Source: Shouchella patagoniensis (GTDB lineage: Bacteria > Bacillota > Bacilli > Bacillales > Bacillaceae_D). Taken from it: a stretch of DNA of 64,000 bases. The number at the start of each line of letters is the position of its first letter. Position 1 is the stretch's first letter. Below are positions 1 to 64,000 of the stretch, one piece after another. The DNA lies in the NCBI RefSeq assembly GCF_002019705.1, contig NZ_KV917377.1, positions 990,565 through 1,054,564 on the forward strand. The letters are read 5' to 3'. The position numbers and the translations under genes were made by a program. The notes beneath the pieces are model-generated. The model did not search any database and was not told the DNA's origin. It worked only from the letters and a program-made list of their open reading frames with translations.

Positions 1-404
1 GTAGCCGCATAATCCAAAGGAGAATTTTTTTTTCTAGCTGAATAAATGCCAATTGGAATGGAAACAATCAAAGTGACAAAGAGCGCAAATGCACCTAAAT
101 AAAACGTATTTCCGAGTCGTTGAGAAATAAGTTCACTAACTGCCCTTCCTGTGAAATGAGTAGACATTCCCAAATCACCTGTAATTGCCCTAGATAACCA
201 ATTCCAATATTGAATATGTACAGGGTCATTTAGTCCTAATGCATCTCGACGTTCTTCAATTACTTCACGGGGGGTATTTGGATCAATCGCTTCCCCACTC
301 AGTGCATCTCCAGGTGCGAGATAAGCAAATAAAAAAACAATAACTGTTAAAATAAACACCATAGGTATAAACTGTAAAATGCGCCTAATTAGAAATTTGA
401 GCAC
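1..404 (-). CDS. appB: Oligopeptide ABC transporter permease, AppB/OppB type (3' part beyond window)
   Basis: Only the first 134 or so codons are present; the gene runs off the left edge. The start is a GTG at 402-404 preceded by GAGGTGAT. The translation opens with the standard OppB/DppB N-terminus (MLKFLIRRILQF), a first membrane helix (about residues 10-30), then the extracytoplasmic family segment with DALGLNDP and GDLGMS, and the beginning of the second helix. It would form the membrane pore for peptide import with AppC, which should lie further left. It follows appA after 74 bases holding a perfect palindrome, and the order appD-appF-appA-appB matches the B. subtilis app operon. Confidence 0.88.
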   Translation of the reverse strand, partial: MLKFLIRRILQFIPMVFILTVIVFLFAYLAPGDALSGEAIDPNTPREVIEERRDALGLNDPVHIQYWNWLSRAITGDLGMSTHFTGRAVSELISQRLGNTFYLGAFALFVTLIVSIPIGIYSARKKNSPLDYAA

Positions 405-437
405 GTAGATCACCTCTTAAACCAAATTGAAAGAAAG

Positions 438-465
438 TTGAAGCAGCTTTTAAAAGCTGCTTCAC
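438..465 (-). terminator. Intercistronic palindrome between appA and appB
   Basis: Bases 440-463 form a perfect 24-base palindrome (GAAGCAGCTTTT and its complement). It lies just after the appA stop, followed on the minus strand by a pyrimidine-rich but not purely T stretch. It probably acts as a leaky terminator or 3' mRNA stabiliser, so that the binding protein is made in excess of the permeases. That role is inferred from position. Confidence 0.5.
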
Positions 466-478
466 TCTGCACAAAGCT

Positions 479-2224
479 CTATTCCGTTAGAAACCATTCG
501 TGTGTATCATCTTTAAACGTGAACGGCTTAATAGTTAATCCTTGAAGTTGATTGTTATACACATGGATTTCGCTTTCAGCATAAAGAGGCACGGAGTAAA
601 CATTATCAATAAATAGTTGCGCCCATTCACCATACTTTTCTCTTCTATATTCTTGATTGTCAAACGCCAGCTCTGGATCAACCGCTTCTCGTAATAACAC
701 TTCTTGTTCTTCATCCAAGAATCGAGAATAGTTATATGCGGATGTACCACCATTAATGGGCGCTGGATCAGGATCTCCTGAGCTTAGTGACCAACCGGCT
801 AAGAATAAGTCAACGTCTGTATCATTTTCCTCGATTATTTCAAAATGAGCCGGCGCCTCACGTGGCGTATTTAAATTAACTTGGATACCAACAGCTTCAA
901 GTTGTTCTTTTAAAACAGGTGCCACTTGCTCTCGAACCGGGTTTCCAACAGGGTAGTCAAGATTAATAACAAGTTCATTTCCATCTGGATCCTCAACAAA
1001 GCCATCATCGTTTACATCCTCATAGCCGGCATCTGCAAGTTTTTGCTCTGCTAATTCGGGATCGTATGCTAATCCTTCGACCGCATCGGGATTATATGCC
1101 CATGATGCTTCTGGGAATGGCGCATCCAATAATTCGCCATGTCCCCGTAAGAAACCATCCACAAAGGACTGCCGATCAATCGCATGGACAATCGCTTGTC
1201 GGAATTCAACATCCTCTAATTTCTCATTTGCCTCCCAAGTATCTGGATCTGTTAAGCTATCATTTGGACCATGATTAATCTTTAATCCAAGATATTGGTA
1301 GCCAAGCTGCGGTTGTTCAAAAATCGTTAACGAATCACTGCCCTCAATTGTTGCCACGTCCGCCGCAGGAAAATCTCTAGGAATATAGTCGAGTTCCCCT
1401 TGTTCAAGCATTCCGGCAGCTACTGAAGCTGAAACTACTTTCCACGTTATTGAATCAAGCTTAGGAGCACCTAAGTAATAATCTTCATTAGCCGTCAGAA
1501 TGTATTGCTCATTTTCCAACATTTCAGTAAGTTGGAAAGGTCCCGTTCCAATGATTTCTCCTACATCAATTGAAGAGGAATGAGATGCCATTTCAGACAC
1601 AGGCACATCTACAAATATATGTTCAGGCAATAAGTTAATCGATGTATTCGCTAATGCTTGCACATTTGGCTCATTAAATTTGAACGTAACCGTATAATCG
1701 TCTATTTTTTCAATTCCTTCAAACACATCGGTTTCACCACTCGAATATTCTTCATAGCCAACTAATGTATTTACATACTCTTGCCGCACTCCCCCAGCTG
1801 CTCCGTACTCTGGATCAGCAATACTAGTAAATGTAAAGACAACATCATCAGCTGTAAAATCTTCGCCGTCGTGCCATTTCACATCTTGACGCAATGTATA
1901 CGTTAATTCCGTATTATCTTCATTAAAAGACCAATCCTCTGCTAACTCTGGAGCGAAACTAAAATCTTCATTTTGTTGAACAAGTCCTTCATGTGTAATT
2001 TCCAAAATATGTGCATCATATAAAGAGGTATAAAGAATAGGGTTAAATAAGTTTTCTGGTGGCGAGAACATCGCTAAATTTGCATTGCCTCCCTCTACTT
2101 CTTCTCCACCAGCCCCACTATCATTTGCATCTGTTTCACTACCTGTGTCGCTACTTCCACAAGCAACAAGCGTTGTGGCAAAAGCCGCAGTTGCTAAAAA
2201 AGCGTAAAAATTATTCTTTTTCAT
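479..2224 (-). CDS. appA: Oligopeptide-binding lipoprotein, AppA/OppA family
   Basis: 581 residues. It is the extracellular peptide-binding subunit (SBP_bac_5 family) that hands peptides to the AppBC pore. The signal peptide (residues 1-21) ends in the lipobox LVAC, so Cys22 should be lipidated and the protein anchored outside the membrane. An acidic Gly/Ser/Asp/Glu linker follows. The family segments ELAEDW, LRQDVKWHDGE and FRQAIVHAIDRQ are all visible, and length is normal. It sits between appF (93 bases upstream) and appB. The strongly acidic composition is typical of secreted proteins from alkaliphiles or halophiles. Oligopeptide specificity is inferred from operon order. Confidence 0.9.
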   Translation of the reverse strand: MKKNNFYAFLATAAFATTLVACGSSDTGSETDANDSGAGGEEVEGGNANLAMFSPPENLFNPILYTSLYDAHILEITHEGLVQQNEDFSFAPELAEDWSFNEDNTELTYTLRQDVKWHDGEDFTADDVVFTFTSIADPEYGAAGGVRQEYVNTLVGYEEYSSGETDVFEGIEKIDDYTVTFKFNEPNVQALANTSINLLPEHIFVDVPVSEMASHSSSIDVGEIIGTGPFQLTEMLENEQYILTANEDYYLGAPKLDSITWKVVSASVAAGMLEQGELDYIPRDFPAADVATIEGSDSLTIFEQPQLGYQYLGLKINHGPNDSLTDPDTWEANEKLEDVEFRQAIVHAIDRQSFVDGFLRGHGELLDAPFPEASWAYNPDAVEGLAYDPELAEQKLADAGYEDVNDDGFVEDPDGNELVINLDYPVGNPVREQVAPVLKEQLEAVGIQVNLNTPREAPAHFEIIEENDTDVDLFLAGWSLSSGDPDPAPINGGTSAYNYSRFLDEEQEVLLREAVDPELAFDNQEYRREKYGEWAQLFIDNVYSVPLYAESEIHVYNNQLQGLTIKPFTFKDDTHEWFLTE

Positions 2225-2317
2225 TTAAAATCCCCCTCTAATTAACTATTCAATCACATTAACTTTAAAAACGACGTTTAGAAAAAAATCTTATCACCCC
2301 CTTTATCTATTTTTAAA

Positions 2318-3310
2318 TTATTTCGCCGTTGCTAGTCCCTCTGTATACAAATGACACGCTACTACATGGTCTTTTTTATACTCAAATAGCTCCGGCCGTT
2401 CTTGTTTACAACGCTCATAAGCATGAGGGCAGCGGGTATGAAAAGCACAACCTTTTGGTGGATTGGTCGGACTCGGCAACTCACCTTTTAATGTAATCTT
2501 TTCCTTTTGAATCGTTACATCTGTTGATGGCACTGCAGATATAAGTGCATCCGTATATGGATGCAAAGGTGTTTCATACAAACTTTCCTTTCTTGCAATT
2601 TCGACAATTCTCCCTAAATACATAACTGCTACACGATCACTTATATGTTTAACTACACTTAAATCATGGGCAATAAATACGTAAGTTAATTTAAATTCTT
2701 CTTGTAAATCTTTCATTAAGTTTAATACTTGTGATTGAATGGATACATCTAGTGCTGATACTGGTTCATCCCCAATGATTAAACGCGGATTTGTGCTAAG
2801 CGCTCGTGCAATTCCAATTCGTTGTCTTTGACCTCCCGAAAATTCATGAGGATACTTATCATAAGATTGCTTTGGCAGACCTACTTTTTCAAGTAATTCC
2901 TCTGCTCGTAGTTTCCGATCTTTTTTTGTTTTTACCGTTTTATGTACTAACAAGGGCTCTTCCAATAATTCGCCAATACTCATGCGTGGATTAAGAGAAG
3001 CATAAGGGTCTTGGAAAACCATTTGCATGTCACGTCGATAGGGTCTTACTTTTCTATTTGATAACTTCGAAATAGTTGAGCCTTCAAATAAAACATCACC
3101 CTCTGTTGGATCTTGTAAACTCATTAACATTCTTCCGAGTGTCGATTTTCCAGAACCCGACTCACCAACAATACCAAGTGATTCTCCTTCATATACTTTC
3201 AATGAAATACCATCTACTGCTTTAACATGACCAACAGTTCGTTTAATTACGCCCTGTTTTATAGGAAAATACATCTTTAAGTCTCTCGCTTCAATCAAAA
3301 TTTCACTCAT
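2318..3310 (-). CDS. appF: Oligopeptide ABC transporter ATPase, AppF/OppF type
   Basis: 330 residues, full length. It is one of the two cytoplasmic ATPases that power the importer. Visible motifs: Walker A GESGSGKST (about residues 49-57), Q-loop MVFQDPYASLNPR, signature FSGGQRQRIGIARAL, Walker B LIIGDEPVSALD and switch IAHDLSVV. The C-terminal oligopeptide-transporter extension carries the Cys cluster GCAFHTRCPHAYERC, which in relatives can bind an iron-sulfur cluster. Its ATG shares a base with the appD stop (TAATG), indicating translational coupling. Confidence 0.92.
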   Translation of the reverse strand: MSEILIEARDLKMYFPIKQGVIKRTVGHVKAVDGISLKVYEGESLGIVGESGSGKSTLGRMLMSLQDPTEGDVLFEGSTISKLSNRKVRPYRRDMQMVFQDPYASLNPRMSIGELLEEPLLVHKTVKTKKDRKLRAEELLEKVGLPKQSYDKYPHEFSGGQRQRIGIARALSTNPRLIIGDEPVSALDVSIQSQVLNLMKDLQEEFKLTYVFIAHDLSVVKHISDRVAVMYLGRIVEIARKESLYETPLHPYTDALISAVPSTDVTIQKEKITLKGELPSPTNPPKGCAFHTRCPHAYERCKQERPELFEYKKDHVVACHLYTEGLATAK

Positions 3311-4338
3311 TATCCGAATACCCTCTCGCTAATACGACTTCTATCAAGTGTCGTGCTTCCTTCCTCATACAAAAAGCATCGGACCTTCCGTTTGTTATTG
3401 GCTTGGACCAATTCAGGCATGGCGTCCGTGCATACTACAGTTGCATACTCACAACGACTTGCAAAGCGGCATCCTACAGGAAATTTATGTGGAGCAGGGA
3501 CCATACCCCCAATAGCTTCTAACCTCTCTTTATTATCCTCCAACTTCGGCATACTTCTTAGTAAGCCTTTAGTGTAGGGATGCAGTGGGTTCGTAAATAA
3601 ATCATAAGCAGATGCTTCTTCAACAATTTGCCCGCCATACATGACCATTACACGATCAGCAGTTTCCGCAACTACTCCTAAGTCATGGGTAATCAGTAAG
3701 ATAGATGATTTGAATTCCGATTTTACTTTTAACATTAAATCAAGGATTTGTTGTTGTATTGTTACATCTAACGCCGTTGTTGGTTCATCAGCAATTAATA
3801 ATTTAGGGTTACATGACATCGCTATTGCAATCATTACTCGCTGCCTCATGCCACCTGATAGTTGATGAGGAAATTCTTTTAAACTCTCTTCCGCTCTACT
3901 AAACCCAACTAACTTTAATAAGTCAATTGCTCTTTTCCGCGCTTCTTGCTTAGAAACATTTTTATGTTTCCTAATTGTTTCAATAATTTGATTTCCTATA
4001 GTGAAAACTGGATTCAATGATGTCATTGGCTCTTGAAAAATCATAGCCATCTTGTCGCCACGTATTTTATCGAGTTTTTTATCTTTCAATCCAACCAATT
4101 CTTCTCCTTGCAAACGAATTTGCCCTGTCACCTTTCCAGGTGAATCTACAAGACCCATGACAGACATCGAAGTCATGCTTTTACCACTACCAGACTCCCC
4201 TACAAGAGCAACAATTTCATTTTCATATATTGTAAAGCTAACACGATCAACTGCTTTAACAAGACGATTTTTATTTACATGAAAATAAGTCTGCACATCA
4301 ATTAGTTCGAGCAAAGGTTCTATTGAAAACACCCCCAA
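3310..4338 (-). CDS. appD: Oligopeptide ABC transporter ATPase, AppD/OppD type
   Basis: Up to 342 residues; the partner ATPase of AppF and the first gene of the operon. Motifs: Walker A GESGSGKSM, MIFQEPMTSLNP, signature LSGGMRQRVMIAIAM, Walker B LLIADEPTTALD and ITHDLGVV. The C-terminal Cys region GCRFASRCEYATVVC is present. The start is unclear: no ATG is suitably placed; a TTG at 4338 opens the frame, and a GGGGGTG ribosome-site-like string lies at that point, so translation may start at the TTG a few codons later. In B. subtilis the app operon is repressed by nutrient regulators; no convincing operator was identified here. Confidence 0.9.
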   Translation of the reverse strand: MGVFSIEPLLELIDVQTYFHVNKNRLVKAVDRVSFTIYENEIVALVGESGSGKSMTSMSVMGLVDSPGKVTGQIRLQGEELVGLKDKKLDKIRGDKMAMIFQEPMTSLNPVFTIGNQIIETIRKHKNVSKQEARKRAIDLLKLVGFSRAEESLKEFPHQLSGGMRQRVMIAIAMSCNPKLLIADEPTTALDVTIQQQILDLMLKVKSEFKSSILLITHDLGVVAETADRVMVMYGGQIVEEASAYDLFTNPLHPYTKGLLRSMPKLEDNKERLEAIGGMVPAPHKFPVGCRFASRCEYATVVCTDAMPELVQANNKRKVRCFLYEEGSTTLDRSRISERVFG

Positions 4339-4629
4339 AAAAGATTTACTAATTTTTTGATTAGTATATCATAAAAGTCAATTTTCCCAACTATATTTTT
4401 TTAATTATTTAACTTTTTTTATCAGAATATCTGACATCCTTAAAATTTATGCATTAAAAACCTTATAAACAGCAATAAACACCGCATTGCAAATTATTTT
4501 CCAGCACGAATATCATCTTTTTCCCTGTGCACTCTACATCAATATTTACTATTAAAATACCATTTCTATGATAATAATTAATGTTCAATACTATTAAAGC
4601 GTCATTGCAAATTGTTTCTACTTCATAAA
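4339..4629. other. Intergenic region upstream of appD
   Basis: About 290 bases of AT-rich DNA without a credible gene. It must hold the appD promoter (minus strand). The inverted repeat TCAGA-ATA-TCTGA lies at 4422-4434, and the 11-base string CATTGCAAATT occurs twice, at 4486-4496 and 4603-4613. Neither could be assigned to a known regulator. Confidence 0.4.
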
Positions 4630-4688
4630 AAAAACACCTTTAAGAGGTCAAGTGGTTTGAATAACCACTATCACTTAAAGGTGTTTTC
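4630..4688 (-). terminator. Terminator of the pdh operon
   Basis: A long two-tier hairpin: outer arms 4630-4644 and 4674-4688 (CTTAAAGGTGTTTT), inner arms AGTGGTT/AACCACT at 4651-4657 and 4663-4669. On the minus strand the stem is followed by a run of T, as expected of an intrinsic terminator downstream of pdhD. Confidence 0.8.
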
Positions 4689-4728
4689 ATTCACATTAAA
4701 GACAGTCCTAAATGTTCATTTAGGCTAT

Positions 4729-6135
4729 CTACATTGTGTGGATTGGCGTACCTAGTGCAGCTTCAGCCGCTTCCATTGTAATTTCTCCAAGGGAAGGGTG
4801 AGCATGAATCGTAAGGGCGATGTCTTCAGCTGTCATACCAGCTTCAATTGCAAGTCCAACTTCTGCAATCATATCTGATGCATTCGGACCAGCAATTTGT
4901 GCACCAATAACAAGACCGTCTTCTTTACGAGTGATAAGCTTCATAAAGCCATCAGAATCGTTAAGTGACAACGCACGCCCATTTGCTGCAAATGGGAACT
5001 TCGTTGCTTTAACCTCGTAACCAGCATCTTTTGCTTCTTGATCCGTATAACCTACAGTCGCAAGTTCTGGTTCAGAGAAACATACCGCTGGGATTGCTAG
5101 GTAGTCTACTTCAGCTGCTTCACCGCTAATTGCTTCAGCAGCCACTTTCGCTTCATAAGATGCCTTATGTGCAAGCGCAGGACCAGGAACGATATCACCG
5201 ATTGCATAAATGTTTTTTACATTTGTGCGGCACTGTTTATCAACATTAATTAAACCACGATCAGTCATATCAATGCCGATGCCTTCAAGACCAAGTTCTT
5301 CTGTGTTTGGTTTACGACCAACAGTAACAAGTACGTAATCCGCTTCAATAACTTGTTCTTCGCCTTTTACTTCAGCAGTTACTTTTACGCCATTGTCCGT
5401 TTCTTCCACACCTTTAGCCATTGCTTCAGTATGGAACGTTACGCCATTCTTTTTCAGCTTTTTCTCAACAAGTTTTGCCATTTGTTTTTCGAATCCAGGC
5501 AAGATTTGTTTAGAGCCTTCAAGAACAGTAATTTCTGTGCCAAGGTTTGCATACGCACCTGTAAGCTCTATACCGATATAACCGCCACCAATAACAACCA
5601 TTTTTTTAGGTACTTCTTTAAGAGCAAGCGCACCAGTGGAGTTAATGACACGGTCCGTATATTTAAAGCTAGGGATTTCAATCGGGCTTGAACCCGTAGC
5701 GATAATACAGTTCTTGAATTTATACGTGCTTGAGTTTTTCTCGTCCATGATTTTCACGGAGTCTTCCCCAGAGAAATACGCTTCACCACGAATAATTTCA
5801 ACTTTATTTCCTTTTAACAAGCCTTCTACTCCGCCAGTTAATTTATTAACTACAGAGCCTTTCCATTCTTGCACTTTGTTAAAATCGACAGTGACATTTT
5901 CAGCCATGATGCCGATATCATCAGAAGTTTTAGCAAGGTGAGCACGATGACCTGCTTGAATAAGAGCTTTTGAAGGAATACATCCAACATTCAAGCATAC
6001 GCCCCCAAGGCTATTCTTTTCAACAATCGTTACTTTTTGTCCAAGTTGTGCTGCACGAATTGCTGCAACATAACCTCCTGGACCTGAACCAATTACGAGC
6101 GTATCTACTTCTTGTGCGAAATCTCCAACAACCAT
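4729..6135 (-). CDS. pdhD: Dihydrolipoyl dehydrogenase, E3 of pyruvate dehydrogenase
   Basis: 468 residues. It reoxidises dihydrolipoyl groups on E2 with FAD and NAD+. The FAD fold [10 protein letters not shown] (about 16-25), the redox disulfide [13 protein letters not shown] (Cys47, Cys52), the NAD-binding motif [12 protein letters not shown], the second FAD motif IYAIGDIV and the C-terminal HAHPSLGE with the active-site His are all visible. It follows pdhC by three bases and is the last gene before a strong terminator. A second E3 paralogue, lpdV, lies in the bkd operon of this same window; position assigns this copy to pyruvate dehydrogenase. Confidence 0.96.
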
Positions 6136-6138
6136 TTG

Positions 6139-7419
6139 TTACCCCTCCATCAATAGTAATTGTGGGTCATTAAGCAAACGTTTAATTTGGTTAAGCGCGC
6201 TTTGTGCTGTTACACCATCAACTAAACGGTGGTCATAGCTCATTGATAATGAAAGCATAGTGCCCACAACAATCTCGCCGTTTTTCACAACTGGCTTATC
6301 TTCAATGCGGCCGATACCTAAAATCATTACTTCTGGGTGGTTAATGACTGGTGTAAACCACTGTCCACTTGCAGAGCCAAGGTTCGAAATAGTAGCTGAA
6401 CCACCTGACATATCTGCACCTGTCAATTTACCATCACGGGCTTTTCCTGCTAGCTCATTAATCTCGTCTGCCAATTGGAAAATTGATTTGCGATCTGCAT
6501 CTTTAACTACAGGAACAACTAAGCCTTGCTCAGTATCTGCCGCAATCCCGATGTTGAAATACTTCTTGTAAACGATTTCGCCAGCATCATCATCAATTGA
6601 TGCATTAAGCGCTGGGTATTTGCGAATTGCGGAAGTCAACGCCTTTACGACATATGGAAGATACGTTAATTTCGTACCTTGATCTGCTGCAATTTGCTTG
6701 TACTGTTTGCGATGTGCAACAAGTGCAGTTACATCAATTTCATCAAGATGTGTAACGTGAGGCGCAGTTTGTTTTGATTTAACCATTGCTTTAGCGATCG
6801 CTTTGCGAATTCCTTTAAGCGGAACACGCTCTTCTAGCTGTTCACTTGAAGCAACAGGTGCAGATGGTGATTTTTGAGTAGTCTCTTCTTTAGCTTCTTT
6901 TTGATCAGCTGCAGATTCTTCTACTTGTCCACCAGAAGCAAACGCATCAACATCTTCCTTTAAAACACGGCCGTTTTTGCCAGTGCCTTTAACTTTTGAA
7001 ATCGTAACGCTTTGCTCACGAGCATACTTACGTACAGAAGGCATAGCAATTACGCGAGAATCATCATCAGAATCAGTGCTTTCGCTTGAAGTATCTTCTG
7101 CTTTTTCCGTGCTTGCAGAATCCTCTTTCTTTTCTTCTTTTGGTGCTTCTTCTTTGCTTTCTTCCTCTTCCTCATCACCTGAGCCATCGTCAATTACAAG
7201 GATGACATCTCCAACATAGCTTGTTGTACCCTCGTCTACTTTTACTTCAAGAACTTTCCCATCTACAGGAGATGGTAATTCAACAACGGATTTGTCATTT
7301 TGAACTTCAAGAAGAATGTCATCTTCTTTAACTTCGTCTCCTGCTTTAACAAACCATTTTACAATTTCGCCTTCGTGGATTCCTTCGCCCACTTCCGGCA
7401 GTTTATATTTATAAGCCAC
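6139..7419 (-). CDS. pdhC: Dihydrolipoamide acetyltransferase, E2 of pyruvate dehydrogenase
   Basis: 426 residues. E2 carries the acetyl group on a swinging lipoyl arm and transfers it to CoA; it forms the core of the complex. One lipoyl domain (residues 1-78, lipoyl Lys43 in QNDKSVVE) is followed by a long, very acidic Glu/Ser linker, a peripheral subunit-binding domain (about 120-160, [24 protein letters not shown]), a second flexible linker, and the catalytic domain ending with SYDHRLVDG. The linker is more acidic than the usual Ala/Pro type. It is separated from pdhB by 113 bases with a palindrome, so it may also be read from an internal start. Confidence 0.96.
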
Positions 7420-7469
7420 GGCTTAAGCGCCTCCTTCATTATAACTCGAAATCGTGCTCTATAAAAGAA

Positions 7470-7502
7470 AGAACGATACTGGTTTTAAAACCAGCTTCGT
7501 TA
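7470..7502 (-). terminator. Hairpin between pdhB and pdhC
   Basis: The 16-base perfect palindrome CTGGTTTTAAAACCAG (7479-7494) is extended by AACGA/TCGTT arms. On the minus strand it is followed by a T-rich tract, so it may be a partial terminator or an mRNA processing/stability element splitting E1 from E2/E3 expression. Known Bacillus pdh operons are expressed unevenly across the genes; the role here is inferred. Confidence 0.45.
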
Positions 7503-7532
7503 CTCTCTTTTTTGGTCACGCTTTTTGGAGAT

Positions 7533-8510
7533 TTAGAAATTGATTACTTCTTTTGCTTTTTCTACGATAATAGCTGGGTTTGGAAGCCATGCATCTTCAA
7601 CTGCAGCAAACGGATAAACTGTATCAGGTGAAGTTACTCGCAAAACTGGAGCTTCAAGTGAAAGAATTGCACGTTCAGTAATCTCTGCAACAATTTGTGA
7701 TGCAATTCCAGCTTGTTTCTGTGCTTCTTGTACAACAATTGCACGATTTGTTTTTTCAACAGATGCAATAACTGTTTCAACATCAAACGGGCTAACAGTC
7801 ATTAAATCGATAACTTCTGCTTCAAATCCAGCTTCCGCAAGTTCTTCAGCAGCTTTCATTGATGCTTGTACCATTGCACCGTAAGCAATAATCGTAATAT
7901 CTTTACCTTCACGCTTAATATCTGCTTTACCAAGTTCTATTGTATATTCTTCTTCAGGAACATCTTGACGGAAAGAACGGTATAATTTCATATGTTCAAG
8001 GAATACAACAGGGTCATTATCACGAATGGCAGAAATTAAAAGTCCTTTTGCATCATAAGGGTTAGAAGGAATAACAACCTTCAATCCTGGTGTTTGTGCC
8101 ATAAGACCTTCTAGTGAATCTGCGTGCATTTCCGGAGTCTTAACGCCTCCGCCAAAAGGAGAACGAACTGTAATTGGCATAGTTTGCGTGTTTCCGGAAC
8201 GAAAGCGCCAGCGTGACATTTGGCCAGCTACTGAATCAAAAACCTCAAATACAAATCCAAAGAATTGAATTTCCATAACCGGACGATGACCAGTTAACGC
8301 TAGACCAATTGCCAATCCACCAATACCTGACTCAGCAAGAGGGGTATCAAAAACGCGATCTTCGCCAAATTCTTTTTGTAAACCTTCCGTTACCCGGAAT
8401 ACGCCGCCGTTGTTGCCAACGTCTTCTCCGAACACAAGGACATCTTCATTTTTGTTAAGCTCATTACGCATGGCATCCGTAATCGCTTGTGCCATTGTCC
8501 AATTACCCAT
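7533..8510 (-). CDS. pdhB: Pyruvate dehydrogenase E1 beta subunit
   Basis: 325 residues, full length, transketolase central and C-terminal domains. With PdhA it decarboxylates pyruvate using thiamine diphosphate and reductively acetylates E2. Recognisable family segments: [50 protein letters not shown] and [10 protein letters not shown]. It starts four bases after pdhA and shares its reading direction, so the two subunits are coupled. The paralogue bkdAB at 33818-34801 has the same architecture but belongs to the branched-chain complex. Confidence 0.96.
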
Positions 8511-8513
8511 GGG

Positions 8514-9725
<1,212 letters not shown>

Positions 9726-9815
9726 TTAAACCAGCCCTAATAATAGCGGATGAGCAATCGTTCAACTGTTACAAAAAAAAATTATAATCAGTAGTACAAC
9801 CCATCTTTGTAAGTA

Positions 9816-9845
9816 AGTCTACATGAAGAATGAACATAACGTCAA
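9816..9845 (-). promoter_or_regulatory. Promoter of the pdh operon, with flanking inverted repeat
   Basis: On the minus strand TTGACG (9845-9840), an 18-base spacer and TAGACT (9821-9816) form a sigma-A-type promoter. It would give a leader of about 200 bases before pdhA. The 8-base arms CTTACTTA (9854-9861) and TAAGTAAG (9810-9817) bracket the promoter exactly and could be an operator; no regulator is identified. Confidence 0.6.
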
Positions 9846-9973
9846 TCCTTTTGCTTACTTATTATTTGTGTTAATTGTTAACAGCTCATTATAACCATAA
9901 ATTTCGACTGTGTTATAGTATATAACGAATGTGAACTAGTACAGACTTTCATTCCTATCACAAAAAAGCACGC

Positions 9974-10627
9974 TTATTCAAAGCGCACTTCTAGGTCAGA
10001 CGCTTCATAAAACGCCCGTTTCGCATCATTATATGTAGTAGTATGATCATTGAAGTTGTTTGTAGCTTCTTGTAACTCTTCGTACTTTTCATTTGTTGTA
10101 TCAATATGTCCTGTTAAAGTATCAACATCAAGCTCTTCGTCTTTAAGCATTTCATATAATTGCTCATCTAAATCAAGTGCTTCATTATATAAAGTATATA
10201 GCGTCTGATAACTCCCGTGCCTTTCATCCATAGCCGTTTGCATCTCTTCTGCAAGCACCTTTAATTCATCATCTTCTAGATCTTCAAAAGAAGCTTCCGC
10301 ATTTTCAAATTCACTATAACCCTCTTCGATACTTTCTTGTTCCGTTGAAATAAGCTCACGTCTTTCATTCACTGTTTCAATCGCTTGATCCGCTAGCTCC
10401 ACAATTTCTTCAAATTGATCCATATCAAGCTCAACAATTTGAGAGTAAAGCTCTGTTCCCCGTTCTTCCGCATCAACTAGAGGTTGTTGTTGAGTATCAA
10501 AACCCTCATTTTCTATTTCAGCCGCTTGTTCCAAGTGGTCGTGAATCGTTTCCGTTGCTGTTTGGCTACATGCAGCTAAAAACAATGCTGAACAAGCAAA
10601 CCCAGCCAATAATTTCTTATTTGACAC
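9974..10627 (-). CDS. ykyA: YkyA-family lipoprotein, putative cell-wall-binding
   Basis: About 217 residues. The frame is open to a TTG at 10654, but the strong site GAAGGAGGAG lies inside that extension and fits the GTG at 10627. The signal peptide ends in LFLAAC, so Cys is the lipid anchor and the protein sits on the outer membrane face. The rest is almost wholly helical, acidic and coiled-coil-like, rich in Glu, Asp and Gln. Both the family (YkyA, function unknown) and its place directly upstream of pdhA match B. subtilis. No enzymatic motif is seen. Confidence 0.85.
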   Translation of the reverse strand: MSNKKLLAGFACSALFLAACSQTATETIHDHLEQAAEIENEGFDTQQQPLVDAEERGTELYSQIVELDMDQFEEIVELADQAIETVNERRELISTEQESIEEGYSEFENAEASFEDLEDDELKVLAEEMQTAMDERHGSYQTLYTLYNEALDLDEQLYEMLKDEELDVDTLTGHIDTTNEKYEELQEATNNFNDHTTTYNDAKRAFYEASDLEVRFE

Positions 10628-10742
10628 AAATTCTCCTCCTTCGACCTTTTTCAACCTTATTTATCTAATATCACAATATCTGACATAGGAATGTTTGGCA
10701 AGTAAGACCCGATTTTTTTTCAAATAAATGGGCGTTTATCCA

Positions 10743-10770
10743 ACCATTCCGTGCCCACCTGCATACGATA
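10743..10770 (+). promoter_or_regulatory. Candidate mother-cell sigma (SigK/SigE type) promoter
   Basis: CATACGATA at 10762-10770 fits the -10 consensus shared by mother-cell sigma factors, and an AC pair 17 bases upstream (10743-10744) fits a SigK -35. It precedes the small glycine-rich spore-type gene at 10818 by about 48 bases, agreeing with that family's expression during sporulation. Confidence 0.5.
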
Positions 10771-10817
10771 AGTATTGAATAGCCTAAGAAATGAGATAAC
10801 CTAAGGAGGAATATCAG

Positions 10818-11042
10818 ATGAGTTACGGATACGGTGGATATGGTGGATACGGTGAACAATGTTGTGAGTCTTACGGGTATGGTGGAGGTTACGGCGGCGG
10901 TGGCAAAGGTTTTGCATTGATTGTCGTTCTTTTTATCCTTCTAATTATTGTTGGCGCTTCTTGGTTTAGCGGTGGAGACGAAGGTCCTGAATGTGGCGGA
11001 CCTTGCCAAGGCCCTGGACCTGGACCAGGTCCAAAAAAATAA
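10818..11042 (+). CDS. Small glycine-rich single-membrane-helix protein, YjcZ/tiny-TM family
   Basis: 74 residues, ATG preceded by AAGGAGG. The N-terminal third is Gly/Tyr repeats ([10 protein letters not shown]), followed by the family signature [18 protein letters not shown] (about residues 31-48), a short transmembrane helix. The first two thirds match the Bacillus YjcZ-like tiny membrane proteins associated with sporulation. The C-terminus is unusual: two Cys (ECGGPCQ) and a proline-glycine tail [10 protein letters not shown]. Together with the two Cys near residues 15-16, this suggests crosslinking in a spore layer. It is monocistronic, with a terminator directly after it. Confidence 0.85.
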
Positions 11043-11056
11043 GACTTTCATATACA

Positions 11057-11095
11057 GGAAAAAAGCAGCGCTATGCCTAGCGTCTGCTTTTTTTT
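11057..11095 (+). terminator. Terminator after the tiny-TM gene
   Basis: The hairpin AAAAGCAGCGCTA / TAGCGTCTGCTTTT with a run of eight T follows the stop at 11042. Confidence 0.8.
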
Positions 11096-11157
11096 GCCCT
11101 TGCACTGTAAGACGAATATCCTTAAACTAAAGTGAGAGAAACGAAGGAGTGATACAT

Positions 11158-11709
11158 ATGATTACAATGGATCAAATTGTCCGTGAAGGAAACCCTGTCT
11201 TGCGTAAAGTAGCAGAACCTGTTGGTCTTCCTTTATCAGATATAGATAAACAAACACTTCTATCCATGCTAGAGTTTATTAAAAATAGCCAGGATCCAGA
11301 AATAGCAGAAAAATACGGACTTCGACCAGGGGTCGGCTTAGCCGCACCACAAATCGGCGTTTCAAAACGTATGTTCGCAGTCCATGCTACAGATGAAAAT
11401 GGTAAAGAGTACAGCTTAGGAATTGCAAATCCTAAAGTTGTCAGCCATTCAATAGAAAAAAATGAACTTGAAAATGGCGAAGGTTGCCTCTCCGTTGACC
11501 GAGAAGTTGAAGGACTTGTCCCTCGTCATGCTCGCCTTACAGTTAAAGGAATTGATCACGAAGGGAACCCTGTTACGCTAAGACTTAGGGGCTATATCGC
11601 TATAGTGTTCCAACATGAGCTTGATCATTTAGATGGCATTATGTTCTATGACAGAATTGAAGGGTTAAACGACCCCCATAAAAAGCCATTACCGGGCTTC
11701 GCGCTTTAA
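11158..11709 (+). CDS. def: Peptide deformylase
   Basis: 183 residues. It removes the N-formyl group from nascent proteins, using a bound Fe2+ or Zn2+. All three active-site motifs are intact: GVGLAAPQIG, EGCLS (metal Cys) and the helix QHELDH (two metal His and the catalytic Glu). AAGGAGTGA six bases upstream selects the ATG at 11158 over the in-frame GTG at 11149. Length and insert pattern fit the B. subtilis DefB (YkrB) type, which also lies between ykyA and rpoY-rnjA. Confidence 0.95.
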   Translation: MITMDQIVREGNPVLRKVAEPVGLPLSDIDKQTLLSMLEFIKNSQDPEIAEKYGLRPGVGLAAPQIGVSKRMFAVHATDENGKEYSLGIANPKVVSHSIEKNELENGEGCLSVDREVEGLVPRHARLTVKGIDHEGNPVTLRLRGYIAIVFQHELDHLDGIMFYDRIEGLNDPHKKPLPGFAL

Positions 11710-11718
11710 CTGGCATAA

Positions 11719-11784
11719 ACTCCCTCGGTTTCTTCTGTCAATGCTGTTTACACTATAAAATAAGATCCAACGACCGAGAGGAGT
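11719..11784 (+). promoter_or_regulatory. Long-range inverted repeat that covers a ribosome-binding site
   Basis: ACTCCCTCGGT at 11719-11729 is complementary, with one bulge, to ACCGAGAGGAGT at 11773-11784. The second arm contains the GAGGAG site of the small ORF at 11791. In a transcript reading through from def the site would be paired; in one starting inside the loop it would be free. Function is inferred from geometry only. Confidence 0.35.
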
Positions 11785-11790
11785 ATTTAC

Positions 11791-11868
11791 ATGCTAAAGA
11801 AGTGGCGCAGAAAGCTGGTAAACGGTTGTAAAAACCTATTACCAAAAACCCTGTACTTGGACGTTTAA
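11791..11868 (+). CDS. Possible 25-residue basic peptide, or remnant of a longer small gene
   Basis: ATG seven bases after GAGGAG; translation MLKKWRRKLVNGCKNLLPKT followed by LYLDV and a stop. It is strongly cationic. A second frame over the same DNA reads AKEVAQKAGKRL, a TAA (11829-11831), then KPITKNPVLGRLSFLTQGKT and a short tail ending in a stop at 11915, which also looks protein-like. So this may be a frameshifted small gene rather than a functional peptide. It has its own downstream hairpin terminator (11893-11926). No family recognised. Confidence 0.35.
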   Translation: MLKKWRRKLVNGCKNLLPKTLYLDV

Positions 11869-11892
11869 GTTTTTTAACACAAGGAAAAACTA

Positions 11893-11926
11893 GAAAAGCC
11901 AATCTGAAAATGTAGGTTGGCTTTTC
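11893..11926 (+). terminator. Terminator upstream of rpoY
   Basis: AAAAGCCAA and TTGGCTTTT arms (11894-11902, 11917-11925) followed by a short T-rich tail. It separates the small ORF unit from rpoY-rnjA. Confidence 0.65.
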
Positions 11927-11943
11927 TTCATTTAAAACAAACC

Positions 11944-11972
11944 ATGAAATCTACACGATTTTCCTATATAAT
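11944..11972 (+). promoter_or_regulatory. Promoter of rpoY-rnjA
   Basis: ATGAAA (11944-11949), a 17-base spacer and a perfect TATAAT (11967-11972), about 30 bases before the rpoY start codon. Confidence 0.6.
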
Positions 11973-12003
11973 GAAATGAATACCGTTTAAAGGAGAGGAC
12001 AGA

Positions 12004-12219
12004 ATGATTTTTAAAGTATACTACCAAGAAGATGCTAGCCAAGCTCCAGTCCGCGAGCGTACGGAATCTTTGTACATAGAAGCCGAGAGTGAAAGTGATG
12101 TTCGCTTAAAATTGGCTCCCGAAGGCTACAACATCGAATATGTAACAGCTCTTACAGGAGCATACCTTAGTTATGAAAAAGAGCATGAGGATTATAAGGT
12201 TGTGACACGTTCATCATGA
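12004..12219 (+). CDS. rpoY: RNA polymerase epsilon subunit
   Basis: 71 residues, formerly YkzG. It is a small auxiliary subunit of Firmicute RNA polymerase. The sequence MIFKVYYQ near the start and the segment [20 protein letters not shown] are characteristic of the family. GGAGAGGA precedes the ATG. The stop overlaps the rnjA start (ATGA), the conserved rpoY-rnjA arrangement in Bacillus that links transcription with RNA turnover. Confidence 0.92.
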
Positions 12220-13883
12220 AACAAGTAAAGAATAACCAAACAGCCGTTTTTGCACTTGGTGGCATGGGCGAAATCGGCAAAAACACATACGGTGTGCAGT
12301 TTCAAGACGAAATTATTTTAATTGATGCTGGCATCATGTTCCCAGAAGATGACCTTCTCGGAATTGATTATGTGATCCCTGATTATACGTATCTTGTTAA
12401 GAATCGAGATAAAATTAAAGGTCTTTTCATCACACACGGTCATGAAGATCATATCGGTGGAATCCCTTATTTGTTAAGAGAATTAAATATTGATGTTTAC
12501 GGTGGCAAATTAGCTCTTGGCCTTTTAAAAGGAAAACTCGAAGAACATGGCCTACTACGTACCGCTAAACTACATGATATCTCTGAAGACCAAGTCATCA
12601 AGTTTACTAAAACCTCTGTTTCGTTTTTCCGGACAACCCATAGTATCCCAGATTCTTATGGCATTGTTGTAAAAACTCCACCTGGAAATATCGTTCATAC
12701 AGGCGATTTTAAATTTGATTTCACACCAGTCGGGGAACCCGCTAACCTAACGAAAATGGCAAAAATCGGGGAAGAAGGTGTTCTTTGCCTTCTATCAGAT
12801 AGTACCAATAGTGAAATCCCCGATTTCACTATGTCAGAAAGAAAAGTTGGAGACAGCATTAATAACGTCTTTCAAAAAGTTGATGGTCGGATTATTTTTG
12901 CAACCTTTGCGTCCAATATTCATCGTTTGCAACAAGTGATAGAGGCAGCTGTCACTCATGACCGGAAAGTATGTGTATTTGGTAGAAGCATGGAATCCGC
13001 AATTGCGATTGGACAAGAACTTGGCTATATTACTGCACCAAAACAAACGTTTATTGAGCATTCCCAGTTAAACAAGTTACCAGATAATAAAGTAACAATC
13101 CTTTGTACTGGAAGCCAAGGAGAACCAATGGCGGCTCTATCACGAATCGCTTTTGGCACACACCGTCAAATTCAAATCATCCCTGGCGACACTGTTGTAT
13201 TCTCTTCTTCACCTATTCCAGGAAATACGTTGTCTGTCGGAAAAATCATTAATCAATTATACCGCGCTGGGGCCAATGTCATTCACGGACCGCTAAGTGA
13301 TATCCATACATCTGGACATGGTGGACAAGAAGAACAAAAATTGATGCTGCGCCTAATGAAGCCTCAATATTTTCTTCCTATTCACGGAGAGTATCGAATG
13401 CTCCGCACACACAATCGATTAGCACAAGACTGTGGTGTTCTTGAAGAGAATTGCTTTATTATGGATAATGGCGATGTTTTAGCCCTCCATCCAAATGAGG
13501 CAGGAGTCGTCAGTAAAATTCCTTCTGGTTCGGTTTATGTGGATGGAAACGGCATTGGAGATATTGGTAACATTGTTTTACGGGATCGACGAATTCTTTC
13601 CGAAGAAGGCTTAGTAATTGTTGTTGTTAGCCTAGATATGAAAGAATTTAAAGTAACAGCAGGACCAGATATTATTTCTCGTGGATTTGTTTATATGAGA
13701 GAATCCGGTGATTTAATACATGAAGCTCAAAAATTGCTGGCTAAACACTTAGATGATGTGATGGAAAGAAAAACAAACCAATGGTCTGAGATTAAAAACG
13801 AAATGACCGATCTGCTTGGACCATTTCTATATGAACGTACAAAAAGAAAACCAATGATTCTTCCAATCATTATGGAAGTTTAA
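12216..13883 (+). CDS. rnjA: Ribonuclease J1
   Basis: 555 residues. It is a 5'-to-3' exo- and endoribonuclease central to mRNA decay and rRNA maturation. Motifs: beta-lactamase core HGHEDHIGG (zinc ligands), [25 protein letters not shown], the beta-CASP part with [12 protein letters not shown], and the closing [10 protein letters not shown] plus PIHGEYR. Length matches B. subtilis RNase J1. It is translationally coupled to rpoY and followed by two hairpins. Confidence 0.97.
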
Positions 13884-13912
13884 AAAAGAGCGCTGCTTTT
13901 GCAGCGCTCTTT
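13884..13912 (+). terminator. rnjA terminator
   Basis: AAAAGAGCGCTGC / GCAGCGCTCTTTT stem with a four-base loop, immediately after the stop. Confidence 0.85.
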
Positions 13913-13946
13913 TAACTAGGATAAAGCAAACCCCAACCTTGAATAC

Positions 13947-13990
13947 AGTCCAAAAAACCTCTGAGAGCTATCTCAGAGGTTTTTTGGACT
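13947..13990. terminator. Bidirectional terminator between rnjA and ykuV
   Basis: Two perfectly complementary 20-base arms (13947-13966 and 13971-13990) around a GCTA loop, with A6 and T6 runs inside the arms. The symmetry lets it end transcripts from both converging genes. Confidence 0.8.
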
Positions 13991-14011
13991 AAGTCCTAGA
14001 TAGAACGCTGC

Positions 14012-14470
14012 TTACTTTTCTTCTTTTATTCCAAGCACTCGATTCACCCGTTTAGTCAGCATTTTCATACCGCCTCCACCTGCTTGAAAGTGGCGCAGTT
14101 GACCTTCTGCATCAAAAACATAATAAGCTGGCACATATTCATTTTCAAATGCATCCGTTAATTTATGCTCACTATCAACAAAAATCGGTTGACTAATGCC
14201 ATGTTCTGCCGCTACCTTTTTAATTTCATCAAGATCTAAATCCTTCTCAGAACGAGGCATATGGACAGCAATTACATTTAATTGCTCGTTATACTGATCG
14301 CGGAATTCATTAACATTTGGCATTGCCTCTTTGCATAATCCACAACTAATAGACCAAAAATGAATAAGAGTTGGCTTACCTCCCACTAAATCTTCTTTTG
14401 AGAGTTCCCCGTTGAGCCACTCCGTTGCACCTGTAAGTTCAGGCATTTGTGAACGTAGTTTTAAAGCCAT
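14012..14470 (-). CDS. ykuV: Thiol-disulfide oxidoreductase YkuV, thioredoxin-like
   Basis: 152 residues. Thioredoxin/TlpA fold with the active site SISCGLCKEA (Cys43-Cys46) and the cis-Pro region EYVPAYYVF. There is no signal peptide, so it works in the cytoplasm. The sequence is close to what I recall of B. subtilis YkuV over its whole length (FWSIS, HMPRSE, HFQAGGGGMKML). It lies 72 bases after ykuU in the same orientation, so it probably recycles or assists that peroxiredoxin. Confidence 0.9.
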   Translation of the reverse strand: MALKLRSQMPELTGATEWLNGELSKEDLVGGKPTLIHFWSISCGLCKEAMPNVNEFRDQYNEQLNVIAVHMPRSEKDLDLDEIKKVAAEHGISQPIFVDSEHKLTDAFENEYVPAYYVFDAEGQLRHFQAGGGGMKMLTKRVNRVLGIKEEK

Positions 14471-14542
14471 ATCAATAATCCTCCTCTATGATCGAAGAAC
14501 AGAGGCCTAACACATTGGCTAGACCTCATACATTCTTTCCTA

Positions 14543-15088
14543 TTAAAGTGTAGCTTGTCCAGGCTTCCAGTTTGCCGGGCACAATCCACCCGTTTGAAGC
14601 GCTTGAAGTACGCGAAGTGTCTCATCAACGTCACGCCCAATGTTGTTATGGTTAACAACAGAATACATTAATTCGCCCTCTGGGCTAATGATGAAAAGTC
14701 CACGAAGCGCAACACCTTCATCTTCAATTAAAACGCCATACTCACGAGCTACAGAATGGTTCGTATCTGCCGCTAGTGAATATTCTAAATCTCCAAGACC
14801 GTTATCGTCACGAGACGTATTAATCCACGCTTTATGCGTGTGAATTGTGTCTGTAGATACACCAATCACTTCAGCATCAAGATCTTCAAACTCATCAAAA
14901 CGATCACTTAAAGATGTAATTTCAGTTGGACACACAAAAGTGAAATCCATTGGATAAAAGAACAATACTGTCCATTTATCATTTTTCATATTTTCTTCTA
15001 GGCTTACCTTACCAAATTCTTTGTTTGGAAGCACAGCGTCCATTTCAAAGCGTGGAGCTTGCTTACCTACCATACGTTTTTCAGTCAT
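14543..15088 (-). CDS. ykuU: 2-Cys peroxiredoxin YkuU
   Basis: 181 residues. AhpC/TSA family: it reduces hydrogen peroxide and organic peroxides. The peroxidatic Cys53 is in FTFVCPTE and the resolving Cys170 in GGLCPANWKPG, the typical 2-Cys arrangement; YPMDFTFVCP and VSTDTIHTHKAW are family hallmarks. A promoter lies 39 bases upstream. The neighbour ykuV is the likely reductant-side partner. No PerR operator was recognised in the upstream region. Confidence 0.94.
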   Translation of the reverse strand: MTEKRMVGKQAPRFEMDAVLPNKEFGKVSLEENMKNDKWTVLFFYPMDFTFVCPTEITSLSDRFDEFEDLDAEVIGVSTDTIHTHKAWINTSRDDNGLGDLEYSLAADTNHSVAREYGVLIEDEGVALRGLFIISPEGELMYSVVNHNNIGRDVDETLRVLQALQTGGLCPANWKPGQATL

Positions 15089-15126
15089 ATCTCTCTAATA
15101 CCTCCTCAGTAATCCATACAGTCCAC

Positions 15127-15155
15127 ATTATAAAGGTGATCCTATTACGAGTCAA
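15127..15155 (-). promoter_or_regulatory. Promoter of ykuU-ykuV
   Basis: TTGACT (15155-15150), a 17-base spacer and a perfect TATAAT (15132-15127) on the minus strand, followed by GAGGAGG before the ykuU start. It is a near-consensus sigma-A promoter, implying high basal expression. Confidence 0.8.
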
Positions 15156-15311
15156 TTTTAATTAAGAATGAATTTAATCTAAAAGACAATCTTTAGACGG
15201 AATGAAGCTATAGAATAGGGATTTATCTAGGAAGACCTTCTCATTTCCAGTTTATCTTTTGAGATTTATCTCTATTTATGCTACCCTCAAGTCAATTAGG
15301 AGGATTAAAAA

Positions 15312-16097
15312 ATGAATGTTGATTTTTATAGTTGGTTAGATCACCCTATCGCTCAAACAGTCTGGCAAATCATTCTCGCTTTAATTATATTCTTTCTCGT
15401 TAGAGTTGCCGGTCGAAAAATGATTTCAAAAGTCTTTCAAAAACCACGCTCTAGTCAAACATCGCAAGCACGTCTGAAAACATTAGAAAAGTTAATGCTA
15501 AATGTGTTTTCCTATGTATTGTTTTTCATTATTGCTTTTAACATCTTAGAGTCGTTAGGCTTTCATTTAGGACCGCTATTAGCAGCTGCTGGGGTGCTTG
15601 GCCTTGCAATCGGTTTTGGTGCTCAAGGACTTGTCAGTGATGTTGTGACCGGATTCTTTTTATTACTTGAACGCCAGTTAGAGGTAGGCGATTATGTTAC
15701 TGCTGGTGGGGTCGATGGGATCGTGGAAGAACTCGGGTTTCGGACAACCTTAATTCGTGGCTTTGATGGTACCCTTCATTATTTGCCTAATAGGAATATC
15801 TTGAATGTTGATAACCACTCACGTGGCAACATGCGTGCCCTAGTCGACCTTACCGTTCCGGCTGGTAAAAAAACAGAAGAATCGATCCAAGTGGTGCAAG
15901 ACGCTTTAAAACACTTTTCACACCCAGCTATTATTTCTGGTCCAGAAGTTGTTGGTGTAGAAACAGATGATATGTCGACAACGGTTATTCGTATTATTGC
16001 TAAAACAGGGAACATGCAGCAATGGGATGTGGAAAGAGCAATCCGCAAAACCATCCGTACGTCTTATGAAGAAGATCAGTCTGAAAAAGAAATGTAA
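15312..16097 (+). CDS. ykuT: Small-conductance mechanosensitive channel, YkuT
   Basis: 261 residues, MscS family. Three membrane helices (about 12-32, 65-85, 92-120); the pore helix GVLGLAIGFGAQGLVSDVVT carries the Gly/Ala pattern of MscS TM3, followed by the beta domain EVGDYVTAGGVDGIVEELG. It opens under membrane tension to release solutes at osmotic downshift. The ATG follows AGGAGG. A convergent terminator separates it from ykuS. The gene order ykuQRSTUV is that of B. subtilis. Confidence 0.9.
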   Translation: MNVDFYSWLDHPIAQTVWQIILALIIFFLVRVAGRKMISKVFQKPRSSQTSQARLKTLEKLMLNVFSYVLFFIIAFNILESLGFHLGPLLAAAGVLGLAIGFGAQGLVSDVVTGFFLLLERQLEVGDYVTAGGVDGIVEELGFRTTLIRGFDGTLHYLPNRNILNVDNHSRGNMRALVDLTVPAGKKTEESIQVVQDALKHFSHPAIISGPEVVGVETDDMSTTVIRIIAKTGNMQQWDVERAIRKTIRTSYEEDQSEKEM

Positions 16098-16130
16098 AAA
16101 AGAGGCTTTCAATTGAAAGCCTCTTTTTTT
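16096..16130. terminator. Bidirectional terminator between ykuT and ykuS
   Basis: AAAAAAGAGGCTTTC / GAAAGCCTCTTTTTT around AATT. It serves both converging genes and abuts the ykuS stop. Confidence 0.85.
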
Positions 16131-16375
16131 TATTGATTTTGCAAAGTCTGTTGAACACGTTGTCCAATTTCTTGAGCGGTCAGACCATCAGCAGAAATAA
16201 TACTCATATCGCCCTGTGGACTCATTCCTGCAACATCTGGATCTCTTCCAGAGACAACACAACAATCGCAACCTTGTCCTTCTTCTTCATTATTAATTTG
16301 TACGACATCATAACCCATTCCTTGCAACTCTTGTTGAACATCAGAAAGACCTGACTGAACCCCAATTTTCGCCAT
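16130..16375 (-). CDS. ykuS: UPF0180 family protein YkuS
   Basis: 81 residues, function unknown. The family features are visible: MAKIGVQSGLSDV at the start, the Cys pair GCDCCVVSGRD in the middle and the C-terminal LTAQEIGQRV. The CDCC motif might bind metal or form a disulfide, but nothing else supports that. It lies downstream of the DAP operon in the same orientation, as in B. subtilis. Confidence 0.88.
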   Translation of the reverse strand: MAKIGVQSGLSDVQQELQGMGYDVVQINNEEEGQGCDCCVVSGRDPDVAGMSPQGDMSIISADGLTAQEIGQRVQQTLQNQ

Positions 16376-16455
16376 GGTGATAACCCCCTTTTTTAGATAG
16401 CACTAGTATGTGCTAAAGGAGCATGATTATTCATCAACGAATCAAGTTCATCACA

Positions 16456-17580
16456 CTAGTTGCCTTTTTTATTTTTTAAAAAAGAGACCATGTGTGTAAT
16501 AGCTAGCGGCATTGCCTCTTCTTTTGGGTTTAAACGTTGATCATGAAGTCCAAAGTCGCTGTCAACACCAAGCCAAAACATCATACCTGGAATCTCTCTC
16601 AAAAAATAGCCAAAATCTTCCCCAGTCATCGCTTCTTTTGCTTGTACAAAAGAGACGTTTTCTTGTTTTTCAGTAAAAGACTGAAATGATTCCGTTAACT
16701 TAGGATCGTTATAAACTTCACAATAATTTGCACCATAATCAATCTTTGCTGTGCATTGAAAACCTAATTCTAACCCTTTTATTAACGATTCAATTCTCTC
16801 TTTTACTTTCTCCATTGAATTAATAGAAAGTGTTCGAATTGTCCCTTCAACTCGCGCGTGTTCCGCTATAACATTTTGCTTTGTACCTCCTGCAATCACG
16901 CCAATTGTCACAACAGCAGAATCAAGAGGGTCGATATTTCTTGATATAATCGTCTGTATTTGCGTAACAAAATGCGCAGCTGCCACCACCATGTCATTAG
17001 CGGTATGTGGATATGCCGCATGTCCACCTTGCCCTTTAAAGTCAATAAATAATTCAGATGTATTCGCAAATAGCAATCCAGGTTTTGTTGAAATCGTCCC
17101 TACTGGTAAATTCGGATCAATATGAAGTGCATAGATTTCGTCCGGAGTCCAATCTGCTAATGCGTCTTCCTCTAAAATTGGTTTTGCTCCGCCTGGTCCT
17201 TCTTCAGCAGGCTGAAAAATAAATAATAGAGTACAGTCTGGTTGTTCTTCACTAAAATGGCTAAGAATCCCCATCGCAATTGCCATATGGAGATCATGGC
17301 CGCACGCATGCATAGCACCTTGGTGTGTTGATTTAAATGGGAGATCCGTTTTTTCATTCAAAGGAAGTCCATCCATATCTGCCCGATATGCAATCGTATA
17401 CGTCGATTTCCCTTCAACTCTAACAAAAATTCCAGTTCTCCATGTTTTAACTTGCAAATACGTTTGATTCATTTCAGCAATCATTTCAAGAAGCAGCTGT
17501 TGTGTTTTCACTTCTTGGAATCCTATTTCCGGAATTTGATGTAAGTTACGACGTAATGATAAGGAGTCCAATGTATTCAT
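16456..17580 (-). CDS. dapL: N-acetyldiaminopimelate deacetylase
   Basis: 374 residues, formerly YkuR; M20 metallopeptidase family. It removes the acetyl group from N-acetyl-LL-diaminopimelate in the acetylated lysine/DAP route. Metal-site motifs [11 protein letters not shown] and PAEEGPGGA are visible, plus AYPHTANDM and GEDFGYFL. The start overlaps the stop of the upstream aminotransferase by four bases (ATGA), so the two are translationally coupled. Some databases use dapL for a different enzyme (LL-DAP aminotransferase), so read the symbol in its ykuR sense. Confidence 0.9.
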
Positions 17581-18782
17581 GATATTAACGACCTCTTTAC
17601 ATCTTTTATTGCCTCGCGGAAAACTTGAATAAAATGATTTGCTTCTTGCTGAGTAAGCGTAAGAGGTGGAAGCAATCTTATGATTGTTTTTTGTGTAATA
17701 TCGATTAATATACCTTTATTTATCATTGTCCGCTGAAGGGCTTTTGCCTCTTCAGGTTTAAGTTTTGTTGGGAGGCCAATCATCATCCCTTTTCCTCTAA
17801 AAGAACCTAGGAAATCTGGAAATTCCATTTGCACTTGAGCTAACTGCTGATGCAGAACAACTGCTACATTTTTACTTTGTTCCAATACACCTGTATTTAA
17901 AACGTTTAATACTGTTAGCCCAAGGGCACTACTAAGTGGAGAGGGAGCAAAGGTTGTTCCATGATCACCTGGTAAGAAAAGATTATTTAGTTCAGGTTTT
18001 ACGATGAGCCCTCCTAAAGGCAATCCTCCCCCAACTCCTTTTGCAAACAAAATAATATCTGGTTTTATATCTGTATGCATATATGCAAACAATTCTCCTG
18101 TACGTCCCATGCCTGTTTGAATTTCATCCATACAGAAAAGCATCCCATGTTCTTTACTTAAAACGGCAGCTTGATTAATAAATGTTTCCGTCAACGGCAC
18201 TACACCGCCAGAACCTAGAACTGGTTCCATAAGTAAAGCAGCTGGTTGATGTTGTTGAATCACATGTTCCAATTCCTCAAGATTTTCAGCTTCTACCTCA
18301 AAAACGGGCAAATCATGTAAAGGGAAATCTTGATATACGCCTTGTTGTCTTGTTAATTTTAATGCACCAAGCGTCCGTCCATGAAAGCTTTGTTTAAGTA
18401 CAACAATTCCTTTTTTGCTCTCATTTGCTTTACTCCATTTATGAACTAATTTTATAACGGCCTCGGTTGCTTCAGCTCCAGAGTTTGCAAAAAAAACTTT
18501 TCCTCCTATTGTAGAATTACTAAGTTCTTCTGCTAATTCAACAGCTGGTTTGTTTACATATAAATTTGAAATATGTAAGAATTTGCTTCCTTGATCCACT
18601 AATGTTTTTGTTATTTCAGGATGAGAATGACCAATAACATTAACAGCCAGACCTGTTATCAAGTCCAAATAACGATTACCTTCCTCATCAATTAAATAAT
18701 TTCCTTGTCCTTCTTTCACGACAAGCGGTAAACGTCCATATGTTGACATGATTGCTTGATTATCCCGTTCAATCCAATTCAC
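17577..18782 (-). CDS. Class III aminotransferase (ArgD-like), probably N-acetyl-LL-DAP aminotransferase
   Basis: 401 residues, pyridoxal phosphate fold type I. Family segments: [53 protein letters not shown] and the Schiff-base Lys in [14 protein letters not shown]. Sequence alone says acetylornithine-aminotransferase-like. But it lies between dapH and dapL, overlapping dapL, and no arg biosynthesis genes are near. The acetylated DAP route needs exactly one aminotransferase between those enzymes, so that role is inferred. B. subtilis uses an unlinked, class I-type enzyme (PatA/DapX). Start GTG with GAGGAG ten bases upstream. Confidence 0.88.
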
Positions 18783-18808
18783 GACTATGCCACTCCTCTT
18801 TCTATGAA

Positions 18809-18836
18809 AACAGCTTTGCCAAGGGGCAAAGCTGTT
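18809..18836 (-). terminator. Hairpin between dapH and the aminotransferase gene
   Basis: AACAGCTTTGCC / GGCAAAGCTGTT arms with an AAGG loop, followed on the minus strand by TTTTC. It looks like a weak intrinsic terminator, probably leaky, lowering downstream expression. Confidence 0.5.
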
Positions 18837-18844
18837 GTTTCATA

Positions 18845-19564
18845 TCAATCTTCGTTCAAACGACGAAGTTCTTGTTTGATCTCTGTTTTTCCTTTTGTTT
18901 TCTCATCTATTTCTTTTATCACACGTGCAGGCGTTCCTGCAACTACCGTGTTTTCAGGAACATCCTCTGTGACAATCGCGCCAGCAGCAACAACAGCACC
19001 TGCTCCAACCCGAACGCCCTCTAAAATAACAGCATTTGCACCAACAACTACGCCATCTTCAATAATAACAGGAGAAGCAGATGGTGGTTCAATTACACCA
19101 GCAAGTACAGAGCCCGCGCCAATATGGCAGTTCTTCCCTACTGTTGCACGCCCTCCAAGGACCGCATTCATATCGATCATTGTGCCTTCTCCGATAACTG
19201 CTCCAATATTAATGCTTGCCCCCATCATTATGACTGCGCCTTTTCCAATTTCTACTTGATCACGGATGATGGCACCCGGCTCAATACGCGCTTCAATTCC
19301 TTTTAAATCAAGAAGTGGAATAGCTGAGTAACGACGATCGTTTTCTACAACATAATCTTCAATTGCAGCTTTATTTTCATTGAGTACAGGTCCGATTTCA
19401 TCCCAATCACCAAAAACAACACCTACAGAACCAGTAATAAACGCTTGTACACTTTCACCAAAAGTTAACGTGTCTAACTGCCCTTTTATATGTACTTTTA
19501 CAGGTGTTTTCTTTTCAGCTTTAGAAATAAATTGAATAATCTCGTTTGCATCCATCATTTTCAT
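18845..19564 (-). CDS. dapH: Tetrahydrodipicolinate N-acetyltransferase
   Basis: 239 residues, formerly YkuQ. It acetylates tetrahydrodipicolinate with acetyl-CoA, the first committed step of the acetylated DAP branch. An N-terminal alpha/beta domain (1-90) is followed by a left-handed beta-helix of hexapeptide repeats (about 95-215: [53 protein letters not shown]) and a C-terminal helix. Start ATG after AAGGAGG. A sigma-A-like promoter lies just upstream, overlapping the end of the AEC transporter gene. Confidence 0.95.
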
Positions 19565-19594
19565 TTGTGTAGCCTCCTTATGTTACTGTTCATT

Positions 19595-19623
19595 ATGATA
19601 AAGTGTGTCGCCAAAAAATGCAA
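19595..19623 (-). promoter_or_regulatory. Promoter of the dapH operon
   Basis: TTGCAT (19623-19618), a 17-base spacer and TATCAT (19600-19595) on the minus strand, about 30 bases before the start codon. No lysine riboswitch fits in the short leader. Confidence 0.6.
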
Positions 19624-19627
19624 TCGG

Positions 19628-20524
19628 CTAGCCTAAAATCCAAATAATAAACGTTATTGAAAACAAACTAACCAATGTAGTCATTAAAGTTATAGTTGAT
19701 ACTAATTTTGGTTGTGCATCAAATTGAACAGCATACATAACTATAGTAGCTGCACTAGGCATGGCAGCAGAAACAATTAATATCTTTCCTAATTGATCAC
19801 TGATAGGAAGAAAAAAAACAATGATAAAAGCTAGCGCCGGGGAAATTACCATACGCAATATAACGGCAGCACTAATTCGTTCCCACTTAAAACCATGCCA
19901 TTCAATCATTGCCAACTGCATTCCTAAAATTAACATCACTGTAGGAATAGCAGCTTCAGCGATCATATCAATCGTTAAAAACAAATTTGCCGGTACTGAG
20001 ATCGATAGTGCATTAAAACAAAGCGCTATAACTGTTGCATATGTAGCCGGCATTCGAAAAATGGCTTTTATTGCCCCTGATATAGGGGCCCTTCCTTTTG
20101 CTGCATAATAGACACCAAAAAGATTCATAAGAATCGATTGCAACACCATAAAAGAAACAGCAAGAACGAATGCACCTTCACCATAGGCAAATAGGATAAT
20201 GGGTGTCCCGTAGTTTCCGACGTTCATAAAAGCTGTCGTTAAAATCATGCCACTTTCTTCATTCACAGTTAGCTTTCGCAATCGTGCATAACACTTCGTC
20301 AAGAAGATTAATGAAAACATCAACACTAATGCAAACACAATCATATAAGCATACTCAATATCTAAAGGTGATACATAAAAGGTACGAAAAACCAAACAAG
20401 GAGTCATTATATATATGGCGAGAGTTGAGATTGAACGAATATCAAGCATAAAAGCTCGCTGAAGTAAAAAACCAGCAACAAAAACGATGCATACAGGTAA
20501 AACAACTTGAATAAAAATAACCAT
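19628..20524 (-). CDS. AEC family transporter (auxin efflux carrier-like)
   Basis: 298 residues, hydrophobic throughout, about eight to ten membrane helices in two similar halves. Family features: the N-terminal half with NVGNYGTPIILFAYGEGA (broken-helix Asn/Gly motif) and the C-terminal half with PSAATIVMYAVQF. Bacterial members export or import small organic acids such as malate; no substrate can be assigned here. It lies upstream of dapH in the same direction, but dapH has its own promoter inside the end of this gene, so a functional link is not required. Confidence 0.85.
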   Translation of the reverse strand: MVIFIQVVLPVCIVFVAGFLLQRAFMLDIRSISTLAIYIMTPCLVFRTFYVSPLDIEYAYMIVFALVLMFSLIFLTKCYARLRKLTVNEESGMILTTAFMNVGNYGTPIILFAYGEGAFVLAVSFMVLQSILMNLFGVYYAAKGRAPISGAIKAIFRMPATYATVIALCFNALSISVPANLFLTIDMIAEAAIPTVMLILGMQLAMIEWHGFKWERISAAVILRMVISPALAFIIVFFLPISDQLGKILIVSAAMPSAATIVMYAVQFDAQPKLVSTITLMTTLVSLFSITFIIWILG

Positions 20525-20683
20525 TTTAGATCTCCCTCTTTACGAAAAAGAAAAACGAACACAAGGTTCGCTTTTAATTAATAAAATCACTTATAAACAG
20601 AGTATTCATTTTCACTAAATTAACAGTTTCATCGATACTATTATAGCTGACCATTGACTATTAGGAAAGATAGCTAAAAAACA

Positions 20684-20716
20684 AAGACCCCCTGCATTTG
20701 CGCAAGGGTATCTTTA
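20684..20716 (-). terminator. Terminator of the 366-residue MscS gene
   Basis: On the minus strand ACCCTTGC and GCAGGGGGT arms are followed by a T-rich tract shortly after the stop. The stem has mismatches. Confidence 0.6.
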
Positions 20717-21817
20717 TTAGTTGCTTTCAGATTTTTCTAATTGATACTCATGTTCCTGTTGATCAAAAACAACAATTGGTTTTAAAACAGAAACCCCTTC
20801 TTTAGCAAGAATATCTAAAATCTCAAAATTGATTTCCTCTTTCACTTCATGCCACTCTGACCATGACACTGTTTTTGTGAAATAATAGATAAAAATATTG
20901 TAACTTGACTCTGCAAATTCATCAAAATAAATCATTACTGTATCTGATACTACACCTGAATGACTTAAAATTAATTTACGGATCTCTTGCACGGCGTGCT
21001 CCAGTTCCACTCTCGATGTTTCTTGTCCAACCCCAATGGAATAATTAACTCGTCTCATATTCATCTCTGACCAGTTCGTAATCGCTTCATTTGAAAGGGT
21101 TTTGTTTGGAACAACAACAACTGCATCCGCGAAGGTTCTAATCTTAGTACTTCGAAAAGTGATGTCTTCAACTGTTCCCTCAACAGAAGCAGAAGAAATC
21201 CAATCGCCTTTTTTAAACGGCTTCTCTGTTATGATAACAATTCCACCAAAGAAGTTAGCTACAGTCTCCTGTGCAGCTAAAGCAAACGCTAATCCACCAA
21301 GACCAAGCCCAGCAATAAACCCGTTAACATCTACACCAAAGCTAGACAACACCGTCACGGACGTGAGGGCGATGACAACAAATCGAAGAATATTTGATAT
21401 AAATGGAATCAACATATGATCATCGCTTAGGTGTAATTTTTGCTTCGTAAATGCCATAAATGTGCCGTGCGTAGATACGTAATTGTACAGTCCCCATCCT
21501 CCAAGGATGACTAGACTTGCTGAAAAAAGATTACTTAAAATCGTACTGTCCGCCACAACAACACCAAAGTTTGAAAGTGCTACAAAAGCACCAATTACGA
21601 CAAATAGTGCACGTAATGGTCGCTCATAAGATAAGAGCAACTGAGTTAATAATGTTGCATGTGTTTTTCTTGATATGCCTAAAATAATACGAAACAAGTA
21701 TTTTGTAAACAATTTGCGAAAAACAAGAAAAACGAAAAAAATACCAATTGCGATAAGCAAATCCATCCAGCGAAAGGTCGTTATGGACGCAACTGTATCT
21801 TCCCACAATGAAATCAT
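20717..21817 (-). CDS. MscS-family mechanosensitive channel, larger paralogue (YhdY-like)
   Basis: 366 residues. Four or five membrane helices; the pore helix lies around residues 165-190 (NGFIAGLGLGGLAFALAAQE, then TVANFFGG), followed by the family beta domain ITEKPFKKGDWISSASVEG and PNKTLSNEAITNWS. This is a second MscS-type channel next to ykuT, differing in its longer N-terminal membrane part. It resembles the YhdY/YbdG branch rather than the minimal YkuT type. It is monocistronic with its own terminator. Some members of this branch have little channel activity, so a role in osmotic release is probable rather than certain. Confidence 0.85.
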   Translation of the reverse strand: MISLWEDTVASITTFRWMDLLIAIGIFFVFLVFRKLFTKYLFRIILGISRKTHATLLTQLLLSYERPLRALFVVIGAFVALSNFGVVVADSTILSNLFSASLVILGGWGLYNYVSTHGTFMAFTKQKLHLSDDHMLIPFISNILRFVVIALTSVTVLSSFGVDVNGFIAGLGLGGLAFALAAQETVANFFGGIVIITEKPFKKGDWISSASVEGTVEDITFRSTKIRTFADAVVVVPNKTLSNEAITNWSEMNMRRVNYSIGVGQETSRVELEHAVQEIRKLILSHSGVVSDTVMIYFDEFAESSYNIFIYYFTKTVSWSEWHEVKEEINFEILDILAKEGVSVLKPIVVFDQQEHEYQLEKSESN

Positions 21818-21877
21818 CTAGGAAACACCTCTTACCATATTCTCTTGTTTCATTTTATCATGTATATGCATTGCCTG

Positions 21878-22066
21878 CTATTGTAAAAGCTCTCTTATTA
21901 ATCGACCCATTAGTGACTGAGCATTTATACCGTCACTAATGAATGGCGTTAATTCATTTGCAAATTCAGAATGAGTGTTTATAATAGTCCTGCCTTCAGG
22001 TTTATTTTTCATTACATACACAAGCACTACTGTTACAGCAATCAAAACAATCGGACTTTTTTTCAT
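21878..22066 (-). CDS. Small single-pass membrane protein, unknown
   Basis: 62 residues from the ATG at 22066, which has GGGAGAAC upstream; the frame is open further (to 22174) but without a ribosome site. One N-terminal membrane helix (KSPIVLIAVTVVLVYVM), then a hydrophilic tail with THSEFANELTPFISDG and a C-terminal amphipathic helix. No family recognised. It could be a small sporulation or envelope protein. It is divergent from the MATE remnant that begins at 22156. Confidence 0.6.
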   Translation of the reverse strand: MKKSPIVLIAVTVVLVYVMKNKPEGRTIINTHSEFANELTPFISDGINAQSLMGRLIRELLQ

Positions 22067-22155
22067 TTCGTGTTCTCCCTTATCATTAGTGGTACGATTA
22101 GCTTGTACGTTTATTTCTCCATTATGCTGCGAGGAGTTGAAAGGCGCCTGGATGA

Positions 22156-23101
22156 ATGTATCCAACCACATCAAGAAAACAGAAAATAAGATTAATGCTC
22201 GCCATTATATGGCCAATATTAGTTACTCAAGTTGGGTATACAGCTATAAATGTCGTTGACACAATGATGTCCGGCCGGGCCGGTACAGACGATCTTGCAG
22301 GAGTTGCAATTGGTTCAAGTCTGTGGATGCCGATTATGGCAGCTGTAGGCGGATTGCTTTCAGTCACCCCAATTATTGGACAATAACTGGGCCAGAAAAA
22401 AACAAGGAAGACATCGCTCATTTTGCAATGCAGACTCTTTACTTATCAGTGGCATTGGCTCTCATTGTTTTAATTATGGTTTTTTTTGTAGTTGACCATA
22501 TCCTTACATTTATGAACTTACAAGAAAATGTCCATGCCATCGCAAAACACTACTTAATTGACCTGTCTTTAGGTTTAATTCCTTTTTTGCATCGACAGTA
22601 CTTCGTTACTTTTTTGACGCACACGGTTTTACTCGAATCCCTATGATGATCATTGTAGTTGCTATTCCTTTTAATCTGTTCCTGAATTATGTCTTTATTT
22701 TCGGCAACTTCGGTTTTCCACAACTTGGCGGTGTCGGTGCTGGTTATACGACTGCAATTACTTATTGGATTATTTTTTTTGTTAGTATTTATTTCACCTT
22801 CAAAATAAAGAAAATCCGTCCATACGGCCTATTTCGATCTTGGCCAAAACCGTTATTACCGACTTGGAAAAGTCAACTTGCAATTGGTGTTCCGATTGGA
22901 CTCTCCATTTTCTTTGAAGCGAGCATCTTCTCCATCGTCACATTATTTATGGGTACGATGTTCTCAACGGTTATTATAGCTGCTCATCAAGCAGCAATTA
23001 ATTTCTCTTCCCTTTTATTTATGGTACCTTTAAGTATCTCTCTTGCATTAACAATTTTTGTTGCTTATGAAATTGGTGTGCATGGCGTCTCCATAAAATA
23101 A
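22156..23101 (+). pseudogene. MATE-family multidrug/sodium antiporter, broken
   Basis: Three reading-frame pieces together give about two thirds of a NorM/MATE exporter: 22156-22386 (ILVTQVGYTAINVVDTMMSG), 22323-22646 (EDIAHFAMQTLYLSVALAL) and 22643-23101 (IPFNLFLNYVFIFG). Defects: a TAA replacing a Leu codon at 22384-22386, a one-base shift in an A run just after, a one-base shift in the T run near 22585, and loss of the last 100 or more residues after VAYEIG. Two shifts in homopolymers could be sequencing errors, but the nonsense codon and truncation are not easily explained that way. Intact relatives have about 450 residues. Confidence 0.88.
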
Positions 23102-23265
23102 CGAGAAAGTACGATTCTTTATTGAATAAGGGTTAAACGTTTGAAGACTTATCCTTTTGGCGAGAATGACAATCGTGACCATTTTTCGAACGATAGTCGA
23201 TTTCATTAAGAGCTCACATTTATTTGGTATTCTTATTATGATCAATTAGTTGGAGGGAATAAAAA

Positions 23266-23835
23266 ATGAAAAAACAACTTAGTTTATTATTTGTTTTAAC
23301 ACTAGCTATCATGTTTCCGCAGATTGCATCTGCACATTCTCATTATCAATCATCTACTCCTGGGGATGAGGAAGAAGTCAGTGATGTTGTAACAGAAATT
23401 AGTGTGACGTTTGATGGCAGCATCGCAACCGGAGACTTAACTGTCTGGAATGAAGAAACAGACGAGGAAGTTGAAGTTGATAATGTAGATATTGAAGACA
23501 CTTCAATTACAGCTCAGTTAGACGAACCACTTGTAAATGGAACGTACAGAGTTGATTGGGAGAATATTGGGGCTGACACGCACGCTATCGATGGTAGCTT
23601 TTCATTTACAGTAGAGGCACCAGAAGATGCAACACCAGAAGATGAACTCACCGCTGAAGAAGATGCAGCTAATAATGCAGAAGAAAGTAATGATGAGACC
23701 ACTCAATCTGAAACAGTATCAGAGACTGAGGAAACCGAATCTGGCTCAACAGTTTTATGGATTTCTGTGATCCTTGGCGCTTTATTTATTATCGGCTTGA
23801 TCATTTTCGCTATTTCACGTAACAAAAAACAATAA
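23266..23835 (+). CDS. CopC-domain protein, membrane-anchored
   Basis: 189 residues. Signal peptide ending at ASAHS, then a CopC-type beta-sandwich (about 24-118) with N-terminal His residues (HSHYQSSTPGD) and the closing ADTHAIDGSFSFTV, both typical of the copper-binding sites of this family. A long acidic Glu/Thr/Ser linker and a C-terminal membrane helix (VLWISVILGALFIIGLIIFA) with a positive tail follow, so the domain faces outward. The usual partner CopD/YcnJ domain is absent nearby. A role in periplasm-side copper handling is inferred; copZ and csoR lie 6 kb away. Start ATG after TGGAGGG. Confidence 0.85.
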   Translation: MKKQLSLLFVLTLAIMFPQIASAHSHYQSSTPGDEEEVSDVVTEISVTFDGSIATGDLTVWNEETDEEVEVDNVDIEDTSITAQLDEPLVNGTYRVDWENIGADTHAIDGSFSFTVEAPEDATPEDELTAEEDAANNAEESNDETTQSETVSETEETESGSTVLWISVILGALFIIGLIIFAISRNKKQ

Positions 23836-23853
23836 ATTTTTTATATGAAGAGG

Positions 23854-23895
23854 AAGAGGAGCTCATGATACCAAAATGAACTCCTCTTTTTTGTT
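23854..23895 (+). terminator. Terminator after the CopC-domain gene
   Basis: AAGAGGAG / CTCCTCTT arms (23854-23861, 23881-23888) with a supporting inner stem and a T tail. Confidence 0.75.
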
Positions 23896-24122
23896 TTTAT
23901 TAAAACTTCCGTATACAATGAAACGATTAACTGAGCGATTTAAGAAAAAATAAAAAATCCGGAGTTTTTCGTTTTGAGTTTACCCCGTTTGAGCTATAAT
24001 GATTAATAAGGATTATTTTTTATTTGGCACAAGACCTTCCTGTGAATTAAAAGAGATAGCCCCCTAACGAAGCAAAGCTTCATTTAATCACGTTATGTAT
24101 TGTGTAACAAGGAGGTTGTCTA

Positions 24123-25211
24123 TTGTTAAACAAATCAATTGTTAAAAAGATCATTGTGCTGCTTTTAGTAGTTGCAGTGGGATTATTTATTTATTTTAAC
24201 CTTTCGGCATTCATGCCTGTTTTATTGGCTTTGCTGACGGCAATGATTTTTGAGCCGTTCGTGAAGTTTTTGAAACGCAAAATGAAAAGCGAACGACGGT
24301 TACTGCCTGTCACCATCGTTTTTCTTTCTTTTTTATTAGTAAGCGGGCTTCTCTTATACATATCAATCCGCTATCTAGTAGAATCTGTATATGGCTGGAC
24401 ACTTCAGGTTCCCCAGTATGCATTCGAAATTCAACAGTTCGCAGATGAAGTGATCCGGAATTTCCAGGAAACGCTTGAAACAATTCCACAAGGTTCAGCG
24501 ATCATTGCAGAGCTAGAGCGTCTATCAACAACTGCAGTAGATGCAACATTAGGCTTTACAGCAACTGTTATTACTACGCTTGCTTCTTGGTTGCAATCCA
24601 TTCCTAATTTGTTATTTGTTGCGCTTATCTACATTATTACACTCTTTTTATTTAGTTTGGATTTACCTCGCCTATTATCAAATGGATTCAACTTATTCAA
24701 AGACGAAACATCACAAAAATTACAGTTTGTCTTCCGCAGAATGGGAAAAGTATTCTTAGGTTATTGGAAAGCGCAATTTATACTTAGTATCGGTGTATTC
24801 ATTGCATGCTATGTAAGTCTCTTGTTTATTGCCCCAGGACCCGCATTAATTATGTCCATTCTCATATGGGTTGTAGATATCATCCCACTTTATGTCGGAC
24901 CTGCGTTAATTCTAGTTCCATGGGGACTGGTTGTAATTATCCTTGGCAATACAGCAATGGGTGTACAGTTAATGATATTAGCGCTCGTCTTACTAATTAT
25001 TCGAAGAATTATTGAACCTAAAGTACTTGGTGATTCAATTGGGTTAAATGCGTTACCAACTGTTTTATCAATGTATTTTGGCTTTGTCTTTTTTGGAGTG
25101 ATGGGACTAATCCTTGGGCCATTTGTTTACATTGCCATTCGATCCGCAAAAGAAGCTGGACTTTTTAGGTTAACTGTTCAGGAAAGCCCACTGACAAAAG
25201 ATCATTCATAA
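24123..25211 (+). CDS. AI-2E family / YtvI-like integral membrane protein
   Basis: 362 residues, start TTG after AAGGAGG. About seven or eight membrane helices with a hydrophilic amphipathic segment (about 100-150) between the first three and the rest. The C-terminal family signature IEPKVLGDSIGLNALPTVLS followed by FGVMGLILGPF is clear. The superfamily includes autoinducer-2 exporters, Na+(Li+)/H+ antiporters and the sporulation protein YtvI; length and signature fit YtvI best, but the substrate is unknown. It is monocistronic, with a convergent terminator shared with the next gene. Confidence 0.82.
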   Translation: MLNKSIVKKIIVLLLVVAVGLFIYFNLSAFMPVLLALLTAMIFEPFVKFLKRKMKSERRLLPVTIVFLSFLLVSGLLLYISIRYLVESVYGWTLQVPQYAFEIQQFADEVIRNFQETLETIPQGSAIIAELERLSTTAVDATLGFTATVITTLASWLQSIPNLLFVALIYIITLFLFSLDLPRLLSNGFNLFKDETSQKLQFVFRRMGKVFLGYWKAQFILSIGVFIACYVSLLFIAPGPALIMSILIWVVDIIPLYVGPALILVPWGLVVIILGNTAMGVQLMILALVLLIIRRIIEPKVLGDSIGLNALPTVLSMYFGFVFFGVMGLILGPFVYIAIRSAKEAGLFRLTVQESPLTKDHS

Positions 25212-25216
25212 GGTTT

Positions 25217-25248
25217 AAAAGAGCGGCGGTAAATACCGCCACTCTTTT
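25217..25248. terminator. Convergent terminator at 25.2 kb
   Basis: AAAAGAG-GGCGGT / ACCGCC-CTCTTTT stem with an AAAT loop and one internal mismatch, between two converging stop codons. Confidence 0.8.
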
Positions 25249-25254
25249 CGCTCA

Positions 25255-25908
25255 TTAAATTAAACGTATTGCTTCTTCAACAGCGTGTTCACCACTCGTT
25301 AGGTCAAACGATTTTCCAACTGTTGTATCATCCTCAAGGACTGCTAAAATGACATTTGCTACGTCTTCTCGAGGTATCTTCCCTCTATCCAAATCCTCTG
25401 CAACTTTTACCTTTCTAGTACCTTCATCATTCGTTAACCCACCTGGGCGAATGATTGTATAATCAAGTCCGCTGTCCACTAACCACCCATCTGCATAGTG
25501 TTTAGCTGCGCTATAATAGGGAGCGCTCTCCATCCAATTTTCTCTTCTGTGCACACCAATAGCACTTACGATGACAAAGCGTTTCACATTTGCTTTCTTT
25601 GCTGCTTCCATTGATTTGATTGCTCCATCTAAATCAATCATAACTGTTTTATCTGCTCCAGTATGTCCACCAGATCCGGCCGTAAAAACAACGGCGTCAC
25701 AACCTTGAACTACTTCAACCAAATCATCTATAGAGCCTTCCAAATCGCCAATTACACTTTCCACACCTAATTCTTCAAATGTTTCTTTCTGTTCCCTTCT
25801 TCGAACCATTGCTCGAGCTTTATGTGATGTATGTTGCTCAATTTTTTGGATTAGATGTTTTCCAATTTGTCCATTTGCCCCTATTACAAGTACATTCATT
25901 TTTTTCAT
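25255..25908 (-). CDS. NAD(P)-binding atypical SDR oxidoreductase, YhfK-like
   Basis: 217 residues. N-terminal nucleotide-binding motif VIGANGQIGKHL (about residues 8-19), DLEGS, FTAGSGGHTGADKT, the substrate-side VSAIGVHRRENW and YYSAAKHYADGWL with the Tyr-x3-Lys pair, then IIRPGGLTNDEGT. This is the NmrA/YhfK type of short SDR, mostly of unknown substrate. It is monocistronic. An epimerase-like or redox-sensing role is possible; no neighbour indicates which. Confidence 0.85.
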   Translation of the reverse strand: MKKMNVLVIGANGQIGKHLIQKIEQHTSHKARAMVRRREQKETFEELGVESVIGDLEGSIDDLVEVVQGCDAVVFTAGSGGHTGADKTVMIDLDGAIKSMEAAKKANVKRFVIVSAIGVHRRENWMESAPYYSAAKHYADGWLVDSGLDYTIIRPGGLTNDEGTRKVKVAEDLDRGKIPREDVANVILAVLEDDTTVGKSFDLTSGEHAVEEAIRLI

Positions 25909-26033
25909 CCTTCCTGGAATGTTTGTCTACTAAATAACTATACCCTTCCTACACCTAAAAAAAACAAGTAGCTAATTAAATACCTCCGCTAAGAAAAAGG
26001 TGAAGCAAAAAATTTGTGTTAGTAACAAAGGTA

Positions 26034-26600
26034 TTTTGCCCTTGCTGGTCGTAAAGCAGAGGATGCCGCTATCTAATCTAAAGAAACATCACTCTGAGAA
26101 GTAGAAGTTGGATTTGATACCATCGAGCTTCACGGTGCCCATGGCTATTTAATTCAGCAATTCCTATCTCCATTTTCAAAGAAACGTATTCACCGATACG
26201 GGCAAAATCGGACATTGTTTGCCACAGAAATAATTGAAGCTGTGAAAAGCGTTATTCCACAACAAATGCCACTCATCATGAGAATCTCGGAACCGATATG
26301 TAGATGGCGGTTATGAGATTTATGACGCAATTAACGTCTCAAAAATCCGTCATCTAGTTGGCGTTGATGTATTCGACGTTAGTTCTGGTGGCGAAGGACA
26401 ACCCGCCCCACATCGTTTTTTAGGTACTTTTGGAGGCTACCAAGTCCCTCTTACCTTAAAATCAAAAATGCGCTTAATATACCCCAGTCACCTCTGTGGG
26501 ACAATTAGTAGACCCCGTCCTTGCAGACGCAACAATACGTACTAATAATCCTAATCTCGTCGCCGTCCGCCGTGGGCTTCTAACAAACCTATATTGTGCC
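26034..26600 (+). pseudogene. Old yellow enzyme (NADH:flavin oxidoreductase, NamA/YqjM type), remnant
   Basis: Not an open frame, but the pieces read in order as the middle and C-terminal parts of an OYE barrel: LALAGRKAEDA (26037-26069), EVGFDTIELHGAHGYLIQQF with LSPFSKK, then EIIEAVKSVIPQQMPLIMRIS, a shift, YVDGGYEIYDAINVSKIRH, GVDVFDVSSGGEG, GGYQVPLTLKSK, another shift, and DPVLADATIRTNNPNLVAV with RRGLLTN. The catalytic HGAHGYL segment is preserved, but the N-terminal third and the last residues are missing and there are several stops and shifts. Clearly non-functional. Confidence 0.85.
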
Positions 26601-26798
26601 CTGTTAACAGGTAGTTTCTCTTAAATTATCGATTGATGTCCCAAAGCAATAATAATATCTTAAGAATATAGAGGTGTTATTAAAAATTAATATATTACAT
26701 TAGGACAAGCGCGGGGATCACACTCGTGAGGCCGTCTTCATTATCTATTTGTTTTCAAAAATAAAAAATAACCCCGTTAATTGTAACAGGGTTTTAAT
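26601..26798. other. Intergenic region before sda
   Basis: AT-rich, no gene seen. A hairpin AACCCCGTT / AACAGGGTT with T-rich flank at about 26769-26797 could terminate transcription entering from the left, just before the sda promoter. Confidence 0.4.
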
Positions 26799-26827
26799 TT
26801 GATTTTCCCAATTTGTATATGTATTAT
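26799..26827 (+). promoter_or_regulatory. Promoter of sda
   Basis: TTGATT (26799-26804), a 17-base spacer and TATTAT (26822-26827). In B. subtilis sda is activated by DnaA; the nearest match here, TTATCAATA, has two mismatches to the DnaA box and is not convincing. Confidence 0.55.
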
Positions 26828-26881
26828 ATATAATAATGCGAATAATTTATCAATAAACGAAAATACATTGGAGGGTAACAA

Positions 26882-27028
26882 GTGTCACTAAATTACATTA
26901 ATGATACATTATTAATTGAAGCTTATGAAAAGGCTGTAAAACACGGACTGAATCAGGATTTTATAGAACTAATAAAATCAGAATTACTTCGAAGGAACAT
27001 TCGTTTCGATAACGATGGATCGAAGTAA
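26882..27028 (+). CDS. sda: Sda, sporulation checkpoint inhibitor of histidine kinases
   Basis: 48 residues, start GTG five bases after GGAGGGT. The core LLIEAYEKAVKHGLNQDFIE then LIKSELLRRNI closely follows B. subtilis Sda (LLIESY, LNRDFIELI, EIKRR), a helical hairpin that binds KinA/KinB and blocks autophosphorylation when replication is perturbed. Length is normal (46-52 in relatives). It would act upstream of spo0A, also in this window. Its last 45 bases overlap a minus-strand ORF (26984-27118) in convergent orientation. Confidence 0.88.
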   Translation: MSLNYINDTLLIEAYEKAVKHGLNQDFIELIKSELLRRNIRFDNDGSK

Positions 27029-27118
27029 CGCTTTTTCATTTTCATATAATTCCCTTCCTAATTTCTCTTCAAATTCAGATATGAGCGACATAAGTAGTAA
27101 AGAATCTGATTTGTCCAT
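26984..27118 (-). CDS. Possible 44-residue protein, antisense-overlapping the 3' end of sda
   Basis: ATG at 27118 with GGAGGG four bases upstream; the translation begins MDKSDSLLLMSLISEFEEKL and ends SIVIETNVPSK. It is acidic with heptad-like helical character. A sigma-A-type promoter (TTGTAA, 17 bases, TAAAAT) lies about 77 bases upstream. The ribosome site, promoter and protein-like composition together support a real gene; no family recognised. It converges on sda and overlaps it by 45 bases, so both the RNA and the protein could affect sda. Confidence 0.5.
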   Translation of the reverse strand: MDKSDSLLLMSLISEFEEKLGRELYENEKALLRSIVIETNVPSK

Positions 27119-27194
27119 AATCCCTCCAATTAAATTTGATGAAATCTTGTTACATATTTCCCAATATAAAAAGACACCAACATATCTTTTTTCT

Positions 27195-27223
27195 ATTTTA
27201 AATATTTACAAGTGACATTACAA
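27195..27223 (-). promoter_or_regulatory. Candidate promoter for the ORF antisense to sda
   Basis: On the minus strand TTGTAA (27223-27218), a 17-base spacer and TAAAAT (27200-27195). It matches consensus at 4/6 and 5/6 positions. Confidence 0.45.
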
Positions 27224-27266
27224 GTGTTTTATTATGTATTTTGCAGATAATTCTTTCATTTTAGAT

Positions 27267-27490
27267 CTAAAGTACTGTTATTGGTACAAAAAAGAGCTCT
27301 CGCTTGCTCCGTTTCCTTCCTTTGATAAATACACCAAGCGTTTTCTGTAATGATTTGTACAAGGCTTGTTCCTGATTATTAAAAGCATAGCGACAGTCTC
27401 CTACTTCATCTAATTGATTTTCTTTACTCCCAACGCGGCAAGAGCCACATCAGTTGGTTGACAGTTACTTAACGTCACACAGTATTCTTT
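27267..27490 (-). pseudogene. Unidentified gene remnant with one frameshift
   Basis: The minus strand reads KEYCVTLSNCQPTDVALAAL up to a GGG run at about 27430, then in the next frame GSKENQLDEVGDCRYAFNNQ, EQALYKSLQKTLGVFIKGRK and a further 15 residues to a stop at 27267. Both pieces look protein-like and join at the G run, so this is probably one old frameshifted gene missing its start. I do not recognise the family. The sequence upstream of its beginning is now the promoter region of the small plus-strand gene at 27509. Confidence 0.4.
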
Positions 27491-27508
27491 AAGTAGGAGG
27501 TGTAAAAA

Positions 27509-27646
27509 ATGAAAAACCCATTTGTTTTTGGCCGATTAAAAGAAGATGATCCTGGACGTGAAGAGTTTGAAACAGCGATTGAATCTATTTTAGTTGATGC
27601 TGAAATAGTACTTACTAATGTGAAAGATATGTTTGATAAGGCGTAA
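27509..27646 (+). CDS. Small acidic protein of 45 residues, unknown
   Basis: ATG eight bases after GTAGGAGGTG, a very strong ribosome site; translation begins MKNPFVFGRLKEDDPGREEF and ends with the helix VLTNVKDMFDKA. TTGACA occurs at 27458-27463, though the matching -10 is weak. A hairpin terminator follows. Short genes with such sites and terminators are usually real. Function unknown; the acidic helical form would suit a protein-protein regulator. Confidence 0.65.
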   Translation: MKNPFVFGRLKEDDPGREEFETAIESILVDAEIVLTNVKDMFDKA

Positions 27647-27653
27647 TAATTCT

Positions 27654-27684
27654 AAGGGTGGCAGGTGCCGCCCTTTATTAGTCA
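27654..27684 (+). terminator. Terminator of the 45-residue gene
   Basis: AAGGGTGGC / GCCGCCCTT stem (one G-T pair) with an AGGT loop and TTTATTAG tail. Confidence 0.75.
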
Positions 27685-27831
27685 AACCACTTCCGTTTGA
27701 CATAAAACCTCCGGACAGTTATAGATCTTTTTGCTTATTTTCTGTTTCATTGAATTATGTCCGTAATTAAGGAGAGTGCTAATAACATTACTTATTGTCA
27801 TTTGACTTCTGTTTTTCTGATTTATTGTCCC

Positions 27832-27894
27832 TCACATACTTACCTTGTCTTCCTTATTTTGTTCTTCTGTTCTTTCATCTCCTCTTTTAGCCAT
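27832..27894 (-). CDS. Tiny charged ORF behind a sigma-B-type promoter, possibly frameshifted
   Basis: ATG at 27894 after AAAGGAGGG; translation MAKRGDERTEEQNKEDKVSM, 20 residues, almost wholly charged. One base shift before the stop would extend it with VRDNKSEKQKSNDNK to a stop at 27792, giving a similar-composition protein of about 35 residues, so the gene may be slightly damaged or the read wrong. Composition resembles small hydrophilic stress or spore proteins, but no family could be named. Confidence 0.4.
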   Translation of the reverse strand: MAKRGDERTEEQNKEDKVSM

Positions 27895-27927
27895 TCTATT
27901 CCCTCCTTTAAACAAATTATAGCTTGT

Positions 27928-27952
27928 ATACCCGACATCTTTATGAATAAAC
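27928..27952 (-). promoter_or_regulatory. Candidate sigma-B (general stress) promoter
   Basis: On the minus strand GTTTAT (27952-27947), a 13-base spacer and GGGTAT (27933-27928), against the sigma-B consensus GTTTAA-N12-15-GGGTAT: one mismatch in twelve. It lies about 35 bases before the tiny ORF at 27894. Confidence 0.55.
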
Positions 27953-27981
27953 TAATTTTCATGATTTAGGTTCTTTTTCCG

Positions 27982-28006
27982 AAAAAAGGTAGCCGATTCG
28001 CTACCT
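27982..28006 (-). terminator. Terminator-like hairpin, minus strand
   Basis: GGTAGC / GCTACC arms (27988-27993, 28000-28005) followed on the minus strand by T6. It insulates the sigma-B unit from DNA to the right. No intact minus-strand gene was found between here and the tRNA at 28351. Confidence 0.55.
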
Positions 28007-28316
28007 CTGTTGGCCTTACGTTAGAAAAATAGAAGCAGAAACATTTATGTAAGAGGTACTTTAGTTCAACAAGGAAGAGGTATTCAGGCGTCAACAAAGA
28101 CACTGCCTGCAATACGTTCTATTAGAGTAGATGTTCATATACTTGCGGGATTAACATTATTAAGTGAACGGACACTATAGTGATTATGAGGAATCGCGCG
28201 ACATTTACGAAAAGAACATAACTCAAAAGAAAGCCGATGCATTTGGGGACAAGTTCTTTTCGGAACCAAATGGCACTAATTCTTGATAACAGAGTCATTG
28301 GTTCAAAGAACAAAAA
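28007..28316. other. Gene-free stretch with possible coding debris
   Basis: About 310 bases with no complete gene. On the plus strand 28170-28286 reads as GHYSDYEESRDIYEKNITQK and 18 more residues to a stop, which looks protein-like but has no start or ribosome site; it may be the tail of a lost gene. Confidence 0.35.
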
Positions 28317-28344
28317 TAAAAAACCCTTATATATCAAGGGTTTT
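28317..28344 (-). terminator. Terminator of tRNA-Val
   Basis: AAAACCCTTG / AAGGGTTTTTT hairpin on the minus strand, seven bases after the tRNA 3' end. Confidence 0.8.
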
Positions 28345-28350
28345 CAGTGA

Positions 28351-28423
28351 TGACCCGTACTGGGCTCGAACCAGTGACCTCCACCCTGTCAAGGTGGCGC
28401 TCTCCCAGCTGAGCTAACGGATC
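28351..28423 (-). tRNA. tRNA-Val (anticodon GAC)
   Basis: 73 bases, full cloverleaf: acceptor GATCCGT / ACGGGTC (one G-T pair), D arm GCTCAGCTGGGAGAGC, anticodon stem CCACC / GGTGG with loop TTGACAG, and T loop GGTTCGAGCC. The anticodon GAC reads GUC/GUU valine codons. The 3' CCA is not encoded. It stands alone rather than in the usual Bacillus tRNA clusters. Confidence 0.92.
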
Positions 28424-28569
28424 ATGGGAAATATGTAATTATATATTGGGACATCTATTAATATATCTTATCTTTTTATAGAAGTCAACCCGTGAAATTA
28501 CTTACGAAAGATGTACAAAGAATCGCCCGTTCATGCTAAAATACAGGAAACGATACTGAGGGAGGGTGA

Positions 28570-29115
28570 ATGCTGTTGGACAGTGAGAGTTTTAATACCC
28601 CAAGACTAATCCTTCGTGAACTTTTAGAAGAAGATGCAGAAGCATTATTTCCAATTTGGTCAGATATACGTGTGACACGATACATGAAAATTGATACGCT
28701 GGAAACACTAGATCAAGCGCGAGAAGTTATTCGGTTTTTACACACACAAGTCTCTGAAGGAAAGGCATCACGTTACGTCATTATCCTAAAAGACACAAAT
28801 GAAATCATTGGTTCATGTGGGTTTGAAACCTTTCAAACAGAACACCGTAGCGCGAAAATAAGCTATGAACTTGGGAAACATTTTTGGGGCAAAGGGTTTG
28901 CTTCTGAGGCACTACGTTCTATACTAGCAGACGGTTTTAAACGATATGATTTACATAGAGTTGAAGCTCGTATCGAACCAGAAAATGACCGATCCATTCA
29001 TGCACTTCATAAGCTTGGTTTTATGCGAGAAGGTAGACTACGCGACGTTCAACTAAAAGGGGATCGTTTTGTAGATCAGTTGATTTTTTCATTGTTACGC
29101 GAAGAAATTGAATAA
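28570..29115 (+). CDS. GNAT N-acetyltransferase, RimJ/RimL type
   Basis: 181 residues. N-terminal TPRLILRELLEEDAEALF, the central IIGSCGFETF and acetyl-CoA loop ELGKHFWGKGFASEALRS, then RVEARIEPENDRSIHALHKL and GFMREGRLRD are the hallmarks of the ribosomal-protein-alanine acetyltransferase subfamily. It transfers acetyl from acetyl-CoA to an unknown amine; members range from protein N-termini to antibiotics. Start ATG close behind GGAGGG, with a TTG six bases later as alternative. Monocistronic with a strong terminator. Confidence 0.88.
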   Translation: MLLDSESFNTPRLILRELLEEDAEALFPIWSDIRVTRYMKIDTLETLDQAREVIRFLHTQVSEGKASRYVIILKDTNEIIGSCGFETFQTEHRSAKISYELGKHFWGKGFASEALRSILADGFKRYDLHRVEARIEPENDRSIHALHKLGFMREGRLRDVQLKGDRFVDQLIFSLLREEIE

Positions 29116-29148
29116 AAAAAACGCCGAGAGCGCTCGGCGTTTTTTTTA
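29114..29148. terminator. Terminator after the GNAT gene
   Basis: AAAAAAACGCCGAG / CTCGGCGTTTTTTT hairpin with an AGCG loop, usable in both directions. Confidence 0.85.
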
Positions 29149-29194
29149 TCATTCACCGTTAATTCCTAGCGTTATCATGGCAATAGAACGGATT

Positions 29195-29401
29195 CTATTT
29201 TGCATCATACCCTTGATCTTCAATTTCTTCCTTAATTGCATCGAACTCTAGCTTGGTTTGGTCATAAGATATGTTTACCTCATTTTTTTCAAGCGATACA
29301 TGAACCTCACCCACTCCTTCAAGTGCTGAAAGAGCTTTTTCAATCGAAGCCACACAATGGCCACAAGACATTCCTTTTACTTCAATCGTTGCATTTTCCA
29401 A
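29195..29401 (-). CDS. copZ: Copper chaperone CopZ
   Basis: 68 residues, HMA fold with the Cu(I) site GMSCGHC near the N-terminus and EIEDQGYDAK at the end. It carries Cu(I) to a P-type ATPase. The frame is open to 29443 but AAGGGAGTGA places the start at a TTG at 29401. A CsoR operator lies about 40 bases upstream and csoR just beyond, so the gene should be copper-induced. The usual partner copA is not in the window. Confidence 0.92.
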   Translation of the reverse strand: MENATIEVKGMSCGHCVASIEKALSALEGVGEVHVSLEKNEVNISYDQTKLEFDAIKEEIEDQGYDAK

Positions 29402-29443
29402 TTTACTCACTCCCTTGCATTTTGTCTTTATAGAATAACACAC

Positions 29444-29460
29444 ATACCCCCTTTAGGTAT
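29444..29460. promoter_or_regulatory. CsoR operator of copZ
   Basis: ATACCCCCTTTAGGTAT, matching the known CsoR box (TACCC, four or five bases, GGGTA) in near-palindromic form. It is directly upstream of copZ and adjacent to csoR. Confidence 0.75.
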
Positions 29461-29481
29461 ATACAGATGAGTCCATTAGAA

Positions 29482-29513
29482 AAAATCCCCTACTTCATGC
29501 GATAGAGGATTTT
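29482..29513 (-). terminator. Terminator of csoR
   Basis: AAAATCC-TCTA / TAG-GGGATTTT hairpin on the minus strand followed by T run, directly after the csoR stop. It separates csoR from copZ. Confidence 0.7.
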
Positions 29514-29517
29514 AACA

Positions 29518-29823
29518 TTATTTCGAAAATCGGCCAATGATATCCATTAACTCTGAAATCGCTTCTTCTCCGTCTCCATTTTTAATCGCATCTGACAAGC
29601 AGTGTTTTGAGTGGTCCTCCAACATGTGCATGCTTACTTTCTTCAAAGCAGCTTGTATGGCTGAAAGTTGGACGAGCACATCAACGCAGTATCGATCTTC
29701 TTCAATCATTTTATGAATACCCCGAACTTGACCTTCAATTCGTTTTAGCCGATTTTGAATTTGAGTTTTATCTGATACATGACGATGAGTAGTCCGCTCT
29801 TCTTTTGTCTCTTGATGGTTCAC
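29518..29823 (-). CDS. csoR: Copper-sensing repressor CsoR
   Basis: About 101 residues, all-helical DUF156/CsoR family. The Cu(I) ligand set is intact: Cys in DRYCVDVLVQ, and His and Cys in HMLEDHSKHC. Without copper it represses the copZ promoter; with Cu(I) it releases DNA. A GTG at 29832 also opens the frame, but GAGGTG spacing favours the GTG at 29823. The basic N-terminal segment RLKRIEGQVRGI that contacts DNA is typical. Confidence 0.93.
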   Translation of the reverse strand: MNHQETKEERTTHRHVSDKTQIQNRLKRIEGQVRGIHKMIEEDRYCVDVLVQLSAIQAALKKVSMHMLEDHSKHCLSDAIKNGDGEEAISELMDIIGRFSK

Positions 29824-29882
29824 CTTGTTCACCTCGTGCTTTTTCTATAAGTATACACGCGTGTGGGGTGGTTGTAAAAAAA

Positions 29883-30080
29883 CTACTTATCTGTATGACC
29901 ATCAATTTCTTTTGTTTCGATCCGTTTAACATTTCCTAAATTGACATGAACGCCTTGAACATTAACCCAAGTTGAATCCTGTTTTAACCACTCACCAATT
30001 TGTACATTTGGATCCTCGTCAAAAACCCATTCTTCTGTCGTACCATCAGTAAAGCTGACAATCATATTAAATGCAGGCAT
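29883..30080 (-). CDS. Small conserved-looking hypothetical protein
   Basis: 65 residues, MPAFNMIVSFTDGTTEEWVF onward. Beta-rich, with two Trp and alternating hydrophobics and no membrane helix or signal peptide; the ATG is preceded by AGGGGAGA. The pattern (strands with TDGTTEEW and VNLGNVKRIE) suggests a small beta-barrel of an uncharacterised family. It is monocistronic; a tandem 17-base repeat lies just upstream. Confidence 0.7.
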   Translation of the reverse strand: MPAFNMIVSFTDGTTEEWVFDEDPNVQIGEWLKQDSTWVNVQGVHVNLGNVKRIETKEIDGHTDK

Positions 30081-30094
30081 CGAATCTCCCCTTT

Positions 30095-30133
30095 GTTAAG
30101 TCTTATGTTTAGTTAAGTCTTATGTTTAGTTAA
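30095..30133. repeat. Tandem 17-base repeat
   Basis: GTTAAGTCTTATGTTTA occurs at 30095-30111 and again at 30112-30128, followed by a partial third copy (GTTAA). It lies in the promoter region of the small gene ending at 30080. Confidence 0.8.
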
Positions 30134-30282
30134 TACCCATATCTGCCTTCTTCTAATCAACCTTTAGCGATTGACAGCCATATAAGAGTACGGTATGGTT
30201 TTGGTGTTGCACCAAAAAATGCAACCTTTTTAGATTAACCACTTATTATAGAGATAATTTAGATTGTTGGGGAGTGGAAAAG

Positions 30283-31059
30283 ATGGAAAAAGCATTGATC
30301 TTTTTTGACATTGACGGAACACTTTTAAATGATGAAAAACAATTGCCTGCTTCTACGAAAGAATCAATTCGTTTATTGCAAGAAAAAGGTCATGATGTTG
30401 CCATTGCGACTGGCCGTGCCCCTTATTTTTTTAAAGACTTACTCCAAGAACTTCAGATTGATTCGTATGTTTGTTTTAATGGACAATACGTTGTTTATAA
30501 AGGTGAACTCATTTACCAAAATACGTTAGACGAAACAACGTTTAATAAGTTTGAACGTTATGCGTCTTCATTAAACCATCCGCTCGTTTTTATGGCCGAA
30601 GAGTCCTATACGACAAACGGGAAAGATCACCCTGATGTTCGAGAAAGCATTCAATCATTAATGATTGATTTACCCGAATACAATCCAGATTTTCATGAAC
30701 AAAAGAATTTACATCAAGCACTCTTATTTTGTAAGCCAGACGAGCAACAACAATATGTTGAACGTTTTCCTGAATTTAAATTTGTACGCTGGCATCCCTT
30801 ATCAGTTGATGTTCTTCCAAGAGAAGGTTCTAAAGCATATGGTATTTCTAAATTCATTGCCCATGCGAAGATTAATTTAAAGCATGTTTACGCTTTTGGG
30901 GATCAATTAAATGATTTAGAAATGCTCTCTTATGTTGAACACGGTGTCGCAATGGGAAATGCACCTGCTCAAGTCCAAGCACAAGCTCGCTATATTACAA
31001 AAGATGTGAACGAAGATGGGATTAAGCACGGCTTATCATTAGTTGGGCTCCTTTCATAA
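30283..31059 (+). CDS. ykrA: Cof-type HAD phosphatase, YkrA-like
   Basis: 258 residues. HAD core FFDIDGTLLND with the nucleophile Asp, the T/S motif AIATGRAPYF, a cap domain of the Cof (C2) type, and the acidic closing motif VYAFGDQLNDLEML. These enzymes dephosphorylate sugar phosphates, FMN or similar small substrates. GGGGAG eight bases upstream selects ATG 30283 rather than the GTG at 30274. The B. subtilis homologue lies beside ykyA-pdh; here it is displaced. Confidence 0.88.
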   Translation: MEKALIFFDIDGTLLNDEKQLPASTKESIRLLQEKGHDVAIATGRAPYFFKDLLQELQIDSYVCFNGQYVVYKGELIYQNTLDETTFNKFERYASSLNHPLVFMAEESYTTNGKDHPDVRESIQSLMIDLPEYNPDFHEQKNLHQALLFCKPDEQQQYVERFPEFKFVRWHPLSVDVLPREGSKAYGISKFIAHAKINLKHVYAFGDQLNDLEMLSYVEHGVAMGNAPAQVQAQARYITKDVNEDGIKHGLSLVGLLS

Positions 31060-31096
31060 AAAACCGGCATAAGTTTTCACTTATGCCGATTTTTAG
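31060..31096 (+). terminator. Terminator of ykrA
   Basis: CCGGCATAAG / CTTATGCCGA stem with a TTTTCA loop and T5 tail. Confidence 0.8.
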
Positions 31097-31165
31097 TAGG
31101 TTCATAAAGAATGAAACACTGCTTTTTCCTAAAAGGTTTTGTATTAATATATTTTCCGCATAAAG

Positions 31166-31194
31166 AAAAGCCTCTTTTATTTAAAGAGGCTTTT
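31166..31194 (-). terminator. Terminator of tRNA-Arg
   Basis: AAAAGCCTCTTT / AAAGAGGCTTTT arms on the minus strand, about 23 bases after the tRNA 3' end. Confidence 0.75.
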
Positions 31195-31216
31195 GTTATG
31201 TATAACAGCATTAAGA

Positions 31217-31289
31217 CGCGCCTAGCAGGATTCGAACCCACAACGCGAGAACCGGAATCTCGTGTGATATCCCATTTCACCATAGGCGC
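31217..31289 (-). tRNA. tRNA-Arg (anticodon CCG)
   Basis: 73 bases: acceptor GCGCCTA / TAGGCGC with discriminator G, anticodon stem CGAGA / TCTCG with loop TTCCGGT, T loop GGTTCGAATCC. The anticodon CCG reads CGG. CCA is not encoded. It is a solitary gene with its own terminator. Confidence 0.92.
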
Positions 31290-31364
31290 CCATTCGTTTT
31301 AACGACATGTATAAATATACTTGATTAAGAGGGAGTTGTCAATATGGATCTCCCTCTTTTCGCA

Positions 31365-31730
31365 TTAAGAGGATTTTGTTGTCTGCTCACCTTCAGCAAA
31401 CATTTTTTGAAAACGCTCATTAATATCCTCTTCTGTGTATCCTGCTTCTCCTAGACGAACACCAAAATTCTTTGCATAAAGCTGCAACCGCTGGGACATT
31501 TTGCTATATTTCTTCGCTTCCGTGCCCTTTGTCTCTTTTACACGTCCATCTGCATTGGAAATAATATTCTCAACAACAAACAACGCTTTCCATAATGTTT
31601 CTTCATCCATCCCTTGATGGATTGTACTTAATTCATTGACAACTTCTTTATAAAAATCTTGAAATTCTTTGAATGTGATTTCTTCTTCCATATTTAGGAA
31701 GTGTTGAATTTTATCATATTGTTTTTGCAT
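31365..31730 (-). CDS. Hypothetical helical protein
   Basis: 121 residues, all-helical and charged; no signal or membrane segment. Segments such as ITFKEFQDFYKEVVNEL and LWKALFVVENIISNADGRVK look conserved-protein-like, and the start ATG is preceded by AAGGGGTG. I cannot assign a family. It is monocistronic between tRNA-Arg and brxB. Confidence 0.7.
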   Translation of the reverse strand: MQKQYDKIQHFLNMEEEITFKEFQDFYKEVVNELSTIHQGMDEETLWKALFVVENIISNADGRVKETKGTEAKKYSKMSQRLQLYAKNFGVRLGEAGYTEEDINERFQKMFAEGEQTTKSS

Positions 31731-31934
31731 AAAGACACCCCTTTTCCCCTAATTATTATAGCATAAGCCACGGATGCTTACCATTGTCTGTCTAATGAAG
31801 GTGACAAATTTAGCGCTCATTTTCCCATTTTTTGATGATTTTGTTTAATGGCGTCAGAAACATAAATAGCGCTAAACAACCATTCATGCATCATCGTAAC
31901 GACTATGTATGACGAAAATGACATTAGTATTCAA

Positions 31935-31974
31935 ATCAAAAACACCTAAACGAAAACGTCCAGGTGTTTTTGAT
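31935..31974 (-). terminator. Terminator of brxB
   Basis: Perfect 13-base arms ATCAAAAACACCT / AGGTGTTTTTGAT (31935-31947, 31962-31974), just after the stop. Confidence 0.85.
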
Positions 31975-31975
31975 C

Positions 31976-32407
31976 TCACTTTTTACAATACATATCAAAT
32001 GCTTGTTCTAGCTTTTGCACCACTTGAATCGGTTCATGACCTTCAATTTCGTGGCGCTCTACCATCGTTTGGATCTTTCCATCTTTAAGTAAAGCAAATG
32101 ATGGTGAAGATGGACCGTATCCAGTAAACTGCTCTCGTGCACGTGCAGTTGCCTCTTTATCTTGACCGGCAAATACCGTCACAAAACGATCTGGCGTCGT
32201 TTCATAGTTCTTCATATAAGCAGCTGCTGGACGGGCAATTCCTCCTGCACATCCACAGACAGAATTAATCATTACAAGTGTTGTACCTTCTTCAGAAAAC
32301 ACTTTTTCAACATCTTCCGCTGTTTCAAGTTGAGTATAGCCAGCTTGAATCATATCATTACGCGCCTCTTGGACGACATCATTCATAAAAAAATTAAACT
32401 GTTGCAA
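31976..32407 (-). CDS. brxB: Bacilliredoxin (BrxA/BrxB family, YqiW-like)
   Basis: About 143 residues. The active site [14 protein letters not shown] (Cys51-Gly-Cys53) and [13 protein letters not shown] plus [12 protein letters not shown] define the YphP/YqiW family, which removes bacillithiol from oxidised proteins. The frame is open to 32455, but AAGGAGG lies eight bases before a TTG at 32407, giving the normal family length. It follows the bkd operon as yqiW does in B. subtilis. Confidence 0.92.
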
Positions 32408-32512
32408 ACTCTTCGCCCTCCTTTTTATTCTTTTCTTATTGTAAGCCGATTGCATTTATTTAACAAGCAATGCGATTAATTTTATCACGATCTTTATTTT
32501 CAAGGAAAAAAT

Positions 32513-32535
32513 AAGAAGAGCTAAGCTCTTCTTTT
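32513..32535 (-). terminator. Terminator at the end of the bkd operon
   Basis: AAGAAGAGCT / AGCTCTTCTT hairpin on the minus strand, overlapping the last bases of bkdB. Confidence 0.6.
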
Positions 32536-33802
32536 AATAAATCATCGTATTTTCTTCCGTCATATGTTCTAACCGTTTTTTTATCGAAGCGAGGAAACGA
32601 CCACAAATAAGTCCATCAAGCACCCGATGATCAAGAGATAAGCACAGATTAACCATATGGCGTACCGCTATCACATCTCCTGCTTCTGTTTCCATAATTA
32701 CTGGCCGTTTAACGATTGACTCTATTGATAGAATTGCTGCTTGCGGAGCATTTATAATTGGCTGAGATAATATCGATCCAAATGAACCCGTATTGTTAAT
32801 TGTAAACGTTCCATTTTTCATATCTTCTCCACTCAGTTTGCCAGAACGAACTTTCCCTGCAAGTTCATTTGTTTTCTTTGCTAACCCTTTAATTGTCAGC
32901 TCGTCAGCATTGTGAATAACAGGGACAAATAAAGCGTCATCTGTCGCGGCAGCCATTGAAACGTTTATTTCCTTTTTACGTATGATCTTATCGTCAGCCC
33001 ACTGGGAATTCATTTGAGGGAATTCCTTCAACGCTTCTACACAAGCTTTCATAAAGAAAGGTAGATAAGTCAAATTGTAACCTTCTTGCTCCTTGAATTC
33101 CGCTTTTTTCTTTTCACGTAAATTCACTAAATTTGTTACATCAACTTCTACCATTGTCCAAGCATGGGGCATTTCCGACTTACTTTTCACCATATTCGCT
33201 GCTATGGCCTTCCGCACACCACTTACAGCTATTTCTTTATCGCCTTTTAATGTTGTCTCAGTGTTCGAACGTTTACTAGAAACAGAGTCAACGACCTCTT
33301 GTTCCTTATTTTCTTCTTTTTCTGGTCTAGGTATTTCTTGTGAAGCCCCCAAAGAGAGATACGCTTCCACGTCCTTACGTGTAATGCGACCGCCACGACC
33401 ACTGCCTGATATTGAATTGAGATCAATGTTATTCTCTTGCGCTAAACGCATAACCGCTGGAGAATATCTTGTTTTTTGTGAAGTATCGTTATCAGTAGAA
33501 TGAGGAACTTTTTGTTCAACTGACTCTTCTTCTTGTACAGGTTCATTCGCTAAGGGTGCAGCACCCACTTCTTCAATTGCACAAATATCAGTCCCTACAG
33601 AAACAGTGTCGTCTTCAGCTACAAGTAATTCTGTTATTGTACCAGTAAAAGAGGAAGGAATTTCAGCACTAACTTTATCGGTAAGTACTTCTGCAATTGG
33701 GTCATACTTGTTTACTTTATCGCCTGGCCCAACCAACCATTTACTAATCGTTCCCTCTGTCACACTTTCACCAAGTTGTGGCATTGTCATTTTAGTCGCC
33801 AT
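32534..33802 (-). CDS. bkdB: Lipoamide acyltransferase, E2 of branched-chain 2-oxo acid dehydrogenase
   Basis: 422 residues. Lipoyl domain (1-76, Lys43 in LTDKVSAE), acidic linker, subunit-binding domain (about 113-150, SPAVMRLAQENNI and GSGRGGRITRKDV) and a catalytic domain ending LSLDHRVLDG. It transfers isobutyryl, isovaleryl or 2-methylbutyryl groups to CoA, giving primers of branched-chain fatty acids. It is the last gene of the operon, 15 bases after bkdAB. Confidence 0.95.
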   Translation of the reverse strand: MATKMTMPQLGESVTEGTISKWLVGPGDKVNKYDPIAEVLTDKVSAEIPSSFTGTITELLVAEDDTVSVGTDICAIEEVGAAPLANEPVQEEESVEQKVPHSTDNDTSQKTRYSPAVMRLAQENNIDLNSISGSGRGGRITRKDVEAYLSLGASQEIPRPEKEENKEQEVVDSVSSKRSNTETTLKGDKEIAVSGVRKAIAANMVKSKSEMPHAWTMVEVDVTNLVNLREKKKAEFKEQEGYNLTYLPFFMKACVEALKEFPQMNSQWADDKIIRKKEINVSMAAATDDALFVPVIHNADELTIKGLAKKTNELAGKVRSGKLSGEDMKNGTFTINNTGSFGSILSQPIINAPQAAILSIESIVKRPVIMETEAGDVIAVRHMVNLCLSLDHRVLDGLICGRFLASIKKRLEHMTEENTMIY

Positions 33803-33817
33803 CTATTGTTCCCTCCT

Positions 33818-34801
33818 TTAAAACTCTGCCAAGTCGCGTATTGCACGCTCAACTTTGTCTGGATTGATCATAAATTCTTTCTCCAGAGTTGGCGCGTACG
33901 GCATCGCAGGGATATCGGGTCCTGCAAGACGTTGGATAGGTGCATCAAGATCAAACATACAGTTTTCGGCAACAATAGCAGCAACTTCGCCCATTATGCT
34001 TCCTTCATTATTGGCTTCTGTAATAAGTAGCACTTTACCCGTTTTACTAGCTGCCTCTTTAATCGCTTCTTGGTCAAGAGGATAAATCGTACGCAGATCA
34101 AGAATATGAGTACTAATGCCATCTTTCTCTAGCCTCTCTGCTGCTTGAAGTGCAAAATGAACTGCTAGACCATATGTTATAACAGTGACATCGTCGCCCT
34201 CGCGCTTCACATCTGCTTTCCCTATTGGTAGAGTGTAATCACTCTCTGGGACTTCACCTTTTATTAAACGATAAGCGCGTTTGTGTTCAAAGAATAATAC
34301 AGGATCATTCGATCGAATTGCAGATTTCAACAAGCCCTTTACATCATAAGGTGTTGAAGGCATCACAATTTTTAATCCTGGGGTATTTGCAAACATTGCT
34401 TCAACGCTTTGGGAATGATAGAGAGCACCATGAATTCCGCCACCATATGGCGCGCGGATTGTGATTGGGCATGTCCAATCATTATTGGAACGATAACGAA
34501 TTTTCGCTGCTTCTGAAACGATTTGGTTAACTGCTGGCATAATAAAGTCTGCAAATTGCATTTCTGCCACTGGACGCATCCCATACATAGCAGCCCCAAT
34601 GCCAACTCCAGCAATCGCTGATTCTGCTAACGGAGTATCAATTACACGAGCCTCACCAAACTTTTCATAGAGCCCAGCAGTAGCTCGAAAAACACCACCT
34701 CGCTTACCCACATCTTCACCTAAAACAAATACTTTGTTATCACGTTCCATTTCTTCGGTTAATGCACTCGTCACTGCTTCTATATAAGATAGCACGGCCA
34801 T
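33818..34801 (-). CDS. bkdAB: Branched-chain 2-oxo acid dehydrogenase E1 beta
   Basis: 327 residues. VLGEDVGKRGGVFRATAGLY, DTPLAESAIAGVGIG and RAPYGGGIHGALYHSQSVEA mark the E1 beta fold; the GIHGALYHSQ segment is the branched-chain type, in contrast to [11 protein letters not shown] in pdhB of this window. It pairs with BkdAA to decarboxylate branched 2-oxo acids. The start directly abuts the bkdAA stop. Confidence 0.95.
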   Translation of the reverse strand: MAVLSYIEAVTSALTEEMERDNKVFVLGEDVGKRGGVFRATAGLYEKFGEARVIDTPLAESAIAGVGIGAAMYGMRPVAEMQFADFIMPAVNQIVSEAAKIRYRSNNDWTCPITIRAPYGGGIHGALYHSQSVEAMFANTPGLKIVMPSTPYDVKGLLKSAIRSNDPVLFFEHKRAYRLIKGEVPESDYTLPIGKADVKREGDDVTVITYGLAVHFALQAAERLEKDGISTHILDLRTIYPLDQEAIKEAASKTGKVLLITEANNEGSIMGEVAAIVAENCMFDLDAPIQRLAGPDIPAMPYAPTLEKEFMINPDKVERAIRDLAEF

Positions 34802-35803
34802 TTAATTCGCCTCCTCGTCATACACATGCAAATAAGCTGTCTTTGGATCTGCATATCCAGCCTGCTCTGCATATTCAGTCGCTTCATTGACGATCTCCGC
34901 AATTTCCTCGTCTAATATAGCTAAGTTTTCTTCTTTAAGAGCTCCACATTTAATTAGGTAGTTCGCATACGTGTGAATCGGGTCTTTCGCTTTTGCTTCT
35001 TCGACTTCTTCTCGCGAGCGATATGCTCGATCATCATCATCACTTGAGTGTGGTGTTAAGCGATAAGAGACTGTTTCAATGAGAGAAGGACCGTCTCCAT
35101 TTCTGCCTCGATCAGCTGCATGTTTCACCGCTTCATAGACAGCTAACGGATCATTTCCATCAACAGTTACACCAGGCATACCATAGCCAACAGCACGATC
35201 AGCAACGCTTTTACATGCCAACTGCTTTTCAATCGGAACACTAATAGCATATTTATTATTTTCGCACATAAAGATAACGGGCAATTTATGGACCCCGGCA
35301 AAATTTGCCCCTTCGTGAAAATCACCTTGGTTGGAAGACCCTTCACCAAAAGTAGTGAGCGTTACAAAGTTCTTGTTTTCTAGTCTACCAGCTAAGGCAA
35401 TTCCAACTGCATGGGGAACTTGTGTCGTAACTGGAGAAGATCCAGTTACAATACGGTTTTGTTTTTGGCCAAAATGTCCTGGCATTTGGCGCCCCCCTGA
35501 ATTAGGGTCTTCTGCTTTTGCAAAACCAGAGAGCATTAAATCTTTTGCAGTCATTCCGAACGCAAGCACTACACCCATATCACGATAATACGGAAGGACA
35601 AAATCCTCATCCCGGTTTAAGGCAAAAGCCGCACCCACTTGAGAAGCTTCTTGTCCTTGACAAGAAATCACAAATGGGATTTTACCAGCTCTGTTTAACA
35701 GCCACATCCGTTCATCAATTCGCCTAGCTAACAACATTGTTTTGTACATTTCAATTGCATCAACGTCCGTTAAACCTAATTGTTCATGTTTTTTTTCAGT
35801 CAT
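34802..35803 (-). CDS. bkdAA: Branched-chain 2-oxo acid dehydrogenase E1 alpha
   Basis: 333 residues. Thiamine diphosphate motif GEGSSNQGDFHEGANFAGV, the N-terminal MWLLNRAGKIPFVISCQGQE and the phosphorylation-loop region RLTPHSSDDDDRAYR are characteristic. It is 12 bases after lpdV in the bkd operon. Confidence 0.95.
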   Translation of the reverse strand: MTEKKHEQLGLTDVDAIEMYKTMLLARRIDERMWLLNRAGKIPFVISCQGQEASQVGAAFALNRDEDFVLPYYRDMGVVLAFGMTAKDLMLSGFAKAEDPNSGGRQMPGHFGQKQNRIVTGSSPVTTQVPHAVGIALAGRLENKNFVTLTTFGEGSSNQGDFHEGANFAGVHKLPVIFMCENNKYAISVPIEKQLACKSVADRAVGYGMPGVTVDGNDPLAVYEAVKHAADRGRNGDGPSLIETVSYRLTPHSSDDDDRAYRSREEVEEAKAKDPIHTYANYLIKCGALKEENLAILDEEIAEIVNEATEYAEQAGYADPKTAYLHVYDEEAN

Positions 35804-35815
35804 AAGATTTCCTCC

Positions 35816-37234
35816 TTACATATGAATTGCACGTTTATCCACCGCTAAGGCTGCTTCTCCAATTGCTTCCGACAATGTTGGATGAGGATGAATTGTCTCA
35901 CCGATTTCAAAATAGGCAGCATCAAGAAATTTAGCAAGCGCCGCTTCAGAAATCAATTCTGTCGCATGACCCCCTATTATATGAACACCAAGCAAGTCGT
36001 TGTTGGAAGCATCAGCGATTAGTTTAACAAAACCTTCTTCATCCCCCTGCACAAGTGCCTTTCCAATTGCAGCAAAAGGGAACGTACCTACTTTAATTTG
36101 ATAGCCTGCCTTCTTGGCTTGCGCTTCAGTTAAACCTACTTGAGCTGATTCCGGAAAACTATAAATGCACGAAGCGACAGTTAAAGGGTTGATGGGTTCA
36201 ACATGCTTGTTACTCATATGTGCAACTGCAAGTAATCCCTCATGGCTAGCTACATGCGCCAGTTGCAGTCCACCAATACAATCACCAATGGCATATATAT
36301 GCGATTCTTTCGTTTGACCATACTCATTAACTGAGATGTAACCGTTTTCTAAAACGATGTCTGTATTATCAATTCCTATGTCAGCGACGTTTGCTGTACG
36401 TCCGATTGAAACAAGCATTTTTTCTGCATTTAATTGTTGTGACGTCCCTTTTTGCTGAATCGTCGCTGTTACGCTGCCCTCAACCTGAAGGGATTCTTCA
36501 TCCAAACTCGCACCTATATAAAATTCAACACCACGCTTTTGTAGTTGTTTCATCATTTCCTTGGAAATAACTTCATCAGCTGTTGGCAAGATTCGTTCGG
36601 CAGTTTCAATAACCGTTACTTTGACGCCAAAGTCAACTAACATAGACGCCCACTCAATACCAATAACGCCTCCACCAACAATCAACATAGACGCTGGAAG
36701 TTCAGTCAGTTCAAGGGCATGATCCGAACTTAAAACATATTCACTATCAAACGGTGTATTAGGCAACGGACGAGGTGATGATCCAGTTGCTAAGATAACA
36801 TTGGACCCAATCAGCATTTCATTCTCTCCATTTTCCAAATCAACTGAGATCGTTCCTGGAGAAGGGGAAAAAATCGAAGGCCCAAGCATTCTCCCTCTAC
36901 CGCTATACACATCAATTTTCCCTTTGTTCATTAAAGCCTTGACACCATTTGCTAGTCGATCAACGATTTCTTGCTTTCGGGTTTGTACATCCGAAAAGTT
37001 AAGTTCAATATTTTCTGCTTTTATGCCATAGTTACTAGCATTTTTTGCCGTTCGAAAAACCTCTGCACTCCTCAATAATGCTTTACTTGGAATGCAACCT
37101 CTATGTAAACAAGTACCACCTAGTAGATCACGTTCAACTAACGCTGTTTTTAAGCCTTCTTGAGCGGCACGGATGGCGGCTGAATAGCCGCCCGTCCCTC
37201 CACCAACAATAACCAGATCGTAGTTTTCAGCCAT
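35816..37234 (-). CDS. lpdV: Dihydrolipoyl dehydrogenase, E3 of the branched-chain complex
   Basis: 472 residues. FAD motif VIVGGGTGGYSAAIRAAQEG, redox Cys42/Cys47 in [19 protein letters not shown] motif LIVGGGVIGIEWASML, the second FAD motif IYAIGDCIGG, and terminal HPHPTLSEA. Paralogous to pdhD but clearly diverged (HR instead of NV between the cysteines). Encoded between bcd and bkdAA, so it serves the branched-chain complex. Confidence 0.95.
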   Translation of the reverse strand: MAENYDLVIVGGGTGGYSAAIRAAQEGLKTALVERDLLGGTCLHRGCIPSKALLRSAEVFRTAKNASNYGIKAENIELNFSDVQTRKQEIVDRLANGVKALMNKGKIDVYSGRGRMLGPSIFSPSPGTISVDLENGENEMLIGSNVILATGSSPRPLPNTPFDSEYVLSSDHALELTELPASMLIVGGGVIGIEWASMLVDFGVKVTVIETAERILPTADEVISKEMMKQLQKRGVEFYIGASLDEESLQVEGSVTATIQQKGTSQQLNAEKMLVSIGRTANVADIGIDNTDIVLENGYISVNEYGQTKESHIYAIGDCIGGLQLAHVASHEGLLAVAHMSNKHVEPINPLTVASCIYSFPESAQVGLTEAQAKKAGYQIKVGTFPFAAIGKALVQGDEEGFVKLIADASNNDLLGVHIIGGHATELISEAALAKFLDAAYFEIGETIHPHPTLSEAIGEAALAVDKRAIHM

Positions 37235-37255
37235 ATTGGTATCACCTTTTCCTCT

Positions 37256-38353
37256 TTATTTCTTGCGCGAAAGAATATGGTGTTCGTTTTGTAAAAACGT
37301 TCCTCTTGCATAGCGCATACGTTCAATTCGCTGCTCGGCCATCTGGTCTGCAGCTTGAAAAGTTGGTATATTGTTCTCGCGTGCAATCTCAAACACACGC
37401 GCGACATTATCATAAATGCCTTCCACTTTTTTAAAAGCTCGGTCCCGGTTATAACCGTTTAACTCATCCGCCACATTAATGACTCCACCTGCATTAATAA
37501 CGTAATCAGGCGCGTACGCAATGCCCATTTCCTGCAATTTAACACCATGCGCTTCTTCTCTTAATTGATTGTTTGCCGCTCCAGCAATAACGGATGCTTT
37601 TACTGTTTTCAACGTCTCATCATTTATTATTCCGCCTAAAGCACACGGCGCAAAAATATCACAGTCCACACTGTAGATTTCATCTGGTTCTACCGCTTTC
37701 GCACCAAACTCTGCGACAGCACGCTCCACCGAAGGTTTATGGATATCGGTTACGATTAATTGAGCGCCATCTTTATGAAGGTATTTACACAAGTGATAAG
37801 AAACATTTCCGACACCTTGAATCGCAATTGTTTTTCCAGCTAAATCTTCAGAACCAAGGCCAGCTTTAGCAGCTGCTTTCATACCTACATAAACACCGTA
37901 AGCCGTAACCGGTGATGGATTCCCTGATGCTCCAAAAGCTGGAGAGATCCCAGTTACATAATCCGTTTCATCATGAATGGTATCCATATCTTCAACGGTT
38001 GTACCAACATCTTCAGCGGTAATATAACGTCCATTTAAGCCTTGAATATAACGACCAAAAGCACGGAACATTTCCGGATTTTTGTCTTTACGAGCATCTC
38101 CAATAATGACTGCTTTTCCGCCACCCAGATTTAATCCTGCCGCAGCATTTTTATATGTCATACCTCTTGATAATCGAAGTACATCTTCAAATGCTTCTTC
38201 TTCTGTTTCATAATTCCACATTCTCGTACCGCCGAGCGCAGGTCCCAACGTAGTATCGTGAATGGCAATAATCGCCTTTAATCCAGATGTGCGGTCTTGA
38301 CAGACAACTAGCTGTTCATAATCACGCTCCACCATTTTTGTGAACAAATTCAT
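37256..38353 (-). CDS. bcd: Leucine (branched-chain amino acid) dehydrogenase
   Basis: 365 residues. Glu/Leu/Phe/Val dehydrogenase family: [12 protein letters not shown], the catalytic Lys in [20 protein letters not shown] and the NAD motif [14 protein letters not shown] are visible. It converts Leu, Ile and Val to the 2-oxo acids used by the following bkd genes. It is the first gene downstream of the sigma-54 promoter. In B. subtilis ptb precedes and buk follows bcd; neither is present here. Confidence 0.95.
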
Positions 38354-38410
38354 GTTACATCCCCCTTAACTTAGCTAGACCATTTCGGCATGAAGCTCCC
38401 CTACTTACAA

Positions 38411-38426
38411 TGCAAAAACGGTGCCA
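38411..38426 (-). promoter_or_regulatory. Sigma-54 (-24/-12) promoter of the bkd operon
   Basis: On the minus strand TGGCAC-CGTTT-TTGCA, a perfect fit to the -24 GG and -12 GC elements (TGGCAC, five bases, TTGCA), about 58 bases before bcd. It pairs naturally with the upstream sigma-54 activator gene bkdR. Confidence 0.9.
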
Positions 38427-38468
38427 AATATGTTCCAGCAAGGAAACAACCCTTCCAACACGCTTCCG

Positions 38469-38501
38469 TGCATTTTTTTGCATGGTCTGCAAAAAAATGC
38501 A
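38469..38501. promoter_or_regulatory. Candidate BkdR upstream activating sequence (double palindrome)
   Basis: TGCATTTTTTTGCA (38469-38482) and its complement TGCAAAAAAATGCA (38488-38501) form a 14-base inverted repeat, each arm itself nearly palindromic (TGCA ends). It lies 43-90 bases upstream of the -24 element and directly follows the bkdR stop, so it may also act as the bkdR terminator. Confidence 0.6.
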
Positions 38502-38508
38502 GGCAAAA

Positions 38509-40491
38509 TTATTCAAGTTGATGTTTTTCCATCTTGTAATAGAGTGACCGTACAGAGATTCCGAGTCTTTTCGCGGCCTCTGTTTTTATCCCTTTCGTTT
38601 CGGTAAGAACCGCATGTATATAGTCTCTTTCTCTTTCGGCAAGATATTCACTCAAATTACTCTTGAATAACTCCTTATTCACTTCAATTTCTTCAGAGCC
38701 AATGTTTTTTGACTTCTTTACTGGCAAGGGAACATTCTGAAGTTCGGTTGCTCCAAGATTCATATAAATCATTGCTCGAGCTAAAACATTCTCAAGCTCA
38801 CGAACATTCCCAGGCCAATCATACTCTTGAAAATCGGAAAGAACAAGCTTCGAAATCGATTGAATATTTCGGCCGAAATCTTGGTTTAATTTCTGTATAA
38901 GATATGTAGCTAAGGGCGCCAAGTCATTTATACGTTCACGTAAAGGTGGTATTCGAATTGGTAATTTATTTAATCGATAGTATAAATCCTCTCTGAATCG
39001 CTTCTCATGGAGCGCGGCATAAAGATCAACATTTGTTGCAGCTATCACTCGTACATCCATTGCAATTGGCTTTGTCCCTCCTACACGGACAATTTCTTTT
39101 TCTTGTAAAACGCGTAATAATTTCGCCTGTGTACTTTGAGATAATTCACCAACTTCATCCAAGAAGATGCTTCCTCCAGCCGCTTCTTCAAATAAGCCCT
39201 TTTTACCCGTTCTTAACGCACCTGAAAATGCCCCCTGTTCATAACCAAATAATTCACTCTCTAACAAAGACTCTGTAAGAGCCGCACAGTTAACCCTTAC
39301 AAATGGCTGCTTTCGACGCTCGCTCTCGTTGTGGATCGCGTGCGCAAATAGCTCCTTTCCGGTCCCTGTTTCCCCCAGTAGTAAAATTGGTAAAGACGTC
39401 TCTGCTCCAAGCTTTGCTTGGTTAATCGCTAATGACATTCCTTCCGAAGAACCAACAATGTCATCAAATGAATAGTTTGCTTCTAAACTGGCTAATTTTC
39501 TTTTTGCTTGACGCAACTGACTAGTTATTTTATTTAACTCTGACACATCATGTATAACGCCAACGCTTCCTTTTAAATGGCCATCCACAACAACTGGAGC
39601 TACGTTAACTACTACATCTTGTTTCCTTGGACCAAGCTTCAATCTAGCTCCTCGAACTGGTCTTTCTGTTTGTAACACTTGCATATGGATGCTCTCGCCT
39701 TCAGATATGTCTGTCGTTGCTGGTTTACCTACTATCTGTTCTGGTAAGAGCCCTGTCATTTTTGTATATGCTGGATTAATCATTAAGCCCGTGCCCTTTT
39801 CATCAACAACAGAAATCGCATCATTTGATGAATAGATAATAGCTTCAAGCATTGTCTGGATACTACGTAAGTCCGTAATTTGTTCGGCCATTTGTGTCGC
39901 TTCGGTGACATCTTTAAAGATCGCAATGGCCCCTGTGCCTCGTCCATTATGTATTAGGGGCATTCTCGTCGTGACAATCGTTGTGCCATTTGCAAATGTT
40001 TGCAACTGATTATACTCTGGTTGCTTCGTTCTAATTACTCGAGGCAATCCACTTGAAGGAAGCAACTGTTGTATAGCGGCACCAATACTAGAATTCATTT
40101 GAATATCAGCCATTTGTGCTGCAGCTTCATTCATATACTGGACTGTCGCATCAACGTTCACAATAATCATACCGTCTTCAATTGCATCAATGGCTTTTTC
40201 CATAAGAAGATGGCCATCAATTGCAGAAAATATGAGACTCCACGCATACTCAAAATGAACATGCTTACCTTCTATCCCTGTATCTTCTTTGGCAATGACA
40301 ATATCAGCTTCACCACCATCATCCATCTCCACTTCGATGGAACAGTTCGCTATGTTATTTTCACGCGCAATCCGCTTGAGCTCATCATCTTCTGAGATAA
40401 TAAAAAGCACCTTTACTACACGAAGTTTCATTATCAATACAAGTAGACGCTGTGCTTCAATACCCTCACCAACGAAGATTGCTTTTTTCAA
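38509..40491 (-). CDS. bkdR: Sigma-54-dependent activator BkdR
   Basis: 660 residues. N-terminal sensory part (about 1-110), two PAS-like regions (about 110-210 and 222-330, [20 protein letters not shown]), an AAA+ sigma-54 activation domain (about 345-575: Walker [14 protein letters not shown], Walker [32 protein letters not shown]) and a C-terminal Fis-type helix-turn-helix ([20 protein letters not shown]). The sigma-54 contact loop reads GAFSGA rather than the usual GAFTGA. It activates bcd-bkd in response to branched-chain amino acids. A possible terminator/enhancer palindrome follows. Confidence 0.95.
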
Positions 40492-40649
40492 GACATCACC
40501 TCATTTTAAAAATTAGGACTTGGTCTTACGTGCTGATGTCATTTATTTTAAGTATCGTATAATTAAGCTAATGATGCAAGAACAACGTGTACATTCTCAT
40601 GAATCTGTTCTACAATAGAATCAGCACATAGAAAGAAAAGAGGGGTTTC

Positions 40650-40898
40650 ATGGGCAGACTCATTGCTTTATGCATCTTACTTGTCCCTATTATTGGTGCT
40701 GGTTACGGCATTAAACTCATACGTGATTCTTTTTTCTTTATCCAACTAACTCCCTACCCAAATATTTGGATTCAATTCTTAGCAGGCCTTGTCTTTTTTT
40801 TCCTCGGTCTATTTTTCATGGCCGGATTTATTTTCCATCGAGATAAAAAAAGAGGGAAGGTGAAGGTATCTTCATCGTTATTTAATAAAAAGGCATAG
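40650..40898 (+). CDS. yqzF: DUF2627 membrane protein YqzF
   Basis: 82 residues, two membrane helices (about 4-22 and 40-66) with the conserved-looking GAGYGIKLIRDSFF between and PYPNIWIQFLAGL at the second. The family and its position beside bkdR match B. subtilis. Function unknown. Divergent from bkdR; ATG after AGAGGGG. The stop lies inside the hairpin shared with the next, convergent gene. Confidence 0.88.
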   Translation: MGRLIALCILLVPIIGAGYGIKLIRDSFFFIQLTPYPNIWIQFLAGLVFFFLGLFFMAGFIFHRDKKRGKVKVSSSLFNKKA

Positions 40899-40914
40899 CT
40901 AGCTATGCCTTTTT
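40887..40914. terminator. Shared convergent terminator overlapping two stop codons
   Basis: AAAAAGGCATAGCT / AGCTATGCCTTTTT, a perfect 28-base palindrome. The stop of yqzF (40896-40898) is inside it and the convergent gene's stop is at its other edge. Confidence 0.85.
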
Positions 40915-41680
40915 ATTTGTCCCTTAAACCCAAATTTTCAATCCATCGAAAAAATGGCATCTGTAATCCCCTTGTTTTTTTAAAGAAAAGCATCCCCATA
41001 TAAGCAAATACCAATAAAACAAGTAACAAGTAAACAGGAGTATTAATGACAGAAACAAACCAGATAGCCATCATTGTCCCAACTAATAAAGCACCATTTA
41101 TCCCAAAAGAAGCCTGTCCTTCTCCTTCGAGTACAAACACAATATAAAGAACTGTTACACCATATAATACATCTGTGAACGCCGGCACTTCTATAAAAAA
41201 GCAACTCATGATTAAGAATAAAAGGCTTACTTTCCACAGACGCAATGGTTTTTCATTAGCTACTTTGCACACAAGAGGAAAAACAAGGAACACTAATATC
41301 GTTGTAGCTAAATTTATTATTCCTAATGTTTCCGACCTCCATAAAATGTACCAAGAAAATAAGGCTGCGGTCGTTCCCATTACGATCATTACTGGGTGCT
41401 TTATCTTAAACGGTTGCATCGCGAAACAATCATTTTTGTCACAATAAAATCCGATTGTCCAAATCACCGTTGCATAAAAAAGTGCTGCATATGAGAAAAA
41501 TATATTTTCGCTAGCAACGTATCCACAAAGCACTGAATAACTAAATAAAATAAACGCTCCTAAACTATAAGGCAACTCTTTCCCTTTACTCATTGCCGTC
41601 CAGGTAGCATCTGCAAAACCGGCCATCAATACAATAGCAATTAACGGCAACATTAAAAAAAGGGCCACATATATCCACAT
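40913..41680 (-). CDS. Polytopic membrane protein, unknown
   Basis: 255 residues, about eight membrane helices, few charged residues; a Cys-containing loop FYCDKNDCFAMQ lies near residue 80. ATG preceded by GAGGAGGA. I do not recognise the family; the helix density suggests a carrier or an enzyme of lipid metabolism, but no motif decides. It is monocistronic downstream of spo0A and not part of the B. subtilis layout here. Confidence 0.75.
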   Translation of the reverse strand: MWIYVALFLMLPLIAIVLMAGFADATWTAMSKGKELPYSLGAFILFSYSVLCGYVASENIFFSYAALFYATVIWTIGFYCDKNDCFAMQPFKIKHPVMIVMGTTAALFSWYILWRSETLGIINLATTILVFLVFPLVCKVANEKPLRLWKVSLLFLIMSCFFIEVPAFTDVLYGVTVLYIVFVLEGEGQASFGINGALLVGTMMAIWFVSVINTPVYLLLVLLVFAYMGMLFFKKTRGLQMPFFRWIENLGLRDK

Positions 41681-41768
41681 GACTAATCCTCCTCTCTTTT
41701 TCTTTTCAGGAAAACCTTTATTAATTAGTATGAGAATCTATACATGAAATTAGCCATTGACGCACAAA

Positions 41769-41797
41769 AAAAGCAAGCGCTAATCAGCACTTACTTT
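41769..41797 (-). terminator. Terminator of spo0A
   Basis: On the minus strand AGTAAGTGCT / AGCGCTTGCT (two G-U pairs) with a GATT loop and T7 tail. Confidence 0.75.
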
Positions 41798-41805
41798 TAT
41801 TTTCG

Positions 41806-42591
41806 TTAGCTCACTTTATGTTCGATGCGGAGTTTGTCAGCTACCATCGCAATAAATTCAGAGTTCGTCGGTTTTGCTTTTGAATGACTGACTGTGTAAC
41901 CAAATAATGTGGAAATGGAATCAATATTCCCTCTACTCCAAGCCACTTCAATTGCATGACGGATTGCTCGCTCAACTCTACTTGCCGTAGTATTAAACTT
42001 CTTAGCAATATCGGGATAAAGTACTTTTGTTATCGACCCCAGTAATTCAATGTCCTTATAAACCATTGTAATGGCTTCTCGCAAATACATGTATCCTTTA
42101 ATATGAGCAGGCACTCCAATTTCATGAATAATGCTTGTGATACTTGCATCCAAGTTAATTTGTCTTCCTTCATTACGAGGTGCGCTAAATGTTAACGAAG
42201 AGGATTTTGCTCTTGTTAATTTATTACCGCCAATTTCTCTGATTTTATCCATTAAAGCGTCCATATCAAACGGTTTTAGTACATAATAAGCCGCCCCAAA
42301 ATCTACAGCACGTTTTGTTACGTCTTCCTGCCCAAAAGCAGTTAGCATAATAATTTGTGGTTTTTTTGCCTTCTGACTTAATCGCTCAAGAACAGCCAAT
42401 CCATCTAAATGAGGCATAATAATATCGAGAAGCAACACGTCAGGAGCCTTTTCTTCTACAACAGTTAAGCACTCTTGTCCATTATAAGCAGTACCCACAA
42501 CTTCCATATCATTTTGAGCACCCACGTACTCACTAAGTAAATGAACCAACTCTCTGTTATCATCTGCGATGCAGACTGTTACATTACTCAT
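41806..42591 (-). CDS. spo0A: Master sporulation regulator Spo0A
   Basis: 261 residues. Receiver domain (1-125) with Asp10, Asp11, phosphoacceptor Asp56 ([12 protein letters not shown]) and KPF at about 106-108; linker; C-terminal DNA-binding domain (about 150-261, [20 protein letters not shown] and [21 protein letters not shown]). Phosphorylated through the phosphorelay, it switches on sporulation genes. A sigma-H-type promoter and two perfect 0A boxes lie upstream, as expected for autoregulation. Sda, also in this window, dampens its phosphorylation. Confidence 0.98.
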
Positions 42592-42628
42592 TTATTCTTC
42601 CCCCAGTTCCTTTTGGTGTACTTAATCG

Positions 42629-42655
42629 ATTCGACAAAGGCTCATACATTCCTTT
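42629..42655 (-). promoter_or_regulatory. Sigma-H-type spo0A promoter with overlapping 0A box
   Basis: On the minus strand AAAGGAAT (42655-42648), 12 bases, GTCGAAT (42635-42629), matching the sigma-H consensus (RnAGGAww, RnnGAAT). A perfect 0A box TGTCGAA (42636-42630) overlaps the -10 element. Confidence 0.7.
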
Positions 42656-42718
42656 AATTAATTTCAAATAAGCCGATTTATTAACAAAAAAGCATTTATT
42701 CTCTTAAATACTCTCTTT

Positions 42719-42725
42719 TTCGACA
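42719..42725 (-). promoter_or_regulatory. Upstream 0A box of spo0A
   Basis: TGTCGAA on the minus strand, a perfect 0A box, about 65 bases upstream of the sigma-H -35. Such boxes bind Spo0A~P and set feedback. Confidence 0.6.
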
Positions 42726-42814
42726 TATTTCAAAACTTTATCTCTTCTCTTTCTTTTATTGTAACAAAGAAATGTGCAGAGTCGTGTATTTTATTCGTTG
42801 AAAAGCAAAAAATA

Positions 42815-42840
42815 GCTAAAACGAGTCATTAACTCGCTTT
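42815..42840 (-). terminator. Terminator-like hairpin at the end of spoIVB
   Basis: AAAGCGAG / CTCGTTTT arms overlapping the spoIVB stop region on the minus strand, with a T-rich stretch after. It would limit read-through into spo0A. Confidence 0.5.
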
Positions 42841-44112
42841 AGCCTCTAGAAGACCGGTATGAATTCCTGCTTCTTCAAGCATCCAGCCTATATGACATCC
42901 ATACCCTGATGTCGGATCGTTAACAAATACATGAGTTACAGCACCAATAAGTTTGCCATCTTGAATAATTGGGCTTCCACTCATGCCTTGTACAATTCCC
43001 CCAGTTTCTTTTAACAACGTGGGGTCTGTTACTTTGATAACCATACCTTTTGTCGCTGGCTTATCCTGATTAATGCTCGAAACAATTTCAACATCAAATT
43101 GTTCAACCTTTTCATCATTTAAAACCGTCAATATTTTCGCTGGTCCTTCTTTTACTTCTGCCGCAGTTGTAATTGGAAGCGGTGTGTCATATAAGTTATT
43201 TTCCAATTGATTACGATGAAGTTCACCATAAATGCCCAGCGGACTATTTTTATTAATCGTACCTAAAACATCTTTGTCTTTAGAAATACTCGCAAGCTTT
43301 TCCCCTGGCTCACCATGAATCCCTTTTGAAATGGATGTAACAGAAGAACGCATCACTTGACCATCATGTACGGCAACCGGCTTTTTTGTATCAATATCTG
43401 AAATAACATGACCTAAAGCACCATATTTTTTACTTTTTGGTTCAAAGAACGTCATTGTTCCTACACCAGCGGCAGAATCACGAATGTATAAACCTAAACG
43501 ATATAAGTGATCCCCTTTCGCTTTTTCAGGTTTAATTATTGTTTGAATCGCATGACTGTCTCTAATGACTTCAACGTTAAGTTCTTTGTCAGATTCTCCT
43601 GCATCTTGAACAAACTTTGATACTTCATTCATCGAATGCATTTTTATCCCATTAATTTTAGTAATCATATCACCAACTTCAATTCCTGCGAACTCACCAG
43701 GGGATTTTTGACCTTTGGTAGTCTCGATTAAATGATGGCCAACAACCAAAACCCCTTCTGTATTCAGTTTTACGCCAATTGATTGGCCACCAGGAATTAC
43801 TTTAATTTCTGGAATAACATTTACATCAATTGCTTTTATCGGAAAATGACCAGCTTTCATAACGACTTCCGCTTTTCCTGACTCATTTCCCTGTATATAT
43901 GTCTGATCACCGTCATTATAAGTGGACGCTACAACAACATTTTCAACATTTAATGATGCTGTAGTCGTTTCAAGTGCCAATTCGCTTCCTTGAAACATCG
44001 TAATACTAGTCGGAACTTCAATGAATTGCTTAACCTGTTGTGACAATCCTAGTGAAAAAACACATAATAAAAGCATAACCCCAATTACAATTCGTGCACC
44101 CTCTTTTTTCAA
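42829..44112 (-). CDS. spoIVB: SpoIVB serine peptidase (sigma-K checkpoint)
   Basis: About 427 residues from a TTG at 44112, which GAGGAGTGA selects; the frame is open to 44139. N-terminal membrane anchor, PDZ domain (about 105-190, [19 protein letters not shown]), then the S55 peptidase domain with the His in [11 protein letters not shown] and the Ser in [11 protein letters not shown]. Made in the forespore, it cleaves SpoIVFA and triggers pro-sigma-K processing. Adjacent to spo0A as in all Bacillus. Confidence 0.96.
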
Positions 44113-44202
44113 ACCGTTCACTCCTCGCTCCCAACCCACACCTCCATGCTGGCTGTACTATTAATGTTGCCTCGAGAAGCCATATTTATAACCGATGAAA
44201 AA

Positions 44203-44231
44203 AGAAAAAGCCACCCAATATGGGCAGCATT
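44203..44231 (-). terminator. Terminator of recN
   Basis: GCTGCCCA / TGGGTGGC arms on the minus strand with a TAT loop, followed by TTTTTCTTTTTT. Confidence 0.75.
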
Positions 44232-44232
44232 T

Positions 44233-45924
44233 CTATGGATGAACTTTCTTCTTTTTTGCTTGATCAAGTAACTCCTGTGCATTTTTTCTTGTTATTTCAG
44301 TTACTTCAACACCAGATAACATTCTTGCTAACTCATTTACCTTCGTTATGCCTGTCAAAGATTGCACATTTGTAATTACCCGGTCGCCCTGTTCTTCTTT
44401 TGAAATGTATAGATGCTGATCGGCCATCGCAGCTACTTGGGGCAAATGAGAAATGCATAGTACTTGAGATCCATTTGATATGCGTTGAATCTTCTCAGCA
44501 ATTGCTTGAGCAACCCTGCCACTCACACCTGTATCTACTTCGTCAAAAATAACAGATGTCACCGCTCCATTAGCAGAAAAGATCGATTTCAGAGCCAGCA
44601 TAATCCTTGATATCTCTCCACCAGAAGCGACTTTAGCTAAAGGCTTAATTGGTTCCCCAGGATTCGTTGAGATCATAAATTCGACTTTATCTTGACCATC
44701 TTTATGAAAGGAATGCGGTCCATTTGAATGAAAAGCAACATGGAATTTTGTTTTCTCCATGTATAAATCCCTTAGTTGAATCATAATGGCATCTTTTAAG
44801 TAAGCAGCCGCAGCTTTACGTAAATCCGTTACAGTTTCTGCTTCTAATTCTAAGTCAGCGATCATTGCTTGATGCTTTTCTTCTAATTCTTTCATCCGAT
44901 CATCTTTATTTGATATGACTTCAAGCTCCTCTTCAATTATAGCCGCATACTCAAGGATCGCTTCAACTGAATCCCCGTATTTTTTCTTAAGCTTATCGAT
45001 TTCAGCAAGACGAGCTTCAACCTGTTCCAGCGTGACAGGATTAAAATCAACATTATCCAACGCTTCACGAATTGAATAAGTTGCCTCCTCAAACATGTAA
45101 AAACTAGAGGAAGCTTGTTCATATAACGGCTTGATATCTTCATCAATTGAAGCTGCCGTTTCAAGATGAGAAAGCATGCCGCTAATAAAATCTAATCCTC
45201 GTTCTTCCCCATACAAGTGTTCATAACTACGCTTTAATGCTTCATAAAGCTTTTCACTATTCGCCAGTTTAAAACGATCAGCTTGGAGGCGTAAATCTTC
45301 TTCAGGTACTAATTTCGCTTTTTCTATTTCTGCTAATTGATACGTATATAAATCCGTTTTTTGAGCAATTTCTTGCGCATTTTGATTTAATTCTTTCATA
45401 CGCTTATCCAACTTTAGGACTTGATCATATAATTTGCGATATTCCGCTAATGCTTTCGTTAACTCTTTTCCACCAAATCCATCTAATAAATCTAAATGTT
45501 CTTCAGGATGCATCAACGATTGATGTTCATGTTGACCATGGACATCAATTAATGATTGTCCAATTTCTCGAAGTGAGCCAATTGTCATTAATTTTCCATT
45601 TATACGGCAAATGCTTTTTCCTGCCTCCGTAATATCACGTCGTAAAATCAACATTCCTTCTTCTAGGTCAATGCCTAAAGACTCAAGTTTATTAAAAACA
45701 GGGTGAGATGGTTCTAGAGAGAATAAACCCTCAATTTCAGCGCGCTTTTCTCCGAATCGAACAAATTCTGCTGATCCTCTTCCTCCAAGTAGTAATCCTA
45801 TGGCATCAATAATAATTGATTTGCCAGCTCCTGTTTCACCTGTTAATACCGTCAATCCTTTTTCAAAAGGAACTGTTAACGATCGGATAATGGCAAAGTT
45901 TTTAATGGATAGTTCCATTAACAT
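44233..45924 (-). CDS. recN: DNA repair protein RecN
   Basis: 563 residues. SMC-like ATPase of double-strand break repair: Walker A LTGETGAGKSIIIDAIG near the N-terminus, two coiled-coil arms (about 160-390), then LASGGEISRIMLAL and Walker B SVIFDEVDTGVSG plus CISHLPQVAA. Length is normal. ATG follows AAAGGTGG at ten bases. It starts 17 bases after ahrC, as in B. subtilis. Confidence 0.96.
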   Translation of the reverse strand: MLMELSIKNFAIIRSLTVPFEKGLTVLTGETGAGKSIIIDAIGLLLGGRGSAEFVRFGEKRAEIEGLFSLEPSHPVFNKLESLGIDLEEGMLILRRDITEAGKSICRINGKLMTIGSLREIGQSLIDVHGQHEHQSLMHPEEHLDLLDGFGGKELTKALAEYRKLYDQVLKLDKRMKELNQNAQEIAQKTDLYTYQLAEIEKAKLVPEEDLRLQADRFKLANSEKLYEALKRSYEHLYGEERGLDFISGMLSHLETAASIDEDIKPLYEQASSSFYMFEEATYSIREALDNVDFNPVTLEQVEARLAEIDKLKKKYGDSVEAILEYAAIIEEELEVISNKDDRMKELEEKHQAMIADLELEAETVTDLRKAAAAYLKDAIMIQLRDLYMEKTKFHVAFHSNGPHSFHKDGQDKVEFMISTNPGEPIKPLAKVASGGEISRIMLALKSIFSANGAVTSVIFDEVDTGVSGRVAQAIAEKIQRISNGSQVLCISHLPQVAAMADQHLYISKEEQGDRVITNVQSLTGITKVNELARMLSGVEVTEITRKNAQELLDQAKKKKVHP

Positions 45925-45941
45925 GTGAAAATCGCCACCTT

Positions 45942-46391
45942 TTAAAGCATATTTAAAAATCGATCGGACACTTCTCGACCTTCTTCTTCAGTCCTACAAA
46001 TAATTAAAATTGTATCATCTCCGCAAATAGTTCCTATCAATTCAGGCCAGTCTAGATTATCCATTAATACAGCAATCGCATTCGCATTCCCTGGCATAGC
46101 TTTCATAACCACAAGATTTCCAGCTTGGTTGATGCTAATAAAACTATCTGTTAGTGTCCGTTTTAACTTTTGCTGTGGGTTAAATTTTTGGTCAGCTGGT
46201 AAGCTGTACTTATAGCGACCATCTTGTAAAGGAACTTTTACAAGGTGTAGTTCTTTAATATCTCTGGAAACCGTGGCCTGGGTTACATTGTATCCATCAC
46301 TTTTTAACTGATCCACTAACTCATCTTGAGTTTCAATTTCATGGTTTGTAATAATTTCTCTAATTTTGATATGGCGTTGTCCTTTAGTCAT
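45942..46391 (-). CDS. ahrC: Arginine repressor AhrC/ArgR
   Basis: 149 residues. N-terminal winged helix ([35 protein letters not shown]) and C-terminal arginine-binding hexamerisation domain (about 80-149, with [14 protein letters not shown]). It represses arginine biosynthesis and activates catabolism. It precedes recN closely and follows yqxC after a terminator. Confidence 0.96.
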
Positions 46392-46504
46392 GCCATCACC
46401 TTACCTTAATTTTTAATCAACTCATTATTTCCTTCATTTGTCACATACTTATATTATCTACGGTTTACCCTGATTCATCAAGGTTGATACCATTTCTTTC
46501 CGCA

Positions 46505-46530
46505 AAAAAAGAAGGCAACTGCCTTCTTTT
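46505..46530 (-). terminator. Terminator between yqxC and ahrC
   Basis: AAGAAGGCA / TGCCTTCTT stem on the minus strand with T7 tail, overlapping the yqxC stop. Confidence 0.8.
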
Positions 46531-47341
46531 AATCATTTTTCAACATTTGCGAAGCAGAAACGATTGATTCAATCTCATTTGCAGTAATTGGTTGTGCAGT
46601 TTCCCCTTTACGTAAGTGTAGTAGGAATTCAACATTTCCTTCACCACCAGTTATAGGAGAAAAGTCAAGTTGCATCGTGTTAAAACCAAGTTGAATGGCG
46701 AAATCAATAATCTCACTTATCACTTGTTTGTGGATTTCAGGGTCCCGTACAATTCCTTTTTTTCCAACTTGTCCCTTTCCAGCCTCAAATTGAGGCTTGA
46801 TCAGTGCACATACATCTCCACCATCCGCTAGAATCGTAAAGAGGGGTGCAAGAATAAGCCGCAAGGAAATAAAGGAAACATCTATTGTCGCAAAATGAGG
46901 TTGTCCCATTGTAAAATCTTCAGGTGTCGCATGACGAAAATTCATTCGCTCCATCACGTGAACACGCTCGTCTTGTCGAATCTTCCAAGCAAGTTGGTTA
47001 TATCCTACATCAACTGCATACATTTGCGCTGCACCCTGTTGCAAGGCGCAATCAGTAAAACCACCAGTTGAAGCACCAATATCGAGCCCAACCTTCCCCT
47101 CTACATTAAAATCAAAAACGTTTAATGCTTTCTCAAGTTTTAAACCCCCACGGCTAACATACTTTAGGACATTTCCCTTGATTCGTAATGGAAGATCTGC
47201 ATCAACTTTCATTCCTGGTTTATCTAATCGTTCTGTGCCGCTATAAATCAAACCAGCCATAATATTTCTTTTTGCCTTCTCACGGGTTTCAGCCATGCCT
47301 CTTTCGACGAGAAGAACATCCAAACGCTCTTTTTTTGCCAT
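46529..47341 (-). CDS. yqxC: TlyA-family rRNA 2'-O-methyltransferase / YqxC
   Basis: 270 residues. N-terminal S4 RNA-binding domain (1-65, RLDVLLVERGMAETREKAKR) and FtsJ-like methyltransferase domain (about 80-250) with the SAM motif VGLDIGASTGGFTDCAL and the KDKE-type residues. Relatives methylate 16S/23S rRNA; older annotations call them hemolysin. It starts four bases after dxs, within the dxs operon. Confidence 0.92.
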   Translation of the reverse strand: MAKKERLDVLLVERGMAETREKAKRNIMAGLIYSGTERLDKPGMKVDADLPLRIKGNVLKYVSRGGLKLEKALNVFDFNVEGKVGLDIGASTGGFTDCALQQGAAQMYAVDVGYNQLAWKIRQDERVHVMERMNFRHATPEDFTMGQPHFATIDVSFISLRLILAPLFTILADGGDVCALIKPQFEAGKGQVGKKGIVRDPEIHKQVISEIIDFAIQLGFNTMQLDFSPITGGEGNVEFLLHLRKGETAQPITANEIESIVSASQMLKND

Positions 47342-47345
47342 TCGT

Positions 47346-49232
47346 CTACGCCCTTTTTTGTTTCCTTGGAAGCATTTTAACGAGCGTATCCGCTACGTTT
47401 TCAGGTGTTAACCCAATCTCTTCATAAAGTTCACCAACACTTCCATGTTCGATAAACCAATCTGGAATACCTAAACGCTTAATTTCTACTTGCAGACTGC
47501 TTTCATTATAAAATTCCATAACTGCACTTCCAAAACCGCCTTGTAGCACCGATTCTTCAATTGTTAAGATCGGGGTCCCTTCTTCAGCTACTTTTTTAAG
47601 CATCTCTTCATCAAGTGGTTTAACAGAATTGGCATTGATTAAACGAATTGAGTGACCTGCTTGATTTAAACGTTCAATTGCTTTTTCAGCAACTGGAATC
47701 ATTGTACCAAAGGTTAAAATCGTGGCATCATTTCCGTCTTGTAAAACTTCCCACTTTCCAATTGGCAATTGTTTTAAGCTTTGGTCCATTTTTACGCCTG
47801 TCCCATTGCCTCGAGGATATCTGACAGCAATTGGTCCATCATCATATTTAATTGCTGTATAGAGCATATGCTGCAATTCATTTTCATTACGCGGATTCAA
47901 AATAACCATATTCGGTAATGCACGTAAAAACGAAATATCAAACACACCTTGATGTGTTTCGCCATCTGCTCCCACTAAACCAGCGCGATCAATCGCAATT
48001 AATACATTGAGGTTCTGACGACAGATATCGTGCACAACTTGGTCATATCCACGTTGTAAAAATGTTGAGTATACAGCATACACTGGTTTCATTCCTTGCG
48101 TCGCAAGACCAGCCGACATCGTAGCTGCATGCTGTTCTGCAATCCCAACATCAATCATTCGATCAGGGAACTCTTTAGCAAACAAATCCAATTTTGAACC
48201 ACCTGGCATAGCTGGTGTTACAGCCACCAAGCGCTCATCTTCTCTCGCAATCGTTCTAAGCGTATTTGCAAAGACGCTTGGATAACTTGGAGGCCCTGCT
48301 TTTTTAACCATCTCGCCGCTTTCAATTTTATAAGGTCCGGTACCATGCCATGCTCCTGTTGCATCTTCTTCTGCTGGTTTATATCCTTTTCCTTTTTTCG
48401 TAATGACATGAACGAGAACTGGACCGTTCGTTTTCTTTGCATAATTTAAATTTTGCTTTAAATCATCAAGATCATGTCCATCTACTGGACCTAAGTAAGT
48501 AAAGCCCATCTCCTCAAAAAAGATGCCTGATACGACCATATACTTCAAGCTGTCTTTTAAACGTTCTGCTGTATCTGCCAATTTCCCTCCAAAAGCAGGG
48601 ATTTTCCGAAGCAATTGTTCCATTTCATCTTTTGCCTTTTGATACTTTCCAGCAGTCCGCAATCTGCCTAATATACTATGAAGCGCACCGACATTTGGCG
48701 CAATCGACATTTCGTTATCATTAAGGACAACAATTAAATTCTTTTGTTCGTGACCAATGTGATTTAACGCTTCTAATGCCATTCCCCCGGTAAGTGCCCC
48801 GTCTCCAATAATGGCTACGACACTCTCATCCGTCCCTTTTAAATCTCTAGCAGTCGCCATTCCCATCGCTCCAGAAAGGGATGTAGAGCTGTGACCGGTT
48901 TCCCAAACATCGTGTACGCTTTCATTACGCTTCGGGAACCCACAAAGCCCTTTATACTGGCGTAATGTATCAAACTGAGATGCACGACCCGTCAAAATTT
49001 TATGAACATATGCCTGATGACCAACATCCCATAAAAACTTGTCTTTTGGACTATCAAATAACTGATGCAAAACTAAAGTTAGTTCTACTACGCCTAAATT
49101 CGGCCCAATATGGCCGCCACTAACCGAAAGCTTTTCAATCAAGAATTGTCGAATATCAACAGCCAATTCTTCAAGCTGTTTATTCGAATAGTTCTTCAAG
49201 AAACTCGGATTATGGATTTCTTCAAGGTTCAT
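47346..49232 (-). CDS. dxs: 1-deoxy-D-xylulose-5-phosphate synthase
   Basis: About 628 residues from the ATG at 49232, giving [13 protein letters not shown], which aligns with the normal N-terminus; the frame is open five codons further. It condenses pyruvate and glyceraldehyde 3-phosphate with thiamine diphosphate, the entry to the MEP isoprenoid route. Motifs: [15 protein letters not shown], thiamine site [17 protein letters not shown], and the C-terminal [16 protein letters not shown] terminator separates it from upstream ispA. Confidence 0.97.
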
Positions 49233-49355
49233 CGACGAAACCCCCATTTTCTAATCTTCATTCTGTATCGTATATAACATATTTTGCTCTTTGTGATATA
49301 TACCCCAAGTATAACAAAAACAAGCAGGCAAAGAACAGCGATAACCTATGCGGTT

Positions 49356-49384
49356 AAAAAAACCAGCCTGGAAGCTGGTTTTAG
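49356..49384 (-). terminator. Terminator of the xseA-xseB-ispA unit
   Basis: AAAACCAGC / GCTGGTTTT stem on the minus strand with a T tail, overlapping the ispA stop. Confidence 0.75.
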
Positions 49385-50265
49385 TGGTTGCGGCTGACTA
49401 TGTAGTTGGCCAAATCCTCTAATAATGTACCTTGTAACCCAAGTTCTTCTAATGGCGCCATCGCTCTCTTGAAATGGGTCTCAAGCATCGCTTTTGCCCC
49501 ATCCATCCCCAAAAGACCTGGATACGTACTCTTATCATTTAAAACATCACTTCCTATCGGTTTCCCGATCGCTAAAGCGTCTCCTTCAACATCAAGAATA
49601 TCGTCTTTTATTTGAAACAAAAGACCAATTTCTTTTCCATATTGAGCTAATTTGAATGTTTCCGCCTCACTCGCTCCAGCAATCAAAGCCCCTGCTCGAA
49701 CAGCATATGCAAGCAATTCGCCTGTTTTGCGCTCATGTATGGATTTCAGTTGATCGACGGTAACATGCTTGCCTTCTGCAAGCATGTCCGCAAGCTGACC
49801 CCCAACCATACCAGCTGCCCCAGCAGCTTTACTGAATGATGATATTAATTCGACTTTTACATCAGGACGTATATGTTCTGCATGGGCAATTAAGGCAAAA
49901 CTTTGTGTTAGCAACGCATCACCAGCAAGAATCGCAGTTGCTTCACCAAAAACTTTATGATTTGTCGGTTGCCCACGTCTTAAATCATCATCATCCATCG
50001 CAGGCAGGTCGTCATGAATTAATGAATATGTGTGGACCATTTCAAGTGCAGAAGCCACTTCTAATCCATCTGTCATTGGTTTATTATAAGCATCTAATAC
50101 AGCCATTAACAAAACTGGACGAACCCGCTTACCACCCGCTTCGAGTGAGTACAGCATTGCTTCTTTTAGTCGGTGCTCTGTTTCAAGATTGCTCACGTAT
50201 TCTGGTAGACTTCGATCTATAAGCCTTCTTGCTTCTTGCAAAAAGGCTTCAAATAATGTGCTCAC
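49381..50265 (-). CDS. ispA: Farnesyl diphosphate synthase
   Basis: 294 residues, start GTG overlapping the xseB stop (GTGA). Trans-prenyltransferase: first Asp-rich motif [20 protein letters not shown], second motif [12 protein letters not shown], and [13 protein letters not shown]. It joins isopentenyl units made by the Dxs pathway to farnesyl diphosphate. Confidence 0.96.
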
Positions 50266-50507
50266 TCGCCTGCCCCCTTTTGTAAGTCCGTTTCGACCAA
50301 TTCCCCGTCCTCATGCATAATTTGGTCAAGTTCAGTTTCAACCTTAGTTAATTTATCATGACACATTTTTGAAAGATCCATTCCTTCTTTAAAAAGTTCA
50401 ATTGCTTTTTCCAAAGGTACGTCTCCTTCTTCTAATTGTTCTACGAGATCTTCTAGTTGCTTCATCGCATCTTCAAACGGCATATCTTTTTGCTTCTTCT
50501 CACCCAT
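50262..50507 (-). CDS. xseB: Exodeoxyribonuclease VII small subunit
   Basis: 81 residues from ATG 50507, placed seven bases after GGGGGTGAG; an upstream ATG in the frame has no ribosome site. Family core [19 protein letters not shown] followed by [12 protein letters not shown]. It binds XseA to degrade single-stranded DNA. It overlaps xseA by eight bases and ispA by four. Confidence 0.94.
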
Positions 50508-51858
50508 TTGTCTCACCCCCGCTGTCAATTTCATCTTTACCTGTTACTTTCGTGTAGATGCGACCATTTCTAAGCGTCACAGTAATCTGGTCATTTATAT
50601 TTGCGTCGTGCACAGATTTAACTAACGTGTCGCCTCGGTAAGCAAGAGAATACCCACGCTCCATAATTTTAAGGGGACTTAACAACTCCAAATTTGAGAT
50701 TAACGAGCCCAGTAATTGTTTTTTTTCGTTCAATTCAAGTCGCATCCCTCTTAACAAACGTTGTTCTTTGTCGTGATGCTCTTTTCTTAACTGTTGAAGC
50801 CGCAACCTTGGATGTTGTCTTGCAATGCTACGATGCAAATAGGTATACTTTTGTTTTTTTTCAAGTACATCCTGATGAATAATACGAGTTAACCTATCTA
50901 ATAACTGGTCTAATTGCTGTTCTTTTTGTTCTACAAGTTGTTTTGGATATCGAAACGCATAAGAACGACTAATACGTTCTAGGCGAACTTTTTCTTTTTG
51001 CATTTGTTCTTGCAAATTACGTCGCAATCGTTGATTTAGCGCTTGTATGTGCGTTACTAACTCACGGTAATCCGGTACAGCTAATTCAGCAGCAGCCGTA
51101 GGAGTGGGAGCTCTTAAATCAGCCGAGAAATCGCTAATCGTAAAATCTGTTTCATGACCAACTGCCGATATTACAGGCGCCGAAGAAGAAACAATTGCAC
51201 GAGCAACAACCTCTTCGTTAAATGCCCATAATTCTTCGATAGATCCTCCACCTCGACCAACGATTAAGAGATCAAAGATATTCGCAAGGCTTGCCTGCTC
51301 AATAGCTCGTACAATTGAGGAAGGAGCTGCATCTCCTTGAACTAAAACAGGCAGAAGAGTGACACGCACTTGCGGAAACCTTCGCTTTAGTGTTGTCATC
51401 ATGTCTTTTATTGCGGCACCAGTTGGCGAAGTAATAATGGCTATATGTTTTGGAAAACGAGGGATCGCACGTTTACGTTCTTGTGCAAAAACCCCTTCTT
51501 CTTCTAATTGTTTTTTCAAACGCTCATATGCAACATGAAGACTACCTATACCATCAGGCTGCATTTCTTTGGCGTAGAATTGATATTGTCCATATGGTTC
51601 ATAAACATTGATTTCTCCACGAATTAATACATTCATTCCATTTTCCGGTTTAAACCGCAAAAAACGATTATGCCCCGCAAACATAACTGCTTGCATTCGG
51701 GAAGCATCGTCCTTAATTGTAAAATACATATGCCCACGCGAGTGTTGTTTAAAATTAGAAACTTCACCGCGTATCCAAACTTCCGGCAATTGAGGATCAT
51801 CTTCTAACAGCTGTTTAATGTAACGAGTGGCTTCACTAACTGTCCATGCTTGGTTCAA
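50500..51858 (-). CDS. xseA: Exodeoxyribonuclease VII large subunit
   Basis: 452 residues. N-terminal OB fold ([20 protein letters not shown]), the catalytic core with [28 protein letters not shown] and [20 protein letters not shown], and a long C-terminal coiled coil. In B. subtilis folD lies between nusB and xseA; here only 47 bases separate them. Confidence 0.96.
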
Positions 51859-51905
51859 TTCTCATCCTCCTTTCCTTCAATACCGCTTTTTTATCGGCTT
51901 AACAA

Positions 51906-52319
51906 TTACTTGTTGTTGTCCGTTTTAATAGCAGCTTCATATGAATTTGATAAGACCCCATTCATAAAACGACCAGCGTCAATTCCTCCAAACGCTTTCG
52001 CTAATTCAATCGCTTCGTTTAAAGTAATATTCATTTGAATATCATCAATATACAACATTTCAAACAAAGACATTCTTGCAATCGCACGATCAACATGACC
52101 TAATCGGTCTAAAGTATACCCTTTTAAGTTTCCACTTAAATAAGAATCGATTTCCGCTTTATGCTCAAGTGTCCCATAAAGAAGCTGTTTATAAAAATCG
52201 CTTGGTTCTTCTTCGTCATTGAGCGTATTCTGAATCGCTTGGTCAACCTCAATTGTTGAGATCAAACTTAATTGATACAGCGTTTGAACAGCTCTAAGTC
52301 TTGCTACACGTCGGTTCAT
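51906..52319 (-). CDS. nusB: Transcription antitermination factor NusB
   Basis: 137 residues, all-helical RNA-binding protein of the rRNA antitermination complex. N-terminal basic segment RRVARLRAVQTLYQLSL and C-terminal ITLNEAIELAKAFGG with RFMNGVLS are family features. It follows yqhY after a terminator and leads the xseA-xseB-ispA unit. Confidence 0.95.
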   Translation of the reverse strand: MNRRVARLRAVQTLYQLSLISTIEVDQAIQNTLNDEEEPSDFYKQLLYGTLEHKAEIDSYLSGNLKGYTLDRLGHVDRAIARMSLFEMLYIDDIQMNITLNEAIELAKAFGGIDAGRFMNGVLSNSYEAAIKTDNNK

Positions 52320-52383
52320 AGTTAACTCCTTTACCTTTTCGTCTTTATTAGTATAGCGTAAAACTACGCGTTCGTAAAAACAG

Positions 52384-52411
52384 AAAAGAACCGGCCAGGG
52401 CCGGTTCTTGC
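52384..52411 (-). terminator. Terminator after yqhY
   Basis: AAGAACCGGCC / GGCCGGTTCTT stem on the minus strand with a short loop and TTTTC tail. Confidence 0.85.
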
Positions 52412-52432
52412 TCAGTCGCCTAACATTTTCTA

Positions 52433-52843
52433 TTATGCTAATTCCGGATCGCTTTCAACGGGAGCCTCAGCAGATTCAAAATAAACGCCAACAACATGAA
52501 CATTAATTTCATTAAGGCGAATAGCCGTCATTGTTTCAAGAGCTTGTTGAATATTAAGTTGAATGAGATTGGCTACTTCAGGAACAGCAGCCCCATAAGC
52601 GATAATAATAGAAACATCAACTACAATACCATCTTCGCTTAATTCAACCTTAACGCCTTTTCCATGATTCTTACGTCCAAGGCGTTCTGCAACATCTGCG
52701 GCAAAATTTCCACGCAGAGCCGCTACGCCTTCAACTTCTTGTGTAGCAATTCCTGCAATCACTTCAATCACTTCTGGAGAAATTTCCACTTTCCCTAGAC
52801 CGCTTTTTTGCTCATCAAGCTCTAATAATTGGTGATCTTCCAT
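52433..52843 (-). CDS. yqhY: Asp23 family protein YqhY
   Basis: 136 residues. Alkaline-shock (Asp23/Gls24) family: GKVEISPEVIEVIAGIATQE, VEGVAALRG and DVSIIIAYGAAVPEVANLIQ are typical. Its function is uncertain; in B. subtilis it is linked to acetyl-CoA carboxylase control, consistent with its place 25 bases after accC. Confidence 0.92.
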   Translation of the reverse strand: MEDHQLLELDEQKSGLGKVEISPEVIEVIAGIATQEVEGVAALRGNFAADVAERLGRKNHGKGVKVELSEDGIVVDVSIIIAYGAAVPEVANLIQLNIQQALETMTAIRLNEINVHVVGVYFESAEAPVESDPELA

Positions 52844-52868
52844 TGTTCAACTCTCCTTTGTTTGTTTT

Positions 52869-54227
52869 TTATTTGTCAACAGACATCACATCATACTGTT
52901 CAATAAATTTCGTATTAAAATCACCTGTTACAAAAACCTCATGGTCGAGTAAACGTAAATGGAATGGAATAGTTGTATCAACACCTTCAATTTCAAACTC
53001 TTCAAGCGCTCGTTTCATCCGAGCAATCGCTTCTTGTCGTGTTGCGCCATGCGTAATCACTTTAGCAATCATCGAATCATAAAATGGAGAAATTGTATAA
53101 CCAGGATAAACCGCAGAATCCACCCGAACTCCAAATCCACCTGGTGCTAAATAATCAACGATCTTTCCAGGTGATGGCATAAAATTCTTCAATGGATTTT
53201 CAGCATTTATCCTACATTCAATTGCCCAACCTGTAAAAGTGACTTCTTCTTGTGAATAAGACAGCGTCTCATTATTTGCGACACGAATTTGTTCTTTAAT
53301 TAAATCGATTCCGGTGACCATTTCTGTAACAGGATGCTCAACCTGAATACGGGTATTCATTTCCATAAAATAATAATCACCCGTATGATGATCGTAAATA
53401 AACTCTACCGTTCCTGCTCCAGCGTATTCAACCGCTTTTGCAGCAGCGACAGCAGCCTCACCCATTTGCTTTCGTTTTTCTACCGTTAAAGCCGGGGAAG
53501 GAGTTTCTTCAACCAATTTCTGAAGTCGACGCTGGATTGAACAATCCCGTTCACCTAAATGAATCGTATTTCCGAAATTATCCGCTATAACTTGAATCTC
53601 CACATGTCTGAAATCTTCAATATACTTCTCAAGATATACACCTGGATTACCAAAAGCAGTTTGTGCTTCCTGCTGAGTAATTTGAATACCTGACTTTAGT
53701 TCCTGTTCATCGCGAGCGACACGAATACCTTTTCCACCGCCACCAGCGGTAGCCTTAATAATAACAGGATAACCGATCTCATTGGCAATTCGTTTTGCTT
53801 CATCAATTGATTCTACAATTCCATCTGAACCTGGAACAATTGGAACTCCCGCTGCTTTCATTGTCTCTCTAGCGACGTCTTTTGTACCCATTCGATTAAT
53901 TGCATTTGGACTCGGTCCAATAAAAGTGATATTGCAGTCTGCACAGATCTCTGCAAAATCGGCATTTTCTGCCAGAAATCCATAACCTGGATGAATCGCA
54001 TCTGTTTCTGTTAACGTCGCAACGCTCATTAAATTAGTAAAGTTTAAGTAGCTTTTGGCTGAAGGGGTTGGCCCAATACAGAAAGCCTCATCCGCAAGCT
54101 GAACATGTAATGCTTCAGCATCTGCTTCAGAAAATACAGCCACCGTTTCAATGCCTAACTCCTTGCAAGCACGAATAATACGCACTGCGATTTCTCCACG
54201 ATTGGCTACTAAGATCCTTTTTATCAT
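52869..54227 (-). CDS. accC: Acetyl-CoA carboxylase biotin carboxylase subunit
   Basis: 452 residues. ATP-grasp enzyme that carboxylates biotin on AccB. Motifs: N-terminal LVANRGEIAVRIIRACKELG, ATP loop IKATAGGGGKGIRVA, ERDCSIQRRLQKLVEE, and the catalytic EMNTRIQVEHPVTE. It lies 16 bases after accB, the standard accBC pair for malonyl-CoA synthesis. Confidence 0.97.
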   Translation of the reverse strand: MIKRILVANRGEIAVRIIRACKELGIETVAVFSEADAEALHVQLADEAFCIGPTPSAKSYLNFTNLMSVATLTETDAIHPGYGFLAENADFAEICADCNITFIGPSPNAINRMGTKDVARETMKAAGVPIVPGSDGIVESIDEAKRIANEIGYPVIIKATAGGGGKGIRVARDEQELKSGIQITQQEAQTAFGNPGVYLEKYIEDFRHVEIQVIADNFGNTIHLGERDCSIQRRLQKLVEETPSPALTVEKRKQMGEAAVAAAKAVEYAGAGTVEFIYDHHTGDYYFMEMNTRIQVEHPVTEMVTGIDLIKEQIRVANNETLSYSQEEVTFTGWAIECRINAENPLKNFMPSPGKIVDYLAPGGFGVRVDSAVYPGYTISPFYDSMIAKVITHGATRQEAIARMKRALEEFEIEGVDTTIPFHLRLLDHEVFVTGDFNTKFIEQYDVMSVDK

Positions 54228-54243
54228 CAGCTATCGCTCCTAC

Positions 54244-54723
54244 CTAGTTACATTCAACAACCATTAATGGCTGTCCATATTCCACAAGTTCTCCGTTCTG
54301 TGCAACAATTTCAACGATTTTTCCTTTTGTATCAGCCACAATCGGATTCATCAATTTCATTGCTTCCACTATACAAACAACTGTTTCTTCATTTACTGAA
54401 TCTCCCTCTTGCACGTATGGATCAGAATCAGGAGAAGGCGCTGAATAAAACGTGCCCACCATTGGGGATGTCACAGTAAATAAATTACGGTCATCTGCTT
54501 TTTCTGGCGCTTGTTCGAAAGCAGCTTTTTCCTCTGAGATCGATGTTTGTGTAGGTTGAACTGCTACTGGTTCTGGTTTTTGCTGACTTTGAGTCAACTC
54601 TGGAGCAGCGTTTATTTGTTTTTTAAGTGATAGTTTTACATTCTCTTGTTCCAGCTCAAGCTCATTAATTGATGAGGCATCTAAAGCTTCTATTAAACTT
54701 TTAATCTCGTCTATTTTTAACAT
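54244..54723 (-). CDS. accB: Biotin carboxyl carrier protein of acetyl-CoA carboxylase
   Basis: 159 residues from ATG 54723 (MLKIDEIKSLIEALD), with AAAGGAG ten bases upstream; a TTG one codon earlier is equally well placed. N-terminal helix, Gln/Pro-rich linker (about 45-85), and C-terminal biotinyl domain with the biotin Lys in VEAMKLMNPI and the thumb region SPDSDPYVQEGD. Confidence 0.96.
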   Translation of the reverse strand: MLKIDEIKSLIEALDASSINELELEQENVKLSLKKQINAAPELTQSQQKPEPVAVQPTQTSISEEKAAFEQAPEKADDRNLFTVTSPMVGTFYSAPSPDSDPYVQEGDSVNEETVVCIVEAMKLMNPIVADTKGKIVEIVAQNGELVEYGQPLMVVECN

Positions 54724-54842
54724 CAATAAGCAACTCCTTTTGCAGTCATTCAAATGGTATTTTATCAGAATAAAACCTTATTACTATAAATTACTGTTCG
54801 GTATACGTTAACTAAGTTCCTCTTTATGTATGAAAGAAATAG

Positions 54843-54864
54843 ATAAGGGGGTTGTCCCCCTTAT
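54843..54864 (-). terminator. Hairpin after the hypothetical gene at 54.9 kb
   Basis: ATAAGGGGG / CCCCCTTAT perfect arms around TTGT, overlapping the gene's stop. The following sequence is only moderately T-rich. Confidence 0.6.
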
Positions 54865-55211
54865 TCTGCTTGCTCTTCTTCTGAAATTAACGCTTCGTTT
54901 TTATATTGACGAAACACGGGAAATTCAGAGAGGTTATCTGGAATTTTTCCATTTTCGAGCAAAATAATTTTAACTATATTTTTGTTGCGTGCCATATGGT
55001 ATTTTTCCCCATACTCATTTTCCAATGTATAGCGCTTTAAGTTAGCATAATCCTCTTCTTGTATAGATACCCTAAATTTGTCACCATCAACATCTTCCAC
55101 TTCTTCAGAAAAGCCAATTTCAAATTCTACAATCTGAATGTGGTCGTTTTTAATGTTACGTGTTTGTTCTAGGACGGCCTTTGTCCCTTCAGTTAAATCG
55201 GACCATTCCAT
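54861..55211 (-). CDS. Hypothetical soluble protein between spoIIIA and accB
   Basis: About 116 residues from ATG 55211 (AGGAGAGA eight bases upstream; a TTG two codons earlier is too close to it). Acidic alpha/beta protein without signal or membrane helix; segments IVEFEIGFSEEVEDVDGDKF and LENEYGEKYHMARNKN look like a small beta-sheet fold. No family recognised. It is not at this place in B. subtilis. Hairpins on both sides suggest it is its own unit. Confidence 0.72.
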   Translation of the reverse strand: MEWSDLTEGTKAVLEQTRNIKNDHIQIVEFEIGFSEEVEDVDGDKFRVSIQEEDYANLKRYTLENEYGEKYHMARNKNIVKIILLENGKIPDNLSEFPVFRQYKNEALISEEEQAE

Positions 55212-55284
55212 CTGCAATCTCTCCTAACTTCAATCTACATTGCTGTATTATACCATGTAAGGTTAGTGATTGCATGTCGAATCT

Positions 55285-55313
55285 AAAAGCGGCTTGATTT
55301 TCCACAAGCCGCT
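55285..55313 (-). terminator. Terminator of the spoIIIA operon
   Basis: AGCGGCTTG / CAAGCCGCT arms (55289-55297, 55305-55313) with TTTTAG following on the minus strand, just after spoIIIAH. Confidence 0.8.
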
Positions 55314-55320
55314 CATCGTT

Positions 55321-55872
55321 TTATTCTTCTATTGGTTCAAATTTCACAGACACTTCGGCGCGTTCATTGAGCTCAAGCTTCTCTCTTGCCGTTGCCATGA
55401 TTGCAACTGCTTCATCATTGGAAAGTTCATTCGCTTGCACCATAATCTGAACATTGTTTTGATCTTGAGAGAAAACAAAAGCATCACTATAACCTTGCTC
55501 TTTTAACAATGATTCAAGTTCTTTTTCATTATCTGTAAACGCAAGAATTTCAATCGATTTATCATTTGCTTCTACTTTTTCTTCAGCAGAATTCTCTTCG
55601 TTGCTCGCTTCTCTTTGTAATTCTTCTACTTCTCTGGAGCGTTGTTCTTCACGCTTAATTCTCGCACCTGTCATTTCCTTGCTTCCATCTAAGTTTGCAA
55701 GCATTTGTTCTTCTGCCGTAGCCTCACTTAAATCACCCTCTGCTGTTTGTGAACCTGTTAATTCTCCAGGACTGTCTGCCCCTTCACGATCGATATTTAC
55801 AAAATAAATTCCTAAGACAAGCATTAAACTCAACATCGTTAATAACCATACTGTTTGTTTTTTCAAGACCAT
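55321..55872 (-). CDS. spoIIIAH: Stage III sporulation protein AH
   Basis: 183 residues. One N-terminal membrane helix (about 8-26), an acidic linker, then a C-terminal YscJ/ring-building-type domain (about 100-183, KSIEILAFTDNEKELESLL, VQANELSNDEAVAIMATAR). In the mother-cell membrane it binds forespore SpoIIQ across the intermembrane space, joining the two halves of the feeding-tube channel. Last gene of the operon. Confidence 0.95.
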   Translation of the reverse strand: MVLKKQTVWLLTMLSLMLVLGIYFVNIDREGADSPGELTGSQTAEGDLSEATAEEQMLANLDGSKEMTGARIKREEQRSREVEELQREASNEENSAEEKVEANDKSIEILAFTDNEKELESLLKEQGYSDAFVFSQDQNNVQIMVQANELSNDEAVAIMATAREKLELNERAEVSVKFEPIEE

Positions 55873-55875
55873 TTT

Positions 55876-56526
55876 TTATTCCTCCTCCAGTTTCTTAGGG
55901 AGCACCGATACACGATGTGCCGGAACATCAAGAAGACGACTAACCGCCTCTATTACCCAAGCTTTAACTTGTACATTATCCACACCTTCTGCAACAACCA
56001 GTACTCCGGCTACAGTGGGTTTTTCTTTTGAAACGATTAAAGCTTCTTCTTTATCCCCACTTCTTACTATTACAACATTCTCTTCTTCTTGAATATCTTC
56101 AACTTCCCTTGTTCCACCTTCTCTGTCTGTCTCAGTTGTATCCTGTCTGCCTCGTCGTACATTAGTCTCATATACATTTTTTTCGGACTCTGCTAAATTG
56201 ATGCTTACAGAAACATCACTTACACCAATAATTTCACCCAATGTTTCTCGTAATTGATTTTCATAGCGCATCTCATAATCAGCCATAGAATCCTTTTCCG
56301 CATCACGAGCAAAAACGGGAGCAACTTCCTCCTCATCTTGCTTCGCTACTTGATTGGCGGCAGGTAATTCATCATTTGATTGCAGAAATTGGCTCGCTAA
56401 CATGAGCACAATACCAAGGCTGCCTAAGAGTAAGATATACTTGGGCGAAAAAGAGCGTTTTTTTTTATCTGGTTGTTTTGGTAGCCATTTTTTAAACCAA
56501 TCTTCTTCTTTTTCTTCATTGTTCAT
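55876..56526 (-). CDS. spoIIIAG: Stage III sporulation protein AG
   Basis: 216 residues. Membrane helix at about 27-45, then a ring-forming domain (about 85-216) with VSVSINLAESEKNVYETNV and the closing VEGVDNVQVKAWVIEAVSRL. Relatives build a large ring in the intermembrane space. The start overlaps the spoIIIAF stop by four bases. Confidence 0.95.
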   Translation of the reverse strand: MNNEEKEEDWFKKWLPKQPDKKKRSFSPKYILLLGSLGIVLMLASQFLQSNDELPAANQVAKQDEEEVAPVFARDAEKDSMADYEMRYENQLRETLGEIIGVSDVSVSINLAESEKNVYETNVRRGRQDTTETDREGGTREVEDIQEEENVVIVRSGDKEEALIVSKEKPTVAGVLVVAEGVDNVQVKAWVIEAVSRLLDVPAHRVSVLPKKLEEE

Positions 56527-57137
56527 TCACCCATCCCCCTTTCTCCTATAAGCGTAATGGCGTTTTCTGGCACTTCCCAAAGATGAGCCAAAAAACCGAT
56601 TAACCCATCGTCACCTTCATCTGCCTCTGTACGATCTTGCTGATCCTGCCCGATAACAATGGACACTGGCTTAATTGGTTCTCCTGCTATTTCTCCCTTT
56701 TCTTGTTCCTCTAAAGGGGCAATGTGGACTTCAATTTCAAGATCCTCCCCGCCTCCACTATCCTTGATGGTCACATCCGTTATTTTAGTCTGGTGACTTT
56801 CGGCTAATGGGTGTTCAGCTTGGTCTTTCAATTGGACAGCCACTTGTTCAGATGTATATGCATGAAAGAACCGGTCTATTTCTGTTTTTTGAGATTTTAT
56901 TTTTTCTTCTAGTGAATGTTCATCGTTGTCCATTTGATTTACTAAGGAATACAACCACTCTTCCGGGTCTTCATGAAACAAAGAAAGGACTGGCTGCAAT
57001 AGCATGACAAGCAATAGCAAACTCACAGTAAGCTTCACATAATTTTTTAAGGCTGTATTTGGGAGCATCATTTCTAAAATGACGGCGAGTAGGATCAGCA
57101 AGACAATGGAGGTGACCCATTCGTTTATTAAATTCAT
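56523..57137 (-). CDS. spoIIIAF: Stage III sporulation protein AF
   Basis: 204 residues. Two membrane helices at the N-terminus (about 7-25 and 35-52, VTSIVLLILLAVILEMMLPN) followed by an extracytoplasmic domain. Part of the SpoIIIA channel; precise role unknown. It starts 13 bases after spoIIIAE. Confidence 0.94.
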   Translation of the reverse strand: MNLINEWVTSIVLLILLAVILEMMLPNTALKNYVKLTVSLLLLVMLLQPVLSLFHEDPEEWLYSLVNQMDNDEHSLEEKIKSQKTEIDRFFHAYTSEQVAVQLKDQAEHPLAESHQTKITDVTIKDSGGGEDLEIEVHIAPLEEQEKGEIAGEPIKPVSIVIGQDQQDRTEADEGDDGLIGFLAHLWEVPENAITLIGERGMGE

Positions 57138-57150
57138 GGCTATACTCCTT

Positions 57151-58365
57151 TCACCTCATCATAAATGCGATATTGCTTGCTGCAACCAAGACAGTAATTG
57201 CTAAAAAGAACATAAATCCAATTAAAGCCATTGCTGCAAACACGTAAAGAACCGATTTACCGATAATCGCTAAACACTCTATAATTGCACCGTTTCCTAA
57301 CGGTTGTAAAACAGCAGCAGATAGTTGGAAAATTAAGGCAATCGATAATACTTTCATGGCCGGAAATGCACAAATCGCTAATAGTACGACTAAACCACTC
57401 ATTCCAACTGTATTCTTCAATAAAAGAGATGCACTCATAACCGTATCAGTGGCATCGGTAAATATACGACCGACTACAGGAATGAAATTCCCAGCAATAA
57501 ATTTAGCTGTTCGAATTGTTAATCCATCTGCCGCGGCGGCAGTTGTACCTTGAACAGAAACAACACCTAAAAAGACGGTCATAAAAACACCAAGTAGGCC
57601 AATAGCACCCACCCGAAATAAGTTTGCCAGTCTTGTTACTTTGTAATTATCACTAAAGGTACTTACTATGCCAAGCACTGCCGAGATAAATAACATTGGG
57701 AGAACAAATGTATTAACGAGTAAACCACTTGTATGGACTAAAAATATAATGACGGGATGAAACAAAGCGGAACTGGACAACCCACCTAAAGATGCCATCA
57801 TTGCCAACAATAAAGGTAACAATGCAATTGTAAAATGTACCATTGTGTCAATCGCTTCCATCGCATACGTAATAGCTGTATGAAAACCATTCATTGCGAT
57901 CATGCATAAAACAAGTAAAGTAACAGAATAAGCAGCCTTGCTAACTGTCTGATGCTCAAAAGCATTTTGGAAAGATTGCAAGATGTAAGAAAATATGGTT
58001 AATAAAAGCAACATACCTAATAGCTTTCCGTTTACTATAAACTCGTGTAACAAAAACTTTACAAGTCCCAAGCCCCACTCTTTTAATTGGAACTGCTTGT
58101 CTCCTTTTAAAAAATCAGACAAACTTCCTTTTTGACTTTCTGGCAAGAAACCGCCATATTCAGCCGCTATCCTTTCCCAATACATTTGAATCTCATCAAC
58201 CTTTAGTATATTAAATTGCTCATCAACTAATTGATCAAGCGCTTCTTTTGACTCTACTTCTGCCTGTCCGTTTATTACTTGTTCTTCTGCCTGCGATACT
58301 CCATCTGTAAAAACAAGCAAGAATGATACAAGTAGACCGAGCACAATCAACATTTTCAGTTTCAT
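57151..58365 (-). CDS. spoIIIAE: Stage III sporulation protein AE
   Basis: 404 residues. Signal peptide (1-26), an exterior stretch (about 27-105), then seven or eight membrane helices. It is the largest membrane subunit of the SpoIIIA channel and resembles transporters. Length is normal. Recognisable segments: FIAGNFIPVVGRIFTDATDT and LQPLGNGAIIECLAIIG. Confidence 0.95.
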   Translation of the reverse strand: MKLKMLIVLGLLVSFLLVFTDGVSQAEEQVINGQAEVESKEALDQLVDEQFNILKVDEIQMYWERIAAEYGGFLPESQKGSLSDFLKGDKQFQLKEWGLGLVKFLLHEFIVNGKLLGMLLLLTIFSYILQSFQNAFEHQTVSKAAYSVTLLVLCMIAMNGFHTAITYAMEAIDTMVHFTIALLPLLLAMMASLGGLSSSALFHPVIIFLVHTSGLLVNTFVLPMLFISAVLGIVSTFSDNYKVTRLANLFRVGAIGLLGVFMTVFLGVVSVQGTTAAAADGLTIRTAKFIAGNFIPVVGRIFTDATDTVMSASLLLKNTVGMSGLVVLLAICAFPAMKVLSIALIFQLSAAVLQPLGNGAIIECLAIIGKSVLYVFAAMALIGFMFFLAITVLVAASNIAFMMR

Positions 58366-58379
58366 GCTTGTCCTCCCTC

Positions 58380-58769
58380 TTAAGATGGAAGCAATGCCAA
58401 AATCATTTCTATAACTGCTTTAATAATTGGGATTGCAAGTACAAGTATAAAAATCTTTCCTGCTAACTCGATTTTGGAGGCGATTGCTCCTTGTCCGGCA
58501 TCCTTCGCAATTTGTGAGCCAAACTCTGCAATATAAGCGATTCCTATTATCTTTAAAATTGTTTGAAGATAGACCATGTGGATATTCGCACTTTCTGCTA
58601 GTTCGCTAATCAGTCCTATAATCGATGCAATCTCATCAATTAAAAACAAAAAAATGAGAGAACCGACAAACATAGTTAACAAAAAAGCAAAAGCAGGTTT
58701 TTGTTCTTTTAAGACAAGTGCTAAGAAAGTGGCGATTAACCCAAGCCCTACTAATTGAACAATTTCAAT
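58380..58769 (-). CDS. spoIIIAD: Stage III sporulation protein AD, apparently with an ATT start codon
   Basis: 129 residues if started at the ATT at 58769; conventional starts give only about 100 residues (TTG 58688 or ATG 58682... in-frame ATG at 58673-58682) and would drop the conserved first helix. The frame from the ATT reads (M)EIVQLVGLGLIATFLALVLK, matching the N-terminus of B. subtilis SpoIIIAD (133 residues). GGAGG lies nine bases before the ATT; the codon upstream in frame is GCG, GCT, then TGA, so no ATG/GTG/TTG is available. Three to four membrane helices; AC/AD are small channel subunits. Confidence 0.88.
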   Translation of the reverse strand: MEIVQLVGLGLIATFLALVLKEQKPAFAFLLTMFVGSLIFLFLIDEIASIIGLISELAESANIHMVYLQTILKIIGIAYIAEFGSQIAKDAGQGAIASKIELAGKIFILVLAIPIIKAVIEMILALLPS

Positions 58770-58789
58770 CGCAGCTCACCTCCATCTTT

Positions 58790-58996
58790 TTACGCCTGAA
58801 ATAAAAACACACTTCTTATTTTTTGGAATAGATCATCTACAATCGTAGCAACCATATATAATACAACGACAAAACCAATCAAGGTCACCCAATGAGCCCA
58901 GTCTTCTTTTCCCATCTGTTTCAACACTGTATGGAGCATGGCTACAACAATGCCTATCCCAGCAATTTGAAATATGGTGTTTACATCATAAGCCAC
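58790..58996 (-). CDS. spoIIIAC: Stage III sporulation protein AC
   Basis: 68 residues from GTG 58996, eight bases after GGGGAG; this equals the usual length, while the open frame to 59020 adds eight basic residues. Two membrane helices, with IFQIAGIGIVVAMLHTVLKQ and ATIVDDLFQKIRSVFLFQ conserved. Small channel subunit paired with AD. Confidence 0.94.
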   Translation of the reverse strand: MAYDVNTIFQIAGIGIVVAMLHTVLKQMGKEDWAHWVTLIGFVVVLYMVATIVDDLFQKIRSVFLFQA

Positions 58997-59030
58997 CTTC
59001 ACCACTCCCCGTTTTCTCACTTCTGTGTGT

Positions 59031-59543
59031 CTACATCATTAGAATGATAATTAAAAGTCCTGCTAGCACACCAAGTGTTTTGACCATCTTTTCATAACGT
59101 ACTTGTAATTCTTTCGCTTCTAATTCATCTCTTTCTAGATGAGTTAGAGCAAGTTTAAGTTGCTTTTGCTGTTGATTACGATCCATTGTTCCTAGCGTCG
59201 CACCAAATTGAACGAGTACTTCACGTTCACTTTCAAGTAAAGCCATTTTGGGCCATACTTTTTCAACTGTCTCTTCCCATGCCACACGCGCTGTTGCTTG
59301 TCTTCTGTCTAAGAGTTCCGCAAACTCTTCAAAAAAATAACTGATTGGTCCTTTTAGCTGATTAGCTATATTCATACACGCTTTTGCAAGAGGAGTCTGT
59401 CCATAAAGAATTTCCGCTTCAAGTGCTTGAAGTGCTGTCCGTAATTGCCGAATTTGTCTAGGTCGCTCACTTAACCTTTTTGCATGATAAAACCCATATA
59501 ATGTGGTACAGCAAATAACAATTAATGCACCGAGCCATTTCAC
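59031..59543 (-). CDS. spoIIIAB: Stage III sporulation protein AB
   Basis: 170 residues from the GTG at 59543, which overlaps the spoIIIAA stop (GTGA); the frame is open to 59594 inside spoIIIAA. N-terminal membrane helix, a cytoplasmic helical region like GspF/PilC of type II secretion (RPRQIRQLRTALQALEAEIL), and a C-terminal helix (LGVLAGLLIIILMM). Confidence 0.95.
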   Translation of the reverse strand: MKWLGALIVICCTTLYGFYHAKRLSERPRQIRQLRTALQALEAEILYGQTPLAKACMNIANQLKGPISYFFEEFAELLDRRQATARVAWEETVEKVWPKMALLESEREVLVQFGATLGTMDRNQQQKQLKLALTHLERDELEAKELQVRYEKMVKTLGVLAGLLIIILMM

Positions 59544-60457
59544 GCTAGTACAACCTGTTTCGTAAGCCGAATACGCTTGACGCTTCCTGGACATGGGGTT
59601 CTCCCTAGCTCGATAACACGCTCAAAGGCCATTGACTGAAACAATTCTCTAAATACAGGCCTCTTAGCAATTTCCTCGTACGTCCGTCCATGTGCTGTTG
59701 CCATTATTGCTACACCTGCATGCCTCGCTTCCATAATGGCTACTGCGTCTGCTTCTCGACCAATCTCATCAACAACTAGCACATCTGGCGACATCGAACG
59801 AATCATCATCATCATTCCTTCTGCTTTCGGACAGCCATCAAGCACATCAACCCTTGTACCAAGGTGATGTTGGGGCACTCCATTCATACTCCCTGCTATT
59901 TCAGAGCGCTCATCTACAATCGCAACCTTATATGAGTGCACATTCTCCGATCCTGTGCTAATAATTCGAGCTAAATCACGTAAAACGGTTGTTTTTCCGG
60001 TTTGTGGAGGTCCAATAATTAGGGTGTTTAACCATCCCTTTCGCTTATCATATAATTCAGATGCTACTTTCAAAGCTGCTCCAAGCTTTTGTCTGGCAAT
60101 ACGTATATTAAAAGAACTAACCGGTCGAATTGTCTTTACAACTCCATTTTCTAATATTGTTTTTCCTGACAAACCAATGCGATGACCGCCTGAAATGGTG
60201 ATATACCCTTTTTGCATTTCTTCTTCAAATGCGTACATTGAATACTGACTTAATTGATTAAGAAAAAAAGCTGCATCATCCTCGGAGAATACATAAGGTG
60301 ATTTTGTGGAATAGATAGGTCCCGTCGTGAAGAGACATTCAATTACCTGTCCAACTCGCAGTCTAATTTCTTCTAACTTATCTAGCTCAAACTGGCTAAA
60401 GGTTTGCACAAATTCTTCAATAGGCTTCGGTAATAGCCGAATAACATCTCTAATCAT
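59540..60457 (-). CDS. spoIIIAA: Stage III sporulation protein AA, ATPase
   Basis: 305 residues. AAA/secretion-type ATPase with Walker A IIGPPQTGKTTVLRDLAR (about 146-163), Walker B-like PDVLVVDEIGRE, and DERSEIAGS. It energises the SpoIIIA-SpoIIQ feeding channel. First gene of the eight-gene operon AA-AH, which should be sigma-E driven; yqhV lies just upstream in the same direction. Confidence 0.96.
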   Translation of the reverse strand: MIRDVIRLLPKPIEEFVQTFSQFELDKLEEIRLRVGQVIECLFTTGPIYSTKSPYVFSEDDAAFFLNQLSQYSMYAFEEEMQKGYITISGGHRIGLSGKTILENGVVKTIRPVSSFNIRIARQKLGAALKVASELYDKRKGWLNTLIIGPPQTGKTTVLRDLARIISTGSENVHSYKVAIVDERSEIAGSMNGVPQHHLGTRVDVLDGCPKAEGMMMMIRSMSPDVLVVDEIGREADAVAIMEARHAGVAIMATAHGRTYEEIAKRPVFRELFQSMAFERVIELGRTPCPGSVKRIRLTKQVVLA

Positions 60458-60468
60458 TTGCGTTCCCC

Positions 60469-60741
60469 CTATTTTTTAATGCCGATAAATATTAATAAGA
60501 CTCCAGCTCCTATAAACAGAAACTTGCTTACTGAAAGTTTGTCGGACATACCAATCAAGCCAATGATTATTGACAAAAGAAAAATTGTCGGTCCTATCAG
60601 TGCAAGAGCAGCATTTATCGCTACCGCTTTTTCAACGCTGTTTAGTCGAAGCATAAGGAACGCCGCGCTGATCTCAATTAAGCCTGATAAGAGCCGTAAA
60701 GCCACCATGACGATGAGCGCCCATTTTATTGTTATAAACAT
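60469..60741 (-). CDS. yqhV: DUF2619 membrane protein YqhV
   Basis: 90 residues, three membrane helices (about 7-30, 38-60, 68-87), with RLLSGLIEISAAFLMLRLNS near the start. In B. subtilis the homologue also precedes spoIIIAA. Function unknown; sporulation-linked by position. Confidence 0.85.
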   Translation of the reverse strand: MFITIKWALIVMVALRLLSGLIEISAAFLMLRLNSVEKAVAINAALALIGPTIFLLSIIIGLIGMSDKLSVSKFLFIGAGVLLIFIGIKK

Positions 60742-60821
60742 TTACATCAAGCCCCTGACAATTCTTGAACTTTGTACACTCTATGACAACAAAGACAAGT
60801 TCAGAACTTCAGAGAACGCAA

Positions 60822-60862
60822 ATAAAAAAGGTCGCCCCCATTTAGGAGAAGACCTTTTTACC
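60822..60862 (-). terminator. Terminator of the interrupted flavodoxin-like gene
   Basis: AAAAAGGTC / GACCTTTTT outer arms on the minus strand with an internal bulge and T run. It overlaps the final stop at 60842. Confidence 0.65.
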
Positions 60863-61291
60863 CTTTATCGCTCGATGATCATACATAGTAATTAATTTTT
60901 TCTGCAATTTTCTATTTTGTATAAGTTCCCCATTTCTTTTCACACAAAGTATCTCATTTGTCAAATGAATGCTTGTTAAAAAGTTTATTGTATATGCACG
61001 AATGCTCATTTGAATAATGCTATGGTGTGCAACAGTTCCTTCAGTGCTAATTAACAGTACCTCTTTAGATGATAAATTAACGGCTCTAAATAATAATTGT
61101 TTTATATATTGATAGGGTTCTTTTTTTGCAGGGACAATAAGAATGATCGTATCTGCTTAGTTGATTATTTCATGAGCGTTACTATTCGTACTATCAATTA
61201 GAGCGGCGCTACCACCCAGATCATTTTTCAACATTGCTGCCACAGCTTTTGCTTTTTTAGATTCACCCGCTACAAGCACAGACCGTCTCAC
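60842..61291 (-). pseudogene. Flavodoxin-fold (FMN reductase-like) gene interrupted by one in-frame TAA
   Basis: GTG at 61291 with AGGAGG eight bases upstream starts MRRSVLVAGESKKAKAVAAM. After codon 44 there is a TAA (61157-61159), then the same frame continues without another stop for 104 codons: ADTIILIVPAKKEPYQYIKQ, LLISTEGTVAHHSIIQMSIR, and a C-terminal ILCVKRNGELIQNRKLQKKL. The layout (nucleotide-binding start, IIL-VPAKKEPY loop, LISTEG loop, NGEL...KL tail) resembles NADPH-dependent FMN reductases; this assignment is from fold pattern only. Either a recent point-mutated pseudogene or a sequence error; TAA is not used for known amino-acid recoding. Confidence 0.7.
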
Positions 61292-61462
61292 ACATGTCTC
61301 CTCCTAACAATTAACTCATATTATATACATCGGATTAATATAATTTCATCTTATTATACTCAATTACGCAAGTTCGGTTCGTAAATTGGTTTAAAAAATC
61401 CGAAATAGCCGTACATGAAGAGAATTATTTGCTATACTTGAGCAAAATTCATCCTAAAGCGA

Positions 61463-62020
61463 GTGTCTACTATGAAAAAAAACGAGCTACCATTAATTGA
61501 AAAAAACATTGTTTTAGTCGGATTTATGGGAGTAGGAAAAACAAGTATCGGCAAACGGTTTGCCCAAAAAATGTACAGGGATTTTATCGACATAGACGAG
61601 CAAATTGAAGCTTCCGAACTTTTGACAATACCAGAGATTTTCCGAACTTATGGAGAAGCTTATTTTCGAGAAAAAGAGGAAGAACTTGTCCTTTCAGCTT
61701 GTGAGCAAAAGCTGAAAATTATTTCATTAGGGGGAGGAGCATTTACGCAACCACGTATTAAACAAAAATGTTTGTCTGATTGTATTGTGATTTATTTAGA
61801 CATCGGTTTTGATTCGTGGAAAGAACGATTTCATTTACTGGTTGATAGCAGACCTATTCTTCAAGGGAAAACAATTAACGAATTAGAGGACTTATATAAT
61901 ACTAGAAAAAAAGCATATGCAAATCACCATTCTCGACTTCTAACTGATGCATTCTCAATTGAAGAAGCAGCAGACTATTTAAAGCAATCTCTACAACTTG
62001 CATATGAAATGGAAGCATAA
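61463..62020 (+). CDS. aroK: Shikimate kinase
   Basis: About 185 residues from a GTG at 61463; ATG at 61472 is the alternative and neither has a clear ribosome site. It phosphorylates shikimate in aromatic amino acid synthesis. Walker A VGFMGVGKTSIGK, the shikimate-binding DFIDIDEQIE and FREKEEELV, then SLGGGAF and the lid SRPILQ are visible. Monocistronic between two minus-strand genes. Confidence 0.92.
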   Translation: MSTMKKNELPLIEKNIVLVGFMGVGKTSIGKRFAQKMYRDFIDIDEQIEASELLTIPEIFRTYGEAYFREKEEELVLSACEQKLKIISLGGGAFTQPRIKQKCLSDCIVIYLDIGFDSWKERFHLLVDSRPILQGKTINELEDLYNTRKKAYANHHSRLLTDAFSIEEAADYLKQSLQLAYEMEA

Positions 62021-62049
62021 AAAAGCGAGGCAAATGCCTCGCTTTTTTT
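62018..62049. terminator. Bidirectional terminator between aroK and efp
   Basis: AAAAAAGCGAGGC / GCCTCGCTTTTTT hairpin with an AAAT loop between converging genes. Confidence 0.85.
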
Positions 62050-62055
62050 ATGCTA

Positions 62056-62613
62056 TTAACCTCTTGATACATAAGATGCATTTCGAGTATCAATAATGAG
62101 CTTATCACCTTGATTGACGAAGAATGGCACTTGGACTGTTAGTCCTGTTTCTACCGTTGCTGGCTTTGTACCTCCAGAAGCGGTGTCGCCTTTAATACCT
62201 GGTTCTGTTTCTACAACCTCAAGTGTAACCGTATTAGGAACTTCTACACCTAGGGTTTCACTTTCATACGTAATAATTTGAACTTCCATATTTTCTTTCA
62301 GGAATTTTAATTCATATTCAATTTGACTAGCTTGCAATTCAAGTTGTTCATATGATTCATTGTCCATGAAAGTATGCGTGTCTCCACTTGCATATAAATA
62401 CTGCATTCTCCGGTTCTCAATATGTGCTTTTGCCACTTTCTCACCAGCACGGAATGTTTTCTCTTGAATTGCACCAGTTCTTAAATTACGCAGTTTTGAA
62501 CGAACAAATGCCGCTCCTTTTCCAGGTTTCACATGTTGAAATTCCATCACTTGCCAAATGCCGTTATCTACTTCAATTGTTAGCCCTGTCTTAAAATCAT
62601 TTACAGAAATCAT
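62056..62613 (-). CDS. efp: Elongation factor P
   Basis: 185 residues, three beta-barrel domains. It rescues ribosomes stalled at consecutive prolines. The loop [12 protein letters not shown] carries Lys32, the residue modified (5-aminopentanol in B. subtilis). C-terminal [20 protein letters not shown] is the family signature. ATG after GGAGG. It follows yqhT, as in B. subtilis. Confidence 0.97.
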
Positions 62614-62699
62614 GACTTTTCCTCCATTTACGCTGATTTTGCCATGTTAACTATACCATAGCTTCTGAACCCTGTCTTTAATGTAAACAAAGTCAACAG

Positions 62700-63770
62700 T
62701 TAGTTTCCTACGTAAATTAGTTCTTTTGACGAATGTGTTAGTGACTGATTGCCTTCATTCGTAATAACAATGTCATCTTCAATACGCGTTCCACCCACAC
62801 CAGGAACATAAATGCCCGGTTCAACCGTCACAACCATACCTGGTTTTAAAACAATATCTGAACTTTTAGCCAATCCCGGCCCTTCATGTACTTCCATACC
62901 AAGACCATGGCCAGTAGAGTGACCAAAGTAATCCCCATAACCTTTTGAGGTGATGTAATTTCGAGTTATTGAATCTGCCTCTTTACCAGTTATTCCTGCT
63001 TTTATACCCTCCATACCAAGTTCCTGTGCGACTCTAACCGTTTCGTAAATCAACTTAAGTTCATTGGAAATGTCACCTACGGCTAAGGTTCGCGTAATAT
63101 CAGAACAATACCCATGATAATAAGCACCATAGTCTAATGTCACGAGTTCTCCCGCCTCAATTTTTTTATCAGAGGCAACACCGTGTGGGAGTGCAGACCG
63201 GTAACCTGACGCCACGATAATATCAAATGAAGAAGAGACAGCCCCTTGCTTACGCATAAAAAATTCAAGTTCATTTGAGACATCAATTTCTGCAACCCCT
63301 GGTTTAATTACCCCTTGGATGTGAGTGAAAGCATCATCAGCGATCTTAGCCGCTTTTTTCATAACTGCTATTTCTTCCTCAGTCTTTATTAAACGTAATG
63401 ACTCAACCAGTTGCGAGACGGGCACGAGGTTCATTTCTGGTAATAAATCTTGGTATAGTTCATACTCTGCATATGTAACTTTGTTTTTTTCAAAGCCAAG
63501 ACAGTTTATGTTAAGCTTCTTTGCTTGACTTGCTATTTCTTGGGCTAATGTCCCGTTTTGCTTAACAATCTTACAATGACTTACTTGCTCTGTAGCTTGT
63601 TCTGTGTAACGAAAATCTGTTATAACTAACGCTTCATTTTCCGTTAGTAGCAATGCACCTGCACTACCAGTAAAACCAGTTGCATACCGTCTGTTTATGC
63701 CACTTGTAATTAGCAAACCATCCACTTTATTTTCCGCTAATTTTTGTTGTAATGAATGAATGACTGACAT
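62700..63770 (-). CDS. yqhT: Xaa-Pro aminopeptidase (YqhT/PapA)
   Basis: 356 residues, M24 pita-bread peptidase. N-terminal creatinase-like domain (1-125), then the metal site: LVTLDYGAYYHGYCSDITRT (two Asp), GHSTGHGLGMEVHEGP (His), VTVEPGIYVPG (Glu) and GTRIEDDIVI (Glu). It cleaves the N-terminal residue before proline. Directly upstream of efp. Confidence 0.94.
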   Translation of the reverse strand: MSVIHSLQQKLAENKVDGLLITSGINRRYATGFTGSAGALLLTENEALVITDFRYTEQATEQVSHCKIVKQNGTLAQEIASQAKKLNINCLGFEKNKVTYAEYELYQDLLPEMNLVPVSQLVESLRLIKTEEEIAVMKKAAKIADDAFTHIQGVIKPGVAEIDVSNELEFFMRKQGAVSSSFDIIVASGYRSALPHGVASDKKIEAGELVTLDYGAYYHGYCSDITRTLAVGDISNELKLIYETVRVAQELGMEGIKAGITGKEADSITRNYITSKGYGDYFGHSTGHGLGMEVHEGPGLAKSSDIVLKPGMVVTVEPGIYVPGVGGTRIEDDIVITNEGNQSLTHSSKELIYVGN

Positions 63771-63826
63771 CTAAACCCCTCATCTCTTCGTTAGATAAGG
63801 GAATTGTAGCATAATTTGGTTAACCT

Positions 63827-64000
63827 TTAAATGGACTTGTCTGTACTAGGTACGTAGTTTTGTTCAGCATATTCGTACGAAATGGAATATCCAATAAAGA
63901 GACCATACAATAAAAACAGACAGAGAGTCGTTACTAATGTATTAAGTGAATACGTTTGCACTGGTTTTAGTTGGATCACAAATGGATTGACGATATAAAA
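63827..64000 (-). CDS. yqhR: YqhR-like membrane protein, C-terminal part (5' beyond window)
   Basis: The last 57 codons are present; the gene continues past the right edge in frame. One complete membrane helix (TLVTTLCLFLYGLFIGYSIS) and a soluble tail SYEYAEQNYVPSTDKSI. Position upstream of yqhT matches yqhR, a multi-pass membrane protein of unknown function; the assignment rests mainly on gene order. Confidence 0.65.
   Translation of the reverse strand, partial: FYIVNPFVIQLKPVQTYSLNTLVTTLCLFLLYGLFIGYSISYEYAEQNYVPSTDKSI

Follow-up and report, generated by a model that had tools for sequence, protein, structure and literature searches.

An AUU or AUC codon as the probable start of the sporulation gene spoIIIAD in Shouchella and many other spore-forming Bacillales

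The sporulation gene spoIIIAD of Shouchella patagoniensis is almost certainly initiated at an ATT codon (AUU in the mRNA) located at positions 58767-58769 on the minus strand of the window, that is, the whole stretch of 64,000 nucleotides analysed here. The first-pass annotation had proposed this codon as the start, and the proposal is borne out by the position of the codon, its conservation, the spacing of the Shine-Dalgarno sequence and the presence of a canonical start at the very same codon in outgroup genomes. Thus, as judged from comparative sequence data, the gene combines an N-terminus free of canonical start codons, a first codon that is kept and aligns with the start of the outgroups, and a strong, well-spaced Shine-Dalgarno sequence. 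The whole account that we put forward, namely an AUU-initiated spoIIIAD translated at a low rate by ribosomes supplied by spoIIIAC, resulting in a low and steady supply of the subunit, has in our estimation a probability of roughly 0.85.

The coding sequence extends on the minus strand over 58380-58769 from the ATT to a TAA stop and comprises 129 codons plus the stop codon. Its product scores 123.6 bits with the NCBIfam model TIGR02849 (cut-off 85.6) and 111.3 bits with the Pfam model PF06686, and it is the single spoIIIAD match in the whole genome. The gene upstream matches TIGR02848 (spoIIIAC), and the downstream gene was called spoIIIAE from its place; spoIIIAD is therefore identified both by a family model score above the cut-off and by its position between spoIIIAC and spoIIIAE. 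The minus-strand frame reads TGA (58778-58776) GCT GCG ATT (58769-58767) GAA ATT GTT CAA and translates as IEIVQLVGLGLIATFLALVLKEQKP. The TGA that closes the frame lies two codons ahead of the ATT and within the extended Shine-Dalgarno sequence GGAGGTGA (58776-58783, minus strand), and from this stop to codon 30 the frame contains no ATG, GTG or TTG. The GGAGG motif (58783-58779) is located nine bases ahead of the ATT. Both the motif at this distance and the lack of an in-frame ATG, GTG or TTG ahead of the conserved N-terminus, as stated in the first-pass annotation, were read again in the window. The calculated energy of the Shine-Dalgarno duplex is -16.1 kcal/mol, which among the listed starts of the operon is second to that of spoIIIAG (-16.5). 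The adjoining spoIIIAC gene (58790-58996, minus strand, with further in-frame GTG codons at 59002 and 59020) ends with a TAA at 58792-58790, leaving a gap of 20 nucleotides to the ATT. When the window was searched for open frames of at least 80 codons in which a Shine-Dalgarno-like motif precedes ATT, ATC, ATA or CTG, nine other candidates emerged, seven of which have an ordinary start one to five codons further on; the remaining two are those at 48025 (plus strand) and 61051 (minus strand).

When the start codon was read in an alignment with relatives, the check proposed at the outset, the ATT pattern was matched in 13 of 13 Shouchella genomes and proved widespread in the order. Eleven of the 13 have an intact frame without a canonical start at codons -1 to -4, while in G002 a GTG occupies -1 and in G006, a draft, the frame is broken. 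The nearest named relatives of the window's genome are Bacillus sp. JCM 19041, Shouchella xiaoxiensis and S. clausii; in the first of these, a draft assembly (L003/L032), the frame is disrupted within the first spoIIIAD codons. For the wider survey, 241 genomes of the order Bacillales were matched, and loci came from the best matches listed with their places, with 140 regions fetched overall. spoIIIAD was read in 244 loci, which were reduced to 200 distinct contexts, nearly all from the order of the window, by removal of 39 sequence duplicates and of five loci with late-starting alignments (L003, L032, L083, L100 and L162). Among the matches listed, 133 of the 200 contexts lack an ATG, GTG or TTG at codon 1 or at -1 to -4, and codon 1 in these non-canonical contexts is ATT in 105 cases, ATC in 26, ATA in one and ACG in one. 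ATT was read, for example, in Alkalihalophilus pseudofirmus OF4 (L045) and Halalkalibacterium halodurans (L060). The remainder have a canonical codon either at -1 to -4 (38 contexts) or at codon 1 (29 contexts, with 22 ATG and 7 TTG). At least one non-canonical context occurs in 30 of the 42 labelled families, and in 20 families all contexts read are of this kind. Moreover, 84 of the 133 contain an in-frame stop at -2 to -6. Since the sampling leans towards close relatives and ATG is found in those members of the more diverged families f2, f6 and f13 that were sampled, the proportion of 133 in 200 may be higher than that in the order as a whole. The ATT as a trait of spoIIIAD is thus confirmed; the feature is, however, not confined to this genome and is wider than had been supposed. 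Its retention across the genus and across families indicates that the start of spoIIIAD is a real and old feature. At a threshold of E 0.001, SpoIIIAD was not matched in eight of 249 genomes from the order (G107, G166, G171, G191, G234, G241, G255 and G277); four of these belong to genus g62 and two to g104, and they are perhaps non-sporulating or diverged.

The choice among the isoleucine codons is uneven. ATA was observed once at codon 1, against 19.2 expected from the internal isoleucine codons, and ATT is preferred over ATC and ATA at codon 1 relative to codon 3 (38 versus 12 discordant loci, p = 0.0003, kinship ignored). When each family was represented by a single locus (30 families, with all named records counted as one more), ATT was found in 22 of 31 against an expectation of 17.0 (sd 2.7), a weak excess. 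The 26 loci with ATC imply that AUU as such is not required. In family f10 (among its loci L140, L224, L225, L229 and L232-L236), ATC is the sole available start in nine of nine contexts.

As an outgroup set, 20 genomes from outside the order (three from the same class and 17 from the phylum) were picked from 207 genomes with a match. An ATG, GTG or TTG is located exactly at codon 1 in 19 of the 20, and the twentieth has an ATG at -1. Because the outgroups begin canonically at the same codon, AUU or AUC apparently took the place of an ordinary start, and the outgroup comparison makes it seem that the change went in this direction and belongs to this order. On a poorly resolved spoIIIAD tree (192 rows, 126 columns) the start label changes 22 times, compared with 56.5 times in shuffles; at least 10 of the 22 changes sit on supported branches of this tree, which cannot tell gain from loss. 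These repeated changes, together with the contexts bearing a canonical codon (29 at codon 1 and 38 at -1 to -4), indicate that AUU is not indispensable. In one genome from elsewhere in the phylum, a TAG interrupts the spoIIIAD match (G434:C218:25429-25731).

Ahead of codon 1, the Gs at -13 and -10, which belong to the extended Shine-Dalgarno sequence, are present in 133 of 133 non-canonical loci and in 17 of the 29 loci with a canonical codon 1. The distance from the spoIIIAC stop to codon 1 has a median of 14 nucleotides in 128 non-canonical loci, the stop not being found in five others. Two genes served as controls. In spoIIIAC, a canonical start lies no more than 14 codons from the motif in all 193 loci evaluated, with seven others left aside. 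In infC, a gene with an AUU or AUA start, ATT was read in all 30 loci, and in two of these a canonical codon is additionally present at -1 to -4. In the genome of the window, infC (L290) likewise starts with ATT, behind TGGAGGTGG. The triplet directly before the spoIIIAD start (58770-58772 in the window) resembles GCN in many families: of 84 reduced loci, 73% have C at -2 and 62% have G at -3. This coding-like trace sits oddly with an untranslated spacer and counts against the present account.

With regard to the mechanism, we propose that spoIIIAD is initiated with fMet at the AUU standing where the outgroups have AUG, GUG or UUG. The strong Shine-Dalgarno sequence at fixed spacing would recruit the 30S subunit, while the poor pairing of AUU with the initiator tRNA would hold initiation low. 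Such a rate-limiting role of the codon appears rather probable, and weak translation of spoIIIAD would agree with reporter data from Staphylococcus aureus and Listeria monocytogenes. Ribosomes finishing spoIIIAC could reinitiate at spoIIIAD and would probably account for much of its initiation, as the gap is short (20 nucleotides here); given this distance, we consider the chances of a coupling between the two genes to be about even. The likely benefit, and the simplest use of such a start, would be a low and steady supply of this membrane subunit of the SpoIIIA export complex relative to its operon neighbours. In Bacillus subtilis, SpoIIIAD-myc co-purified with SpoIIIAG, the stoichiometry of the complex is called unknown, and the export complex is required for late forespore gene expression, as stated in the respective study (PMC2703783).

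The rival that survives best accepts the AUU as the start and denies it a regulatory role. The strong Shine-Dalgarno sequence and the adjacent spoIIIAC would render the quality of the codon nearly neutral, so that it drifts between AUU, AUC, UUG, AUG and nearby canonical codons. The several start states and their repeated changes speak for this reading, as does the uniform ATC in the nine f10 loci. Moreover, compensation between start codon and Shine-Dalgarno sequence is absent once relatedness is corrected for. In 5 supported independent pairs (median p = 1), the lineages with canonical starts showed no weaker Shine-Dalgarno sequence; as a tuned output would predict a weaker one in these lineages, this result counts against tuning. 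The difference by start type without the correction is small (p = 0.035), and that between non-canonical and ATG loci (p = 0.0024) is carried mostly by Sporolactobacillus. A stronger Shine-Dalgarno sequence compensating for the weak codon was considered on the basis of 10 supported pairs (about 6 to 0) and rejected, since the effect was gone without the upstream-starting loci, whose Shine-Dalgarno sequence had been cut off. However, in S. aureus reporters non-canonical starts entail a roughly tenfold cost (PMC13009471), and at such a cost free drift should revert to AUG more often. The single ATA against 19.2 expected likewise argues against drift, which we regard as unlikely, though not negligibly so.

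IF3, encoded by infC, discriminates against AUU starts; spoIIIAD, in contrast, is a gene of a sporulation operon without a known link of this kind. The AUU could nevertheless render spoIIIAD responsive to the level or activity of IF3 during sporulation, as is the case for infC. In favour of this reading, the infC genes of related genomes, that of the window's genome included, also start with ATT, and control of weak starts by IF3 is established for E. coli infC (cf. PMC13009471). A term search of a paper on translation in sporulation (PMC11339384), however, found neither infC nor IF3, and we consider this type of control improbable. Somewhat more doubtful still is a developmental gate, in which a masked AUU site would be served mainly by ribosomes from spoIIIAC, SpoIIIAD synthesis would increase when the discrimination by IF3 in the mother cell relaxes, and initiation would set the number of channel cores. 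If such a gate existed, the core number of the export channel would be fixed by translation initiation and not by transcription.

The remaining rivals concern the codon itself. A mechanical list of open reading frames places the start at the TTG of codon 30 (58680-58682, minus strand), the first canonical in-frame codon. Initiation there would give a protein of 100 residues and leave the upstream frame untranslated. This position gains some support from TIGR02849, which covers residues 27-127 only. The match is limited in the same way in relatives starting with ATG (L085, L087), and the N-terminal helix is therefore absent from the model; our guess is that truncated sequences may have been used to build TIGR02849, so that it begins at residue 27. 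The upstream codons, in turn, bear the marks of a protein: in eight Shouchella genomes pN/pS is 0.110 for codons 2-29 and 0.136 for codons 30-127, and residues Q5, V7, G8 and L16 are invariant in 28 SpoIIIAD sequences. Conservation of the protein is high starting at codon 1, and the stops and the Gs of the Shine-Dalgarno sequence precede this codon. Sequence comparison hence indicates that codons 2 onward are under coding constraint. This constraint, the Shine-Dalgarno sequence at fixed spacing and the outgroups beginning at codon 1 speak against codon 30, where a canonical codon is found in just 77 of the 133 non-canonical loci. An AlphaFold2 model of SpoIIIAD (mean pLDDT 88.9) predicts helices at residues 3-21, 25-60, 65-90 and 94-126; a search of solved structures with SpoIIIAD gave no match. 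The first of these helices (58707-58763, minus strand; block pLDDT 82-89) agrees with the membrane helix that had been postulated together with a conserved N-terminus, and according to the model a start at codon 30 would cost the protein this helix and part of the second. Initiation at codon 30 in place of the AUU is thus very unlikely.

Equally improbable is initiation one base downstream, at a UUG that overlaps the ATT in the +1 frame, followed by slippage of the ribosome or of the initiator tRNA back into frame. A TTG is indeed present there in 104 of the 133 non-canonical loci (58766-58768 in the window), a frequency that follows from codon 2 beginning with G. Against it, the other frames lack a canonical start from -6 to +6 in 25 of the 26 ATC loci, which nevertheless retain the gene. 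In the 104 loci with the TTG, the +1 frame is closed by a stop after a median of 6 codons. As a side aspect, the overlapping UUG could act as a decoy start that ends within few codons. Two neighbouring positions were considered as starts and rejected: the GCT and GCG codons (-2 and -1), as a stop occupies -2 in 22 of the 133 non-canonical loci, and the second ATT (codon 3), which would leave 15 bases after the GGAGG; codon 1 is therefore preferred. Finally, the notion that the ATT is in truth an ATG, GTG or TTG altered by faulty sequencing or assembly, which might appeal to the frame broken close by in the JCM 19041 draft (L003/L032), is refuted by the conservation of the same ATT in all 13 genus genomes and in many other families.

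In addition, the initiation region of f1, the family of the window, may fold into a hairpin. In most of its 39 loci the bases from -6 to +4 (candidate 5′ arm, 58766-58775, minus strand) can pair with codons 11-14 (candidate 3′ arm, 58729-58738, minus strand), with some compensating changes; the pair between -4 and the third nucleotide of codon 13, for example, is TA in 27 loci, GC in three, GT in two, TG in two and AT in one, and unpaired in four. The ten pairs are formed in 0.897 of the cells, compared with 0.874 (sd 0.008) in shuffled data; the observed value was reached by 2 of 500 shuffles, and pairing falls to 0.24-0.51 when the arms are slid. The minimum free energy in f1 is lower than in synonymous shuffles (-25.9 versus -20.5, p = 1.8e-8, kinship ignored), with pairing of codon 1 not clearly higher (0.87 versus 0.83, p = 0.075). 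In the window itself the hairpin is not significant (z = -0.55), as 56 of 200 dinucleotide shuffles and 22 of 40 synonymous shuffles (0.55) fold as well. Outside f1, the 57 non-canonical loci revealed no lowering of the energy (p = 0.71), whereas the 29 canonical loci do fold more stably than synonymous shuffles (p = 7.7e-5). Covariation of -1 with the third nucleotide of codon 12 was not seen in a reduced set of 103 loci (44 paired, 45.0 expected). As the effect is missing from the other non-canonical families and ATG-started members of f1 carry the hairpin too, it is not a general partner of AUU; we regard it as a lead towards coupling that stands outside the main claim.

To our knowledge, non-canonical starts that have been kept for long are few and are mostly those of infC, which shares with spoIIIAD a widely kept AUU and a GGAGG Shine-Dalgarno sequence. 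In E. coli, the AUU start of pcnB reportedly limits this gene; both gene and lineage are unrelated to the present case. Further close parallels are cvfC1 (AUU) and ccpN (AUA) of S. aureus, where, as in spoIIIAD, a conserved non-canonical start is combined with a strong extended Shine-Dalgarno sequence; these starts were mapped by Ribo-Ret and tested with reporters, whereas that of spoIIIAD was deduced from sequence. In the respective study (PMC13009471), reporters for cvfC1, ccpN and citZ-AUA reached about 10% of AUG in RPMI, and ccpN up to 30% in rich medium. Likewise, L. monocytogenes infC (ATT), rnhC (ATC) and four more genes have fixed non-canonical starts, as does spoIIIAD, and an rsbW reporter followed the order ATG > ATA > ATT (PMC13068326); this set was reported in one species, while the conservation in spoIIIAD covers many families. 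No report on the spoIIIAD start codon was found in an open-licence full-text library, and passages from PMC2703783, PMC3416734, PMC3533761, PMC7924749 and PMC4363619 contain nothing on it. Conserved AUU and AUC starts are thus already known (infC, cvfC1, ccpN, rnhC, pcnB), and it is the place of spoIIIAD among them that appears to be new.

Taken together, the non-canonical start of spoIIIAD spans many families of spore formers, while the outgroups keep ordinary starts. Programs that accept ATG, GTG and TTG only miss the first membrane helix of SpoIIIAD. The versions of the gene starting with AUU, AUC, UUG and AUG constitute a natural experiment on the reasons for keeping a weak start, and the start codon makes one aspect of SpoIIIA stoichiometry accessible to experiment.
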